A stretch of 64,000 nt of DNA, from positions 248,001 to 312,000 of the forward strand of contig JASPKZ010008351.1 in assembly GCA_030220185.1 (NCBI GenBank). Reading direction: 5' to 3'. The stretch comes from Diploptera punctata. Taxonomy: Eukaryota > Arthropoda > Insecta > Blattodea > Blaberidae. Below, in pieces: positions 1 to 64,000 of the stretch (position 1 is the stretch's first letter; each line of letters starts with the position of its first letter). The notes under the pieces were generated by a model that worked only from the letters and a program-made list of their open reading frames with translations, was not told the origin of the DNA and did no database searches. Made by a program: the position numbers and the translations under genes.

Positions 1-480
1 ATCAATTCATTTCTGTCTGTAATTCGTGACTTTATCCAATAAAGGCTGTACTTTCAATTCTTCTCTTATATCCTCATTCCTTATTCTATCAAGTCTTGTA
101 CATCCTTTTACTTGTCTTAGGAACCGCATCTCTGCCTTCTGTATTCTATCCTTCTGTCTTTTCACTGGAGCCCAAGTTTCACATCCATACAATATTGTGG
201 GAACCGCCATAACATTATACATTTTTATCTTGGTTTCTTTTCTAATTTTATTTTTGAATGTTCTCTGTATTGTTCCACACACCGTCTGAAATGTATTTAT
301 TTTGGAGTCAATATCTCTTTCCATATTGTAGCCAACATCACAGCCCAAATATTTGAAACTAGACACCTGTTCTATACTTTGATTTTCTAAAATAATTTTG
401 GATCTCACTGGATCACTTCTTCTAAAAGCCATGGTCTTCGTTTTCCTTACAGAAATCTTTAGATTCCAAACAGAGATATA
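1..480 (-). pseudogene. LINE group 1 reverse-transcriptase C-terminal fragment
   Basis: The minus-strand frame reads the end of a non-LTR retrotransposon polyprotein, downstream of the RT catalytic core. Visible landmarks are SKF/FKYLGCD, a CGTI segment, the YGCETW motif and AEMRFLRQVKGCTRLD, followed by IRNEDIREEL. These landmarks recur in the copies at 8.4, 29.6, 30.8 and 45.7 kb, so the assignment rests on within-window family structure as well as on known insect LINE C-termini. The copy runs off the left window edge before the usual GRRxxGRP tail. The open frame continues past 480 to 576, but that part does not resemble the family and is probably read-through. It is a truncated copy and not a functional gene. 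The LINE clade cannot be fixed from this part. Confidence 0.85.
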
Positions 481-493
481 TTTAGAATTAAGG

Positions 494-621
494 TGAATAA
501 GTGGCAAGTTGACCAAGAGGACAAACCGAAGAAAAAAACTGGAACAACTTGGACAGATGGGAGAAAACAAGCTCATAGCAAAAGAATGAAAGAAATTTGG
601 GCTGAAAGGAAACGCCTCTAA
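494..621 (+). other. Short coding-like fragment, unknown origin
   Basis: This frame of 42 codons ends in TAA at 619-621. It is rich in Lys, Arg and Trp (segments such as KKKTGTTWTDGRKQAHSKR and WAERKRL). It is too short to name. The Lys/Arg-rich end followed by a short A/T-rich tail suggests the 3' end of a retroposed or mobile-element reading frame joined to the LINE fragment on its left. I do not assign a function. Confidence 0.25.
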
Positions 622-661
622 GTACTTTGCGTAGTCCTACATGGGCTCATTCGAAATAAAA

Positions 662-1029
662 AAAAATAATAATAGCTTTATTTTACCTGGCAGAGTTAAG
701 GCCTTAAGGCCTTGTCTGCCACTCAACCAGGTTTTAAAAAATAAAAAAAAATTGTCTTACATCTAAATTACAATAAACGTAAACGATTACATGTTATAAA
801 TACAATTGAATTATTATTTATAATGTATTTTGATTTACTCTACATTTAACGAATTAAATGTATAATATGTACAAGATATATAAAAAACAAGGAAAAGATT
901 ATTAACGACATAGTATAAAATTAAATAAATAGAGAACAATTAATTATTAGACAACAGGTAACTGTATAAGCGTGACTAAAAGGTGCCAAATATGCAGCAA
1001 CCCCTGATATCTTGAGGAAGGAGATTCCA
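662..1029. other. AT-rich stretch with a 3'-end-like repeat motif
   Basis: The stretch opens with an A-run and AATAATA, followed by an imperfect GC-richer block near 690-735 (CCTGGCAGAG, GCCTTAAGGCC, ACTCAACCAGG) that can fold back on itself. The rest is featureless AT-rich DNA. The block looks like a repeat 3' end, but no second copy is in the window. Confidence 0.3.
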
Positions 1030-1385
1030 AGCTCTCCATACATTCCTATCCTGAGATAATCCTTTCCAATCATTTCCTGTATAATCTACTTCCCTCAAAT
1101 CATAGTTAATGTTATTCTCCAACCTCATTCTTGGTCTACCAACTGGGCGTTTTCCCTCTGGCTTTCCTACAAGAAGCTTCCAGCACGACTTTTATTCCCC
1201 ATACACGCAACATGTCCTGCCCATCGCAGTCAGACTTACTTAAATGTTCTTATTATATCTGACTTCCTATAAAGACCATGTAGCTCATTGTTTATAGTCT
1301 TCTCCATTCACCTGTCTGTTCATATCTCTTTGGTCCAAAAATTGTCCTAAGTACTTTATTCTCAAAGCTCAAACAGAAACGATAT
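1030..1385 (-). mobile_element. LINE group 2 3'-terminal fragment
   Basis: On the minus strand this matches the C-terminal coding end and short 3' end of the LINE group 2 copies at 38.8 and 61.7 kb (segments GKPEGKRPVGRP, NYDLREVDYTGND, QDRVWRA). It is interrupted by small indels and has no open frame. It lies head to head with the plus-strand group 2 copy that starts near 1,390. Confidence 0.8.
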
Positions 1386-2755
1386 ACAACTTAATATTCC
1401 GATTAATTTATAGATAATGCTTGAAATTTCATTTTTGTACATTTTCTGGTACAGAATTTTCCTTTAAGACCTGGAAAATACGAGTATCTACAAATTGCCT
1501 ATACATTTCCATCCTTAGACTCTTATTTATTCTAGGAGATCATCTAAGTGGATTTAGAACAAACAGGTCTACAAAAAATCAGATTTTTAGTATAAGACAG
1601 ATTTTTAGAAAATACATGGAAATATAATGGCACTGTACAGCAACTGGATATAGACTTCAAAAAAGCATACGATTCAATTAAGAGGGAGAAGTTATATAGT
1701 ATCCTGCTGGAATTTGGAATTCCTAAAAAGTTGTTAGACTTATACAAATGTGTCTAAATGGCACAAAGAGTAGGGTGCGTGTAGACAAACAGTTTTCGGA
1801 TACTTTTGAAATCCACAATAGGTTGAAGCAAGGAGATGCACTATCTCCTCTACTATTTAATTTTGTACTAGAACTAGAGCATGCCATCAAATCCTTAGCG
1901 GATGAAGAAAGCCTACAACTCAATGGCATTAATAAGCTGTTAGTTTATGCTGATGATGTAGTACTATTGGGCGATAGCGAAGAGATATTGAAGGCCAACA
2001 CGTACGCACTATTGAGTAACACTAAGAAATTGGGGCTGGAAGTAAATATCAATAAAACAAAATATATGTAGCTAGTGACAAATGAGGGAAACATTGAGGA
2101 AGTGACTGAATTCAAATACCTAGGAACAACAATCACAAATAGGAATGAGGTGCACAAAGAAATTAAACATAGGCTCAATTCTGGAAATGCGTGATATTAT
2201 GCATTACAGAGACTCTTGACGTCCCAATCCTTCCAAAAAAAAAAAAAAACCACGTTAAAATGAAAATATATAAAACTATTATTCTACCAGTTATATGTAC
2301 GGATGCGAAACATGGACTCTTACTTTAAGGGAGGAAAGGAGATTACGAGTATTTGAGAATAAAGTTCCTAGGAAATCTTTTGGACCAAAGAGAGATGAAC
2401 AGATGAATGGAGAAAAGTACATAACAGTGAACTACATGGTCTTTATAGGAAGCCACATATAATAAGAACAGTTAAGACTCGTAGACTGCGATGGGCAGGA
2501 CATGTGGTACGAATGGGGAATACAAGAGACGTGCATGGAATCTTCTTATAGGAAAACCAGAAGAAAAACGCCCAGTTGGTAGACCATGAATGAGGTGGGA
2601 GAATAACAAACTATGATTTGAGGGAAGTAGATTATACAGGGAATGATTGGAAAACATTAGCTCAGGATAGGGATGTATGGAGAACATGTCCGCGCGGCCA
2701 TGCAGCTATGGGTTCGATAGTGCCAGTGAGTGAGTTAGTTAGTTAGTTAGTTAGA
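1386..2755 (+). pseudogene. LINE group 2 RT to 3' end, 5'-truncated and decayed
   Basis: This is the longest group 2 copy here. The open piece at 1,748-2,071 holds the RT core: NRLKQGDALSPLLFNFVLE (palm motif before the catalytic box) and YADDVVLLGDS (catalytic YADD), then LGLEVNINKTKYM. Downstream, across stop codons and frameshifts, come TEFKYLGTTI, HKEIKHRLNSGNA, RRLRWAGHVVRMGN and NYDLREVDYTGNDWKTLAQDRDVWR. The copy ends in GAGTTAGTTAGTTAGTTAG at about 2,737-2,755. Such short tandem 3' tails instead of poly(A) are known from RTE-like LINEs, but the clade is not settled here. An A-run at 2,236 and many stops show that it is dead. The 5' part (EN and early RT) is missing or unrecognisable. 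Confidence 0.85.
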
Positions 2756-3448
2756 CTCTTATTTAAAAAAGTCTCTGTGGTCCTTGGTTTTATAAGTTTT
2801 CTAGAATGTTTTATTTCTATTTTGCTACAACACAGGTTATATCACCGTTCTCATCTGCTACCTTTGCTTAATGGTCAGCCAGCTAATTTCCCTTGATACT
2901 TTGAAGTCTATTACCACTTTTCTCTTTATATGGTCACGATGTTTATTTATGTCACTTATGACCATGTTTTTTTTATTGAAAACTCTCAACATGGCGCATT
3001 ACATGAGTATTTATTAGCAATTTTTATTGTTTGCAGGAATCAAATAACTTATACAAGTTTTTAGTTCTTTCGTACTGACTTTATTCTCGTTTTAAAATAT
3101 CAATATTTTACGCAAATAGAACCTACAAAACATTTCTTTAAATTTTTAGGGTTTTGAGCCCTCAAGATTCAACCAAAAACATAAACTGACATTGGCCAGT
3201 CTAAACAAATGCCACTTGAAGGAAGATTTTCTTTTTTCTTCACAACGGGAGACATCTTTCTGCAGAACAATTATACTTGTAAGCACCTGTACCATTAGAG
3301 TCCCGAACTGGCGTTTAGAGTCTTCCGCGTCAACGAAGCACGATAATGATAACCTTTGACCTCCAAAGAAAAAGTTAAATCAGTTGTATGCGTAGTCAAT
3401 TTGACACGGATTTCTAAAAACAGTGTTCAAGTTTTTGAACAGGTAGTA
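2756..3448. other. No feature recognised
   Basis: This is AT-rich single-copy-looking DNA. There is no ORF with recognisable content and no similarity to the repeat families named in this annotation. Confidence 0.4.
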
Positions 3449-3462
3449 TAAACGTATACATT

Positions 3463-3627
3463 AGTCCGTCGCCGTGGCGTGGTCGGTGGAGTCCCTACCT
3501 TCCACTCCGGCGACCCGGGTTCGATTCCCGGCGGGGTGGGGATTTAAAAAATCTCCACTTTGGGTCTGGGTGTGTGTGCTGTCCCTAATGCTCACGTGAG
3601 TGCACATTTCCTAATAAAATAAATAAA
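3463..3627 (+). mobile_element. SINE-D, tRNA-derived short retroposon, complete
   Basis: The tRNA-like head has the box A-like GTGGCGTGGTCGGTGGAGTC and a perfect box B, GGTTCGATTCC, near 3,518. A roughly 90-bp body follows, and the 3' end is a simple (AAAT)n tail. It is flanked by a 14-bp target-site duplication with one mismatch: TAAACGTATACATT at 3,449-3,462 and TAAACGTTTACATT at 3,628-3,641. It would be transcribed by RNA polymerase III and mobilised by a partner LINE. It is the only copy of this family in the window. Confidence 0.85.
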
Positions 3628-3641
3628 TAAACGTTTACATT

Positions 3642-4075
3642 TCGTTAGTATATGTAGAAAATAGAGTATTACGCTTTTTTCTGTGAAGTTTCTTGCAGAT
3701 GAATATGAATAAAGTTGGAGAAAATACCGTGTAAGAAATTAACAATTCTTCTTTTGTATACTATCTCCTTATGAGACAATTCTCGTCTATCTCTCTTTAA
3801 GCTGACAGAGATTTTGGATATAACCGGTTTCAATCCTAAAGCGTCTCTGTGGTCGGAAGAAGCAAGTTCCTTGACGTCCTTTCAAGAGAGACTCGAGTTA
3901 AAAAGTGGCGGTGGTGGATGCAATCGAACTGCTAGTCACAGGAACAAGAAAAGCAGACGTTCGCTGGCTACAGAGATTTCAAAGTCTAGTTTTAAAATTC
4001 TCGCATTAACTTTCATTTGAAATCTTTATCGTTTTTCGTTTTACTTTTATGCTCTCTGCTGACTTATAAACACTA
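3642..4075. other. No gene recognised
   Basis: An open frame of 68 codons at 3,814-4,020 has no recognisable motif. Otherwise this is plain AT-rich DNA. Confidence 0.35.
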
Positions 4076-4610
4076 ACTAACTCACTGGCACTATCGAACC
4101 CATATGTTCATGGCCGCGCGAACATAAGCTCTCCATACATCCCTATTCTGAGCTAATGTTTTCCTATTATTCCCTGTGTAATCTACTTCCCTCAAATCAT
4201 AGTTCATGTTATTCTCCCACCTAATTCTTGGTCTACCAACTGGGCGTTGCCCCTCTGGTTTTCCTACAAAAAGCTTCCATGCACCTCTTTCATTCCCATT
4301 CGTGCCACATGTCCTGCCCATCGCAGCCTGCAAGACTTAACTGTTCTTATTATATCTAGCTTCCTAAAAACGCCATGTACTTCACTGTTAAGCAGTTTTC
4401 TCCATTTACTCGTTCATCTCTCTTTGATCCAAACATTTTCCTAGAACTTTATTCTCAAATACTTGTATTCTCCTTTCCTCCCTTAAAGTAAGAGCCCATG
4501 TTCTCAAATACTTGTATTCTCCTTTCCTCCCTTAAAGTAAGAGCCCATGTTTCGCATCCGTATAATATAACTGGCATATGACAAATTTCTATAAAAATAT
4601 GTATAGCCTT
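4076..4610 (-). pseudogene. LINE group 2 3' end with internal tandem duplication
   Basis: The minus-strand frame at 4,091-4,333 reads the group 2 C-terminus (GKPEGQRPVGRPRIRWENN, YDLREVDYTGN, DVWRAYVRAAM). The 3' tail is the CTAACTAACTCACTGGCAC block on the plus strand at about 4,072-4,090. Further upstream in the element, a 49-bp unit is repeated in tandem at 4,452-4,500 and 4,501-4,549, covering the LTLREE...EYL-coding part. Frameshifts separate the pieces. Confidence 0.85.
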
Positions 4611-4662
4611 TTAATTTGCGTTTTTGTGTAGACATGGTGTTTGGAATATTAATAATTATAAT

Positions 4663-5025
4663 ATTCTTCTTCTTCCTTCCAACTAGTAGGCAAAGGCCTG
4701 TTACGATCCTATAGAAAATTTTCCCTCCAACGTTTCATAGGACGGCTCAGTGATCTTCGTCCTCTTGGTATATAATTATAAACAGCTTTGGGGATCCGAT
4801 TTGAACTCATTCTTTCTAGATGGTGTTTCCAATTTAGTTGGTACTGTTTAATATATTCCAAAATTGGCATAATCTTCAATTCTTTTAAGATATCGGTATT
4901 CCTTTTCCGATCCCATCTGGTGTAACCCGCTGTTCTGCGCATGAATCTCATTTCACAAGCCGTTATTCTGCTTTCATGTTGTCTTTTTAGTGTCCATGCT
5001 TCACTACCACTAGGTCAACACTGGT
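4663..5025 (-). pseudogene. LINE group 1-like C-terminus with (GAA)n tail
   Basis: The minus-strand frame at 4,709-4,951 reads MRFMRRTAGYTRWDRKR, then the LKELKI / W..HLERM / RIPKAVYNYIPRGRRS pattern, which is the group 1 end layout with divergent sequence. The 3' end on the minus strand is GTAACAGGCC...TTGGAAGGAAGAAGAAG. The same 3' end, also followed by (GAA)n, recurs at 62,990-63,080, so this defines a subgroup. It is 5'-truncated near 5,025. Confidence 0.75.
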
Positions 5026-6792
5026 CTAGCCAAATAATTATAATAATTATTGAAAAGACATGTCGTTCTCGCAGTAATGGATGTATATAAAATGAAGAGG
5101 TGCCAGATTCCTAGACCTATTCTTTCAGATAACTTATTAGCCTAAGTGGTTTTGAGATAGGGCATCCATATACAATCTTCAGTTGGCGAATTCGATTCTT
5201 TCTACGGTCACTGGAATTTATCGGAGAGGAAGTAAAATGCGATATGTCACATCTATGTCAGGCACATTAAAGAATATCACATCCCTGACAAAAATATGAG
5301 GTGTATGTCACGCCTGAGGTAGATCTAGCTTTAAGCAGAAATAAGTGATACCGGTATTAGCCTACATCCTCTTAACAAACAATACATTTTCATGGTGCGA
5401 AGACCCTTAGCTTTCCAACCAGCTGCTGGCTTCACAACCACTGTTATGAATACATAGAGTATTTTATATAGATATTTAATTATTTGTAGATTATTTTAAT
5501 TATTCAAACAAAAGTTTGGTGAAATAAAGTTTTAAAAAATTTCAGAACAGGGTTTTCAAGGAAGGCTAACTGTAAAATCTCTACATTTAGCAATGGAATG
5601 TTACTACAGTTTGGGGAGTTGTAGGTCAAAGCTCAGTATTTAACCCTGGAAAAGTAAGGGACTCCTGTATGCTGGGAAAGCAAGAGCAGCTGATGGGTGA
5701 GTCAAGCTACCATTTTTCTTAACAAAATTCGCTAGGATCAGTTAGCAATGTAGTCAAGTTTCTTAAACGTTTTAATTCTGTTTTTTTCCAAGGTGTAGGA
5801 GTATTAGATACATTTTTTTTAAAATGTAGATTAGGGTAGATTTATAAACCCAAATCTCCCGTTCTGAAACTCTAAGAAAGTTCGAAAGTAGAGCCTCTTA
5901 AAATAAGCTTAGATTAGTTATTTAGGGTAGATACTTAGGGTTATTTGTAATCATTATTCTCTAGAAATAAAAATAGATAAATTAAGAATCCATTTATTTA
6001 TGTTCAAAAACATGTAGCCATATATATAACTGTACATCCTCATACTAACGCTCGGCTAGAAACTCATGCTACCAGAATTTCCAAGACCCGAAGGTCCTTT
6101 AAGCCTAAGAAAACCAGCGGATCATAACAACCACTTTTGTATTTTACAGAGGTGGGTATCTTATATAGGAATGGCATGTAGTCATCGTGTCGAGTCCCCA
6201 AGCGTTATATTTGGTTTTTCTCAGCATGGAGCAGCTACTCATTGTAGCTACGTAAATTCCTCACAATGCTGGGTGGGCACTGGCCCCATACTATTTGAAA
6301 TTCATGATAAAATGTCTTCTTGCATGGGGACAAAAACCAGTGCAAGCCCCGTAGCTCTGAGCCATGGCATCATTCGACTAGGGCGTGGGGCCAAACAGTA
6401 GTTAATTTTATAAAAATCCTTGAAGGAGAAGGGCTTTTATCTCGAGTAGAGTTATCATAGCTTGGGTAAACTGAAACCAATGGCAGTCGGTTTTGTAGTT
6501 TAACAAGCTTATGTATGGGGTGCTGGACAACATCGTCTCGCCAAGCCTAAATGTTAAGGTATTACGCACTTCTCGTACAATATGAATTATTTATTGAGTA
6601 CTTAGATTTGCAGTAGAAAGGTGCGTAAAGTAAACTCCATCATTAGAGCAATGATCTCAGTTTTTGTTGCACATAAGATTCGAGACTACAGATAATAATA
6701 AAAATAACACAGATACCAGTCATACTTGTTTTTCACATTTTTAATCTCATAATTTATTTTTTTTTAAATATAGCTGTTGCTGCTCCTGCTGC
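5026..6792. other. No gene recognised
   Basis: About 1.8 kb has no repeat family that recurs in the window. A 111-codon open frame at 6,066-6,401 begins with Met and has slightly higher GC, but I see no domain, signal peptide or membrane segment. I do not call it a gene. The sequence could hold diverged repeats that only a library search would find. Confidence 0.35.
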
Positions 6793-6842
6793 TGCCGCTG
6801 CCACTACTACTATTACTACTACTACTACTACTACTACTACTA
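6793..6842. repeat. Trinucleotide microsatellite (CTG)n/(ACT)n
   Basis: The array runs from imperfect CTG units into uninterrupted ACT units. Related ACT/AAT arrays stand at 7,230-7,293 and 7,636-7,722 with SINEs between them, so the three are probably parts of one ancestral array split by insertions. Confidence 0.9.
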
Positions 6843-6846
6843 CAAC

Positions 6847-7229
6847 GTCCACCGCTGTGGTCTCGAGGTAACGTGCTGCCTTGTCACGCAACGGGCCCAG
6901 GTTCTATCCCCGGTCGGGACAGTTTTTGTGGGTGAGGTTTTTATTGGGGGTCTTCCTAACCTGTAAGACAAATGTCAGGAAAACTTTAAGGCCCAAATCG
7001 ACCCCGAAATCACATGGCCTTGTCAATCATCATTCATACTCATCTTAGATTAAGCTTAGGATTAGGGACTCTCCTGGCGCACCACTATCATATCATCATC
7101 AGCAGCAGTCATATCATCGGGACAACGTAACCCCGCCTTCCAGGCGCCCCAACCTCAGAAGTGCGTTACAAGCACACCATGCCAAGAGAGAACACCAGGA
7201 ATGATGAAAGACAACCTGGGACATTTGCT
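6847..7229 (+). mobile_element. SINE-A, subtype A1 (type description)
   Basis: This is a tRNA-headed SINE. The head reads CACCGCTGTGGTCTCGAGG (box A region) and a box B region near 6,895 that is GGTTCTATCCC here and GGTTCGATCCC in better copies. The body has GTGAGGTTTTTAT, CTGTAAGACAAATGTCAGG and a CATCATCATT-rich stretch. The A1 3' module contains CCCGCCTTCCAGGCGCCCCA and CCATGCCAAGAGAGAACACC, and ends near ACCTGGGACATT. Other A1 copies are at 14.1, 17.4, 23.5, 23.9, 26.5 and (fragment) 35.4 kb. Confidence 0.9.
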
Positions 7230-7243
7230 ACTACTACTACTAG

Positions 7244-7278
<35 letters not shown>

Positions 7279-7293
7279 ATAATAATAATAATA
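7230..7293. repeat. Microsatellite (ACT)n then (AAT)n
   Basis: Imperfect ACT units pass directly into AAT units. The open frames of poly-Thr/poly-Asn or poly-Val that cross it are artefacts of the repeat. Confidence 0.9.
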
Positions 7294-7627
7294 ATCTTGT
7301 ATCTTGTAAGCCCAGAGATTTAGACGCTCTCCCCCTACAGGAAAGAATTTGAACCATACTAATTTAGTTACACTTGTTTTCGTATAATGTCATTGGAGTG
7401 GTCCGTGGTCATCGTTCCGCCTCATACTGACATCTAGGACACCAAGGTAGTACTAGGACGGGAAAATTCGGTACAGTTTGCTTAGAGGCCTTTTCATTCA
7501 TGCTTAAGGATCTTTTACGAGCCTGAAAATCTTCAAACTCGGGACCCACGGCTTAAAGTCCCTCCCGGAGGACTTGCTCCTTGGATTTTTCCATCCTAAA
7601 AAAATCCATCGACCCCGGGCCGGGTTT
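7294..7627 (-). mobile_element. SINE-B (type description), head partly lost
   Basis: SINE-B reads on its own strand: tRNA-like head (TCGCGGTGGACTAGTGG, box B GGGTTCAAACCC), then GATGGATT..., AAATCC, CTTTAAGCCGTGGGTCC, CGGAACGCTGACCAC, AAGTGTAACTAAATTAG, GAACGCCTAAATCTCTG and a CTTACAA end. This minus copy keeps the body and 3' end and stops inside box B at its 5' side (CCCGGCCCGGGGTCGATGG). Other copies are at 11.3, 34.2, 35.6, 38.5 and 49.2 kb. Confidence 0.85.
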
Positions 7628-7635
7628 CTTCTTCT

Positions 7636-7652
7636 ACTGCTGCTGCAGCTGA

Positions 7653-7696
<44 letters not shown>

Positions 7697-7722
7697 ATAA
7701 TAATAATAATAATAATAATAAC
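7636..7722. repeat. Microsatellite (CTG)n-(ACT)n-(AAT)n
   Basis: This is the right-hand part of the split trinucleotide array. It shows the same order of CTG-like, ACT and AAT units as the arrays on the left. Confidence 0.9.
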
Positions 7723-7959
7723 ATACTACTCGAGAAAAGTCACACTCAGGACACGTTCGACGTAGATAGTAGGTAGATAATATATTAATAGTGTTTAATT
7801 TCTCGAGTAATAGGCGCGTTGCGATTCAAACCTAGACGTGAAAGGCCCGACAAAATATTCTTTCAAATATCATAAATGTATGTAGTTTTCCTTCCGAAGG
7901 AAACCATACACAGTGAATTTTAGATCCTGAAAAAAAAATCTCTAACTTGGACTGGGTTA

Positions 7960-8013
7960 CTGAAACTGGCACTGATGAAGATGCACATGACCGAAAATGC
8001 TATAGTAAGTTTT
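7960..8013 (+). other. Possible decayed Penelope-like 3' tail
   Basis: The string ACTGATGAAGATGCACATGA followed by CCGAAAATGCTATAGTAAG has the order CTGANGA - hairpin - GAAA seen in the clearer PLE tails at 13.9, 16.7, 36.6 and 43.5 kb. It is short and could be chance. Confidence 0.35.
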
Positions 8014-8021
8014 TAACATAT

Positions 8022-8358
8022 TCATCCATAGTAATTCTGCCCGAAGGCAGGTCCTTCACTGCAATCATAGCATTTTCATGCTATGCTTACAGCTTTACTA
8101 GGGAATTGTAGGTGTGGTAGCTTCCCGTTGCTTTCCACACCGGCGAAGGGTGATAATGATGATGATATTAATAAGGATGATGATAATGATGATGACCATA
8201 TGATTTCGGGGATAGTTTGGACCTTAAAGTTTTCCTGACATTTGTCTTTCAGGTGAGAAAAAAAAAACCGATAAAAACCTCATCCATTAAAACTGCCCCG
8301 ACCGGGGCCGCTGCGTGACAAGGCAGCACGCTACCTCGAGACCACAGCGGTGGACCTA
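8022..8358 (-). mobile_element. SINE-A, subtype A2 (type description)
   Basis: The head and body are as in A1 up to the GGCCATATGATTTCGGGGA segment. The 3' module is then different: on its own strand it contains CACCGGTGTGGAAAGCAACG, GGGAAGCTACCACACC, ATAGCATGAAAATGCTATGA and GACCTGCC, and it ends in ATTACTATGGATG. It is flanked by an 8-bp duplication, TAACATAT, at 8,014-8,021 and 8,359-8,366. Other A2 copies are at 15.5, 35.96, 43.6 and 47.8 kb. Confidence 0.9.
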
Positions 8359-8384
8359 TAACATATAGGCCTACTTTTATTATA

Positions 8385-8535
8385 ACTAGTAATTTTTTCA
8401 AGGATATCCTTTTTCATCCCAGATAGAGAGATAATATCCAAGATATTTAAATTGATTAGATCTCTCTACAATTTTATTCTGGAGAAAGATTTTACTTTGT
8501 ATGGGGTCCTTCCCATGAAATGCCATGTTACACTC
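8385..8535 (-). pseudogene. LINE group 1 fragment
   Basis: The minus strand reads MAFHGKDPIQSKIFLQNK and then FKYLGYYLSIWDEKG. This is the same stretch as MAFCGRNTLRAKI...FKYLGCDIS in the copy at 30.8 kb. Only about 50 codons survive. Confidence 0.75.
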
Positions 8536-9124
8536 TATATAAGTAATTCATCTGATTGAACTAAATTATGTGTTCAGTATAAGAATTTTTTTTTTAATTT
8601 GTGCTAACAATAATGATTATGTGAAATAATATTATTATAGGTTATAGTTATCAACTAAAATAGTTCTTGTCACCATTAAAATCTAGGGACCATACATAGA
8701 TTGATAAGATAATACTAATTCAAGTTAACTCACTAATGCACTTGACTGTACAACTTCGAGTTTGTTGATCTCTACGGCCATAAATGAGTAAGCGAAATAT
8801 TTCTTGCCCTCTACAACACACGCAATGATTCTCGAGGCCAACCAAATATTCAAGTCAACTTATTCAAGAAAACAAACTAAATATGTGGGCGATCTTTCCA
8901 TAACCTGTACAAAGAAACATTGCAATGAAATGAGTATGTTTTTTTTTGTCTCTCACGTTTGGAGTTATTTGGCCAGTATTCAACAAAAACTTGGAATAAA
9001 AACTTATGTCGATGGAAATGGATTTCTTGAGGGGAGCAGGAAGATGTTCAAAGATCTTCAAAATTAGAAAAAATAAGAAATACTGTCATATGAGAAAAAA
9101 CAGTAACAGTTCCAACGTTAAAAT
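8536..9124. other. No gene recognised
   Basis: An 87-codon open frame at 8,804-9,067 shows no known motif. The rest is AT-rich DNA without a recurring repeat. Confidence 0.35.
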
Positions 9125-9495
9125 ACCGGTCGGAGACTTGGCCTTTAACGATCTCTGATACAAATCAAATTGAGACAATAGAAATGAGATTTCTCATATC
9201 AGTTGCACGTGTATCTCTTAAGAGATGTAAATAGAAGTGAAGATATCAGAGATGAATTACAAATATATAATATAAACGAGAGAATACACACAAATAAACG
9301 TAATTGGTTTGAACGTATACAAATAATGCCAAATAATATTTTATCAAAACAGCTGCTTCATTATAGGCCTCTAGGCAGAAGAAATGTAGGAAGACCAAAA
9401 CGTCGTTGGAAAGACGACCTGCACCTGCAGCATATAGTGCACCGGGGAGCGGAACGGGCCAACAGGCCCATACCTTGAAGTTGATGATGATGAGA
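9125..9495 (+). pseudogene. LINE group 1 C-terminus
   Basis: It reads IEMRFLISVA, then (after a frameshift) RSEDIRDELQIYNINERI, NWFERIQIMPNN and LHYRPLGRRNVGRPKRRWKDD. These are the AEM.FLR, IR.EL, I....W...I and GRRNVGRP blocks of the family in order. A GC-rich stretch and a GATGATGATGA tail follow. The YGCETW region and everything upstream are missing. Confidence 0.8.
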
Positions 9496-9499
9496 AAAA

Positions 9500-9850
9500 A
9501 AAGAATATTATATATTCAATAGTAGATTATATAAGATACAAGCAATTAAAATGGTATGGGCATGTACGACGAATACAAAAATAAATGTTACCCAGAAAAG
9601 CACTGGGTGGCGTTCACAAATTTGTATGGGCATGTACGACGAATGCAAGTAGAAATGTTACCCAGAAAACACTGGAATGGTGTTCACCTGGAAGGAGGAA
9701 AGGAAGACCTCGAAACTCGTGGATGCAAGAAATAAGAACTGGAATGAGAACAAGAGGACCGGAGGATATGGAGTGGATGGATAGAGACGAATGGAAAAGG
9801 AAAATTGAAAGATGTGTAAATATTGAAAATCTGTACACAAATAAATAAAT
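9500..9850 (+). pseudogene. LINE group 3 C-terminus with tandem duplication
   Basis: The open frame at 9,585-9,848 ends with GRRKGRPRNSWMQEIRTGM, then RGPEDMEWMDRDEWKRKIER, a C-terminal layout of a third LINE tail type in which the GRPR..W box is followed by W.DR..WK. A 70-bp unit (beginning TATGGGCATGTACGACGAAT) is present twice, at 9,555-9,624 and 9,625-9,694, and disrupts the frame. Confidence 0.7.
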
Positions 9851-10105
9851 TGCCAACTAAAAGTGAAATCAGTTAAATTGACTTGTTATACAAGCGCACA
9901 AATGGAAAAAATCATATTACAAATATTTCGTACACAAAATATTGAAATACATATTCTATATGTCGATTTTCTTTTGCTAGCATTTGGTAGCGTTCATATC
10001 TATTCAAATCACATCTAACATACAAAACACAACACATAGGGCTACTATAGATCTCGAGAAACCCATAAACAAACTAAACAAATTACTCATTGCAACAGCA
10101 ATAGT
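9851..10105. other. No feature recognised
   Basis: Plain AT-rich DNA. Confidence 0.4.
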
Positions 10106-10795
10106 CATCACTAGGGACCGGATTATATGCATTTGCATGCTGCATATGCAGTTGCATATTTAGACCTATTTCACCTGTTATTGCATATTTGAACTAAAAA
10201 TTAGTGATAACTCATATTTTCGCACTATATTTACAATATTTTTTAAATCTGCGTTTTTTACAATGAACATTTCGAGGCCATCAAAGGTGTAGTAAACGAT
10301 TTCAATAGTGCAGAGGCTTTGGCAGTTTGTCAGTGCGAGGAAGCATTTAACGATTCCAGTACTTAAAAAAAAAAAGCTGTGTTTAGCACTCATTTTCCCC
10401 ATACACCTGCAACTATTAAAAAAGCTTGAAACTCAAGGTTTGGCGTTGATTGAATCTATTCAGTTAATGGATAAAATCCGACAACTGAACTCAGAAGTAT
10501 TACCGAGGAAACTTAAAGAAAATTTCGATAACATTTCGAACGATAACCCAGGCTTTGAACCTTTGTGTCAAATTAATAGTTATAAATGGGACGGGCGAGC
10601 TTTTGCCAGAAATAATTAGTGCCAAAATAGCACCCAAATTCAAATACTGCTCAATTACTTCAGTTGACGTAGAACGGTCCTTTTCTGTTAAAAAACATAT
10701 TTTGAGCGATCGAAGACACAACCTTACTACCGAACATTTGGAACAGTACCTGATTGTTTCTGTTTACAACAGTAGCAAAATGTAGAATATTTTAA
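10106..10795 (+). pseudogene. hAT-type transposon remnant with transposase C-terminus
   Basis: The end of the frame at 10,555-10,785 carries the hAT dimerisation signature: KYCSITSVDVERSFSVKKH, then ILSDRRHNLTTEHLEQYL. An upstream piece in another frame (10,308-10,619) reads LLKKLETQGLALIESIQLMD, which fits the region before it. At 10,106-10,190 the plus strand has ACTAGGGACCGGATT and several TGCATAT words. Similar TGCATAT-rich DNA surrounds the second hAT fragment at 49.0-50.0 kb and may be terminal or subterminal sequence. The DDE core and zinc finger are absent. The copy is internally deleted and frameshifted. Confidence 0.75.
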
Positions 10796-10965
10796 TTTGT
10801 GAACAATACTTTTGCCTGATACTGATTGATAACTTATCATTTATCAATGATAAATTATATTAATAAATAGATAATAAAATACCAATTATTATGTTTATTT
10901 AGAAATAAAATATCTAATAAAGTAATAATTATTTTTTATTATTTGGCATTATATATATTGATCGG

Positions 10966-11251
10966 GGGCACGCCGTAGCGTAGTGGTTAAGGCACTGAGC
11001 TACAAGTCGGAGGGTCGAGGGTTCAAGTCCCTTTGGGGGTCAGGATTTTTAAACTGACCCAAACCCTGTGGCGGCACTTTGGCCCTGGGGTCGACTCAGC
11101 CTCTAACGGATATGAGTACCAGACGCTTGTTCTGGGGTAAAGGCGGCCGTCACGCAGGGCTGACAAAATGCCGATTGTCTAGAAAAAGTGGGAGCCTTAA
11201 CCTCCCACTACCCCAAGGGCCTCCGGGCCTGTTGTGGGATCACTTTAAAAC
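10966..11251 (+). mobile_element. SINE-C, complete, 13-bp TSD (type description)
   Basis: The tRNA-like head is CACGCCGTAGCGTAGTGGTT (box A) with box B GGTTCAAGTCC. The body has CTGACCCAAACCC, GGGGTCGACTCAGCCTCTAAC, GAGTACCAGACGCTTGTTCT, AAAGGCGGCCGTCACGCAG, GCCGATTGTCTAGAAAAAG and a GGGATCACTTTA end. A perfect 13-bp duplication, ATATATTGATCGG, lies at 10,953-10,965 and 11,252-11,264. The right copy overlaps the first bases of the neighbouring SINE-B, so SINE-C inserted after SINE-B. Confidence 0.93.
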
Positions 11252-11260
11252 ATATATTGA

Positions 11261-11634
11261 TCGGTCGCGGTGGACTAGTGGTTATGCTCCTTGCCTCTGG
11301 TCCCGAGGGTCGCGGGTTCAAACCCGGCCGGGGTCGATGGATTTTTTTTAGGATGAAAAAATCCAAGGAGTAAGTCCTCCGAGAGGGACTTTAAGCCGTG
11401 GGTCTCGAGTCTGAAAATTTTCAGGTTCGTAAAAGATCCTTAAGCCTGAATGAAGAGGCCTCTAAGCAAAATTTACCGAATTTTCCCGTCCTAGTACTAC
11501 ATTGGTTTCCTAAATGTCAGTATGAGGCGGAACGCTGACCACGCACCACTCAAAAAGGACATCTATACGAAAACAAGTGTAACTAAATTAGTATGGTTCA
11601 AAAGGGAAACATGGGCTTACAAGATACAAGAAGA

Positions 11635-11666
<32 letters not shown>
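11261..11666 (+). mobile_element. SINE-B ending in an (AT)n tract
   Basis: The head is complete (TCGGTCGCGGTGGACTAGTG, box B GGGTTCAAACCC near 11,317), with the body as in the family and an incomplete end that passes into (AT)n at about 11,636-11,672. ATATATTGA at 11,252-11,260 and 11,667-11,675 is a likely target duplication, although its right copy lies in low-complexity DNA. The 98-codon open frame across it is not a gene. Confidence 0.85.
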
Positions 11667-11674
<8 letters not shown>

Positions 11675-11675
11675 A

Positions 11676-12253
11676 CACTTTTCATGAATATTTTAAGCAT
11701 TTTTCATGCATATTTCGAGCTTGTTATTTTGCATACAAGCCGGTCAGTCATGAGAAAAATTTCTACGTTTGACAACTCGAAACTAGGTACATACAGGTTC
11801 ACTAAATACCTTGCTTAAAGTTACAGGATTCTGAATATTTAAAGTTCAACTGGTTTCATCATCGTAAATATTTTTGTGAATTTAATTTTAAATTTCCGGA
11901 ACTCAAAATTACGGGAAATGTCTAAACAATGCCATTTTTTTGCTAAATTTACGAACATTTTTACTATATTTTCTGACCTGAATGGAGAGCGCTTGATTTT
12001 ATGCGAAAAAAGTTATATCCTTAAAAAAAAAGTTGGTTACTAAAAATTTCGAGAAAAGTGTTGCAAGTAACATGTCAGATGCTTCATTCGGGCGTGATAT
12101 TAACCGAAGGTGTTTGCAAAATACTGATTTCTTTCTCTCTTTCTTAATTTCGTAAACTTTCGTAGAGCAAATTGACTTGTTAAATTCTCAAAGAATATTA
12201 CCGAAATTCTTCACATTACCATTCGCCTGATGATAAATTAAGTTATTTGGAAA

Positions 12254-12257
<4 letters not shown>
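11676..12257. other. No gene recognised
   Basis: AT-rich DNA. It has a few GCATATTT words like those around the hAT fragments but nothing assignable. Confidence 0.35.

Positions 12258-12301
<44 letters not shown>
12258..12301. repeat. (TA)n microsatellite after an A-run
   Basis: Eleven or so A are followed by about 20 TA units, which could be the tail of an old retroposed sequence on the plus strand. No body is recognisable upstream. Confidence 0.9.
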
Positions 12302-12303
<2 letters not shown>

Positions 12304-12336
12304 GACCTAAAAATACATAAAGAAATATGTATATTA

Positions 12337-12486
12337 TACTATTAAACATAATATTCAGGAGTACTGCTGAATTGCAAATGATGGACATACTGCTCTGATG
12401 GCTGACACTTTTAAAATCCCAAATCTACAAATTAAATGGAAAATTGGCAGATCTATGCTTAGGAATCAACACAGTCTCCTATGAAG
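12337..12486 (+). repeat. 150-bp direct repeat, copy 1
   Basis: It begins TACTATTAAACATAATATTC and ends near TCCTATGAAGAAG. A second copy with about 88% identity lies at 13,346-13,497 in the same orientation, offset 1,009 bp. Origin unknown. The spacer between the copies is AT-rich. Confidence 0.85.
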
Positions 12487-13345
12487 AAGTAATTGCTTTG
12501 TCCCACGTTCTGGTGGCATTTTGATGTAGTAATTCTCTTCATGCCCGATGTTGTAGTAACATTTTGAAGAAGGATTTATGTCCCAAAAAAAATTACTGGT
12601 TCAGGTTGGGTTTTATTTTCGGTAGAGTCGGATTCTCTTCTCAAGGTCGGAAGTTGGTACACTGGATAGGAAAACACTTTAAAATCACTGAAAACTGTTC
12701 CTTGTAGAAATAATTACAAATTTATTCACTTTGTAGATTCCCAGCAGGTTAAGTAATGTAAGTGGTATTATTCTTCACTATCAATTAAAATAAATTATTT
12801 TCTTTTCTGGAATCAATTATTCTTGTATTAAATATTATATTTTATCTTGAGAACTCTTCTTGCTTCTATCTTTGTGGAAAGTTATATGCAGAATGATTAG
12901 CGTAATTCTTTTTACAATTTTAAAGAACATTATTACATCACATGATGGTAATTTTAAATTTTATTGGATAATAGTCCATTAAATATCAGGTTTAAATTTG
13001 ATTTGTTAAACAAGAAAGTTAATTGTTTTAACATCCAATCAGAGTTTAGTTTACTTTTATTTAAAAATACGAAGTTAAGTAGGTGTTCTTACTACAGTTA
13101 TAACAAAAAGCTTAATAATTTTGACAACAATGACTTAAAACAATTTTTAAAAGCATTCTTTACAAAGACTGTTATGTAATACAATTTCTTTAATTGTTAC
13201 TGAGACATTTTTTATTCAACAATAACCAACAATGAATTATTTAGATGATTTTATTTATTTAAGTTATATTTAAATATTAAAATAATTAAAAATACAAAAT
13301 AATTAAGTTAAACTTTCATATTTATTATATTAAAATCCTGTTATA
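12487..13345. other. Spacer between direct repeats
   Basis: AT-rich DNA between the two 150-bp repeats. A 71-codon open frame at 12,964-13,179 has no recognisable motif. Confidence 0.35.
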
Positions 13346-13497
13346 TACTATTAAACATAATATTCAGGAGTACTGCTGAATTGCAATTGATGGACTTACT
13401 GCTGATGGCTGACACTTTTAAAATCCCAAATCTACAAATGAGATGGGAAATCTGGCAGACCTATGCTTAGAAATCAACACGGCCTCCTATAGTGAAG
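13346..13497 (+). repeat. 150-bp direct repeat, copy 2
   Basis: Matches 12,337-12,486, including CATAATATTCAGGAGTACTG and GGCTGACACTTTTAAAATCC. It could be an LTR-like pair, but there is no TG...CA boundary, primer site or coding content between the copies. Confidence 0.85.
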
Positions 13498-13914
13498 ACA
13501 TTTAAAATAAGTGGACCACAACGACCACTCAAAGTGAAACAATATGGATGTACCGCTTCTGCGTGGAGTCCTTGACTTGGACACCTAAGGTTCAATACTC
13601 TTGTCTATAATGGAAATCACAGTTACAGAGAAGTAAAACGCGGTCTATTACCAGAAAGAATTATTGAATGCGCTGCAAACGAAAACGAGATGGAGGATTA
13701 CAACAGAGAGCTTGTATAACAAATCATTCAAGTTTATCAATCTCGTTGCTTGTCAGTTTTAAGAAATTAATAACCGGAACCTTAAACTTCCGATTGAAGA
13801 TATGATGAAAGTATTCTGGTTTGAAGTTGTAAACTAGTTCAAATTTATATGCTGTAGTAGTAGTACTAATAAAATTCATTGTTAAAACCGCCGAGGTGGA
13901 GACTCATAAAATGA
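13498..13914. other. No gene recognised
   Basis: The GC content is slightly higher than around it, but all frames are broken and I see no known motif. Confidence 0.3.
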
Positions 13915-14112
13915 AATAAGTTAAAATACCTTCTTAGGTAAAATCCGCCGTCCTCAACTTTTAAAATATGTGATCCTTATGCCTGTAGGCCTTTCAGGAC
14001 ATCCGTCCCATCTTCAGCAGTTCATTCTTCGCTACAGGATCCAGGTTGATGTTTGATGCTGCTGGTCCTAATGTGGCTTTGTCGTGACAAAATAAAGCTA
14101 TTATTATTATTA
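13915..14112 (-). pseudogene. Penelope-like element 3' end
   Basis: The minus strand reads a short C-terminal stretch ending NELLKMGRMS-stop. The DNA then carries GCTGAAGATGGGACGG and ATGTCCTGAAAGGCCTACAG, giving CTGAAGA, a small hairpin (GGGAC/GTCCT) and GAAA, followed about 40 nt later by AGTTGAGGACGGCGG. The same succession occurs in the PLE ends at 36.6, 42.1 and 43.5 kb, which supports the PLE call. The adjacent SINE-A truncates it on the right. Confidence 0.6.
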
Positions 14113-14117
14113 TTTTT

Positions 14118-14392
14118 ACGTTGCCCCGATATGATGGATGATGATGCTGATAGTGGTGCGCCAGGAGAGTCCTTAATCCTAAGCTTAATCTAAGATGAAT
14201 ATGAATGATGATGATTGCGATGGTCATATGATTTATTTGGGCCTCCTTAAAGTTTTCCTGACATTTGCCTTACAGGTGAGAAAAAACCCCGATAAAAACC
14301 TCACCCAGAAAAACTGCCCCGACGGGGGGCGAACCCGGGCCCGCTGCGTGACAAGACAGCACGCTACCTCGAGACCACAGCGGTGGACATAA
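14118..14392 (-). mobile_element. SINE-A1, 3'-truncated
   Basis: The head is complete on the right (ACCTCGAGACCACAGCGGTGG on the plus strand; box B as GGGTTCGCCCC). The 3' module is cut short at CGTTGCCCCGATATGATG. It sits between a PLE 3' end and family G, whose left part it replaces. Confidence 0.85.
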
Positions 14393-14394
14393 AC

Positions 14395-14924
14395 GGCGAT
14401 GTTTGAAAACAAATTAGAAACGTTTGTTTCACTTTTTTATCACTGCAACCAGATGTTATAATTTATTGCCAAAGGATCGCAATAATGTAAGAATGTACCC
14501 TAGTGGAGAAAGAATGAAACACATCAAAGTGTATATTAATTAATTTCTGATGTCCTATGATGTAAATATGTCAATTATATTTTTCTGAAACGTAATTACC
14601 TGTGAAATGATACGTTTAAGAAAGTGCAAACAGTGGTTTCTTTTCTTGGTGGTATAATCATTTGCTACAAATGTTTTTATATTATCTCCCGCAACCACGA
14701 TAAGTTTACATTCGTGCACTATATATACAATCTGGTAGCCACATGTCATCACTGCAAAATAAGGCTATAACCTATTGAGAATGTTAAAAAGAAGGAGCTT
14801 GGTTTTACAGTGATAAAATTAAATTGTAAAATCGAGGTGAAAACGACTGTGATTGGTTGTAAATAAAATATCATTGAAATGTGATTGGTCATTGACTCCC
14901 ATTTGGGGAATGAGTTAAATAGTC
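14395..14924 (+). repeat. Family G, left-truncated copy
   Basis: It starts at TAAACGGCGATGTTTGAAAA and runs through AAGTGCAAACAGTGGTTTC and GTGATTGGTCATTGACTCCC to GAGTTAAATAGTC. Its left third is missing, replaced by the SINE-A. See the copy at 32.85 kb for the full layout. Confidence 0.8.
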
Positions 14925-15542
14925 AATATAACAGAAGGCATTTTGCACCATTTCCTCGTTCTCACGCTCAGTTCTGTGTTTTGCTGTGACATTTCCCAAT
15001 TTACGTGTGAAAAGATTGGCTGAAGGTAATCGATGTTGTGTACTTCTCGTGGTAAAGCCCGTGAGCATCCGCTATTGCCGCTGGAAGCCAAGAAGAAAAA
15101 GGAATTTGAGCTCTTTTTGTTATGGCAGCCAAAACAACTAGCTAATTAATTCTATTTCCATTCTATTCTTTATACAATCCAAATAATAAACAAAATTTCA
15201 TCTACCATTATTGCAGTATGAAACACCGCTGAGCAGAATAATGTCGGTGTATCTAACATTCGCAAACACACAGTAACATCAGCCACAGCGTCACAAAGTG
15301 GAGCCTTGTTATTAATAAGTTCCTTACCTCCTCAAACAAAGCAAAAACGAAATACAAGGAGCATGTTCACAGCTCTTGAACTTACTCTCAGCCACTACAT
15401 GCAAAGGTACAGGAGAAACTAGATAGACCACACAAATTACTCCACTGTATAGAGGAATATCTAATTCAACATAAAACGGCGTAAAGGGACATTCTAATAT
15501 TGTGATAGTATGTCATTTGACAAAGCTTATGTACTGTATGTC
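14925..15542. other. No gene recognised
   Basis: Unassigned DNA with no repeat recurring in the window and no open frame of note. Confidence 0.35.
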
Positions 15543-15788
15543 CACCGCTGTGATCTCGAGGTAGCGTGCTGCCTTGTCACGCAGCGGGCCCGGGTTCGCT
15601 CCCCGGTCGGGGCAGTTTTTCTGGGTGAGATTTTTATCGGTTTTTTTCTCACCTGTAAGAAAATTTCAGGAAAACTTTAGGTCCAAACCGTCCCCGAAAT
15701 CATATGGCCATCATCATCCTTCACCGGTGTGGAAAGCAACGGGAAGCTACCACACCTACAATTCCCTAGTAAAACTGCAAAGGTGATA
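15543..15788 (+). mobile_element. SINE-A2, 3'-truncated
   Basis: Head with box B-like GGGTTCGCTCCC, body and the start of the A2 3' module (CCACACCTACAATTCCC). It ends at AAACTGCAAAGG, about 70 bp short of the A2 end. Confidence 0.85.
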
Positions 15789-15882
15789 AGCCAGATGAAA
15801 AAAGTATCTTGGTCGAAAGAGTGACGATCTTTCCCCGTAAAAATACAACAGTAAATAAATGCGGACATGGGTTCCACTGGGG

Positions 15883-15988
15883 TAAAATCTTCCGGAAAAC
15901 GTTAGCTCGGATAGGGATGTATGGAGAGTTTATGTCCGCGCGGCCATGAACCTACGTTTCGATATTGCCAATGAGTTCGTTAGTTAAT
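15883..15988 (+). mobile_element. LINE group 2 extreme 3' fragment
   Basis: The last 100 bp of the family (TCGGATAGGGATGTATGGAG, GTCCGCGCGGCCATGAACC) end with a decayed GAGTTCGTTAGTTAA tail. Confidence 0.75.
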
Positions 15989-16221
15989 CCTTCTAATATA
16001 TCGACTGGATCCGCGAATAAAGAACATTTTAGCTCCGAATACAGGAACTGTCACAATTTTTTAACACGCGAATAAGGAGCTTTTACTGTATAACCTGGGT
16101 TGCAGCCTACTTTCTTCGACGTTCATCCTTGCATACCTTGCATAGAAGTAAGGGGGTTCACACTGCGTCTATTTACCTAATGCAAGGACGTGACTAATGT
16201 GTGATTCAGAATTCTTCTACC

Positions 16222-16497
16222 TTAATAGTGAGTGGAGAACTTATTTTTAACGACTCACCTCATATAATTTCAAATTTCTTTGATACCGACGGTTTCAGAC
16301 AATATCTTGTCCCTCTTCAGTTATGGCTTCCACTGATGAAATTCTATGGTTGTTGATTTCTCTAAGGACACCACCTCTTGTGCTGCCATATTTGGTTGGG
16401 ATTATAAAATTTGTAATTACATTTTTATCCATCGGAATATCGAAGTTCATAGATCGATATTTATTCTTCTGAATGAATATATTTTCCCAAATTGTCA
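16222..16497 (-). pseudogene. Penelope-like C-terminus and 3' end, left arm of a palindrome
   Basis: The minus strand reads LDKPLELTIWENIFIQKNKY, RSMNFDIPMDKN, IIPTKYGSTRGGVLREINNH and EEGQDIV-stop. This matches the PLE C-terminus just after the GIY-YIG nuclease (compare LTIWEKNLYSEEQKQ in the frame at 25.8 kb). The stop overlaps CTGAAGAGGGACAAG...GTCTGAAACC, a hairpin plus GAAA. The copy is the inverted twin of 16,530-16,804, with a 32-bp spacer. Head-to-head copies are a known arrangement for PLE insertions. Confidence 0.75.
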
Positions 16498-16529
16498 ATT
16501 CCAACGGTTTATCCAATTGTTTCAAAAGT

Positions 16530-16804
16530 TGACAATTTGGGAAAAGATATTCATTCAGAAGAATAAATATCGATCTATGAATTTCGATATTCCGGTGGAT
16601 AAAAATTTAATTACAAAGTTTAAAATCCCAACCAAAGATGGCAGCACAAGAGGTGGTGTCCTTAGAGAAATCAACAACCATAGAATTTCATCAGTGGAAG
16701 CCATGACTGAAGAGGGACAAGATATTGTCTGAAACCGTCGGTATCAAAGACTTTGAAATTATATGAGGTGAGTCGTTAAAAATAAGTTCTCCACTCACTA
16801 TTAA
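16530..16804 (+). pseudogene. Penelope-like C-terminus and 3' end, right arm of a palindrome
   Basis: The plus strand reads KLTIWEKIFIQKNKY, RSMNFDIPVDKNLITKF, IPTKDGSTRGGVLREINNHR and EAMTEEGQDIV-stop. It is the mirror of the left arm with scattered substitutions, several of them in the coding part. Around the stop, ACTGAAGAGGGACAAGATAT and TGTCTGAAACCGTCGGTATC allow a GGACAA/TTGTCT stem followed by GAAA and a three-pair ACC/GGT mini-stem. This is the most hammerhead-like tail in the window. Confidence 0.75.
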
Positions 16805-17350
16805 TGATATAACCTCATAATGTTTACTTCCCAATATCAATTTAAATATTATTCTACCTGCTTATAAGTTTGTTACTCCCACAGAGATGTGTATTCTATA
16901 ACAGGAGGGAGAATAAAAAAAAAAACTCTTGAATGAGAATGGCATGAGCCTCGGTCGGTCAAACAAACCATAAGTGATAATAAACCGCAGAAAATGGTTT
17001 GAAGTAATGTACTAGTGGAAAAGCATCTGGTAATGAACAGTTAATTTGACTCATCAATCGGTATTATTGTAGAGAGTACATAATACTGCTCTTATACCCT
17101 AGAGAGTTGGAAATATATTGCTTGTTTCTACGATATCGTTGTAAGTGCTGAGTAGCAGGAAAATAAACTGACAATCTTTTAAGCCAAAATAACTTCCATT
17201 CACAAATAAATTCTGTTTACGTATGCCTAAAATTAAACACCATATTTTCATAATACGAATAGAATATAATGTTAATCAGTTTTTTACTTATTCTAATATA
17301 TTGCATTAATCCTTTTGAAGCAATCACTAATACATCAAAGGGTGACATGA
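16805..17350. other. No feature recognised
   Basis: AT-rich DNA without open frames or recurring repeats. Confidence 0.4.
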
Positions 17351-17360
17351 GTGTATATAT

Positions 17361-17739
17361 GCCTATATTTGTTCAATGCCACCGCGTTCTCATTTCGACA
17401 TTCTGGTATTCTTCCTGGCATGGCGTTATTGTAACCCACTTTTGAGGTTGGGGCGGAGTTACGCTGCCCGATGATATACGATAGGTGATGATGATGGTAA
17501 TGATGCGCCAGGAGAGGCCTTAATTTTAAACTTAATGAATATGTTAGTGATGATAATGGTGGCCAGATGATGTTTGGGGACCGTTTGGGCATTAAAGTTT
17601 CCTAATATTTGTCTTATAGGTCAGGAAAAACTCCGAAAAAAATATCATCCAGGAAACTTGTCCCGACCGGAGATCGAACCCGGACCCACTGCGTGATAAA
17701 GCAGCACGCTATCTCGAGACCACAGCGGTGGACTAGTGT
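17361..17739 (-). mobile_element. SINE-A1, nearly full length
   Basis: All A1 modules are present, with box B as GGGTTCGATCTCC. A 10-bp GTGTATATAT at 17,351-17,360 and 17,740-17,749 may be the target duplication, but it is low-complexity. Confidence 0.88.
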
Positions 17740-17984
17740 GTGTATATATATATATAAAATTAAATTTTGACATTTAGCGATGAAAACCAAATATGACAAG
17801 AAAATAAATATTAACATCCAAATAAAAAAAGCGTTCCTGCTTTAAGGTAAAATAATCTCATTAAAAATGCTTTCTTATTATAGAAACCACAAGTGGACAC
17901 CGCGAGAGATGTCCTGTTGCTTTTATGATAGATAATTGCATATAAGGAAAGAAAAATTTATGTTTTCATTGGGAGCAAGAATGG

Positions 17985-18055
17985 CGAAGAGGTATCGAGG
18001 TAACATACGGAGTTAGAGGTTTCGGGATAAAATCCCGGTTCAGGCGTTAAATTTT
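17985..18055 (+). other. Possible decayed tRNA-like sequence
   Basis: The stretch GGCGAAGAGGTATCGAGGTA...GGGATAAAATCCCGGTTCAG has a GGGATAAAATCCC hairpin in the place of a T-arm and a box A-like start. It may be an old tRNA-derived SINE head. No body family is recognised. Confidence 0.25.
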
Positions 18056-18322
18056 CTTTTCTTGTCATATATTCGTCGTGGTGAATGCAGAAGGTTGTAT
18101 GTCATTTTTTAAAACTTTTCAGTATGCTAAAATATCCGATTATCTCTACAATATTAATAATATATTTCAGGTGAATATTAAAAATATATTATAATATTAT
18201 ATATTATTCCTGGATGACAGGACCATTTGCTGTATGTGCAAAGGTGAATGCTGATTACGATGATGCAATAAAACACAATTCTGATTTTTGATGGCATACG
18301 ACCTAATGCAGTCACCACGACG

Positions 18323-18324
<2 letters not shown>

Positions 18325-18393
<69 letters not shown>
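18325..18393. repeat. (AC)n microsatellite, about 34 units
   Basis: An uninterrupted AC run. The Cys-Val open frames on the other strand are artefacts. Confidence 0.97.
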
Positions 18394-18394
<1 letters not shown>

Positions 18395-18550
18395 CAGGAG
18401 CAATTACTTTAACTATTGATTATCCATGTCATGAAAAATAAAAAAAGATCCTAACTTTTTTTTTCCTAATTGCAGTCATTGACTAATTATTAAACTTTAC
18501 AATTTTGGACATTTGGCAAAGTTGATGGATGGAGAGAGGGCGTTTACTCT

Positions 18551-18706
18551 GGACTGACATACTATACCTGTACAATACAAATGCTCTGTTCCAATAGAGG
18601 ACCGAACAAGGTCACCTATTGTTTACGTAAAACCCTAAAAAAATACCAAACTTTCAATGTCATTTATAGAGCATCATGATCATGATACTATCAGATAGAG
18701 CGGAAC
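18551..18706 (+). repeat. Left arm of a 150-bp inverted repeat
   Basis: It runs from GGACTGACAT through ATGCTCTGTTCCAATAGAGG and CACCTATTGTTTACGTAAAA to AGAGCGGAAC. The inverse copy, about 88% identical with small indels, is at 21,962-22,108. No transposase-like frame lies between the arms. Family F begins directly inside this arm. Confidence 0.85.
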
Positions 18707-18707
18707 G

Positions 18708-19030
18708 TTATTTGAAACAATATAAAACAATAAATACGTACTTGCCGCCATTTTATCACTAAATTGGTCTCACGGCCTCCTGTTGTTTTAACTAATAAAC
18801 ATTGCTCACACTGTTAACGTTAGTGAATTGTTTATAATGAATGCAGATATTTCCAACAAAGATGTTATTTTACTATGATTTATTATTTTGAAAACACCAT
18901 CGCGCAAAAAATAATGTACAACGCACGTTTGTGAAGTGTTTGACAGAATCTCGGAAATTTAAAAACCTCGCTATCGCCCGGTTTTTAAACATTTTCCTCG
19001 ATTCTGTAAAAACCACTTCCCAACCTTGCA
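18708..19030 (+). repeat. Family F, copy 1
   Basis: It has TTATTTGAAACAATATAAAAC, CACGGCCTCCTGTTGTTTT, CACTGTTAACGTTAG, TTTCCAACAAAGATGTTA, ATAATGTACAACGCACGTTT and CTGTAAAAACCACTTCCCAA. The copies at 34.15-34.77 kb (split by SINE-B) and 35.04-35.40 kb align along the same length. Class unknown and no coding content. Confidence 0.8.
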
Positions 19031-19442
19031 TCTATTTCAGCAAGAAACTCGTGGTTAACGAATGAGATTTGTTGGTAGATATTTTAAGTGGTTAGATTTA
19101 CATGGCTCTATTTCGTTCCTTAAAACCCAACACATATCCACTGTCACGTTTCAAAGTAATCCTCGCATCCTATTTCCATCTCCTGTTTACATATCCCATT
19201 GATTCCTTTATTGTTCATTTTAATCTCTGCAGTAAACTTCTAGAATATCCCACATTGGTTTTATATAACTTCAAGTTTCTGATACCATTTAGATTAATTT
19301 ACTTCAGTTCTAGCCATCAGATCTTGTCCTCTATAGATTAATCTTCATTTTCCCAAACATGGTGTAGCCACTAAGACCTTTACCGAGGCTAATTGAACTA
19401 GTTACTCCATATTCTCCGTTGTCGAAGATTTCTTTGTCGAAT
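19031..19442. other. No gene recognised
   Basis: A 79-codon open frame at 19,102-19,341 is AT-driven and shows no motif. Confidence 0.35.
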
Positions 19443-20480
19443 CTAGTACCTATATCAAAATGCATGTTTGTTTGTTTGTACGTATTTTATGCGCTGCCAA
19501 TACCGTTTATCCGATTGTAATGTGGCTTTTTGCAAGATGTTCAGGATATTCCCGGAATGGACATAGGCTATAAGAGAGCTGTGATACTCAACTCCTATAC
19601 CCTTAAAATCAACCTTAGTAGCAAAACGTGAAAAGAGTCCCTTTTTGACGGTAAAATTACTTATGCTCCCTAAATCATAACAAATACACAAAATTAAAAA
19701 AGTAATCCCACTAGAAGCCTCAGGAGGCCCTTGGGGCAGTAGGAGGTTAAGGCTCCCACTATTTCTGGACAATCGGCACTTGATGTCAGCCGGGTTGTCA
19801 GCCCTGCGTGACGGCCGCCTTTACCCCCAGAACAAGCGTCTGGTACTCATTTCCGTTAGAGGCTGAGTCGACCCCAGGGCCATAGTGCCGCCAGAAGGTT
19901 ACACAAAAATAATGTACACAGAATCGAATATCTCAAAAGCGTCTACAAAAAAAAAAGAGTGCGATAGCATATATCTTTTACGGATAACTCACAATAGCCA
20001 TTTTTGTCTTTCATTGATGGGAAGGAGATCGCGATAAGTTGATTCTCGGACAAGCATAGCAGCGCACAAACGGGGTATTCTCAAAATAACGAATTTTGTC
20101 TTTCAGTCCATTTATGCCATCGGGATACATATTCCCGGGCAACGTCGGGTAATCAGCACGGGGCATTTAAAAATAATTACGATATGGCTTTACTTAGAGT
20201 GATTGGCTAGAATATTACATTTTGGAAGATGTATTTTATTTACTATTTGGATTGTATGAAGGGTAGTTTGAAAAGATAATTAATTAGTTTATTGGTTGTT
20301 TTAGCTGCAATAACGAAGAGAATAAATTTATAACTATTTTTCCTTTTACATATTCAACTAAACATAAAACACAATTTTCGTCTTTCAGCTAATTTATACC
20401 AAGAAGATGAGGATAAGTAGATTCTTGTGCAACGCCGGGTAATCAGCACATGGGTATCTAAAAATAATAACGATATAAAT
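19443..20480 (-). repeat. Family H, degraded repeat region interrupted by SINE-C
   Basis: The stretch near 19,465-19,600 (TGTTTGTTTGTACGT, CCGTTTATCCGATTGTAATG, GATATTCCCGGAATGGACAT) has the look of a widespread insect repeat. The related blocks at 20,093-20,165 and 20,378-20,455 (both with TTCGTCTTTCAG or TTTGTCTTTCAG, then GCAACGYCGGGTAATCAGCA) are two diverged copies of one unit. Superfamily not determined, and the orientation is a guess. Confidence 0.5.
19694..19899 (-). mobile_element. SINE-C, 5'-truncated, with 9-bp TSD
   Basis: The 3' two-thirds of SINE-C in inverse orientation (TGGACAATCGGCACTTGATG, AACAAGCGTCTGGTACTCAT, GGGGTCGACTCAG complement). The tRNA head is missing. TACACAAAA at 19,685-19,693 and 19,900-19,908 is the target duplication, so truncation happened at insertion. 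It interrupts family H. Confidence 0.85.
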
Positions 20481-21961
20481 TTATGATTATTTTTCCTTTT
20501 AATTATTCAACTAAACACATCACTTATTTAGGCGTAGCAGCGCACGCCGAATATTAGCTGGTATTTTATAAAAAATTGCCGTGTATACCTCTAACGGGAC
20601 ATTATTAAAATAGGTTCTTTTTCACTCTTTCTGATACCTTAGAATCTCTTCAGACAAGTATATTCTTATATCTGTGTTTCATATTAGGCCTAATCTTGTT
20701 ACTCCCAACAGTGATTGTAAAAATCACAATTCAGCGGATTTCAATCTTCATTTCTCTCTAGATATTAGGACTGAAGTTTAACAAGGGTACTTTAATGCTG
20801 GTTTTGACATCTGTGTATTAATAAACGTGAAGGAAAAGCTTTGTACCCCTTTTTAAACAGATTGCGCGCACAGAGGAGTGTCATATTTGGCACAATTAAA
20901 GTTCATGTAGAAAAGGAATGCAGAAAAATAAAATGTATATATATATATATATATATATATATGTTACAAATAAAGCAAATTAAACAAAATAAAATTAATT
21001 ATCTCTCAGGAATTCATGTGCATTACTCATTCATTTGTTTACGTCCATACTGAAAGTGCGAAAACAAAATTGTCAGCAGCAATTTGAATTGACTTACTCT
21101 TGCGCATTTATTATTAGAGGTTTATTATTTGTGGTTTAAAAAAGTGAGTACATTTTATCATGTAAATTTAAATTAAACCCTGTCTAATCTTGGTTTCAAT
21201 AATTTCATTACTTATTCTTTTTATATTTAGATATTCCATTATGCCTCGACATGGAACATTGACGGGTCGGAGTGAAAGACAAAGAAGAAGGGATATATTC
21301 CCGTACACATAATAATAGGCCAAATGTAAATTTAAATAGTATAAATAGTGTACAAAATGCCAACTGACGCGTTATTGTTTCTAAATATGACTTAACCAAG
21401 CTATACCACATATTTCCTATCGTTCGTATTTTTAAAATAAATCGAAAATTAATGTATAATGACGTATTAGTGACAAACTTAAAAATTTAATGAATTGTCG
21501 AATTTCGGCGCTGGGAGACCAGTAGTATTGTATAATCTGTGTTTCAATTCTCTGTAGATTTTTAATATAAAATAAAATAAAATGCTAATAAAAAATATAA
21601 TATAGAATTGAACATTGTACAATGAAGATAAAAAACTCATATGTTTCAGGTTTTACAGTGTACCATTCTCATTGTAATGTTTAGAAATAATAAAAAAAGA
21701 AGCAATATCTTAAAATAAACATTTAAATGTATTATACGATACAACGGAACGTTTATCTCTAGTCATAGCAGCACTGTTGCTGCGTCGCATGGACGTAGAT
21801 ACTAACCATATATAGTAAGGAATAAATAGCAAATTAAGCACTTACCCCGCTTATTTAGGGCAATAGATACACTCCTCGACGCCACAGACTGGCGTGAAGC
21901 TAGTGTACGCGGGATGACACGGCATTAGTTCGCAAATCATCCAGAAACGAAGCAGATCAAT
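20481..21961. other. No gene recognised; small (AT)n at 20,936-20,962
   Basis: AT-rich DNA inside the inverted-repeat pair. A moderately GC-rich block lies at 21,840-21,960. No frame with a recognisable product. Confidence 0.35.
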
Positions 21962-22108
21962 GTTCCGCTCTGTCTGATAGTTATCATGATGCTCTATAAA
22001 TGACATTTAAATATTTTTTGGGGGTTTTACGTAAACAATAGGTGCCCTTGTTCGGTCCTCTATTGGAACAGAGCATTTGTTTTGTACATGTATGTTATGT
22101 CAGTCCAT
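21962..22108 (-). repeat. Right arm of a 150-bp inverted repeat
   Basis: Inverse of 18,551-18,706: GTTCCGCTCTGTCTGATAG, TAGAGCATCATGAT complement and GTCCTCTATTGGAACAGAGC. Family G starts immediately outside it. Confidence 0.85.
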
Positions 22109-22350
22109 GGCAATAAATAATATGATCTGGTTGCAGTGATAAACAAGTGAAACATAACGTTTCTCATTTGTTTTCAAACATCGCCGTTTACATTAAATAT
22201 ATAAATATTTTAAAGTAACTATATTTAAATAATGATTTGTGAGTAAACAGCTTAATTTTATTCGTTAAATAGTCCTAACAAATGCCACTCTTGGTTTCCA
22301 AATTCTGTAGTTAAATTGGAAATCACTCGTGGCATTACTTACGATAACGT
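22109..22350 (-). repeat. Family G, left part only, inverted
   Basis: On the minus strand it reads from the CACGAGTGATTTCCAATT hairpin start through TTTAACGAATAAAATTAAGC and TAAACGGCGATGTTTGAAAA to CAACCAGATCATATTATTTA, then stops at the inverted-repeat arm. The right two-thirds are missing. Confidence 0.8.
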
Positions 22351-23511
22351 TCTAGGTCCTTGCATGGCGGGATTGTCTAATATCGTCATGTTACACCATG
22401 GCCAGTAGGCAATTTCTCTCTCAAATGTGCTTGACAATGTTATCTGCCTGCAAATATCCTTACAATATAATTAATCAGTTCTCAAACATCTATCCTAATT
22501 ACAAAATAGGGGAAGTATACTCTAGAGGTTCAGGCAAAAGATTGAAATCTACAGATTTTAAATAAATACAAGCTACATGAGATCTGAAGTCAAGATCTTA
22601 TTGTAATGACTCACTTCCACACTTATTTGGATAAAAAAATACAAATGCATATTATTTCTTTATTAATTACTTTTTTATTTCCTTCACATCACAGAACCTT
22701 TAACGCCTAAGGTAACATCGTTTCTAGGAACTTCAGATGTACTCACACGACTGCGTGTGTCTTTGGTAGTTTCTGTCATTTGTTTTACGATATTTTAAAG
22801 CTATTATAAAATCGTAACAACAAAATGAGCCCTAAAAATAAATGTTATTAAAAATGAGCACTTGCCCTGACAACTGAATAAAACCAGAAAAAAAAACAAG
22901 TCACGTTGATCGGAGCATGGGTTTGAAACGAGGACCACCCGAAGACGTGTCTTAAAGGCTACCGCCTGAGCCAGTGCTCTCATCACGATTAATGGTTTCA
23001 TACAACGGATGTTCTAAATTATTATTTATGTAAATTTTCCTTTAACTTCCAATTATACTTATTATTTTGTTCAGGTATTTAGATTTCATTTTTAATATAA
23101 AAATTCTTTATTTTAGAGGATTATAAAATAAGATAGGCCTATCCAATTTAACAGAATAGCCTACTTTCTTACAGTGATTTTTATACCATTTTCTACTACC
23201 CATTCACCTATTATTTTTACATCAAACAGGATCGAATAATCCTCTAGGATTAAATAGAAATGTTGATAAAATCCCCTTCCACCTTTACTTTTCCATTAAA
23301 GACACCTTTGGATTTTTTGTAGGACTAACACACCTTCTCTAACTCCCTGGATATTACATGTTATTAGGGAGCAGGAACACAGAACCTTCAAGACAAATAT
23401 ATAGTTGCGGGCCTTTCCGTATAGACCCAGGTTGGAGATTTAAAATTGCCCGAATTGAAACAGTACTGACTCTACCAATCATACAATGGCAACGGACAAA
23501 ATAAATGCTAT
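22351..23511. other. No gene recognised; possible tRNA-like sequence at 22,905-22,990 (minus)
   Basis: On the minus strand, GAGAGCACTGGCTCAGGCGG and CGTTTCAAACCC have the spacing of RNA polymerase III boxes A and B, as in a decayed tRNA or SINE head. The remainder is AT-rich and featureless. Confidence 0.3.
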
Positions 23512-23522
23512 CATTTTAAATA

Positions 23523-23911
23523 TTTTTGTTTTCAAATGCCCCAGGTTTGTCTTTCGACATTCCTGGTTTCTCTCCTGGCATGGCGTACTTGTAACCCACT
23601 TCTGAGGTTGGGGCGCCTGCAAGGCGGGATTACGTTGCCCCGATGATATGATGGGTGATGATGATGATAATGGTGCGCCAGAAGAGTCCCTAATCCTAAG
23701 CTTAACCTAAAGACGAATATGAATGATGATGATTGCGATGGCCGTATGATTTCGGGGACCGTTTGGGCCTTAAAGTTTTCCTGACATTTGTCTTGCAGGT
23801 GAGGAAAAACCCCAATAAAAACCTCACCCAGAAAAACTGTCCCGACTGGGGTTCGAACCCGGGCCCGCTGCGTGACAAGGCAGCACGCTACCCCGAGACC
23901 TCAGCGTTGGA
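23523..23911 (-). mobile_element. SINE-A1, full length, 11-bp TSD
   Basis: All modules are present, with a good box B (GGGTTCGAACCC). CATTTTAAATA at 23,512-23,522 and 23,912-23,922 is a perfect target duplication that sets both ends of the A1 type, about 389 bp. Confidence 0.92.
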
Positions 23912-23951
23912 CATTTTAAATAATATTATTCCTAACAATAACGTCAAACAA

Positions 23952-24328
23952 TTTTTTAATGCCCCAGGTTGTCCTTCTCGACATTTCTGGTGTTCTCTCC
24001 TGGCACTGGCGTAATTGTAACCCACTTCTGAGGTTAGGACGCCTGGAAGACAGGGTTACGCTGGCCCGATGATATGATGGGTGATGATGAGAGTGGTGCA
24101 CCAGGAGAGTCCTTAATCCTAGGCTTAATCTAAGACGAATATGAATGATGATGGTTGCGATGGCCACATGATGTTCGGGGATGTTTGGGCCTTAAAAGTT
24201 TCCTGACATTTGTCTTAAAGGCGAGGATAAACCTCATCCAGGAAACCTCCTAGGAAACCGGGATCGAACCTGGGCCCGCTGCGTGACAATGCAGCAAGCT
24301 ACCTCGAGACCACAGCAGTGGACATAAA
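23952..24328 (-). mobile_element. SINE-A1, second copy 40 bp away
   Basis: Same orientation as the preceding copy but with a different set of substitutions, so it is an independent insertion. GTCAAACA close to both ends (near 23,942 and 24,336) is the probable target duplication. Confidence 0.88.
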
Positions 24329-24499
24329 GTCAAACATCATTTTTATCATTCTTTCAGGGTTATTAAAAATAATCAATATATCACGTTAACATTTTATTAT
24401 TTCCTACAGATCTTCAAAATTTAACATCACATCGCATCTAGAGCCTATAGTTATATCCAATAGCCATATTTGATGTGTTTTCTAATGTATTTTCTCCCG

Positions 24500-24576
24500 T
24501 AGAGTAGAGCATGCCAGCAAATGTTTAGAGGATAAAGGTCTACAACTTAATTATATTAACAAACTATTGCTGTAGT
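24500..24576 (+). pseudogene. LINE group 2 RT sliver
   Basis: GAGCATGCCAGCAAATGTTT and GTCTACAACTTAATTATATT match the segment before the YADD box of the copy at 1.88-1.95 kb. It ends at the PLE frame. Confidence 0.6.
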
Positions 24577-25573
24577 ATTACTAGACTATACCTGAAATTA
24601 GAAAAAGTGGAAATTGAACCCACAGATAGGTTGGTTTCGTTTGATGTAGTTTCACTATTCACAAATGTACCGAAACAAAAAACTTTGGAGATATTGAACA
24701 ATTGGTTAAGAAAAAACAACATAGACAGAGAGATCAAAGAAGATTATTTGAAATTAACTGAGTTATGCATTGACCAAATGTTTTTTACATTCAATGGGAG
24801 TTTCTATAGACAAAAATCAGGGCTCTCAATGGGAAACCCATTATCACCTTTCCTGGCAAATTTATTTATGAGCGATTTTGAATGTAAAATCACTAAAGCA
24901 CATCCCACTATGTTTAAATTTTGGAGTAGATATGATGATATAATTTGTATTGTTAAAGAAAAACATGTAGAAGATTCCCTAAAACTATTAAATTTACAGA
25001 GTACAAACATTAAATTCACCAAAGAAATAGAAGACAATAAACAAATACCTTTTTTGGATCTTAAATTGGTCAGAAACGAAGAAAAAAGAAAAATTGAATT
25101 CATGATTCATAGGAAAGAAACTCATACGGAAAATTTTATAAAATCAACAGGGTTCAATCCAATTGGACATAAATTAGCAGCATTTAATAGTTTAACTCAT
25201 AGATTGGTAAACTTACCCTTAAACGAAGAAGATTTCAAACATGAGAAAAAACACATAATCAAAGTAGCAAGAGAAAATGGGTTTGATGAAAAAATGGTAC
25301 ATAATAGGATAGAAAAGTATAAAAAACAAAAAATGATAAAGAGAAGTAATCTTGAAAAAGAAGAACCACCTATGAAAAAATATAAGAAATTCACATATCA
25401 CCCCTGGGTACATAATACATTTCAAAATATATTTGAGAAGTTTAATATTAAATTAGCACCAAAAAATAACTACAGTTTAAATAAACTAATAAAAACCAAC
25501 ACAAAAATGAAAAAAAAAACTGATAAAAATAAAAAGTCAGGAATATATCAAATTGAATGCATGGGTTGTGAAA

Positions 25574-25623
<50 letters not shown>

Positions 25624-25842
25624 AAAACAAAAAGAAACCTAAAAATTAGAACCAAAGAACACATAAGAAATATTAAAAATGGAGAAATTGAAAAATCTGC
25701 AGTTGCTGCTCATGTTTGGTCTGAAAAACATAATATAAATTCAGACACTAAATTATTAACACAGTTAGAAAATACAAAAGAGCTGACTATTTGGGAAAAA
25801 AATTTATATTCAGAAGAACAGAAACAGAGTTATGGATTTTGA
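24577..25842 (+). CDS. Penelope-like retroelement RT + GIY-YIG endonuclease, 5'-truncated
   Basis: The Met at 24,607 opens a 411-residue frame, and homologous sequence extends a few codons upstream. RT motifs in order (residue numbers from 24,607): SFDVVSLFTNVP (about 11-22), GLSMGNPLSPFLANLFM (about 73-89), the catalytic box as RYDDIICI (about 108) where PLEs normally read YVDDI, and IPFLDLKL (about 147). A Lys-rich linker leads to the nuclease: GIYQIECMGCEK (about 315), the YIG motif, then the GKTKRNLKIRTKEH block and the C-terminal KELTIWEKNLYSEEQ. The fingers/N-terminus are missing. Two lesions sit in catalytic motifs: one residue lost from YVDDI, and a run of 12 extra residues in front of YIG. 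Otherwise the frame is open, so decay is recent. The element primes reverse transcription at nicks made by its nuclease. Function here is unlikely. Confidence 0.9.
25576..25620. repeat. In-frame (AT)n inside the PLE nuclease YIG motif
   Basis: 45 nt of alternating AT encode Ile-Tyr repeats directly before the Gly of YIG. The length is a multiple of three, so the frame survives. A normal PLE has only three codons of this pattern here. Confidence 0.95.
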
Positions 25843-26454
25843 TATTCCGATGGACCTTGTTTGGAGGTTCTTTGGCCAACCACAGGATGGAGCTGACATC
25901 GACATCCAGGTGGTGCAACATAATGCAACATAAATAAAACCAGTCTGGGAAAGCTAACGATAAAACAGAATTGTTTTGAAACATGTCCAAGAACAAATCA
26001 ACATTAATATTGAGGTAAGATGTCCAGACCAAAAATAATATAATTAAAATAACCTCAAAATATAACTCCCTAAAATTAAATACCAATTATGTATTTAACA
26101 TCTAACAACCAAGAAGAAGAACAACACTGACACATTTCGGCTCATAACAGGTCATGATTGTCTGGCAAAATCTATATCCAATATGATCTATATTTATTCA
26201 TATTACACATGCTACAAATTTCAGGTGTAGTAATGAAAAGAAAACACTTTTAATGTTGCCCAGCTGTCAAATCAAACAATGAACTCAATCGATACCGGAA
26301 AATACAATACGCAGGAGTTAAATGCTTGAACTTGCCATAGGAAAGAAAAGAAAAACACCATTTTATATTTATACTTAATGTTCATATACGATATATCTTA
26401 TAAATAAACATTGTTTGACTGATATATATAGGCTTGCTTATTTTGAAACTGGTA
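25843..26454. other. PLE 3' flank and unassigned DNA
   Basis: GATATTCCGATGGACC just after the stop continues the PLE C-terminal reading for a few codons in another frame. Beyond about 25,900 no PLE tail of the type seen elsewhere is found and the DNA is unassigned. Confidence 0.35.
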
Positions 26455-26828
26455 GACCGCTGTGGTCTCGAAGTACCGTGCTGCCTTGTCACGCAGCAGG
26501 CCCGGGTTAGATCCCCGGTCGGGACAGTTTTGTGCGTGAGGTTTTTATCGGAGTTTTTCCTGACCTGTAAGACAAATACCAGGAAACTTTAGGGCCCAAA
26601 CGGTCCCCGAACGTCATATGGCCATCGCAATCATCATGATTCATATTCATCTTAGATTAAGGTTAGAATTAAGAACTCTCATGGCGCACCACTATCATCA
26701 TCATCACCCATCATATCATCGCAGTAACGAAACCCCGCCTTCCAGGCGCCCCAACATTAGAAGTGGTTACAGTCACGCCAATACCAGCAGAAATGTCCAA
26801 AAAGGACAAAACCTGGGGCATTAAAAAA
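26455..26828 (+). mobile_element. SINE-A1, near full length
   Basis: Head (GACCGCTGTGGTCTCGAAGT; box B GGGTTAGATCCC, mutated), body and A1 module through to CCTGGGGCATTAAAAAA. Clear target duplications were not found. Confidence 0.88.
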
Positions 26829-27174
26829 TTTAAACTTATCATGCTGGCGTAAGTCCTCAGTTCTTCACTATGATATCTTCAATAGGAAACAGTCATGGGG
26901 CGTCCGAATTACCTTCTTGTCTTTCTGACAATTGGATGTAACTTTAGTTGAAACTGGTTTCTAATGGAAATGTTTGGAAACTTCGGCAATGCAACCGAGA
27001 AAGAGTGCCAAATATCGGTCTGATGACCGCAATGTAGGCGGTGGGGGGGGGGAGGAGACATAAAGTTTTGGATCAAAGCTTCCCACTCTCTCTTCCCGCT
27101 TACACTGTAAACCAAGTTCTCTGGAATGCACAATTAATTACATAATATTCGAGTTCACACTGTGTCTTATATTA
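26829..27174. other. No gene recognised
   Basis: It contains a G-run at about 27,043. No repeat or frame is recognised. Confidence 0.35.
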
Positions 27175-27705
27175 AAACTAGAAGTCCCGGCCATGCGTTG
27201 CTGTGGCTAAGATATGTTGCTATCTTTCAGCCAGATTACTTAAAACTAATACTTACACACGACATTAATAATATTGAAAATAAAATAAACACTGAACACA
27301 CTTAAATTATGAAATAATCAATATTTGTAATTCAATTGAAATTCGCGGTTGCAACAAAAAGCACAGCCATCTGGATCTCTCTTTGTTAAATAATAAACCA
27401 TTAACCTTACAAAATTATCTTACACCGTCATCTGTTAGAATCGTATTGAACTCACAGATAATTACACCGCCATCTGTTAGAGTCGTATGGAACTCACAGA
27501 TAATTATAACTCTTTGTTAAATAATAAACAAATAATTTGCAATAAAAAATAATGCGACTATAAATTTATTTATAAACTACCCTAAGTCTCAAGTTGGATC
27601 AAACTGCACACAGTGTGCAAAATTTTATTAAAATCGGTTCAGTAGTTTAGGATTCCATCGCGGACAAACAACGTGACACGAAATTTTTATATATTGAGAT
27701 GGTTA
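27175..27705 (+). repeat. Insect-type dispersed repeat with 42-bp tandem duplication
   Basis: It begins ACTAGAAGTCCCGGCCATGC and ends AAATCGGTTCAGTAGTTTAG, CGCGGACAAACAACGTGACA, TTTTTATATATTGAGATGG, a layout typical of common insect dispersed repeats. Inside, a 42-bp unit (TACACCGTCATCTGTTAGAA...) stands twice, at 27,421-27,462 and 27,463-27,504, with five or so differences. Class not determined. Confidence 0.5.
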
Positions 27706-28043
27706 TTCACAGAGGATCTGAATGAAATTCAGTAGTGTGAATTTTTCTCATCGCTAGAAACATCAAAACAAACTCCATCTTACTTAGACGTGTTTTCTTC
27801 CTTTTCTAAAACTCGCTTATTCACATGATTTCAACTCTGCGAATAATAAGTAAAAAAACTTTTCTGGATGCTTCAGTTATTCAGGAGAATTTCATATTGA
27901 AGCGTTTTCGACCTCGCTTTCCAGGTGACAAAATGTTTTTAAAATTTTGCCAATTACAGTGATGCGGTGAATAGTAGTGCCTGATTTCTTATTAGGGATA
28001 ATAATAAAATATATCTCGAACTTTTAACTATTATTTGAATTTC
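27706..28043. other. No feature recognised
   Basis: AT-rich unassigned DNA. Confidence 0.4.
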
Positions 28044-28057
28044 TATATTTATATTAT

Positions 28058-28364
28058 GGGGGCACGCCGTAGCGTAGTGGTTAAGGCACTGAGCTACAAG
28101 CCGGAGGGTCGAGGGTTCAAGTCCCGTTGGGGTCAGGATTTTTAAACTGACCCAAACCCTCTGGCGGCACTATGCCCCTGGGGTCGACTCAGCCTCTAAC
28201 TGAAATGAGTACCAGACGCTTGTTCTGGGGGTAAAGGCGGCCGTCACGCAGGGCTGACAACCCGGCTGACGTAAAGTGCCGATTGTCTAGAAAAAGTGGG
28301 AGCCTTAACTTCCTACTACCCCAAGGGCCTCCGGGTCTGTTGTGGGATCACTTTACTTTTTTTT
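28058..28364 (+). mobile_element. SINE-C, full length, 14-bp TSD
   Basis: Complete head (box B GGTTCAAGTCC), body and end (GGGATCACTTTACTTTTTTT). TATATTTATATTAT at 28,044-28,057 and 28,365-28,378 is a perfect target duplication. This is the best reference copy of SINE-C here. Confidence 0.93.
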
Positions 28365-28378
28365 TATATTTATATTAT

Positions 28379-28499
28379 AATATTTATAAGTCAAATACTA
28401 TGGGCTTATTTAATTTCGAATGTTTGAATGATAAATTCAAAATGAAGAAATTATTTACAATTTAAGGTAGATTCACAAGCAAACATGATTATAGATTAA
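28379..28499. other. No feature recognised
   Basis: Short AT-rich link. Confidence 0.4.
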
Positions 28500-28645
28500 C
28501 CGTACGTCCATTAAAACGTCACAGGATACCCAAACAAATGTTAAGATATCAACCTGCAGGAAGAAGAAGACCAGGACGTCCACTCAAAAGACTTCTGGAT
28601 GGTGTTTCTCCTGAGGCCGAAACAGGTTAACAAATGGCCTAAATT
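28500..28645 (+). pseudogene. LINE group 1 extreme C-terminus
   Basis: It reads (R)IPKQMLRYQPAGRRRPGRPL, KRLLDGVSPEAETG. It is close to the copy on the minus strand at 39.95-40.14 kb, with a stop (TAA) inside. Only the last 45 codons remain. Confidence 0.75.
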
Positions 28646-29595
28646 CGTGAATGTACTGTGATGATGATATTTATTACTTACTATTGTTGACATCACACTG
28701 CAGATCGTCCATTGTTTCTGGGGTATAAATTACATAAATTATACTTTTAATATTGTTGACTCCTGATTGAGATTTTAAAAAGCTGTTCAAGAAGAAAAAT
28801 ATACATTATTTTTCTGTCCAATCTTTTAAAACGCAGAGAAGAGTGGACGAAAAGGTGCTGAAGCATAAAAAAGAGGGAAAAAGGGGCAAAATGTAGTAAT
28901 CTCACGAAAATGAGCAAAAAGATGCAACAGATTCTGTTAATTTCGTTTCATTTCATCCCCCCTCCCAAATAGCCTACATATATTGAACTATTGGTATGAA
29001 GACAGCTATATTTATGGTGCAGCATCTAAAAATCCTTTCTCTAGTGATGATAGAAGTAGAGTAGTTATATTCTACCTTGTTTTATCTAGGAGAGCAAACT
29101 GCCCTAGCACTGCAACTCGAAATATCTGTTGCGCTTTTCTCATCTATGGAATGAACTCTTCTCTTATTATGTAGTCTGTTGCGGTCCTGACATCGACACC
29201 AAGCATTCAGACACGACTCATACCACTTTATTCGGACGGTACAGAGGCCCTGAAGAGGGGCTACAACCTATTCGCTAGGTTGAAACACATACTAGGATTA
29301 ATGAGTACGCACATGAGCGAGCCTCATTAGATCACCACAACCAAATATTTTAAACACTCGTGGTTTGCTATATAAATAACAGACTTCTTTTACCCAATAT
29401 GAGATGAGGTGAAGGGTGATATGAAAGGAATTAATTAAGGTGAAAAGACATGATGGGGGAAGAAAGAAGAATGGCGAGTGTTGGTGGGATGAAATTCGGG
29501 AAACGGGAAAAAGACTAGTCAGTGACAGTGCTAGTAGTTGTAGTAGAAGTATCCGCAGGAATATCAGCATAATTAAATACATACAGAAATATAAT
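28646..29595. other. Unassigned; possible PLE tail near 29,245-29,295
   Basis: CCTGAAGAGGGGCTACAACC followed by a CAACCTA/TAGGTTG hairpin and GAAACAC recalls the PLE tails (CTGAAGA - hairpin - GAAA). The rest shows no feature. The 100-codon minus frame at 29,298-29,600 is not recognised. Confidence 0.3.
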
Positions 29596-29599
29596 TTCA

Positions 29600-30230
29600 A
29601 AATATAAATAAGTAAATGAAAATCCTAGCTTTTAAGGGATCAGATACCGTAAGAGGTAAAATAATTCTGGAGGGGAAACCCATTGAACAAGTGAACCATT
29701 TTAAATACCTGGGTTATGAAATCTCATATTTTAAAAATGAAGATCTATTTAACAAACTTAATAAATTTAATTATATATGTGGAACAATCAAAAGGATATT
29801 TAAAAGCACAAGAAAAGAACAAAACTAAAATTTTATAAAGTAGTGGCAGTCCCCTTACTATTGTATGGTAGTGAATTTTGGGTTTTAACTAAAAGAGAAG
29901 AGAAGATCATAGAAGCAGCTGAAATGAGACTTATGAGAAGTGTGGCTGGTTGCAAACTTCTAGATAAGAGAAGAAGTGAAAATATTAGAAATGAGCTAAA
30001 TATCTTTAATCTCTTAGATAGAATAAAAGAATCTAGAAAAAAATGGAAAGAACATGTTCAAAGAATGGAAGATGATCGCATTCCCAAAATTATACTTAAA
30101 TACAAACCAAAAGGACGCAGGAATGTTGGTAGACCGAAGAAGAGATGGATCCAAGTTTTGAATGAGAATCTATGAGACCGGAACAAGCCACATGGGCTTA
30201 ATCCGCGATTGTTGATGATGATGATAATTA
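29600..30230 (+). pseudogene. LINE group 1 C-terminal copy, one frameshift
   Basis: The first part (29,616-29,828) reads DTVRGKIILEGKPIEQVNHF, KYLGYEISY and YICGTIKRIF. A frameshift at about 29,825-29,840 leads to the second part (29,843-30,175), VPLLLYGSEFWVLTKREEK, AAEMRLMRSVAGCK, ENIRNELNIFNLLDRI, WKEHVQRMEDDRIP and KPKGRRNVGRPKKRWIQVL-stop. The 3' end is GCGATTGTTGATGATGATGA. All C-terminal blocks of the family are present and it is 5'-truncated before the RT core. Confidence 0.88.
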
Positions 30231-30799
30231 AATACATACGTAGTTAAAAGTATCATGTACAAGTCGTACAAAATCAGCTATTGACGACCCCCTATAATAT
30301 AGGGATAATATGGTTGCTTTCAAGCAGGTTCGAACCCCGTCGAGCAGAATAACAACGTTCAGGTTTCTCAAATGTTTCCTCAGCTGTAATGCAAATATCA
30401 GGAATTTCGGGCCGAGACTTCCATGAATAAAATCATTGTCCCATAAATAATTATGATCAAATCTAGGTTATACATACATTTAACACATGCATTTAGTTCA
30501 TGACAACATGACCGGACCATCATAGTTCCGTGAGAGATGCACCATTGTTCTTACTGGGCGGAAAGAGAAAGATAACGCCGAATTTCCACAAATCAGGTTT
30601 AGCAATAAACCACATATAAAACACGTCATATAACCGATATACTTGAAACGACAGTATATAAAAATTCTTATTTTTACTGTCCTACCACACTTCCAGTGAA
30701 CAACTAAGCTTACATGATTTATCACACCTTAATCATCAGGATTTATATTTTAGGCTTTAATATAGACATACAATACAAGAGCGATATTTAAGTATATAT
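30231..30799. other. No gene recognised
   Basis: A 75-codon minus frame at 30,498-30,725 has no motif. Otherwise AT-rich DNA. Confidence 0.35.
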
Positions 30800-31455
30800 T
30801 ACGAAAAGGATGTAGGGATTATAATTTTAAAATTTCAATAAGTAAAACAAAAGTAATGGCATTTTGTGGAAGAAATACTCTGCGTGCAAAAATAGTAATT
30901 AGAGACGAAATTATTGAACAAGTATCCCACTTTAAATATTTAGGATGTGACATCAGCTATGGGTATGATAAATATATTGAACACAAAACACATCAGTTTC
31001 AAGCTATTTGTGGTACAATAAATATAACATTAAATAATAAAGCCCATAAACAAACAAAATTCAAATTTTATAAAACAATGGCTGTCCCTGTCCTTTTGTA
31101 TGGGAGTGAATCTTGGATTACCACTACCAAACAAGAAAGTAAAATCCAAGCAGCCGAGATGAAATTTTTAAGAAGAGCAAAAGGCTGTACTAGAATGGAC
31201 CAGATAAGAAACGAGGATATCCGTGAAGAACTGCAGATCTACTCCATAAAAGAAAAGATATTTAACAACAAGATACAGTGGAAAGAACATGTAGAAAGAA
31301 TGGAAGAAAGTAGATTACCAAATAAAATCTTCCATTATTTTCCAAGAGGAAGAAGAGATGTCGGACGTCCTCGGAAGAGATGGTCTTAGATCTATTAGTG
31401 AAGACGGGACAGGCAACTCTTGCCTAAACCAGGAAGTGAAGAAGAAGAAGATTAC
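30800..31455 (+). pseudogene. LINE group 1 C-terminal copy, open frame of 177 codons
   Basis: The best-preserved group 1 end. From 30,856 it reads MAFCGRNTLRAKIVIRDEII, EQVSHFKYLGCDISYGY, QAICGTINITLNN, VPVLLYGSESWITTTKQES, QAAEMKFLRRAKGCTRMD, IRNEDIREELQIYSIKEKI, WKEHVERMEESRLP, YFPRGRRDVGRPRKRWS-stop. Upstream NFKISISKTKV extends to about 30,820. It ends in (GAAGAA)n at 31,438-31,455. It is 5'-truncated, so the RT core (YADD) is absent and the protein cannot be active. Confidence 0.9.
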
Positions 31456-32224
31456 GAAAAGGATTACTGTGGTGTAGCCGTAAGTTTGCCCACTATTGTT
31501 ATATCAGTTTAGATATCCGGAAATTATTAAATATGTTTCTATACCTATACATTATACAATGGAACGGGATATATTTAGCCTCGTGTGGACATGTGAAAAC
31601 AGCGATGAAAATTGATTTTTATTGTGTAAGTGGGTGAGAATAATGGAAATTAAGGTTAATGCTAATCACGTGATGCACTTGCCATTATTATCTGCTAATT
31701 AGTTTGTAGGCTTTAAAACTCTGAACCGTGTATTTTGTAATTATGTATCATGTAGAGTTTCAACTAATGTTATTTACCTTGCGAAGTAGACATTTTAGAT
31801 CCAAATAATTAATATATTTGGGATAAAGACATTTTAGGCCCACATCTAAAGAAGAAAACTTGGTTACAGCATAAAAAAACAACAGAACACCCTAGACTAT
31901 TCTTAATGAATGACGTATCATAACCTACTTAACAACAGAACACCCTAGACTATTCTTAATGAATGACGTATCATAACCTACTTGTTAGACTGTTTCAACA
32001 TATCTTCTATCTGGCCAATGGTGTACTCACCTGTAACAAAAGAAGAAAACAAAGACATTAATAAAAGCTTCTTCTTGAGTTAGTCAAAATTATGGTCTGA
32101 TTTTGATGGTTTATAGAATATATGTTTCTTTTGTTACTCCTTAAATTGAAGAAACTCAATTTCTTATGCCAACTTATTTAAATGTGTCAGATTGCAGTAA
32201 AACAAAATCATACAAAACCGTACA
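31456..32224. other. Unassigned, with a 53-bp tandem duplication
   Basis: The unit AACAACAGAACACCCTAGAC...ATAACCTACTT stands at 31,878-31,930 and 31,931-31,983 with no difference seen, so it is young. Nothing else is recognised. Confidence 0.6.
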
Positions 32225-32845
32225 TTATTATAGGGAAGTTCGGATAATGTGAACCCTTCTGTTTGAGTGGACCCTGTTAATATCTTATTTAATTGGTGCT
32301 GCCCTCGAACAGAAAATATTTTAACTTCTTCCCCTCATCAACTTCGACGGGTTCAAGGCCAGTTTCTTTTATTATTTGTGCGAAGAAGGCTTTATTTGTG
32401 ATATTTATGAAAATTACTACTTTAAAAGTTGATCAAGCTAAGAATCAATTCTTAGTTTCTGCTATTGAATATTACAAATGTTGAAAAAACTCCTAAATAT
32501 ATATTATGTAGATGCTGTCTTAATATACTGACGGGTTTGGTTTGATATTAAGTGGCATGGTGGCTGTATAAAATAATTAAACATAAAGGAATTTGGTTAA
32601 TGTGGACCTTCCAGGAGGACCTGGGTCCACTTTAGACGTATATTTTATCAATGAGGATGCTATCTGTAAATCCCATTCACTTAATTAATTGTATTTAATA
32701 TCCTTGTAATTTTACTAAACCCAAAGACCGTCGCTTTCTGCAGTTGAATGACGTGTGAATGTTATAATCAACAATAATTTTTCAAAACATTAAATAAATA
32801 TCAACGCTTTTTAATTATGATCAATCATAAATATTTTCATAAGTA
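32225..32845. other. Short repeat shared with 39.35 kb, otherwise unassigned
   Basis: 32,225-32,310 (GGAAGTTCGGATAATGTGAA, CTTCTGTTTGAGTGGACCC, TTTAATTGGTGCTGC) matches 39,348-39,430. It is probably part of a dispersed family of unknown type. Confidence 0.4.
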
Positions 32846-33563
32846 ATGCCACGAGTGATTTCCAAATTATCGATAAATTCACGACTCACGAAGTGAGGAG
32901 TGAATTTATCTAGAGAATTTGGAAATCAAGAGTGGCATTTGTTAGGACTATTTAACGAATAAAATTAAGCTGTTTACTCACAAATCATTATTTAACTATA
33001 GTTATTTTAAAATATTTATATATTTAATGTAAACGGCGATGTTTGAAAACAAATGAGAAACGATAGGTACGCTTCTACTGCTTCTTTTGTTTATCACTGC
33101 AACCAGATCATACTATTTATTGCCAAAGGAACGCAATATTGTAAGAATGCTCTCTAGTGGAGAAAAAAAAATGAAACACATCAATCTGTATATTAATTCA
33201 TTTTTGATGTCGTATGATGTAAATATGACAATTATATTTTTCTCGATTATTACCTGGGAAAAAATACATTTAAGAAAGTGCAAACAGTGGTTTCTTTTTT
33301 TGGTGGTATAATCAATTGCTACAAATGTTGACATGTAAGCACTATTATATACAATCTGGTAGCCGTATTTGTTATAGGCTCAGTCACTGCAAAATAACGG
33401 TCAGACCTGTTTAGAATATTAAAAAGGAGGAGCTTTGTTTAATATATGATAATCCTAACACTGATAAATATTTCGTGAAACACGACTCTGATTGTTTGTA
33501 AAACAGAAATCATTGAAACGTGATTGGTCATTGACTCCCATTTGGGGCATGAGTTAAATAGTC
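32846..33563 (+). repeat. Family G, most complete copy, with terminal hairpin
   Basis: A 95-bp palindrome starts the element (GCCACGAGTGATTTCCAAAT ... ATTTGGAAATCAAGAGTGGC, 32,846-32,940, about 42-bp arms around a CGAAG-like loop). Then comes GACTATTTAAC at 32,946-32,956, a body with AATGTAAACGGCGATGTTTG, AAGTGCAAACAGTGGTTTC and GTGATTGGTCATTGACTCCC, and GTTAAATAGTC at 33,553-33,563, the inverse of the left 11-mer. Five copies or parts are in the window (14.4, 22.1, 32.8, 41.5, 56.3 kb). No coding content. It looks like a nonautonomous DNA transposon, but no target duplication is established. Confidence 0.75.
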
Positions 33564-34144
33564 AAATTAATCTGTGCCTGTCTGTATAAATTAATAGAGT
33601 AAATAAACTTAGAAATAGACTAAAAGATAAGGTGAACTCCGGGGTCCACTTTGTCCGAAAATGGAAGATAAAGTGGACTTTTCTTGTAATGTAAAAAAGT
33701 TTATAAATTATAAATATTTTTTCCACATTTGAATAAATTAACAATGCTATTTCATAGTTACAACACTAATGATAATCACTGTAATTAAACAAAATTCAAA
33801 TCCGTTAATTAAAAGAAGAAAAGCAACAAATTCAAAACAGGGGTCCTAATTACCCTTAGATCCTCTATCTATTGCATATTGTATAATTTTACGCAAATTC
33901 AAATAATTTTTACAGATTATCTTTCCAATGCTTTATTAAAGATATTAAATTAAACCAATGTATTATTACAAATGTAGGGCTAATTATATACATTGCACCG
34001 ACGCAGACATGTATAGAGCTAATTTTTAATTTCGGGCACTTCTAATGTCAGATTTCGCAATGTTTTGGTGAATATTTTCCTCGTTTTCTTTAAATAACAT
34101 ATACTGAATTTCGTTGTGGAACTGAATTTATTATTTTCGGCATT
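33564..34144. other. No gene recognised
   Basis: AT-rich unassigned DNA. Confidence 0.4.
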
Positions 34145-34224
34145 TAGCATATATACATTGGCCAAACTGCTAACGTCAGTCAATTGTTTATAATTAACGC
34201 AAATATTTCCAATAAAGACATTAT
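34145..34224 (+). repeat. Family F, copy 2, left part
   Basis: GCTAACGTCAGTCAATTG, ATTTCCAATAAAGACATTA match the middle of the copy at 18.7 kb. It continues after SINE-B at 34,613. Confidence 0.75.
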
Positions 34225-34612
34225 TTTACTATTATTGCCTCTGGTCCCGAGGGTCGCGGGTTCAAACCCGGCCGGGGTCGATGGATTTTTTTTAGGATGG
34301 AAAAATCCATGGAGCAAGTCCTCCGGGAGGGACTTTAACCCGTGGGTCCCGAGTATGAAGATTTTTAGGCTCGTAAAAGATCCTTAAGCCTGAATGAAAA
34401 GGCCTCTAAGGAAAATTTACCGAATTTTCCCGTCCTAGTACTATCTTGGTTTCTTAGATGTCAGTATGATGCGGAACGCTGACCACGGACCACTCAAATG
34501 ACATCTATACGAAAACGAGGGTAACTAAATTGGTATGGTTCAAATTCTTCCCTGTAGGTGAAGAACGCCTAAATCTCTGTTAAGGGAAACATGGGCTTAC
34601 AATATTATAAGA
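34225..34612 (+). mobile_element. SINE-B, 5'-truncated, inserted in family F
   Basis: It lacks the first 25 bp of the tRNA head (starts TTGCCTCTGGTCCCGAGGG; box B GGGTTCAAACCC intact) and has the full body and 3' end (GAACGCCTAAATCTCTG, GGGCTTACAATATT). Family F resumes directly after it, so SINE-B is the younger. Confidence 0.88.
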
Positions 34613-34765
34613 AGATTTATTATTTTGAAAATACTATCGCGCAAAAAATAATGTACAACGCACGTTTGTGAAGTGTTTTACAGAATCTCGAAAATTAAAA
34701 ACCACGCTATCGCTCGGTTTTTAAACATTTTCCTCCATTTTGTAAAAACCACTTGCCAACCTCCT
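34613..34765 (+). repeat. Family F, copy 2, right part
   Basis: GATTTATTATTTTGAAAATA, AATGTACAACGCACGTTTG and TGTAAAAACCACTTGCCAAC continue the sequence interrupted at 34,224. Confidence 0.75.
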
Positions 34766-35041
34766 ATTGTAATATACTATTTTCGCGCGATAGAGCGTTT
34801 TGTCGTACTTACAGCAATGGTGATCATGATTGAAAATTCAACTTCCTATATTTCGGGGTTGCCAACCTAAATAACTATATTGTAATAAAATAATTATACT
34901 GTAATATTACATATTACAAACACGTGTGTGGGAAGTAAAATCACTGCCCTTTTTGTATACTATATACAATGCATATACAAAAAATATCCAAAACGTAGTG
35001 TTAATATACGTTATATGAAACAAATCACTGGATTTTAAATG
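34766..35041. other. No feature recognised
   Basis: Short unassigned stretch. Confidence 0.4.
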
Positions 35042-35405
35042 AACTTAACTTTATTTGAAACAATATAAAACAATAAACACGTACTTGCTTCCATTTTATC
35101 ACTAATTGGTCTCACGGCCTCCTGTTCTTTTATCACTAATTCGCCTCATCGCCTCCTGTTGTTTTTAACTAACAAACATTGCCTACACTGTTAACGTGAG
35201 TCATAATGAACGCAAACATTTCCAACAAAGATGTTACTATTTTACTATTATATATTATTTTAAAAATACCATCGCGCAAAATAATAATGTACAACGCACG
35301 TTTATGAAGAGTTTTACAGAATCTCGGAAATTAAAAAACTCGCTATCGCTCGGTTTTTAAACATTTTCTTCGGTTCTGTAAAAACCACTTCCCAACCTTG
35401 CATCC
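35042..35405 (+). repeat. Family F, copy 3
   Basis: The full span as at 18.7 kb, with a local 30-bp duplication of the TATCACTAATTGGTCTCACGGCCTCCTG segment near 35,097-35,160. The family end CTTCCCAACCTTGCATC is shared with copy 1. Confidence 0.8.
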
Positions 35406-35429
35406 TCATATACTATTATTTGTTCAAAT

Positions 35430-35575
35430 TTAATGCCACCCGTTTGTGTTTACGACATTTCTGGCTTCTCTCTTGGCATTGATGGATTTGTAAATCGACT
35501 TCTGAAACTGACGCGCCTGGAAGGCGGAGTTACGTTAACCCAATGATATGAAGGGTGATAAATGACAATGAAGCA
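35430..35575 (-). mobile_element. SINE-A1 3' module fragment
   Basis: GACATTTCTGGCTTCTCTCT, GCGCCTGGAAGGCGGAGTTA, CCCAATGATATGAAGGGTGA correspond to the A1 3' module in inverse orientation. Head and body are missing. Confidence 0.75.
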
Positions 35576-35611
35576 CTATGAGTCATTAAATCCATACTTT
35601 TCTAATTCCAA

Positions 35612-35839
35612 TCGGCCGCAGAGGACTAGTGATTATGCTCATTGCCTCTGATTCCAAGGGTCGCTGGTTCAAACCCGGCCGTGGTCTATGGATATTTTAG
35701 GACGGAAAAATCCAAGGAGCAAGTCCTCTGGGAGGGACTTTAAGTCGTGGATCCCGAGTCTGAAGATTTTTAGGCTGATAAAAGATCCTTGAGCCTGAAT
35801 AAAGAGGCCTCTAAGCAAAATTTCCCGACATCAACGTCC
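35612..35839 (+). mobile_element. SINE-B, left part of a split copy
   Basis: Head (CGGCCGCAGAGGACTAGTGA; box B GGTTCAAACCC) and body up to ATCAACGTCCTAATAATACC. The copy resumes at 37,193 after a 1.33-kb insertion flanked by a 13-bp duplication. Confidence 0.85.
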
Positions 35840-35955
35840 TAATAATACCTTAAAACGTTTAGTCAATGTACCCATTTCACCAGTTAAAAAAATAAGAGTC
35901 AATATGTGTCAACAGCGAATCTGTCATTTTCAAGACTAAATATTGATAATAATAT

Positions 35956-36290
35956 CCATCCATAGTAATTCTGCCCGAAGGCAGGTCCTTCACTGCAATC
36001 ATAGCATTTTCATGCTATGCTTGCAGCTTTACTAGGGAATTGTGTAGGTGTGGTAGCTTCCAGTTGATTTCCACACCGGTGAAGGATGATGATGATAATG
36101 ATAATGGTAAGGATGATGGCCATATGATTTCGGGGACCGTTTGGGCCTTAAAGTTTTCCTGACATTTGTCTTACAGGTGAGAAAAAACCCCGATAAAAAC
36201 CTCACCCAGAAAAACTGCCCCGACCGGGGATCGAACCCGGGCCCGCTGCGTGACGAGGCAGCACGCTACCTCGAGACCACAGCGGTGGAC
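35956..36290 (-). mobile_element. SINE-A2, full length, 11-bp TSD
   Basis: Complete A2 copy with good box B (GGGTTCGATCCCC). GATAATAATAT at 35,945-35,955 and 36,291-36,301 is a perfect target duplication. It sits inside the PLE-derived insertion, which makes it the third layer of nesting. With 43.6 kb it fixes the A2 ends. Confidence 0.93.
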
Positions 36291-36555
36291 GATAATAATA
36301 TAATATAATATAATATAATATAATATAATATAATGTAATATAATATAATACAATATAACAATATAACATAACATAATATAATATAACATAATATAACATA
36401 ACATAATATAACATAATATCATATAATATAATATAACATAACATAACATAACATAACATAATATAATATAATATAATATAATATAATATAATATAATATA
36501 ATATAATATAATATAATATAATATAATATAACATAATATAACATAACATAATATC
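36291..36555. repeat. (ATAAT/ATAAC)n pentanucleotide array, about 260 bp
   Basis: About 50 units, mostly ATAAT, with ATAAC variants grouped in the middle. The long Ile/Leu/Tyr/Cys open frames across it are artefacts. Confidence 0.95.
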
Positions 36556-36559
36556 ATAT

Positions 36560-36850
36560 TAATATAAAATTATAGAATATTCACCTGAAAGGTCCGTCTC
36601 CTCAACTTAATTAATCATTTAACTGTAGCGCTTTCGGGACTTGTCCCATCATCGGCAGGATTCAAAACTGGTGTTTCACTGAAGATCTGGTAGAGGGGAT
36701 TGCATGTATTGGGTTCGTTTTCGTTTATCAGGCTGTCGTTGTGAGCTGCTTTCATGATTTCCATCTCTTCGAGTACGTTTATCTTCGCTGGATTATTTTC
36801 TCTGTGCATTACTGTTAGGGTGTTTTCAACATGCGATGTCCTTCATGGAT
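36560..36850 (-). pseudogene. Penelope-like C-terminus and tail
   Basis: The minus frame at 36,615-36,809 reads MHRENNPAKINVLEEMEIMK and ends NPADDGTSPESATVK-stop. The INVLE(E/K)(M/L)EI block also occurs in the PLE piece at 41.6 kb, so this is the C-terminal extension after the nuclease. The coding end overlaps CCGATGATGGGACAAGTCCC-GAAAGCGCTACAG, a five-pair GGGAC/GTCCC hairpin followed by GAAA, then AGTTGAGGAGACGG. Confidence 0.65.
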
Positions 36851-36917
36851 AACGTGTTTTATATTAATCTTGAATAAACCTCAACGGAACACATCATGAA
36901 TATTATAAAAGTTGATA

Positions 36918-37042
36918 ATATCATATAATATAACATAATATAACACAACATAATATAATATAATATAATAAATATAATATAATATAATATAATATAATAT
37001 AATATAATATAATATAATATAATATAATATAATAAATATATA
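36918..37042. repeat. (ATAAT)n pentanucleotide array, second
   Basis: Same unit and same strand sense as the array at 36,291-36,555. The two arrays flank the PLE tail and stand just inside the two inverted arms. Confidence 0.95.
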
Positions 37043-37192
37043 TCAGTCAATATTTAGTCTTGAAAATGACAGCTTCGCTTTTGAAACATATTAATTCTTT
37101 AATTTTTAACTGGTGAAATGGGTACATTGACTACACTGTTTTACGATTTTATCGCCAAGAAGATCATTAGTTTATTAAATAATAATACCTTA

Positions 37193-37305
37193 GTTGCCTG
37201 CTAGATGTCTCATTGGGTTGGAGTGTTGACCGCATGCCATCCATGACATTTACGAGCAAATAAGGTAACTAAAAATTAAAACTTGGCCTAGTAACTCCTT
37301 ATAAA
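37193..37305 (+). mobile_element. SINE-B, right part of a split copy
   Basis: AGTTGCCTGCTAGATGTCTC, GTTGGAGTGTTGACCGCATG, GGTAACTAAAAATTAAAAC continue the SINE-B of 35,612-35,839 with higher divergence than other copies. The 3' end is decayed. Confidence 0.65.
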
Positions 37306-37518
37306 GTAGAGGCTATGGCTCAACAATGGGCTACTCCATTATAGATAATCTAAACTACAGATCGAGGGCGACCACAAGAAAAAATCCTCCGGTCCTACTG
37401 GAATTCTAACCTCTAGGATCTCATGAAATGCAGCCATTAAGGTCTGACAAATTACCATGAGATTGGCCGAAAATCAATATTAAATATTTACAAATTATAT
37501 TTGAAGAGAAAAATTATA

Positions 37519-37592
37519 CGCTCAGACCGGGACTTGAACCCGGGACCCTTGGTTCTCTAGACCAAGTGCTCTACCAACTGAGCTACCTGAGC
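37519..37592 (-). tRNA. tRNA-like gene, left arm copy
   Basis: A full cloverleaf can be drawn: acceptor GCTCAGG/TCTGAGC (seven pairs, one G-U), D-arm GCTC...GAGC with AGTTGGTA loop, T-arm CCGGG-TTCAAGT-CCCGG, discriminator G. The anticodon arm is odd: CTTGGTCTAGAGAACCAAG forms six pairs around CTAGAGA, giving AGA as the nominal anticodon, but there is one base too many between D-arm and anticodon stem and no long variable arm as tRNA-Ser would need. Box A (TAGCTCAGTTGG) and box B (GGTTCAAGTCC) are intact. It is a tRNA or a very well-kept tRNA-derived SINE head. The isotype is uncertain. Confidence 0.65.
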
Positions 37593-37946
37593 AAGTACCG
37601 ATCTAAACGCAAATCTTTCTCTATATATATTGTAATTCCCATCCACCAAATGCTGTGAAGCCATGCTTCTATCTTGCAAATGGCGGCTCCTTTATTAAGA
37701 AGACATATTTGGGAATTATACATTACGTATAATTTTTCTCTTCAAATATGATTTATCCATCATTGAGATGTACGAAATCAATAATAAAAACTTGGAAAAA
37801 GCCGTACTGGCTGTAATGTATAATTCCCAAATATGTCTTCTTAATAAAGGAGCCGCCATTTGCAAGATAGAAGCATGGCTTCACAGCATTTGGTGGATGG
37901 GAATTACAATGTATATAGAGAAAGATTTGCGTTTAGATCGGTACTT

Positions 37947-38020
37947 GCTCAGGTAGCTCAGTTGGTAGAGCACTTGGTCTAGAGAACCAAGGGTCCCGGG
38001 TTCAAGTCCCGGTCTGAACG
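37947..38020 (+). tRNA. tRNA-like gene, right arm copy
   Basis: Identical to the left-arm copy except for one base in the acceptor 3' strand (TCTGAAC instead of TCTGAGC), which breaks the second acceptor pair. Upstream DNA (AGATCGGTACTT) is also shared, so more than the tRNA was duplicated. Confidence 0.6.
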
Positions 38021-38094
38021 TATAATTTTTCTCTTCAAATATGATTTATCCATCATTGAGATGTACGAAATCAATAATAAAAAATTTACAAATT

Positions 38095-38464
38095 GCTTAA
38101 ATATGATGAAACAGAATGGTTAGGCATCCCTTGATGGATGTGCTACAAGTTAGTTAATTATTAATATACGTGTGTGTCATGTTCCGTATCAGATTAGACT
38201 ATCATGTCACAGCTGAGCAATCACGTCATCATCTACATACTGCATATTAAATTAATGTACTACAAGACTTCCTCTGCCAGCCTCCGGGGGGAAAAAAATG
38301 TTGAATATATTACCACATACCAAGAAACCCTAGTTCAAATCAAGTTTAAAAATGTCCAGGTCAAATTTTTAGAACAGTTGAAACGATAAGGAATAGTTTC
38401 TAATTTAAGAAAATTAAAAAAAATGCTCACCTTAGGGATTTTTCCATGATTAGAAATGCATTTA
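38095..38464. other. No gene recognised
   Basis: AT-rich unassigned DNA between the fold-back element and SINE-B. Confidence 0.4.
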
Positions 38465-38788
38465 GTCGCCCGCGGTGAACTAGTGGTTATGCTCCTTGTC
38501 TCTGGTCCCAAGGGTCGCAGGTTCAAACCCGGCCGGGGTCGATGGATTTTATAGGACGGAAAAATCCAAGGAGCATGTCCTCCGGGAGGGACTTTAAGCC
38601 GTGGGTCCCGAGTATGAAGATTTTCAGGCTCGTTAAAAATCCTTAAGCCTGAATGAAAAGGCATCTAAGCAAAATTTACCGAATTTTCCCGTCCTAGTAC
38701 TTATTTGGTTTCCTAGATGTCAGTATGAGGCGGAACGCTGACCACGTACCACTCAAAATGACATCTATACGAAACAAGTGTAATTAAA
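38465..38788 (+). mobile_element. SINE-B, left part, interrupted by a LINE
   Basis: Head TCGCCCGCGGTGAACTAGTG, box B GGTTCAAACCC, and body to AAACAAGTGTAATTAAATTA. The remaining 65 bp follow at 39,226. Confidence 0.9.
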
Positions 38789-39225
38789 TTAGGGAAAACA
38801 CTTACTTACTCACTGGGACTATCGAACCCGTAGGTTCATGGCCGCGCGGACATAAGCTCTCCATACATCCCTATCCTGAGATAATGCTTTCCAATCATTC
38901 CCTGTAGAATCTACTTCCCTCAAATCATAGTTAATGTTACTCTCCCACCGCATTCTTGGTCTACCAACTGGACGTTTTCCCTCTGGCTTTCCTACAAGAA
39001 GCTTCCATGCAAGTCTTTTATTCCCCATACGTGCAACATGTCCTGTCCATCGCAGTCTACGAGACTTAACTGTTCTTATTATATTTGGCTTCCTATAAAG
39101 ACCATGTAGTTCATTGTTAGCCTATGTAGTCTTCTCCATTCACCTGTCTGTTCATCTCTCTTTGGTCCAAATATTTTCCTAAGTACTTTATTCTCAAATA
39201 CTTGTAATCTTATTTCCTCCTTATG
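38789..39225 (-). pseudogene. LINE group 2 3' end inserted in SINE-B
   Basis: The minus frame at 38,819-39,028 reads MGNKRLAWKLLVGKPEGK, RPVGRPRMRWESNINYDLRE, VDSTGNDWKALSQDRDVWRA, YVRAAMNLRVR-stop. The tail on the minus strand is GTGAGTAAGTAAGTG, a GTAA variant of the family's tandem tail. Upstream coding (GPKRDEQTGEW) follows up to the 5' truncation at 39,225. Confidence 0.88.
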
Positions 39226-39291
39226 GTTCAAATTCTTCCCTGTAAGGGGAGAACGCCTAAATCTCTGTAAAGGGAAAACATAGGCTTACAA
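39226..39291 (+). mobile_element. SINE-B, right part
   Basis: TATGGTTCAAATTCTTCCCT, GAACGCCTAAATCTCTG, AGGCTTACAATAC completes the copy from 38,465. Confidence 0.88.
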
Positions 39292-39897
39292 TACAAAAAA
39301 ATCATTTATTTTTTACAATTTTAACTTAAAATAAACTGGCAGTTATATAGGAAAGTTCGGGTAATGTGCACCCTTCTGTTTCAGTGGACTCTATTAATAT
39401 CTTCTTTAATTGGTGCTGCTTTCGGGTCCGGTTTCACCAACATGGGTAACTGTGTTACCGCAGAAATAAACGGTGCGTTTTCCAGTTGCAGTACAATTTG
39501 CGTTTCACCTACAACAGTAACTTGTTACCGGGAGTTATTTCGTTGGTAAACAGTAACCGTACAAATCGTATAACGGAGGGTGATTCCTATATCAAAATGG
39601 CGTGTGAAAAACTGGACATTTTTAACATTTGAACGTGAATATGATTTTAATTATTATTTTGAAGGCCAATATAATTGAAACTACTCTGGTTGAGTAGAAC
39701 AACTCTGTGAACAGTTTGAAAATTACGACTACAGTGATATCGCAGACTTTCGAAGATATCAGGCCTATCTACTTGATAGGCTACTATACATTTGGATATA
39801 TGGAGAGGTAAGTTTATTTCATTAATGAAACTGACTTTATTGATGTATAATAGCAGTAGTTTACACAATGAATTACTAATTTTATTCACTCATGTTT
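39292..39897. other. Short repeat shared with 32.2 kb, otherwise unassigned
   Basis: 39,348-39,430 matches 32,225-32,310. The small open frames at 39,364-39,549 and 39,647-39,889 show no motif. Confidence 0.35.
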
Positions 39898-40295
39898 CAT
39901 CATCATCATCATCATCATCATTATCATCATAGTACATTCACGAATTTAGGCCATTTGTTGACCTGTTTCGGCCTCAAAAGAAACACCATCCAAAAGTCTT
40001 TTGAGTGGACATCCTGATCTTCTTCTTCCTGCAGGTTGATATCTTAACATTTGTTTGGGTATTCTGTGATCTTCCATTCGATGAACATGTTGCATCCAAC
40101 TTGACTTATAATCAGAAATTTTGTTTTCTAAAGGTTCCATGTGTAATTCTTCAAAGATGTCTTCACTTTTTTTTGTGATCTAGTAGTGTGTATCCTGCAG
40201 TCCTCTGAAGGTATCTCATTTCAGCAGATCTAAGTCTCTGTATATCCTTCTGTTTCAACGTCCATACTTCGCTACCTTCTGGATTTTTTCATGTT
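39898..40295 (-). pseudogene. LINE group 1 C-terminus with (ATG)n tail
   Basis: On the minus strand: ISDYKSSWMQHVHRMEDHR, IPKQMLRYQPAGRRRSGCPL, LLDGVSFEAETGQQMA-stop, then a (ATG)n tail ((CAT)n at 39,900-39,926 on the plus strand). Upstream AEM/LRRTAG-like blocks are broken by frameshifts. Nearly identical in its end to 28.5 kb. Confidence 0.82.
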
Positions 40296-40590
40296 GAGAC
40301 TTGAAAGTAGTTTTGAAGTTCCTTAGGACGGGTTACTGGCCCGACGCTAAGTAGTCCAGTGGTAGGGCTGCTATCTTTTAGTCTCTGGACAGACATTAGG
40401 ATACCGCATTTACTCAGTACCCGATGGAACGGTTATACCGCCGTGACTCGGTCCTCAGAGCGTCGTTTGTGAAAACGGGTTGTACCGTCCTCAGAGCGTC
40501 GTTTGTGAAAACGGGTTGTGCCACGAGAAGGTGAGGATGAGAATTGGGTAGGAGAGGTTATACACACGTCACTATCCCTTACAACCGCTT
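40296..40590. other. Unassigned, with a 36-bp tandem duplication
   Basis: GTCCTCAGAGCGTCGTTTGT...GGTTGTACC at 40,451-40,486 is repeated at 40,487-40,522 with one difference. The stretch is GC-richer than its surroundings. Origin unknown. Confidence 0.5.
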
Positions 40591-41120
40591 ATATATTTAA
40601 AACCAAGTTAGCATCGGTACAAAATAATGTGAGGTTATGTTTATTATTTATTGACTATTTTTGAACGTTATATTTAATTACTAATTACAGACATATATTT
40701 TAGAAAGTATTTAGGTTTTATTTGATATTTTAATATTTTGCGTTCTTAAATACAGTAGGCCTATTTTTGTTAAATTTCTTAGCAAGTAATTAAAATTTAG
40801 CATGAATACTGTCCTATTATATAAAACAAGTAAGGCCTATACCAGAACTTTAGACAATTAATTACTAATTTTATTCACTCATGAATACATATTTAAAACC
40901 AATAATGTGAGGTTACGTTTATTATTTATGGACTATTTTTAACGATATATTTAATTACCAATTACAGAAATATATTTTATAAAGTATTTGGTTTTTATTT
41001 GACATTCTTAATATTTTGGGATATTAAATACAGTAGGCCTATTTTTCTTAAAATTGTTAGCAAGTGCCGTAATTAAAATCTAGTATGTATAGCACTATTA
41101 CATAACACAAGTAATGAGAT
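40591..41120 (+). repeat. Tandem duplication of a 296-bp unit
   Basis: Unit 1 starts near ATTTAAAACCAAG (40,595) and unit 2 near ATTTAAAACCAAT (40,891). Shared marks are AATGTGAGGTTAYGTTTATT, TTACAGAMATATATTTTA and AATACAGTAGGCCTATTTTT. About 80% identity, so it is old. A 23-bp piece of the unit end (ATTACTAATTTTATTCACTC) also occurs at 39,871, left of the LINE. Confidence 0.75.
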
Positions 41121-41524
41121 CCTAGGCCTAAATACAAGTGTTTCTAGAGATAATTTCCAAAAAATGTGTTAATCTTAAATGTCATTTAGATAATTAGTAA
41201 TATATCTGACATCCAAGAAAATTTTCCTGTTATTTAACGTTAGAGCAGTGGGGATTATACTAAAATTGTTAGATAATAACAGCCTACCATATATTATCAT
41301 TAATTGCTGAAAACATGTTCTCCAGAACAGAACAGTCATTATATGTAATGCAGCAGTTTCCCTATTATTTGATTTTATTATTCTAATCCTGTAATACTAC
41401 TTTTCGTTAAATAATTATGTTTTGACGAGTCTTAATATTGTAGACTACACATCTGTAGCACTGCAAATAATTCATGAAGTAATTGCAGATCAATGTTAAC
41501 ATTTGATATAATATCAGCACATGC
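41121..41524. other. No feature recognised
   Basis: AT-rich unassigned DNA. Confidence 0.4.
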
Positions 41525-41599
41525 AAATCTATGACTCCCCACTTCGTGAGTCGTGAATTTATCGATAATTTGGAAATCACTCATGTCATTACTTATGAT
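41525..41599 (-). repeat. Family G terminal hairpin fragment
   Basis: CCCCACTTCGTGAGTCGTGA, ATTTATCGATAATTTGGAAA, TCACTCATGTCATTACTTAT corresponds to one arm and loop of the family G left-end palindrome. The body is absent. Confidence 0.7.
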
Positions 41600-42060
41600 A
41601 ATTTCTAATTTTTCGAGAACGTTGATTTTCGATGTATCGTTTTCTCTACGCAGGATCGGTAATACATTGTCTATTGTATTAAATTGATGTCCTGCTTCTA
41701 CTATGTATTTTGAAAAACTTTATTTGCCCTCATTCTTCAAGAAATCTTTAAAATGTTCATTAAATCTTGTCGTGAAGTTTCTAGTAGTTCTTCCAATATA
41801 AAATTTGCCACAGCTATTGCATTTCAATTTATAAACTCCTTTATTTTCATATGTGTTTTGAAAAACTTGATTCACACTCTTCCTTCAAGAAATCTCTAAA
41901 ATGTTCATTAAATCTTGTCGTGAAGTTTCTAGTAGTTCTTCCCAATATAAAATTTGTCACAGCTATTGCATTTCAATTTATAAACTCCTTTATTTTTGTA
42001 CATGTTCGTTTCCTCTATTTTATTTGAAATCATATTGTTTAGTTTGTTATTTGAAAATCA
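41600..42060 (-). pseudogene. Penelope-like GIY-YIG nuclease, domain duplicated in tandem
   Basis: The minus strand at about 41,832-41,735 reads NKGVYKLKCNSCGKFYIG, RTTRNFTTRFNEHFKDFLKN, a normal GIY-YIG start (GVY, then FYIG, the Arg-rich helix and NEHF). A second copy about 148 bp upstream in the element (41,975-41,880) reads GVYKLKCNSCDKFYIG and is frameshifted right after YIG. Unit boundaries are about 41,706-41,853 and 41,854-42,001. Downstream, KYIVEAGHQFNTIDNVLPIL and INVLEKLEI give the C-terminal extension also seen at 36.7 kb. RT is absent. Confidence 0.8.
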
Positions 42061-42064
42061 GAAA

Positions 42065-42170
42065 CTGAAAGCAGAAGATGATACTTAAATTATCGAAAGG
42101 CGTCCTACAAAACAACATTGCTGATTATTGAGGACGACTGGGATCACAGGTACAGTTTTACACTTCTTAA
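42065..42170 (+). pseudogene. Penelope-like 3' tail facing the nuclease fragment
   Basis: GCAGAAGATGATACTTAAAT, TATCGAAAGGCGTCCTACAA, TTATTGAGGACGACTGG, AGGTACAGTTTTA follows the order of other PLE tails (GAAGATG - hairpin - GAAAGG..CCTACA - TTGAGGACGACTG). It is on the plus strand, opposite to the adjoining coding fragment. Confidence 0.6.
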
Positions 42171-43049
42171 AATTTTTAACATAGTGACATCAACGGAGTT
42201 TCGTAATGTATTTTAAAAATCTTGAATGAAAGTAGTGTAGCACATTTCTCGCGTCAAGTAAATAATCGTTCATTAAACCAGGGCAGAACGCCAGGCTACG
42301 CTGGAATGCTTTTAATCCACTCAATTTCATTTCAATCCAGACCGTCTTTGTGGCTGGAAATGTACACTACGACAGGAATCTGTCTCCTAGAATCCAATAA
42401 AATTACGCTGTGAACAATTAGGTTTGTTCTCTTGTGGACAGACCAGCACCGTAATAAAAACCGAATAAAGATTTAAACGTGTTTATCCACCAATGTTGCT
42501 AAAACAGGTTATTGTTTCAAAGTTTTCAATTACAACAAGAACATTTATTTAAAAAAATCACTGTAGAAGCCATGTAGTACTATTACATATTAAATTATTA
42601 TATCGTAAGAGTGCTAATTTTAAGTACGATTTCCTGGCTAAAAACGCTATAATCAAAATGTCATATATATGGTGTAAATGAATTATACCGCACAAATTTA
42701 ACTATTACAAAGGGGTAATATACAAGTAATTTGAAACAGGGAACCAATGATCTACGAGGGAAAACGGGCTACTTATAGGGAATCAAAGTAATGGACAATT
42801 AATACAGATAAATCAATAGGAGAGCCAAGTAGGGGAGAAAATTATACTAGAATAACTTCAGATCTTGGTAATAATTCGAGATCCTGATTGCTAATAATAA
42901 TTCATGAACAACGTTTATGAAACAATGGATTACCAAATTCCTTAAAATTTCGAACTTAGCAGACCATTGCACGCCACTGTACTGGTTAAAGTAGCATCGG
43001 TACAATGTGAGCCTTGGCTCAGAGTGAAGCACACAGAAACTGTGTAGTT
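42171..43049. other. No gene recognised
   Basis: Unassigned. The 63-codon plus frame at 42,222-42,413 and the 61-codon minus frame at 42,847-43,032 lack motifs. Confidence 0.35.
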
Positions 43050-43140
43050 AACATGTGGCTTAATGGTCAAAGCGATGGGTTTGAGTTCGAACGCTGATGG
43101 TTCAAATCACGGCAGGCCACTCCCCCCCCTTTTTCCCCTT
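43050..43140 (+). other. tRNA-like head, possible SINE of another family
   Basis: GTGGCTTAATGGTCAAAGCG (box A), ATGGTTCAAATCACGG (box B) and GGCAGGCCAC closing the stem resemble a tRNA with a mutated T-arm. A C-run and CCCTTTCCCTGAGTGCG follow, which may be the start of a SINE body. Single copy. Confidence 0.4.
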
Positions 43141-43375
43141 TCCCTGAGTGCGTACTGTGATATATTGACACTGGAACTTGTTCAGTATAGGCATGCGAAA
43201 AATACCTATTCCCATAATGGTTATTATATGAACATCTGATTAGAAATTACTTCAGTATCAGTCGCATTTCATGAAAGCATCATGGAACACCTTCACAGTT
43301 ATGCTCAACTTTCAACACTTTTAAAATGCATCGTTGAGGTTATGTAATAAGATAATAAATATAAAATTGGTACCT

Positions 43376-43590
43376 GGTAGGTCAGTAGTACTCAACTAAA
43401 TTATTAATTTTCATTAAGGAGTTCCAATATGTAGGCCTTTCAAAAACAATTGCTTCATCTTCTGCAACCAGTTAAATTGCAGAAGATGAAGCATTATTTT
43501 TTAAAGGCCTCCATATTCGAACTACTTAATGAAGTTCGATTATTTAGTTGAGGACGACTGACCTACAAGGTACCAATTTTATATTTAATA
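43376..43590. repeat. Head-to-head Penelope-like tails (palindrome)
   Basis: The left arm (43,376-43,480, read on the minus strand) and right arm (43,475-43,590, plus) both read TTGCAGAAGATGAAGC, hairpin, TGAAAGGCCT or TAAAGGCCT, TTTAGTTGAG, CTGACCTAC, GGTACCAATTTTA. About 85% identity, no coding part left. Confidence 0.65.
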
Positions 43591-43608
43591 TCTTATGCTG
43601 AACTTGTC

Positions 43609-43933
43609 CATCGCTGTGGTCTCGAGGTAGCATGCTGCCTAGTCACACAGCGGCCCGGGTTCGATTCCCGGTCGGGATACGCTGCTGGGTGAGGTTTTTT
43701 CGGGGTTTTCCTCACCTGTAAGACAAATGTCAGGAATCTTTGGGCTCAGTGGTCTCCAAAAATCATCCGGCCATCATCTTCACCCATATCATTTCCATTA
43801 TCATCCTTCACCGGTGTGGAAAGCAACGGGAAGCTACCACACCTATAATTTCCTAATAAAGCTGCAAAGCATAGCATCAAAATGCTATGATTGCAGTGAA
43901 AGACATGCCCTCGGGCAGGATTACTATGGATGG
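43609..43933 (+). mobile_element. SINE-A2, full length, 14-bp TSD
   Basis: ATGCTGAACTTGTC at 43,595-43,608 and 43,934-43,947 is a perfect target duplication. Box B is GGTTCGATTCCC. The A2 end is ATTACTATGGATGG. Best reference copy of A2. Confidence 0.94.
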
Positions 43934-43949
43934 ATGCTGAACTTGTCGA

Positions 43950-44925
43950 AATGCATCTGATTTATGGTGCAGCATAAGGTAATGATACAAGAGCTACTGC
44001 CATGTATGCGGAGCGGTATCCGAATAGACGGCACCGAACAACCTGAGTCTGTTGTTAGGCGTTTGCGGGAGCATATGACATTGAAGGTAAATAGAGTAGC
44101 CGGTGAAAGAATTACGCGCCGCACTGCAGACTTCGAAGAAAATGTTCTTCATAGGGTGGAAAACGATCCTTCTATTAGTACTCGTGCTGTACCATGTATA
44201 ATGGGCACGAAACATCAAAGTGTATGGGAAGCCCTGCACGAAGACCAGCTCTATCCCTTTTAATATGCAAAAAGTACAAGCTTTACAGCCAGTGGACTTC
44301 GCTCAACGGGTACAATTTTGTAGTTGGGGTTTGTTACAGCCACCGCACTTCTTTTTCTCGATGTTATTCATTGATGCGGCAATATTTAATATGGATCGGA
44401 TGGTTCTGAACCGAAAGAACAGTAATGTGTGGGATTATGAAAATTCTCACGCCATCTTCGAGAGGGGTCACCAGCAGAGATTTTCGGTGAACGTACCGGT
44501 AGGCGTAATTTCTGACCACATCATTGGCACCTACCTTCTTCTCCAGATATTAAATTGTGTAACTTATAAGACATTTTTAGAGCACGTCCTACCTAGAATG
44601 GTAGAAGTTCCTCTTCACATCAGGCTGCTCCCCATTTCTGCCGGAATATGCGAAATGATTTGGATGAAGTGTATCCTGGTCGTTGGATATAGGAAAAAGT
44701 AGTTCATCTGTAGTGTGGCCACCTCACTCTCCAGATCTCTGTCCACTTGATAATTTTTGTGGGGACATCTGAAAACATTACTGTAATCGACCCTTGTTGA
44801 TACAGATGAACTGTTAGTTGCATGCATAATCGCAGCATGCGATGTAATCCGCGAGACAACTGGTATCTTGAACGGAATACGAGAATCCTTTAGTCTGTGT
44901 TGTGAGAATGGAAGTGGCTAATTTG
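43950..44925 (+). pseudogene. IS630-Tc1-mariner type transposase, broken
   Basis: Pieces in three frames follow one another: MYAERYPNRRHRTT (44,002), RRTADFEENVLHRVENDPSI, STRAVPCIMGTKHQSVWEAL, HEDQLYPF (to 44,262), then MQKVQALQPVDFAQRVQF, SMLFIDAAIFNMDRMVLNR (first catalytic Asp kept, neighbouring Glu of the usual DEA changed), NVWDYENSHAIFERGHQQRF, SVNVPVGVISDHIIGTYLL, TFLEHVLPRM, and finally VWPPHSPDLCPLDNF around 44,717-44,760 (SPD...LD catalytic region). At least three frameshifts and several stops are present. Terminal inverted repeats were not found. The helix-turn-helix part (RAVPCIMGTKHQSVWEAL) is recognisable. Confidence 0.8.
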
Positions 44926-45694
44926 AACAATTTCTTCTAATGAGTCTGCACGTGCTTTATTATTTTCTGGTTTACTCAAATATATTACTTTTTTATTTCC
45001 CAATAATATTATGTACGTCATGTGTACATACACTGTACCTCTTCATGCTGTTACTCTTGTGATCACTGCACTACCATTATCTAAGTACATTAGTATTGTA
45101 CAGTACAATTACAAATTTTATTTGCAAAAATTGTACTCTACAGTATGTGTATTATTATTACAACCTTTCAAACAATTGTCTGTACAATACGTACGTAGAT
45201 AGTTTTGTATCTCTGTACATTACAATACCGTATTCTGTAAAATAATGAATAAATAATTGAACCAGAAGTAAATCTACGTATGTAACTGATTTACAACATA
45301 CATAATAAGGAAAAAACGAAAAAAAAAAGTTTAAACATACTGTACGGACTTTCGAAAGCGATACATCAATGTTACATTTGCATTGATAGTAAGAAGTTAT
45401 AACGACTAAGCTAAAGGCGCATACACGCTGAAATATACGGTTTCTGTATCATATTATTTCAATTTTAATTCTAAATAATCAGTGGCGTGCCAACCATTTT
45501 ACAACCAAATTAAATCATAACATGGAATTTTGATTCCTAGACAATTAGTCCATTATCTCAAAATGCTTATATAATACCCCTCTATACGTAGATACATTTG
45601 TGCGGTATAATTCATTTACACATTGTATATATTACTGTAATATAAAGCCGAAAAAAATGTTAAGAAGGAATAAGAATAAATAATATAACAAATT
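44926..45694. other. No gene recognised
   Basis: AT-rich unassigned DNA. Confidence 0.4.
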
Positions 45695-46440
45695 TTAATA
45701 TTTTAGTATGTGCTGACGATGTTAATAGCCTATAATACAAAATACAGAAAACGATTTACAATTCTCTCTACACTGTTTAAAATTTAAATGAAATAAGTAA
45801 AGAGTACGATTTTAAAATATCTATAGAGAAGACAAAAATAATGGTCTTTTTAAGAAAGTCGTCAATAAGATCGAAAATAATAATAGAAAATAAACCTCTA
45901 TTACAAGTGTTAAATTTTAATTATCTAGGTTGTGAATTGTTTTCTGGATATGGAACAAGAAATCATATAGACAATAAATTATCAAAATTTCAAATGTTAT
46001 GTGGCACCATTCATGGAACACTAAAACATAAAACAAGGAAGGATACAAGATTGAAGTTCTACAAAACAATGGCGGTACCGGTACTTTTATACGGTAGTGA
46101 ATCCTAGATAACAAATAAGAGGAGTTTGAGTAGAATACAAAATGCAGAAATGACTTTCCTAAAAAGGACCAAAGGATGCACAAAATTGGACCACATAAGA
46201 AATAAAGAAGTAAGAAGTGAATTAGAAATATATTCAATAAATAATAGAATTCAACAACACCGCGTCGGCTGGGAACAGCATGTTCAGAGAATGAAAGAAA
46301 CAAGATTGCCCAAGATAGCATATCATTATAAACCAAAGGGATTAAGGGATGTAGGAAGACCTAGGAAGAGATGGAAGGAGTCATTGTGAATTTGGAACAG
46401 GCGAATTGCCTAAACCTTGAAGTGAAGGTGAGTATTATTA
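45695..46440 (+). pseudogene. LINE group 1 copy from the RT catalytic box to the end, one nonsense codon
   Basis: It starts with ILVCADDVNSL (catalytic box, Tyr to Cys), then broken sequence, then EYDFKISIEKTKIMVFLRKS (45,808 on), NYLGCELFSGY, MLCGTIHGTLKHKTRKDTRL, VPVLLYGSES-stop (TAG at 46,105-46,107 in place of Trp), SRIQNAEMTFLKRTKGCTK, IRNKEVRSELEIYSINNRI, WEQHVQRMKETRLPK, YKPKGLRDVGRPRKRWKESL-stop. It keeps the most RT sequence of the group 1 copies. Confidence 0.88.
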
Positions 46441-47569
46441 TGATAAAATAAGAATATAACACGAAATTTCAATAACAACTAATATCCGAGCGAATGAAAA
46501 TAAGTGGAACATTTATATATAACTATTTGTTTCTCGGTAACTGAATTGCAAATAAAAATGTAAAAAAATCAATTATAAAATTACGTAACAAAGAACACAT
46601 TTCCTAGCAACTGTTATTTAAGATTGTATTTTATGGAGGAAATCACGAAATGGAGCATGTTAACGAGGAAGATATTAAGAGAAGAATGACTTACATTAGA
46701 ATAATTTAGTTTTAAGAAACTGTGAGATAACATCTAGTTCCGGTAAAGGCTCTGACCGCAGGGCGGGACCAGTAAATTGTCTGTGGTGATCTCGGTTTAT
46801 GAAGTGGAGCCATCTTCTTCCACAGAGGGGAGTTAAACGCACCACTGCTGTTAATTTACATGCGTGGTGTGGGGATTAGATGCTTAGCATGAGATAGTGT
46901 TAGTTCCGAGTATCTGGCAGCTGTCATTTGCTCAGTGAGTCCCCAGGATACAGTCAGTGAGCTTGTGGTTATCTCAGCGCGCTAGCGCAGCCCACTTATT
47001 GAGAGGCTCATGTAAAACAGTGACAGACGGGCACTGCTGGGCCACAGATTGCGAAATTTCCCGGGTCTTGCCACAACAGGTCGCCAGGAGTTTATATGTT
47101 CGCGAGTGTGACACAGTGCGTAAGTTAGGTTTACTGCAGAATTGAGATAGGGGTTCAGGTTGTTATCTTAACAGTTTAAAACGAACGATTTTGGCTTAAT
47201 TGATTGTGGTATTTGTTAATACACAAATTTTCCAAATTTGACGCTGATGTCGCTGAAGATTGTAGAATCCAGCGATAATGACCAATTGGCGGATTGGGAT
47301 ACCCTTCCAATGTTAAAAGCAACGGAGTAATACGGTTTATTTCTTGATACTTGGTAAATATCCAGAAATAAACCGGGGGACTGGGCGCACTACTATCTTC
47401 ATGCGACTTTGAGAGAAATGTAGTACACACCAAATTATATTACATAAAAATTATATTTATTACGGAATACTAATTACATTTAAATTTATTCTCTCTCCCT
47501 TTCTTTACCTTAATTTAGTTTCTCCATTTATATGCACTTTTACACTATTTTTAATTATTTTTCCTAGAT
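46441..47569. other. Unassigned; GC-richer block at 46,735-47,160
   Basis: The block at 46,735-47,160 stands out from AT-rich surroundings and matches no repeat here. It contains GCGTAAGTTAGG at about 47,117, a fair splice-donor match, and a CTCAGTGAGTCC / CAGTCAGTGAGC stretch. It could be a promoter or untranslated first exon. No coding frame supports this. Confidence 0.3.
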
Positions 47570-47765
47570 AGTTGAAATCAGCCGATTCTTCAAAATTTCC
47601 CTTACTAATGACAAATGAGGGAAATTTTGTACAAGTGGCTGATTTCAAATATCTAGGAATGAGATGCAAAAAGAAATTGAACATAGGCTCAATTCTCGAA
47701 ATGAATGCTATTATGCATTACAGGGACTCTTGTCATCCTAACTCCTTTCAAAAACGTTAAACTGA
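47570..47765 (+). pseudogene. LINE group 2 internal fragment
   Basis: LLMTNEGNFVQVADFKYLGM and (with indels) KKLNIGSILEMNAIMHYRDS correspond to VTNEGNIEEVTEFKYLG and IKHRLNSGNA..YALQ of the copy at 2.1 kb. It ends at a poly-A-like AAAACGTTAAACTGAATAGG. Confidence 0.7.
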
Positions 47766-47779
47766 ATAGGCCTATATAT

Positions 47780-48089
47780 ATTCATCCATCCATAGTAATT
47801 CTGTCCGAGGGCAGGTCTTTCACTGCAATCACAGCATTTTCATGCTGTGCTTTGCAGCTTTACTAGGGAAGTTACAGCTTCCCGTTGCTTTGCACACTGG
47901 TGAAAAATGATGATGATAATGATGGCCGGATGATTTTCGGGGACCGTAGGGCCCTAAGCTTCCTGACATTTGTCTCACAGGTGAGTAAATCACCCTAAAA
48001 AACCTCACCTAGGAACCTGTTCGACCGAGAATCGAACCCGGGCCCGCTGCGTGACAAGGCAGCACGCTACCTCGAGACCACAGCGGTGG

Positions 48090-48091
<2 letters not shown>
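47780..48091 (-). mobile_element. SINE-A2
   Basis: All A2 modules in inverse orientation with more divergence (box B GGGTTCGATTCTC). An (AT)n tract of about 35 bp, 48,093-48,127, follows its 5' side. CATATAT-like flanks are too simple to use as a target duplication. Confidence 0.85.
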
Positions 48092-48127
<36 letters not shown>

Positions 48128-48129
<2 letters not shown>

Positions 48130-48334
48130 GGTTATAACTTTTTGGACTTTTGTGAAATAAAATATTTCCTGTGCAATGGATGGATGAACATTTACTTAAG
48201 ACCATTGAAAAAGGCCTTCATTTCACCGATATAATATTTTAATTCAGAAGAAAAAATACTATCAAAATCACATATTTTTCTTTCTGAGACAAAAAAAAAG
48301 TTTCTTTTTTTTGTTGCTCAATGTTATAGATATA
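48128..48334. other. No feature recognised
   Basis: AT-rich link. Confidence 0.4.
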
Positions 48335-48790
48335 CGAAAATATTGGAAAGGTCTAATAGAAAGAATGGAAGACAACTGACTTGCAAAAAGAGCTAAAAAA
48401 GATAGACCAATGGACGGGAGAAGAACAAGAGGAAGACCAGCCAAGAGATGGAAAGACAATGGATGCACATCCAATACGCCTTCCTCCGAGGAGTGATTTG
48501 GGAAATAAACAGGATAAAAATCCTACAAATTATGAATAATAATAAGAAGCAACATTTACATTCTTCAGAAAGTCTGGAGGAAGATCGATGGCCAAGAAAG
48601 ATATGGAATTTGACTCCCCCAAGCAGATGGAAAGAAGGAAGGCTGAAAAAAAAAACGTTGGAGTGATGATGATTATTCAGTCATGTAGAACAGAAACCGA
48701 CAAGTTAATAATTGGCAGGGCCGTGAAGTATGGAAAAAAAGGAATCAGGAAACGGCGCGGCGTCAGCTGAAATAAACCTGAATGATGACG
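48335..48790 (+). pseudogene. LINE group 3-like C-terminal remnants, two pieces
   Basis: First piece (48,335-48,465): YWKGLIERMEDN-stop, then RPMDGRRTRGRPAKRWKDN. Second piece (48,560-48,790): SLEEDRWPRKIWNLTPPSRW, KEGRLKKK, and in another frame RTETDKLIIGRAVKYGKKG. Both have the layout of LINE C-terminal GRR-GRP-W boxes followed by a DR..W segment. All frames are broken. Confidence 0.65.
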
Positions 48791-49214
48791 ATTAAGTAAC
48801 GTTTAAAGCGATTACAAGTAAAACAGGCTACTTTACTGTCACGGTTACAATGTTCATAGTTGCAAAAACCTAATTGATACGTGACTGATACATATAGATC
48901 TTAAACGTTACTTGTAACGTTTAAGACAACTGTGTTATGAGTATTGAGCCCGGATTTGTATGCGAAATGCATGGTCTTGTTACGCATTAAAAAGTAGGCG
49001 GAAATGATTTACATGTTAAGTAGCCCCTTCACTGACAATTTGAGCGGTATTTGATAATGCATAGAAATGCATATTCCGGGGGAAAATGCTTATTTTAGAT
49101 TTTTAATGCATAAATGCATATTTTACTCCTAAATGTGATATTAAATTATAAATTTCCCATCAGCTAATTATTAGTAATTAATTAAATAATTATTTTTAAT
49201 TATTATTAAACCCA
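48791..49214. other. Unassigned; TGCATAT-rich segment at 49,055-49,140
   Basis: The segment ATGCATAGAAATGCATATTC ... AATGCATAAATGCATATTTT resembles the DNA beside both hAT C-termini (10.1 and 49.9 kb) and may be one end of the hAT remnant interrupted by the SINE-B at 49.2 kb. Confidence 0.35.
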
Positions 49215-49599
49215 TGTTCTCCCTTTACAGAGATTTAGGCGCTTTCCCTCTACAGGGAAGAATTTGAACCATACTAATTTAGTTACACTTGTTTTCGTAT
49301 AGATGTAATGTTGAGTGGTCCGTGGTTTACGTTCCGCCTCATACTGACATCTAGGAAACCAAGGTAGTACTAGGACGGGAAAATTCAATAAATTTTGCTT
49401 AGAGGCCTTTTCCTTCAGGCTTAGGGGTCTTTCATGAACCTGAAAATCTTCAGACTCGGGAACCACGGCTTAAAGTCCCTCCCGGAGGACTTGCTCCTTG
49501 GATTTTTCCATCCTAAGAAATCCATTGACGCCGGCCGGGTTTGAACCCGCGACCCTCGGGACTAGAGGCAAGGAGCATAACCACTAGTCCACCGCGGCA
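49215..49599 (-). mobile_element. SINE-B, full head
   Basis: Complete in inverse orientation, from TCTCCCTTTACAGAGATTTA (3' end) to CCACTAGTCCACCGCGG (head). Box B on its own strand is GGGTTCAAACCC. It lies between TGCATAT-rich DNA and the hAT C-terminus. Confidence 0.9.
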
Positions 49600-49604
49600 T
49601 AATA

Positions 49605-49985
49605 CTTTTTTAATTGAGTATCTGCAATCAATTGGATATAAGCGTAATTCAGAGAAGAAGAACTCTATTTTTTTCACATGCACCAGTGACATCATGTGAT
49701 GTAGAAAAGACGTTTTCACATGCACCAGTGACATCATGTGATGTAGAAAAGGCGTTTTCATTGTATAAAACCTTCTTCACTGAGAGACGAAGGAGCTTCA
49801 CACAAGAAAACCTCGTGAAAACCTTCCTTATCTACTGCAACAGCTAGGAATACGTTAAGATTACCACAAAGCAAATAATTTAGTTGATTTTATTACAATG
49901 TTTTTGCATATTTAGTGTGCATATGTTCTATATTTTTCATGCATATTTGCACGAATACTTAATACTTTATTTTGCATATGTGGCG
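49605..49985 (+). pseudogene. hAT transposase C-terminus with a duplicated motif
   Basis: The frame to 49,847 ends with SHAPVTSCDVEKTF, SHAPVTSCDVEKAFSLYKTF, FTERRRSFTQENLVKTFLIY-C-N-S-stop. APVTSCDVEK.FS..K is the hAT dimerisation signature. It is present twice because a 42-bp unit is duplicated in tandem (about 49,672-49,713 and 49,714-49,755), which keeps the frame. The 3' flank is TGCATATTT-rich to 49,985. The rest of the transposase is missing. Confidence 0.75.
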
Positions 49986-49989
49986 GCGT

Positions 49990-50150
49990 TTAACGCAACC
50001 ACGCAGTCTGCTACCATTTTGTGACGGCAACCACGCTGACTCCTACCATTTTGCACCGGCGTAACCACGCTCAAAGCTACCATTTTGCACCGGCGACTTG
50101 AACCCTTTAACCACGCGATCCACTACCAAAGATTACACCGCGTGTGGATG
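49990..50150 (+). repeat. Short imperfect tandem repeat, about four units of 32-46 bp
   Basis: AACCACGC occurs at 49,997, 50,029, 50,063 and 50,109, each followed after 6-8 nt by CTACCATTTTG (CTACCAAAG in the last). CACCGGCG precedes units three and four. The block is GC-richer than its surroundings. Confidence 0.75.
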
Positions 50151-50697
50151 CTGGATCAAACCATTGTTGTTGATAAATATTTTGAATAGAAAACATAGAC
50201 TGCTCAAATTAAGATATCTTTGCCCGGGCCCATAAAAGGCAAAGATTAATTCAACTTTCCTTAATAAATTAGCAAACATGTAACGTGCAGTAAGCTACAA
50301 GCTATAATCGTGGAAGCTTTAAGGAAAGAGGAAATCACACACGCTTGAGTAAGCTTTGGAATTTTACCTTCATATCTGACATAGGCTAGCTACTAAATAA
50401 ATAGGCAAAATATTTAAAATTAGCTAACTAAAGTTTAATGCGAGTCAAGAAATATGGTCAGATATAACATTGAAAATAAATGAATAAATAATTAGTTTGA
50501 CAAAGAAAATAATGCTATCATTGATCATCTATACAAAAATAATATTAATAAACATACATACATTTACACTCACACTAGTCCAGCCTAGGGTTGGGGTATA
50601 CGGTCCTTGCGGCCTCACCCTGGCCTAAAGGACTAACAAACCAAACTAGCTCTTCTGAGTTATATTGACCAGACTCCGACGATAACTCAACATATGA
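50151..50697. other. No gene recognised
   Basis: Unassigned DNA up to the target duplication of the Jockey-type element. Confidence 0.4.
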
Positions 50698-51056
50698 TGA
50701 TCTGATGTTATCTATCTATCTATGTGTTGGCAGCGCGTAGCGCCGCCCAGTGTGCCGCGTTTGGAACCAGTTGTAGCTCCCTGGCGGCTAATACCTTTGT
50801 GGCTATCGTTACGTGGTTTTTCGTCTATTGTCACTAGTTAGTGGCGTTGGTGTTCTATTGTTTTGAATGGTGTTTTGTAAATTTATTTTATATGTTTGTG
50901 GAAATGGAGTTCTATAGATGAAATGAGATGTTTCCTCTCTAGAGCAGGGCATCGAAAACCACTGGCGAGGCAAGCAGAGAGTCCGAAAGCCGACCGAGTG
51001 GAATGAGCCACTCTACTCTAGCTGTAGCACAGTTCTCATTTCTGTTATCTGGACCA

Positions 51057-52727
51057 TCATGGGGGTCTGGTAAATATGTTTTTGTGGACAGCACGCCGCT
51101 GTAGCCCGTGGCCTATATTGTGAACAATAGGGTTCGAATGAGTTTGAATAGTTTGGAACATGTGTTCCACTCTGTCATTAATTTGGGTCGCAATATATGG
51201 CATATTGGCTAGGTTGTGCAACTCTGCGATCCTCGTGTATAGCGGGGCCGAAAATATGATTTTTAAACATTTGTTTTGAATTATTTGAACTTTATTTTTG
51301 TGGCAAGCAGCGAGGATGCTCCAGGCTTCACAACCGTATAGCAGCATGCTACGGATCACAGCTGTATATAAGGTTAGCTTGATCCGAGATGGCAGTGTAG
51401 GAGACTTGAAAAATGGATATAGTATGGCAATTGCCGCATTTGACTGGTGAAGAAGATGTCTAATGTGAATTTTGAAAGTTAGCTTGGAATCCAGGTGAAT
51501 TCCAAGATACTTGACTGAAGTCTCCAGGGCCAATTGATGGGTTCCCAAGGTGAGTTGGATAGGGCTTCGTCTACTGGATTTTGTAAATAAAACAGCTTTT
51601 GTTTTATTAACGTTAAGTTTGATGTTCCAGAGACGAAGCCAGGAGTGGATGGTATTTAGTGCCGATTGGAGCACTAGGATGCGGCGTTCAAGTAGTCGGA
51701 AAGGTGTTTGATGATACACACAGGTGTCATCAGCAAAGGAAGCTATTTGGATACGGTTCGGAGTTGGAATATCAGACACATAAAGTGTGTACAAGATGGG
51801 TGAAAGGACTGCACCTTGGGGAACTCCTGCCAAGAGGGGCTTGCAGTTAGAGTGACACCCACTAATAGACACATAGAATTGTCGATTAGTTAGGTACGTA
51901 GCAAGTAATTTGATCAAGTCTGCCGAAATTTGAAATTTGATTAATTTATATAGTAATCCATTTATCCAAGTCGTGTCGAAAGCTTTCTCAATGTCTAAGA
52001 ATACTGCTAGTGTGCTTTTCTTGTTGTTGAAGCCCGTAACAACCTCGTCAATCAGTCTAGCAAGCTGTAGCGGAGTGCTGTGAGTTTTCCGAAAGCCGAA
52101 TTGATGGTTTGGAATTAGGTCTAGAGTTGAGACCTCGCGTTTTAGTTTCGAAAGAATTACATTCTCCATTACTTTGCCCAGTACTGGTAGAAGACTGATT
52201 GGTCGTAGGTTGTCAGGATTAGAAGGGTCTTTTCCAGGTTTAGGAATAGCGATTACTTTGGCTTTTTTCCATACTTCTGGGAAGTATTGGAATTTAAAGC
52301 AAAGCTTCACTATTTGGAGAAATAGGACTAAGGCTTTTAGCGGCAAGTGTTTGACCGCAAGGCATGGTATTCGGTCGTGTCCAGGGGAACGGTTTGATGG
52401 AAGTTTTTTGATTACGTTTGTCAATTCCGACATCCGTATATCTGGAAGAGTGAGAGGGATGGGTCTCTCAAGAAAAGCACTTACTGTATGGTGTACTTCA
52501 GCTTCGTGAGCAGGTGTAGTGAGCTCATGTGGACGAAACCTTGATGCCAAGTGTTCCGAGAGGATCTGGGCTTTATCTCGCGGGAGATAGGCCCAGTTGC
52601 CATTGTGATGGATGGCAGATGGAGGAGGCTGTGCTCGACTCCTTTTAATACGTTTTAGAATCTCCCATGGAGGAGTTTTAGATTCAGAGAAACGCTGCAT
52701 GGAAGATTCCCAATCGCCGTTTCTCAT
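51057..52727 (-). CDS. Jockey-type ORF2, reverse-transcriptase part
   Basis: 556 codons are open, and the same frame continues upstream without a stop to about 52,860 (HDPTLQNYLNEKRRYLKLYR). Motifs in order: KLPSNRSPGHDRIP (about 110), WKKAKVIAIPKPGKDP (about 155), YRPIS-like LRPISLLPVLGKVME (about 180), FLDIEKAFDTTW (about 245, first catalytic Asp), GVPQGAVLSPILY (about 305), SFADDTCVY (about 335, catalytic Asp pair, FADD instead of YADD as in many Jockey elements), LNVNKTKAVLF and KYLGIHLDSKLTF. The C-terminus has LLYGCEAW. This is the target-primed RT of the element, separated from its endonuclease by one frameshift. Confidence 0.92.
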   Translation of the reverse strand: MRNGDWESSMQRFSESKTPPWEILKRIKRSRAQPPPSAIHHNGNWAYLPRDKAQILSEHLASRFRPHELTTPAHEAEVHHTVSAFLERPIPLTLPDIRMSELTNVIKKLPSNRSPGHDRIPCLAVKHLPLKALVLFLQIVKLCFKFQYFPEVWKKAKVIAIPKPGKDPSNPDNLRPISLLPVLGKVMENVILSKLKREVSTLDLIPNHQFGFRKTHSTPLQLARLIDEVVTGFNNKKSTLAVFLDIEKAFDTTWINGLLYKLIKFQISADLIKLLATYLTNRQFYVSISGCHSNCKPLLAGVPQGAVLSPILYTLYVSDIPTPNRIQIASFADDTCVYHQTPFRLLERRILVLQSALNTIHSWLRLWNIKLNVNKTKAVLFTKSSRRSPIQLTLGTHQLALETSVKYLGIHLDSKLTFKIHIRHLLHQSNAAIAILYPFFKSPTLPSRIKLTLYTAVIRSMLLYGCEAWSILAACHKNKVQIIQNKCLKIIFSAPLYTRIAELHNLANMPYIATQINDRVEHMFQTIQTHSNPIVHNIGHGLQRRAVHKNIFTRPP

Positions 52728-52827
52728 TTCTGTTAGGCGGTTTCGTACCAGATGAGCGTATCTGTTGTATAGCTGTTTGTGATGGGGTGCTCCGAAAGTT
52801 CGATACAGTTTGAGATATCGTCGTTTT

Positions 52828-53751
52828 TCATTTAAATAATTTTGCAGTGTAGGGTCGTGTGGTTTTTGTTTCTGCAGTGTTATCTGTTCGTGTAGTTGCT
52901 AGTGTAATGGCCGTTTTTATAGTGGCCTGTAGGCTAAGGACTTCGTGTTCTAGTTGTTCTGTAGACTGGACAGAGAGTGTAGGTTTAATCCATTGATTAA
53001 GCATGTGTGTGTAATTCTGCCAGTCTGTGTTATCATGATGCTTGTGTATGGGAGAGGACATTAAAAATGTAGGACTGATTTTAAATAGTATCGGACAGTG
53101 GTCCGAGTCGAGTATGTCTGTAATTGTAGTTATGTGTGGAGAGATAGGGACATTCTTAGAGAGTGCGATATCAAGAATATCTGTTCTGAGTCCGAATCGG
53201 GAGTTTCTAAAGAATGTGTGATCCCTTGGAGCAGAGATTTCTATATTATGAAGTTGGCAGTAGCGTTGTAGTACTACACCAGATCCATTTTGGACACGAC
53301 AATTCCAATAGAGGTGTTTACTGTTGAAGTCTCCTGCTAACAGATAGTTAGGAGAGACAGATGTGAGAGCATCTAGGTCGTGTCTCGTTAGGAGTCTGGT
53401 GGGAGATTTATATATTGATGCTAAATAAATATTTTCCCGGTCAGAGATGGGCAGAAATATGGCAGTGGCTTCAATGAATTGAAGCCGAGGTGTTGGAGCC
53501 ACTCTATGGCCAATGGAGTGCTTTATGCATATAGCAGTGCCTCCAAGGGGACCGTTTAATCGGTCATTTCTATAAGTGAAATATTGCGGAATTTTGAACT
53601 TATCTCGCGGCTTTAAATGTGTTTCATTTAATAAAAGAATGTCAATATCTCTCTCTTGTACAAAAGTGATGAGCTCTTTGATTTGCCTCGCTACACCGTT
53701 TGCGTTAAACGCAGCGACATTGAGATAGCTTCCGTTTTTGTACCTAGCCAT
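52828..53751 (-). CDS. Jockey-type ORF2, APE-like endonuclease part
   Basis: ATG at 53,749-53,751 lies 8 nt inside the end of ORF1 (ATGGCTAG contains the ORF1 stop), the usual spacing for reinitiation in Jockey elements and the reason for choosing this start. Motifs: VAAFNANGV (about 12), LLLNETHLKP (about 38, catalytic Glu), YLASIYKSP (about 112), LLAGDFNSKHLYWN (about 137, Asp/Asn pair), RTDILDIALSK (about 190) and DILDSDHCPILF (about 213, SDH). All catalytic residues expected for the fold are present. The frame stops at 52,828 only because of a 1-nt frameshift at about 52,830-52,890. The RT frame overlaps this segment. Confidence 0.92.
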   Translation of the reverse strand: MARYKNGSYLNVAAFNANGVARQIKELITFVQERDIDILLLNETHLKPRDKFKIPQYFTYRNDRLNGPLGGTAICIKHSIGHRVAPTPRLQFIEATAIFLPISDRENIYLASIYKSPTRLLTRHDLDALTSVSPNYLLAGDFNSKHLYWNCRVQNGSGVVLQRYCQLHNIEISAPRDHTFFRNSRFGLRTDILDIALSKNVPISPHITTITDILDSDHCPILFKISPTFLMSSPIHKHHDNTDWQNYTHMLNQWIKPTLSVQSTEQLEHEVLSLQATIKTAITLATTRTDNTAETKTTRPYTAKLFK

Positions 53752-55147
53752 TGGTACGGTAGCACATACTTACCAGATTGGCAATAAACGAGAATTTTTC
53801 CTCCGGCGTTTTCATTGTAGCCAATAGAGGCTCAATGTTCCGGAGGAACTCTTGTCCATTGCCTGTTATGGGCATGAGTGAACAGGGACCAGTCTGTTCC
53901 TTAGCAGTGCTTACAATTGTGTCGTTAGGTTTGGGACCTGCAGCAATTTGGCTGAAGGATACTTGGGGATTGATGGGCTTAGAAGTAAAGGTCCTGGATT
54001 TGGGAACTGTAGGATTTGGGGTATTTTTTGGTTTTAGGAAAGCAGTTTTCGCTGCAACGTAAGCAGGACATTCTCGATAGGATGCGGGATGTCCTGTTGC
54101 ACCACAATTTGCGCACTTTAATTTAGATTTGTCAGTTAGAGCGTCAGCTTTAACGTGACAATTTGAATGGTTGTGTGGACCAGCACAAATCACGCAGCGT
54201 GGTGTAAGGCTGCATCCCGCATAGGTGTGGTTAAAGTTCTGGCAATTGAAGCACTGCTTTAGGCCAGATCTTGGTTTATATGGTTCCACTGCGACTACAG
54301 TATAATAGAGGCTCTTTAGGTTATATATTTCTTTGCCTAGATCGTTGTTTTCCAACTCTAGGATGAAAAGTGGCAGTGGGATGACTTTGTTTTCATCTTT
54401 TTTACTAATTTGCCTGACTGATAGTATGGGGTAATTTAGTTCTTTCAATTCTTCGTATATGTCGTGAATGGATATGTTAGAGGGAAGCCTCTTCAATATT
54501 ACTTTCAGTGGCAGGTCTTTCTTCATCATGTACGTGTAATATTGTTTACCTAAGTTTTTAAAATACTCAATGAGAATTTTATGGTCTGCCACTGTAGCAG
54601 CGTAGTAACGCAGACCTTCTCGAGTACTAACAACTCTCGGATCTTGTGTTAGTTTCTTTGAAGTTCGAAGTTCTTTATTCATTTTTGATAGGTCGGAGTG
54701 ACCCATAACCGTGATTGGTGGCGGTCGTGATTCTTTCCTTGTTGGTACTCGAGAAGGTTGCGAGCTTTGTGTCGCAGTGGAAACCCTAGGCTCTTGGGAT
54801 GGTCCAGGCTGAGGTCTATTTTGTGACGGACCAGGCTGAGGTTGACTTTGTGTTGGAGTGATGGTCTCATCCATTTCGCTTAAAATCGAGAATGGATTGT
54901 AGACCGGCACTGTAGGCGTGAAGGGCACGGTAGGCACATGTTCTGAAGGAGTTTCTTGTCTCCTCCTTTTGATCTCTTGATCGAGGGTTTCAAGAGTCTT
55001 TTGCGCTGTTTGTTTAGAGCCATTATGGCTCTTTATATTTTTGTTGGATGACGATGTGGTTTTAGTTGGCGCTACTTTGTTAGTAGAGGGCTCTATAGGT
55101 ATTTTTGCTGTGTTAAAACAGCATGCTGTCTGTATATTAAAAGCCAT
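53744..55147 (-). CDS. Jockey-type ORF1 (Gag-like, zinc knuckles), main part
   Basis: 467 codons. The first part is Pro/Gln/Ser-rich. The core (about 150-300) has RYYAATVADHKILIEYFKN, LPLKVILKRLPSNISIHDIY and VVAVEPYKPRSGLKQCFNC. Three CCHC knuckles follow: CFNCQNFNHTYAGC (CX2CX4HX4C), CVICAGPHNHSNC (CX2CX3HX4C) and CANCGATGHPASYREC (CX2CX4HX6C). This is the nucleic-acid-binding Gag of Jockey elements, which coats the RNA. The Met at 55,147 may not be the native start: an upstream frame overlaps it, so part of the N-terminus is probably displaced by a frameshift. Confidence 0.9.
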   Translation of the reverse strand: MAFNIQTACCFNTAKIPIEPSTNKVAPTKTTSSSNKNIKSHNGSKQTAQKTLETLDQEIKRRRQETPSEHVPTVPFTPTVPVYNPFSILSEMDETITPTQSQPQPGPSQNRPQPGPSQEPRVSTATQSSQPSRVPTRKESRPPPITVMGHSDLSKMNKELRTSKKLTQDPRVVSTREGLRYYAATVADHKILIEYFKNLGKQYYTYMMKKDLPLKVILKRLPSNISIHDIYEELKELNYPILSVRQISKKDENKVIPLPLFILELENNDLGKEIYNLKSLYYTVVAVEPYKPRSGLKQCFNCQNFNHTYAGCSLTPRCVICAGPHNHSNCHVKADALTDKSKLKCANCGATGHPASYRECPAYVAAKTAFLKPKNTPNPTVPKSRTFTSKPINPQVSFSQIAAGPKPNDTIVSTAKEQTGPCSLMPITGNGQEFLRNIEPLLATMKTPEEKFSFIANLVSMCYRTNG

Positions 55148-55497
55148 TGTTTGTAGGTCGATAAGATTGCCTCTAGATATTTGGACTTACTTGTGGCAGT
55201 GGCTTCCGTTTTCTTTAAGTTCTCGGCACATGTGCGTACCATGTCCATGGCCTCCTCGGTCCTTTCGAAGTCTGGGTGAGACTGGAGGTAGCTGCCTATC
55301 ACAAAGCAGTTTCCTCGAATTTTCTTTGCCATTATTTCGGACTTAGTGCCCGCTTTAAAGTTTTGATCTTTAATGTGGTTATCAAACTTGTTGAAAATTA
55401 CCTCCCAGGTTTCGAGAGGGCCTAACTCCTGGACCTCATCCTCCATTTCAACGTCATTAGGGATATGGCTAGCTGCCATGGTGCTTGGTGAAGCCAA
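55093..55497 (-). CDS. Probable N-terminal part of Jockey-type ORF1
   Basis: 134 codons beginning MASPSTMAASHIPNDVEME and containing GPLETWEVIFNKFDNHIKD, GNCFVIGSYLQSHPDFERTE and AMDMVRTCAENLKKTEATA, a helical, charged domain. It overlaps the next ORF1 frame by 55 nt in another phase. Joined, the two would give a Gag of about 580 residues, which suits the clade. Alternatively it could be a separate small upstream ORF. Confidence 0.7.
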   Translation of the reverse strand: MASPSTMAASHIPNDVEMEDEVQELGPLETWEVIFNKFDNHIKDQNFKAGTKSEIMAKKIRGNCFVIGSYLQSHPDFERTEEAMDMVRTCAENLKKTEATATSKSKYLEAILSTYKQWLLIYRQHAVLTQQKYL

Positions 55498-55775
55498 GAC
55501 TTAGTTCAATATATGGGGAACACCAACACTTAACTAGTAGTAAACACTGGTACTTACGATTTGCGTTATCCAATTGACGAAAAGCACACACACTATAGGC
55601 ACACACAGAGCACTAGAGCGCAAGGCTCTGGGGTATTAACGGCCGGAGCCTCACCCGATTTAACTGAGCGAACACTATGCACGATAATATTAAACACAAG
55701 TCCCAGGATGGAAAAGTCGGCGTAGAGCTGCCGATCCACTTTGCGAGGTGTCTTGACTGTGTTGATCTGATGTTA

Positions 55776-56299
55776 GAAAACACATCTCTTTATGAGAGTT
55801 TACTAGGAGGGGAGTATGCGCGATAGCACACGGCGCGTACTAGGAAAGGAAGGGGTAGGTAGGGGAGCATTTGGCACTGTTCACAAAGATCACACAAGAA
55901 ATGGAGACGCGATGACGTATAGGTTACGCTGCATGACGTAATCCCTGTATCGAAATCTTGATTTCGGTACACATACAAATCCGGGCTCTAGTTAAAGAGT
56001 TAACTTAGGAAGTGTCTTTGTTTCTAGTCACTCAAAAGTATGCTGTGGTTTAACATTGAATGCAATGTTGTGTAACTAAAATTACCTTAAAGCGCAGTCT
56101 CACTTTAGAATCAGCCATACTGTCAGTACAGGTGTTATGTAATTTAATACAATTAGGCCCTAAACATTCTAGAAGTGACATGACCTTATATCTTAAAACG
56201 TCCATAACAACTGATTATTTATCTTTTACTTACATGTTTAAGTTCCGTTAATCTATTTTCACACTTAGAATTATCGGAAAGCTTGTATCTCTTCACACA
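55776..56299. other. No gene recognised
   Basis: Unassigned right flank of the Jockey-type element, moderately GC-rich near 55,810-55,990. Confidence 0.4.
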
Positions 56300-57067
56300 T
56301 TTTATCATAAGTAATGCCACGAGTGATTTCCAAATTATCGATAAATTGGAAATCAAGAGTGGCATTTGTTAGGACTATTTAACGAACAAAATTAAGCTGT
56401 TTACTCACAAATCATTATTTAAATATAGTTTTTTTAAATAGGCCTATCTGTATATTTAATGTAAACGGCTATGTTTGAAAACAAATTAGAAACGTTTGTT
56501 ATGTTTCACTTGTTCATCACTACAACCAGATCATATTATTTATTGCAAAGGATCGCAATATTGTAAGAATGCACCCTAGTGGAGAAAAAATGAAACATAT
56601 CAAACTGTATATTTATTAATTTCTGATGTCCTATGATGTAAATATGTTAATTATATTTTTCTGGAATGTTATTATCTGGGGAATAATACGTCTAAGAAAG
56701 TGCAAACAGTGGTTTATTTTCTTTTTAGTGGTATAATCAATTCCTACAAATGTTTTTGATTATATCTCGCAAGCACTATATGGTTACATTCGTGCACTAT
56801 ATATACAATCTCGTAGCCACATGCATTCTAGAATTCTTAATCTTAATATATAAATTGTTATATTCAACGTATTTCTTAGAGAGTCAGTCACTGTAAAATA
56901 ATAGTCTAACCTATTCAGAATGTTAAAAAGGAAAATATTGATTTTAAAGTGATAAAATTAAATTGATAAAGAGGTGAAAAAAAAAAACGACTGTGATTGA
57001 TTGTAAATCAAAATTCATTGAAATGTGATTGGTCATTGACTTCCATTTGGGGCATGAGTTAAATAGT
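56300..57067 (+). repeat. Family G, near-complete copy with shortened hairpin
   Basis: The hairpin is here only GCCACGAGTGATTTCCAA ... TTGGAAATCAAGAGTGGC (56,315-56,363). GACTATTTAAC follows at 56,373, and the body and the GAGTTAAATAG end at 57,057-57,067. A 70-bp insertion (about 56,825-56,885) separates it from the 32.8-kb copy. Confidence 0.78.
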
Positions 57068-57794
57068 TTGTTTAAAGACATTTTATTGATCATGAATAAT
57101 AAAAGAAAGGCCTATATATTTTAGTTTGCTAACATATTTTGTAACATTAGCCTCAAGCAAAAGTAAGAAACCAGAGCTCCATCCATTCCACTTAATAAAG
57201 ATGCTGTTAAAATACTGAACTCATAAAATTCATCTGAAATAACATATATTTTGACGTGTCACATATTTCAGCTCCAAGGTGTAATTTAACTAATCGTAAC
57301 GTAGTATGGAAGACAATTATTTTAATTTTAGCAGAATTCTAAACAACATTTATAATAAGCAACAATAACATGCTATGTCACGAAGAGAAAGAAACTATGC
57401 TTATTTTGCAAGTCAAAATAAATAGATTGTTTAAACGCCAACTAGCCTGATCGACATCCTCAATCACCCCCCCCCCACACACACACACACAACACATATC
57501 AGAGCATAGGTTAAAAAATCCCACACAGAAGAACTTGACCGCTATTACTAGATCATTTCAGTACTTTAAAGATCCTCCCAGTTCAAAACCAGTATCGAAT
57601 GTGCATGCCAGTCAGTGTTCGGCGATATTTAACACGTACTAGTAGTATTCTATTAAAATACGTAATTTATTATATGGCATTGTTTTGATATTGTAAAATA
57701 TAATGGTTATTTGCATAATTGCAAATTGATTAAAAAATTCAATTTATAGTTATATTCTCCAGGACAAACTTAATCCTTGTATAAAAACATATTT
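57068..57794. other. Unassigned; C-run and (AC)n at 57,468-57,491
   Basis: AT-rich DNA without recognised genes or recurring repeats. Confidence 0.4.
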
Positions 57795-58330
57795 TCTACA
57801 ACATGTAAGGAATGTCCCAACTCATTTCAAAAACATTAAACTCAAAATATATAAAACTATGATTCTACCAGTTATATTATATGGAGGCGAAACATGGACT
57901 CTTACTTTAAGGGAGGAAAGGGAATTACGAGTATTTGAGAATGAAGTTCTTAGGGACAATTTTTGGACCAAAGAGAGATGAAAGACAGGCGAATGGAGAA
58001 GACTCCATAACAGTGAACTACATGATTTCTATAGTGAGCCAGATATAATAAGAACAGTTAAGTCATGTAGACTAGGGTAGTCAGGACATGTGGCACGAAT
58101 GAGGAATGAAAGACGTACATGGAAGCTTCATGTAGGAAAACCAGAGGGAAAATGCCTAATTGGTAGACCATGAATGAGGTGGGAAAATAGCATTAATCAG
58201 GATTAAAGGGAAGTAGATTACACAGGGAATGGTTGGAAAACATTAGCTCAAGATAGGGATGTATGGAGAGCTCATGTCCGCGCGACCATGAACCTATCGG
58301 TTCGATAGCGCCAGCGAGTTAGTTAGTTAC
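57795..58330 (+). pseudogene. LINE group 2 3' third, heavily decayed
   Basis: In broken frames it reads SK..L(K/N)SKYIKL, ETWTLTLREERELRVFENE, FGPKRDE, GKPEGKCLIGRP-stop, then REVDYTGNGWKTLAQDRDVW and RAHVRATMNLSVR. It ends with GCGAGTTAGTTAGTTA at 58,315-58,330. Its 5' truncation lies close to that of the 62.5-kb copy. Confidence 0.82.
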
Positions 58331-59383
58331 ACCCCTTAAAACCATTTTTCCATAATTTTTAACATGTTTGTTGTGAAATTGGCGTCTAATATTAAAATCG
58401 GATATGTGACGTAAGTAAAGACCACAAATTAAATAATATTATTTATAATATATTTATAGTTTTTCATTTAACAAAATACGTTCTCTTTCCCATTCTTGAT
58501 GAAAAATACGTGAAGCCTTTATGATGGTCTGTCATTGATTACTATTTTTTTTAGCGAAAAACTTCTTCCTTTTACCGACATTCTTGAACTTTAGTGGAAT
58601 AAGTGAAAGAGCTGTGGGCGTTGACACAATTGAGCTAGTTATTGACATGAGTGCATTAGAAACATTGGAGATACATACATGTAGTTCAAATGGTTACAAA
58701 TCATATTTTTTTAAGATTACTGAGCTGGTGATGTCAGTCCAGACACGAGCTCTGTAAACGGTTACACTCAGGGCGACAAAGAATAAGTCATAGGTTAATT
58801 CTAAATTTGATTAATCTGAGGTGTGCGGAACATCCGACTATCCCCATTTAAAAACAGTATTAAGTGAAACATTCGAAAACAAATCAATGGAAGTGGAGTG
58901 TTCAGAACACTAAACAAAAGGAAACAATTGGAAGAAAAGTATGATATTTATGTAAAATGCGCTGCGAGGAAAAAAATAATTGAAAACAAATTGCCCACAA
59001 TGATTATCTATTGACAGATGTGAATAGGATCTCGGACTGATTAAAATATTAGTTTTTATTTGGAGCCCTTGGTTTCGATTCGTAGTAGCGGAATAATATA
59101 TGCATCATACTAACAGCGAATCCTCTACAGTCTATAGAAACCATGCTGATTTTTTTTTGTGAAGAAATCTTGAAGTTTATGAAAATTAGTGATAGACGAA
59201 ATGAACGCGAATATAAAAATTCGTAAAATATCAGAGGGGTACTAAACTTTTACAAGATATTTAGAACGTAAAGAGGTGCCTTTTAGGAACGGATGGGTAG
59301 TCATTTCGGGTTACAATAAACCTGTAAACAAAGTACACATTTTATTTTTTTAATGGATTCGCGGTTAAATCAACTGTAATATA
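58331..59383. other. No gene recognised
   Basis: AT-rich unassigned DNA up to the mariner-type element. Confidence 0.4.
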
Positions 59384-60737
59384 CAGTGTGTTCACAGTAG
59401 GATTCCCTCATTTTAAAAGTCTGTAATTTTCTTATTATAGGTTGTATAACTGTAAATCTCGAAAGAGCAGAAATAGCAACTCAAAAAGTTTATGTGGTAA
59501 TGTTGTAGTATGCACAATATCCGTAGTGGCGCTGCAACAAACGATTGTTTCTAAAATGGAGATTCCAAACCAGCGTGCTCAGGTTGTCTGGTGGTATGCT
59601 GAAACGAAATCCATTATTCAAGTGCAACGAAACATTCGTCGTGTTTAGAATAAGGATCCTCCGCCACCCAAGAATATAAGGAGTTGATGTAAACAGCTTT
59701 TGGCGACCGGCAATGTTTCGAAAGGACACGGTGGAGGTAAACCCAGAATCCAGGAAGAGAGAGTAGAAAATGTGCGGAGGTCATTCGAAAGGAGTCCACG
59801 GAAGTCGATAAGACAAGCAGCGAGAGAACTTGGTATGAAACGGTCGACAGTTCACAAAGTTCTTCACCGTCGACTGCGATTGTATGCATACAAGGTTCAC
59901 ATTGTACAGGAAGTCAAGCCTGATAACGCACCAAAGCGAGAAGCATTTGCAATCACTATGCTGGATTGCATTGCTGAGGACGAAAGCTTTTTATCGCGCG
60001 TCATGTTTAGAGATGAGGCCACCTTTCACGTTTTAGGGAAAGCGAATCGCCACAATGTGCGTATATGGGGTTCAGAAAATCCCCATAAATTCATAGAACA
60101 CATCCGTGACAGCCCAAAGGTATATGTTTGGTGCGGTCTTCTGCAAAATCGATTTGTTGGGCCGTTTTTATTTAAAGAGAATACGATTACTGGTAACATT
60201 TATTTGGATATGTTGGAGAACTTCGCTGTACTACAGATAGCACCCACACAGCCAAGAATAATCTTTCAACAGGATGGTGCCCCACCCCATTGGAACCTTG
60301 ATGTCCGACAGTTCTTAAAAGACACATTCCCAGGTCGCTGGATAGGCCGTAATGGTCCTATTCCTTGGCCTCCGCGTTCCCCCGACATTACCCTACTAGA
60401 TTTCTTCTTGTGGGGGTACGTCAATGATAGTGTACGCCACAAAAATGAACGATGTACTGGACTTAAAACAACACATTAGAAATGTTATAAACTCTGTGAC
60501 AGAAGACATGCTGTTCAACACAGGCGTGAAATTGACTATAGCTTGGATATTCTTCGCGCACTCGAGGCGAACATGTCCAAGTGCACTGAACTAGAGTTTG
60601 ACACAAACACAAAATTAAAACTTAAATTAAAAATGTATGCGTTACATTATCATTTTCGTGTATAGTAATTATTGTACACAACATTTACTTTCCGTTATGT
60701 TTGTTTGAAATGAGGGAATCTCACTGTGGACACGCTG
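59384..60737 (+). mobile_element. IS630-Tc1-mariner element with 34-bp terminal inverted repeats
   Basis: TIRs at 59,384-59,417 (CAGTGTGTTCACAGTAGG, then ATTCCCTCATTTT) and 60,704-60,737 (inverse of CAGCGTGTCCACAGTGAG, then ATTCCCTCATTTC) match at 29 of 34 positions. TA stands directly outside both (59,382-59,383 and 60,738-60,739), the target duplication of this superfamily. The 1,354-bp length fits a complete single-gene element. Confidence 0.92.
59556..60599 (+). pseudogene. DD41D-spaced mariner-type transposase, disabled
   Basis: The Met at 59,556 (MEIPNQRAQVVWWYAETKS) is in frame with the long frame 59,700-60,479. Two in-frame stops lie between them (TAG 59,646, TGA 59,691). Domains: N-terminal helix-turn-helix (SIRQAARELGMKRSTVHKVL), then the DDE core with MFRDEATFHVLGKANRHNVR (first Asp), IIFQQDGAPPHW (second Asp) and WPPRSPDITLLDFFLWGYV (third Asp in LLD). 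41 residues lie between the second and third Asp. After GYVNDSV a frameshift moves the reading to VYATKMNDVLDLKQHIRNVI and a second to REIDYSLDILRALEANM, so the real end is near 60,599. All three catalytic Asp are kept, but stops and frameshifts inactivate it. Confidence 0.88.
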
Positions 60738-60779
60738 TAGTGTTAAGCTTAATTATGTCATAATTCTATATTCTTTTTC

Positions 60780-61150
60780 TTTCATTCAGATATTAAACCA
60801 TGTGTGCTGCCTCTTAATTGGCGTTTCATTGATCTTTTAGGGCGATACTTAATAGTATGTCTAGGGATTCTTCCTCTATGCATATTGCTACTAACATGGT
60901 TACTGTTATTCCAATTTATTATTTGAGCGATGTGGTTTAATATGGATTCATCCGTTTTCATTCTCATTACAGAATTTCATAATTTATCTAGCGATTCTGC
61001 AGTGTGCATCATACATAGCATTTCAGCCACTGTAATTTGATCTTTGTCTTTAAAAAATTAATACAAATAAAAAGTGTCCATGCTTCACATCGTAACATAC
61101 AATACTTTCGAACAATGTTTATACATAGGCTATGTAATCGCGCATGTCTC
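60780..61150 (-). pseudogene. LINE group 1-like C-terminus, strongly diverged
   Basis: The minus frame at 60,782-60,967 reads MRMKTDESILNHIAQIINWN, NMHRGRIPRHTIKYRPKRS, which fits the I....W...HRGRIP...YRPK blocks. Upstream, the CATGCTTCACATCGTAAC region corresponds to the YG.E.W coding segment. Frames are otherwise lost. Confidence 0.6.
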
Positions 61151-61318
61151 TGTGTTAAGTTTTCAGTACATACCAAATTCATAATTCTGCGCAGAATTTT
61201 AACAAATTTTAAAATCTTCCATCCTTTTCATTAGTCATGATCTTTATCATCCTGTGTTGGATTGCTAGTAAAATCCATCTGTTTCTGTATCTTTGTAATA
61301 ATGTAGTGATATATTTAC

Positions 61319-61357
<39 letters not shown>

Positions 61358-61644
61358 TATTATTATTATTATTATTAAAAATAGAGATCGATTAACTACA
61401 TTACGTTCTTAAGTACATATATGACAAGTTATCACTATACAAATTTAAACATTTAAATGACAATCTCTTTAACTAATGACCGGAGAGCACAAAATGTTGT
61501 TTTATTCATTTAAATGCAAAGTATTCAACAATGAAAATGTTTTATGGATGTTTCTATAGAGAAAGAGGTCAAACAAAATGGAATATATTTACACTGAACT
61601 AGATATACATGAAATCCCTGTATCATACATATTTTTAAAAATCT
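61151..61644. other. Unassigned; (ATT)n at 61,318-61,378
   Basis: An (ATT)n microsatellite of about 20 units with one C interruption. No gene. Confidence 0.6.
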
Positions 61645-62524
61645 TACTTACTTACTTACTCACTGGCACTATCGAACCCGTAGGTTCATGGCCGCACGGA
61701 CATAAGCTCTCCATACATCCCTATCCTGAGCTAATGCTTTCCAATCATTCCCTGTATAATCTACTTCCCTCAAATCATAGTTAATGTTGTTCTCCCACCT
61801 CATTCTTGGTCTACCAACTGGGCGTTTTCCTTCTGGCTTTCCTACAAGAAGTTTCCATGCACGTCTTTCATTCCCCATACGGCACTATCGAACCCGTAGG
61901 TTCATGGCCGCACGGACATAAGCTCTCCATACATCCCTATCCTGAGCTAATGCTTTCCAATCATTCCCTGTATAATCTACTTACCTCAAATCATTAGTTA
62001 ATGTTGTTCTCCCACCTCATTCTTGGTCTACCAACTGGGCGTTTTCCTTCTGGCTTTCCTACAAGAAGTTTCCATGCACGTCTTTCATTCCCCATACGCG
62101 CAACATGTCCTGCCCATCGCAGTCTACGGGACTTAACTGTTCTTATTATATCTGGCTTCCTATAAAGACCGTGTAGTTCATTGTTATGAAGTCTTCTCCA
62201 TTCACCTGTCTGTTCATCTCTCTTTGGTCCAAAAATTTTCCTAAGAACTTTATTCTCAAATACTCGTAATCTCCTTTCCTCCCTTAAAGTAAGAGTCCAT
62301 GTTTCGCACCCATATAATATAACTGGTAGAATAATAGTTTTATATATTTTCAGCTTAACGTTTTTTGAAAGGAGTTGGGACATCAAAAGTCTCTGCAATG
62401 CATAATAGCACGCATTTCCAGAATTGAGCCTATGTTTAATTTCTTTGTGCATAAATCTTACTAACCAAAATTTTGCGTGAGTGACAACATTATATTTAAA
62501 AATATAGAAACTATTTAATATCAA
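61645..62524 (-). pseudogene. LINE group 2 3' part with 216-bp tandem duplication of its end
   Basis: The minus frame at 61,994-62,524 reads HKEIKHRLNSGNACYYALQR, LKIYKTIILPVILYGCETWT, REERRLRVFENKVLRKIFG, PKRDEQTGEWRRLHNNELHG, RRLRWAGHVARMGNERRAWK, LLVGKPEGKRPVGRPRMRW. The last 216 bp of coding plus end (starting GGCACTATCGAACCCGTAGG on the plus strand) occur twice, at 61,665-61,880 and 61,881-62,096. Both keep the GKPEGKRPVGRPRMRW box. The outer copy ends in the family tail (GTGAGTAAGTAAGTAAG on the minus strand). Best-preserved group 2 sequence here. Confidence 0.9.
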
Positions 62525-62985
62525 GTTGGATTACGAATTCCCCTCAGGGGTCCCCATCTAGGGGATATGTGGATGGCGATCACAAGGTTCCCAAACTGAA
62601 CAAAACATTGCTTCCATTTACTTGTGTTTTGCTCCTTACTTTTATCTTTAACCGATCTGGCATTTTTTTCCTTCTTCCATTTACTTATACCAGACTCTTT
62701 TAACTTTACTATCTAACCTCTCTTGGTTAACACTTTTTTTTTTACCCCGACGCTATTAGGGCATCCGTGGGCTAGGGAGTCTTTCCTTTCTTCCATTTCT
62801 TCTTTCCTTTATTTTCTTTTCTTCTCCAGAAAAGCCTAACCAGAGGCTATACGATGGCAGCCTCATCACTGGTCTTGCCTTCCTTTGGCCAGCAACCAAT
62901 CGAAGGGACTATTATTATGCTTTCAAGTCTTATACGAGAATTTCCCGGAAGGATCATACTTATGACGACCAAAGCAAATATATCT
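62525..62985. other. Unassigned, pyrimidine-rich on the plus strand
   Basis: Repeated TTTCCTTTCTTCCATTT-like stretches and a GCCTAACCAGAGGCTATACG block near 62,835. It may be the body of the element whose (GAA)n-tailed end follows. Confidence 0.3.
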
Positions 62986-63080
62986 GAGCCATCCAATGAA
63001 ATGCTGAAGGGAAAATTTTCTATAGGATCGTAACAGGCCTTGGCCTAATACTTGGAAGGAAGAAGAAGAAGAAGAAGGAT
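62986..63080 (+). mobile_element. LINE 3' end with (GAA)n tail
   Basis: GAAAATTTTCTATAGGATCG, TAACAGGCCTTGGCCTAATA, CTTGGAAGGAAGAAGAAGAA matches the minus-strand end at 4,663-4,720. The tail is (GAA)n or (GAAG)n. Coding sequence is absent. Confidence 0.7.
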
Positions 63081-64000
63081 TACGAATTCTACTAACGAGG
63101 GATGCAGCTCTAATCGAAGGTCATATTCCAACAATGGTGACTGCAGTAGCGATATTACCGTGTACGTAATATTAAACATAAATTGAAGGAGTATTGTGCA
63201 ATTACTGATCGGTTTTAGGTTGATTATATTTAATTTACAATGTGTTATGAAGAGTGACTTCGAAATTGTTGCAGCTGTTTCGCAAACTCTGCAAATATTT
63301 AGAAATTGTGCATTTACTAATTTGTTTTATGCATTGATATTTCCTTTACAATGTAGGCCTACTACAAAGTGTGACTTCGCAACTCTTGGATGTTATTTCC
63401 CAAATTCCAATTATACTTTGAAACATTTTAATACCCTGATGTTAGACTGATGTTACTAATTATTTTAAACCGTTTTCCTACTACTGCATACTATGACAGA
63501 AGGCAGTGCTTGCTCTGCTTCAAAAGTATATTCGGCTTGTTATATCATGACAGGCAATAAATCTGATAAGTCAATCTTATCGATCAAAAACAATACTTAA
63601 ATAAGACATTAAATTTTTATTAAAATGGGCAAACCTTGTTATGGAAAATAACCAATGTAAAAATAATGTCCCACCATATTTACACTGGAGGCTTGGCCAA
63701 TGAAGAGTGAAATAAAATTGATGTTTACAACAGAAGTTTATTCATGATTGGAACACAAAGCAGCGTATTCAAGTTCCGCCAAGTTGAAAAATAGACTTAA
63801 GTTATGTTAGGAAATACAACTCCAGTTTACTACCGAAATGCTCTCTCCCGCCGTAAAATATATGATTGCTTATAGGTCACATATATTAAAATCACATATA
63901 ATTAGCGATTTATGTTGAAAAAAAATGTCAAGTTCAGATTAGTAGTAGAATCAAACCATCGCGGGGGGGGGGGAAGAAAATCTTCGGTTCTTTTGAATTA
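63081..64000. other. No gene recognised
   Basis: AT-rich DNA with a G-run at 63,964-63,972. An 84-codon frame at 63,196-63,450 shows no motif. Confidence 0.4.

Follow-up and report, generated by a model that had tools for sequence, protein, structure and literature searches.

The stretch of DNA analysed here (the window, 64,000 nucleotides of the Diploptera punctata genome) carries a long palindrome with a tRNA-like gene in each arm. This locus raises the question whether the structure is a local inverted duplication of a tRNA gene or was inserted as a mobile element and, if so, which kind of machinery has moved it.

Anatomy of the palindrome

The preliminary description had proposed two inverse arms of 230 bp with two mismatches, a tRNA-like cloverleaf in each arm, a tail repeated in direct orientation and an 11-bp duplication at both ends. 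All of these were borne out, except that the tail repeat measures 66 bp rather than 65 bp, its two copies being identical. The features are given below; unit positions refer to the 293-bp unit described in the next section.

37486-37496, no strand: target-site duplication, left copy, ATTTACAAATT, 11 bp, abutting the element
37497-37726, minus strand: inverted (left) arm, unit about 252 down to 23, its outer end being the start site near unit 252; 230 bp, reverse complement of 37813-38042 (right arm) with two mismatches
37519-37592, minus strand: tRNA gene of the inverted arm, anticodon AGA (ARAGORN; Rfam tRNA, 60.1 bits)
37725-37790, plus strand: partial direct unit (unit 228-293), starting at the 3' end of the would-be tRNA; 66 bp, identical to 38018-38083
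37791-38083, plus strand: full direct unit, 293 bp, numbered unit 1-293 (genome search and mapping on 52 loci)
37912-37917, plus strand: TATATA, 35 bp upstream of the tRNA, putative promoter element
37947-38020, plus strand: tRNA gene of the direct unit, anticodon AGA (ARAGORN; Rfam tRNA, 54.1 bits; cloverleaf conservation in 12 sequences)
38026-38030, plus strand: T5 run 3' of the tRNA, possible pol III terminator
38043-38083, plus strand: 41-bp tail between the two start sites, with a hairpin (38043-38072) and an A-rich end
38084-38094, no strand: target-site duplication, right copy, abutting the element

Both tRNA genes face outward. The window tRNA was called Ser(AGA) by ARAGORN and lacks the long variable arm that is typical of serine tRNAs. 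As single-stranded RNA the element is predicted to fold with -454.9 kcal/mol, the mean of 100 shuffled sequences being -130.2 kcal/mol (z -53). The left flank of the element (37458-37485) resembles the element tail with a score reached by 5 of 2,000 shuffles and by 11 of 4,200 stretches of the window; this likeness is either an old tail or chance.

A dispersed family of 293-bp units

A genome search, which had been suggested as the check for a mobile family, returned many dispersed copies with their own duplications at each locus. At least 175 matches were obtained with the whole element (40 of 1,183 first-look candidates scored) and at least 98 with the unit (40 of 747 scored). Since the copies are scattered as a mobile family, with duplications that differ from locus to locus, the palindrome is not a local duplication. 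A 33-base motif of the tail gave, at up to 3 mismatches, 16,954 + 16,815 = 33,769 matches in the 3.12-Gb genome (10,165 contigs), and the reversed motif, used as a control, gave none. At 293 bp per unit, rough arithmetic leads to a total family sequence of the order of 10 Mb, in which truncated units are counted too. Two element patterns searched for in viral contigs gave 0 matches each.

The palindrome had been taken as the defining form of the element. This part of the preliminary description was not supported: the repeating entity is a 293-bp unit that occurs in tandem rows of variable length. The window palindrome is a case of about one inverted and one direct unit and is among the smallest insertions of its family. 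The unit consists of a head (1-156), the tRNA gene (157-230), the T5 run (236-240), a hairpin (253-282) and the A-rich end at 293, and as a whole it folds more stably than any of 200 shuffles (z -5.5). When the tandem unit was read in six frames, it gave short frames only and no RT or GIY-YIG frame; one open frame (MYEINNK...) spans the unit junction.

A second subfamily, B, was reached via a diverged copy beside L004. The search gave 2,046 first-look candidates, of which 40 were scored, with copies that match most of the query at up to 98-99%; the spacing near 300 and the head-to-head arrangement are as in the main subfamily. An intermediate diverged copy (L087:119-339) is about 82% identical, and its tRNA reads GGA instead of AGA.

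Arms and ends of the insertions

The unit was mapped on 52 non-redundant loci, most of them found by similarity to the window copy; a listed place on contig C6107 was left out. This gave 54 clusters, 40 of them two-armed and complete, seven one-armed and seven cut by the locus end. In the 40 complete two-armed insertions inverted units lie head-to-head with direct units. The outer end of the direct arm falls at unit 288-293 in 39/40, and the inverted arm starts at unit 249-262, near 252, in 37/40. The two start sites, 293 and about 252, are 41 bp apart and flank the hairpin 253-282. The 41-bp tail is present on the outer end of the direct arm (39/40) and missing from that of the inverted arm (37/40), departures from this rule as aligned being 3/40 left ends and 1/40 right ends. 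The shortest arms contain only part of a unit, and the longest have at least 11 units (L031 and L043, both cut by the locus end). Among the one-armed insertions, L033 and L034 have the 252 end and L082 and L089 the 293 end, and these fit the use of either start site alone.

The target-site duplications are 12 or 13 bp long in 25 of the 40 two-armed insertions, while three show no duplication by the rule applied. When flanks were paired for 39 insertions (the diverged copy beside L004 was left out), a duplication of at least 9 bp was found in 33/39 own-flank pairings versus 15/1,482 mismatched pairings. As both kinds of end recur in the other insertions, together with duplications of their own, chance is ruled out for the window arrangement, and the claim that the palindrome was inserted as one unit with a target-site duplication is upheld by these end types and by the flank-pairing control.

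A less biased sample was provided by the first 100 exact tail matches, which were unselected by likeness to the element. They fall into 44 clusters, of which 24 contain more than one match and 11 both orientations, and all 11 mixed clusters are ordered inverted-then-direct. Same-strand spacing was mostly 292-296. Both arms were found in five of six small pieces from this list, all six being cut too tightly for both outer ends.

Of the 80 inner cDNA ends, 16 lie at unit 228-231, where the tRNA has its 3' end, with about one expected. By source, these stops amount to 6/18 and 10/44 at loci found with the palindrome as query and to 0/16 at the unit-only loci, which comprise 8 insertions (the diverged copy was left out). 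This hot spot is a lead rather than an established result; the stops could reflect an RNA 5' end produced by 3' processing of the tRNA, or a halt at the folded acceptor stem.

Conservation of the tRNA fold

The cloverleaf was examined in 12 of 13 prepared sequences, L086 being left out as edited and subfamily B being represented by one row. In this set 95.8% of the cells are paired and five pairs are doubly changed, a level that 0/500 shuffles reached, although this control may be inflated by the relatedness of the sequences. One acceptor pair is unpaired in 5/12 rows and one pair of the anticodon stem in 4/12. The tRNA fold has been kept, with compensatory changes in the abundant subfamily B. 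There the anticodon is still AGA, and the cloverleaf is regular because the extra base of subfamily A is missing. The T5 run is intact in 54/54 insertion-majority rows.

A rival helix of 25 bp pairs unit 127-151 with 219-244 (37917-37941 with 38009-38034), that is, the tRNA leader with the 3' half and trailer of the tRNA. Its pairing amounts to 98%, and three pairs have changed on both sides; 10/500 shuffles attained this level. As modelled, this helix would exclude the cloverleaf, and the unit may switch between the two folds as a possible RNA switch. In a seven-unit row no hammerhead family was found at E<=10, and a search for a hammerhead core with at most one mismatch was likewise negative. 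A ribozyme of another type in the unit is possible.

Unit differences and A-to-G changes

The mean difference between units is 1.8% within an arm, 2.4% between the arms of one insertion and 4.4% between insertions, computed on unit positions 13-283 with pairs that are not independent. The large differences of some units in L006, L008, L025 and L030 are mostly deletions.

One insertion, L086 on contig C2700, carries fifteen A-to-G changes at unit 127-279 together with C84T, in every covering unit and in both arms. Nine of its 16 changes occur in no other mapped insertion, and A133G occurs in eight others; among other low-divergence units A-to-G accounts for 73/576 substitutions. Strand-specific clusters of A-to-G changes are the trace of ADAR editing of double-stranded RNA. 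A 42-base marker of the edited sequence gave eight genome matches at up to 2 mismatches. Four of these are exact and lie on C2700 only, in both orientations. Three lie on C7824, likewise in both orientations, and have an extra A-to-G in common; the remaining one, on C2286, has the AAATGG background found in L014 and L085. Because ADAR-type clusters occur in close variants at C2700, C7824 and C2286, RNA editing seems to have struck the family more than once. At C2700 and C7824 the edited monomers seem to have multiplied after editing, as a repeatedly copied circle would, and it is possible that both derive from one edited ancestor. In L036 the inverted and the direct arms have different junction variants, which argues against a single circle in all cases.

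A Penelope-type frame and other repeats in the window

A broken Penelope-type RT frame lies in the window at 24529-25842, with a TA-repeat inside. Pfam identified RVT_1 only; GIY-YIG was not found in this frame by Pfam at E<=10. Among 120 listed relatives of the frame, 19 have GIY-YIG and 10 have both GIY-YIG and RVT_1. The nearest named relatives are from Diploptera punctata itself (63% over 68% of the query, 74% over 33%). The genome gave 384,048 first-look candidates, from which at least 101 copies were scored, many with open frames of 824 aa (the largest 840) and some in tandem with a period of about 2,688 bp. Relatives with 96% identity to the frame are among those with 824-aa open frames and lie in tandem elsewhere in the genome. 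In 601 bases of one copy, comprising the inter-ORF region and the start of the ORF, no sequence shared with units A or B was found above the level of shuffles. As these 601 bases share nothing with the units, this abundant Penelope element is at most a candidate partner of the family.

Several other repeats were observed in the window. At 16222-16804 lies a palindrome of 583 bp (93.5% over its length) with TTAA at both ends, which resembles a fold-back MITE of piggyBac type, and at 43347-43596 one of 250 bp (85%). Another dispersed repeat, with copies 86-92% alike, is present at 7313-7627, 11266-11602, 34235-34621, 35611-35828, 38471-38792 and 49185-49571, and some of its copies start with a tRNA-like stretch. 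A LINE with RT, endonuclease-like and zinc-knuckle-like frames occupies 51057-55147 on the minus strand; it has 6,493 relatives at E<=1e-20, and the nearest named relative of a LINE RT is from the termite Cryptotermes secundus (39%).

Relation to known elements

The preliminary description had been unable to name a known family for this layout. The same layout has been described for Penelope-like elements (PLEs), as extracts of the published accounts, on which the comparisons in this section are based, indicate. Elements of the Penelope/Poseidon clade likewise have tandem units with a shorter inverted copy 5' of them. One of their ends bears a tail of 30-40 bp, their start sites are two neighbouring internal ones, and duplications near 10 bp are found in AT-rich targets (PMC3846280, PMC11167929). 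The typical Penelope insert of Adineta vaga consists of two direct copies and an adjacent shorter inverted copy, with a 31-bp tail and a 9-bp duplication (PMC3846280). The purified Penelope protein of Anolis cuts and extends both target strands; reverse transcription begins at a pair of neighbouring internal positions of the RNA, and what lies between these positions makes up the genomic tail (PMC11167929). Unlike these elements, the 293-bp unit is without an RT or endonuclease frame, no hammerhead was found in it and it carries one tRNA gene per unit.

The retrozymes, for which PLEs have been proposed as movers (PMC7229834), are also similar. The metazoan non-LTR retrozymes are non-autonomous, consist of repeats of about 300 bp in tandem, have target-site duplications and multiply their units at the RNA level. 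However, retrozymes are defined by a type I hammerhead, which was not found in the 293-bp unit, and the extract of PMC7229834 makes no mention of inverted arms. With tRNA-derived SINEs, including those of cockroaches, the unit shares a tRNA-type sequence, duplications and a simple-sequence end, but a SINE begins at the tRNA promoter and consists of a single body with a single tail, whereas the 293-bp units are arranged in tandem and inverted (PMC9191728). With such rows the element is not an ordinary SINE with one head and one tail. Nor is it a SINE with a doubled head, because 156 bp precede the tRNA and the T5 run lies five bases behind it. We classify the element as a non-autonomous Penelope-type element, neither an autonomous PLE (it has no RT frame) nor a retrozyme (it has no hammerhead); what is new is a tRNA gene where the Penelope relatives carry a ribozyme or a frame. 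No comparable published element was found in a literature covered mostly as titles and the beginnings of abstracts, mainly outside subscription journals.

Proposed mechanism and alternatives

The window element is probably, at a rough probability of three in four, a small insertion of an abundant non-autonomous retroelement of about 293 bp with a tRNA-like gene, moved in trans by Penelope-type machinery. Because the two-strand, two-site start of Penelope matches the ends at 293 and about 252, we infer from the anatomy that each insertion consists of two cDNAs, one per target strand, joined inside. The template would be either a multi-unit RNA, transcribed by read-through along a row, or a circular unit that is copied repeatedly. 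Both target strands would be cut, each priming a cDNA, one at unit 293 and the other near 252. The two cDNAs would then traverse a variable number of units before joining inside. For the window copy the direct cDNA would comprise one unit plus 66 nt, ending at the 3' end of the next tRNA, and the inverted cDNA about 230 nt. The tRNA would drive transcription (by pol III, with T5 as a leaky stop), offer a site at which the long RNA is processed, or both. The Penelope-type reverse transcriptase encoded in the genome, in tandem and with long open frames, speaks for the Penelope-type reading. Against it count the 601 bases of the abundant Penelope copy, which have no likeness to the unit, and the fact that the unit has no hammerhead, unlike the known Penelope elements of this clade. 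The departing ends (3/40 left and 1/40 right), the seven one-armed clusters among the 54, and the finding of most mapped loci by likeness to the window copy also weigh against it.

Several other origins were considered. A tRNA-derived SINE could have been moved by an ordinary LINE and its copies inverted by twin priming of the LINE-1 type. The tRNA, the A-rich end and the target-site duplications would be accounted for, and twin priming in human L1 leads to inverted 5' parts with short overlaps, as stated in an extract of PMC12016303. The same extract gives inversions of short elements as rare (0.02% of germline Alu insertions); moreover, the inverted arm begins close to a single fixed position in 37/40 insertions rather than at scattered ones, a single arm can hold a tandem row of at least 11 units (L031, L043) and the tRNA lies internal to the unit. 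We regard this origin as quite improbable. A fold-back DNA transposon or MITE with a captured tRNA gene would explain the long inverted arms, and a second long palindrome is indeed present in the window (16222-16804). With asymmetric ends (the 41-bp tail being on one end only), a variable number of units per arm and one A-rich end, such an origin is hardly credible.

A further alternative accepts the Penelope-type insertion, though of one or two units only, the long rows having arisen later by duplication or unequal exchange at the DNA level. The likeness of the units within rows (1.8% within an arm, 4.4% between insertions) would be expected in this case. Nevertheless, the inverted and direct arms have insertion-wide changes in common, two different loci carry close variants of the edited marker in both orientations, and the rows are still bounded by one duplication, which makes later growth of the rows unlikely. 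For the Penelope-type reading with rows copied from RNA, a more specific and tentative version, which we consider possible but rather doubtful, is a 'tRNA retrozyme': host tRNA processing instead of a self-cleaving ribozyme would cut the multimer, and the unit RNA would be circularised and copied repeatedly from both target strands by the Penelope enzyme, giving the outward-facing rows.

The family offers thousands of natural insertions in which both Penelope-type cDNAs can be read base by base, so that start sites, template length and joining can be measured in a class of enzymes with a largely uncharted cycle. It links a conserved tRNA gene to a Penelope-type cycle where the known relatives have a hammerhead, and its edited rows let the origin of rows from multiplied RNA monomers be tested directly.
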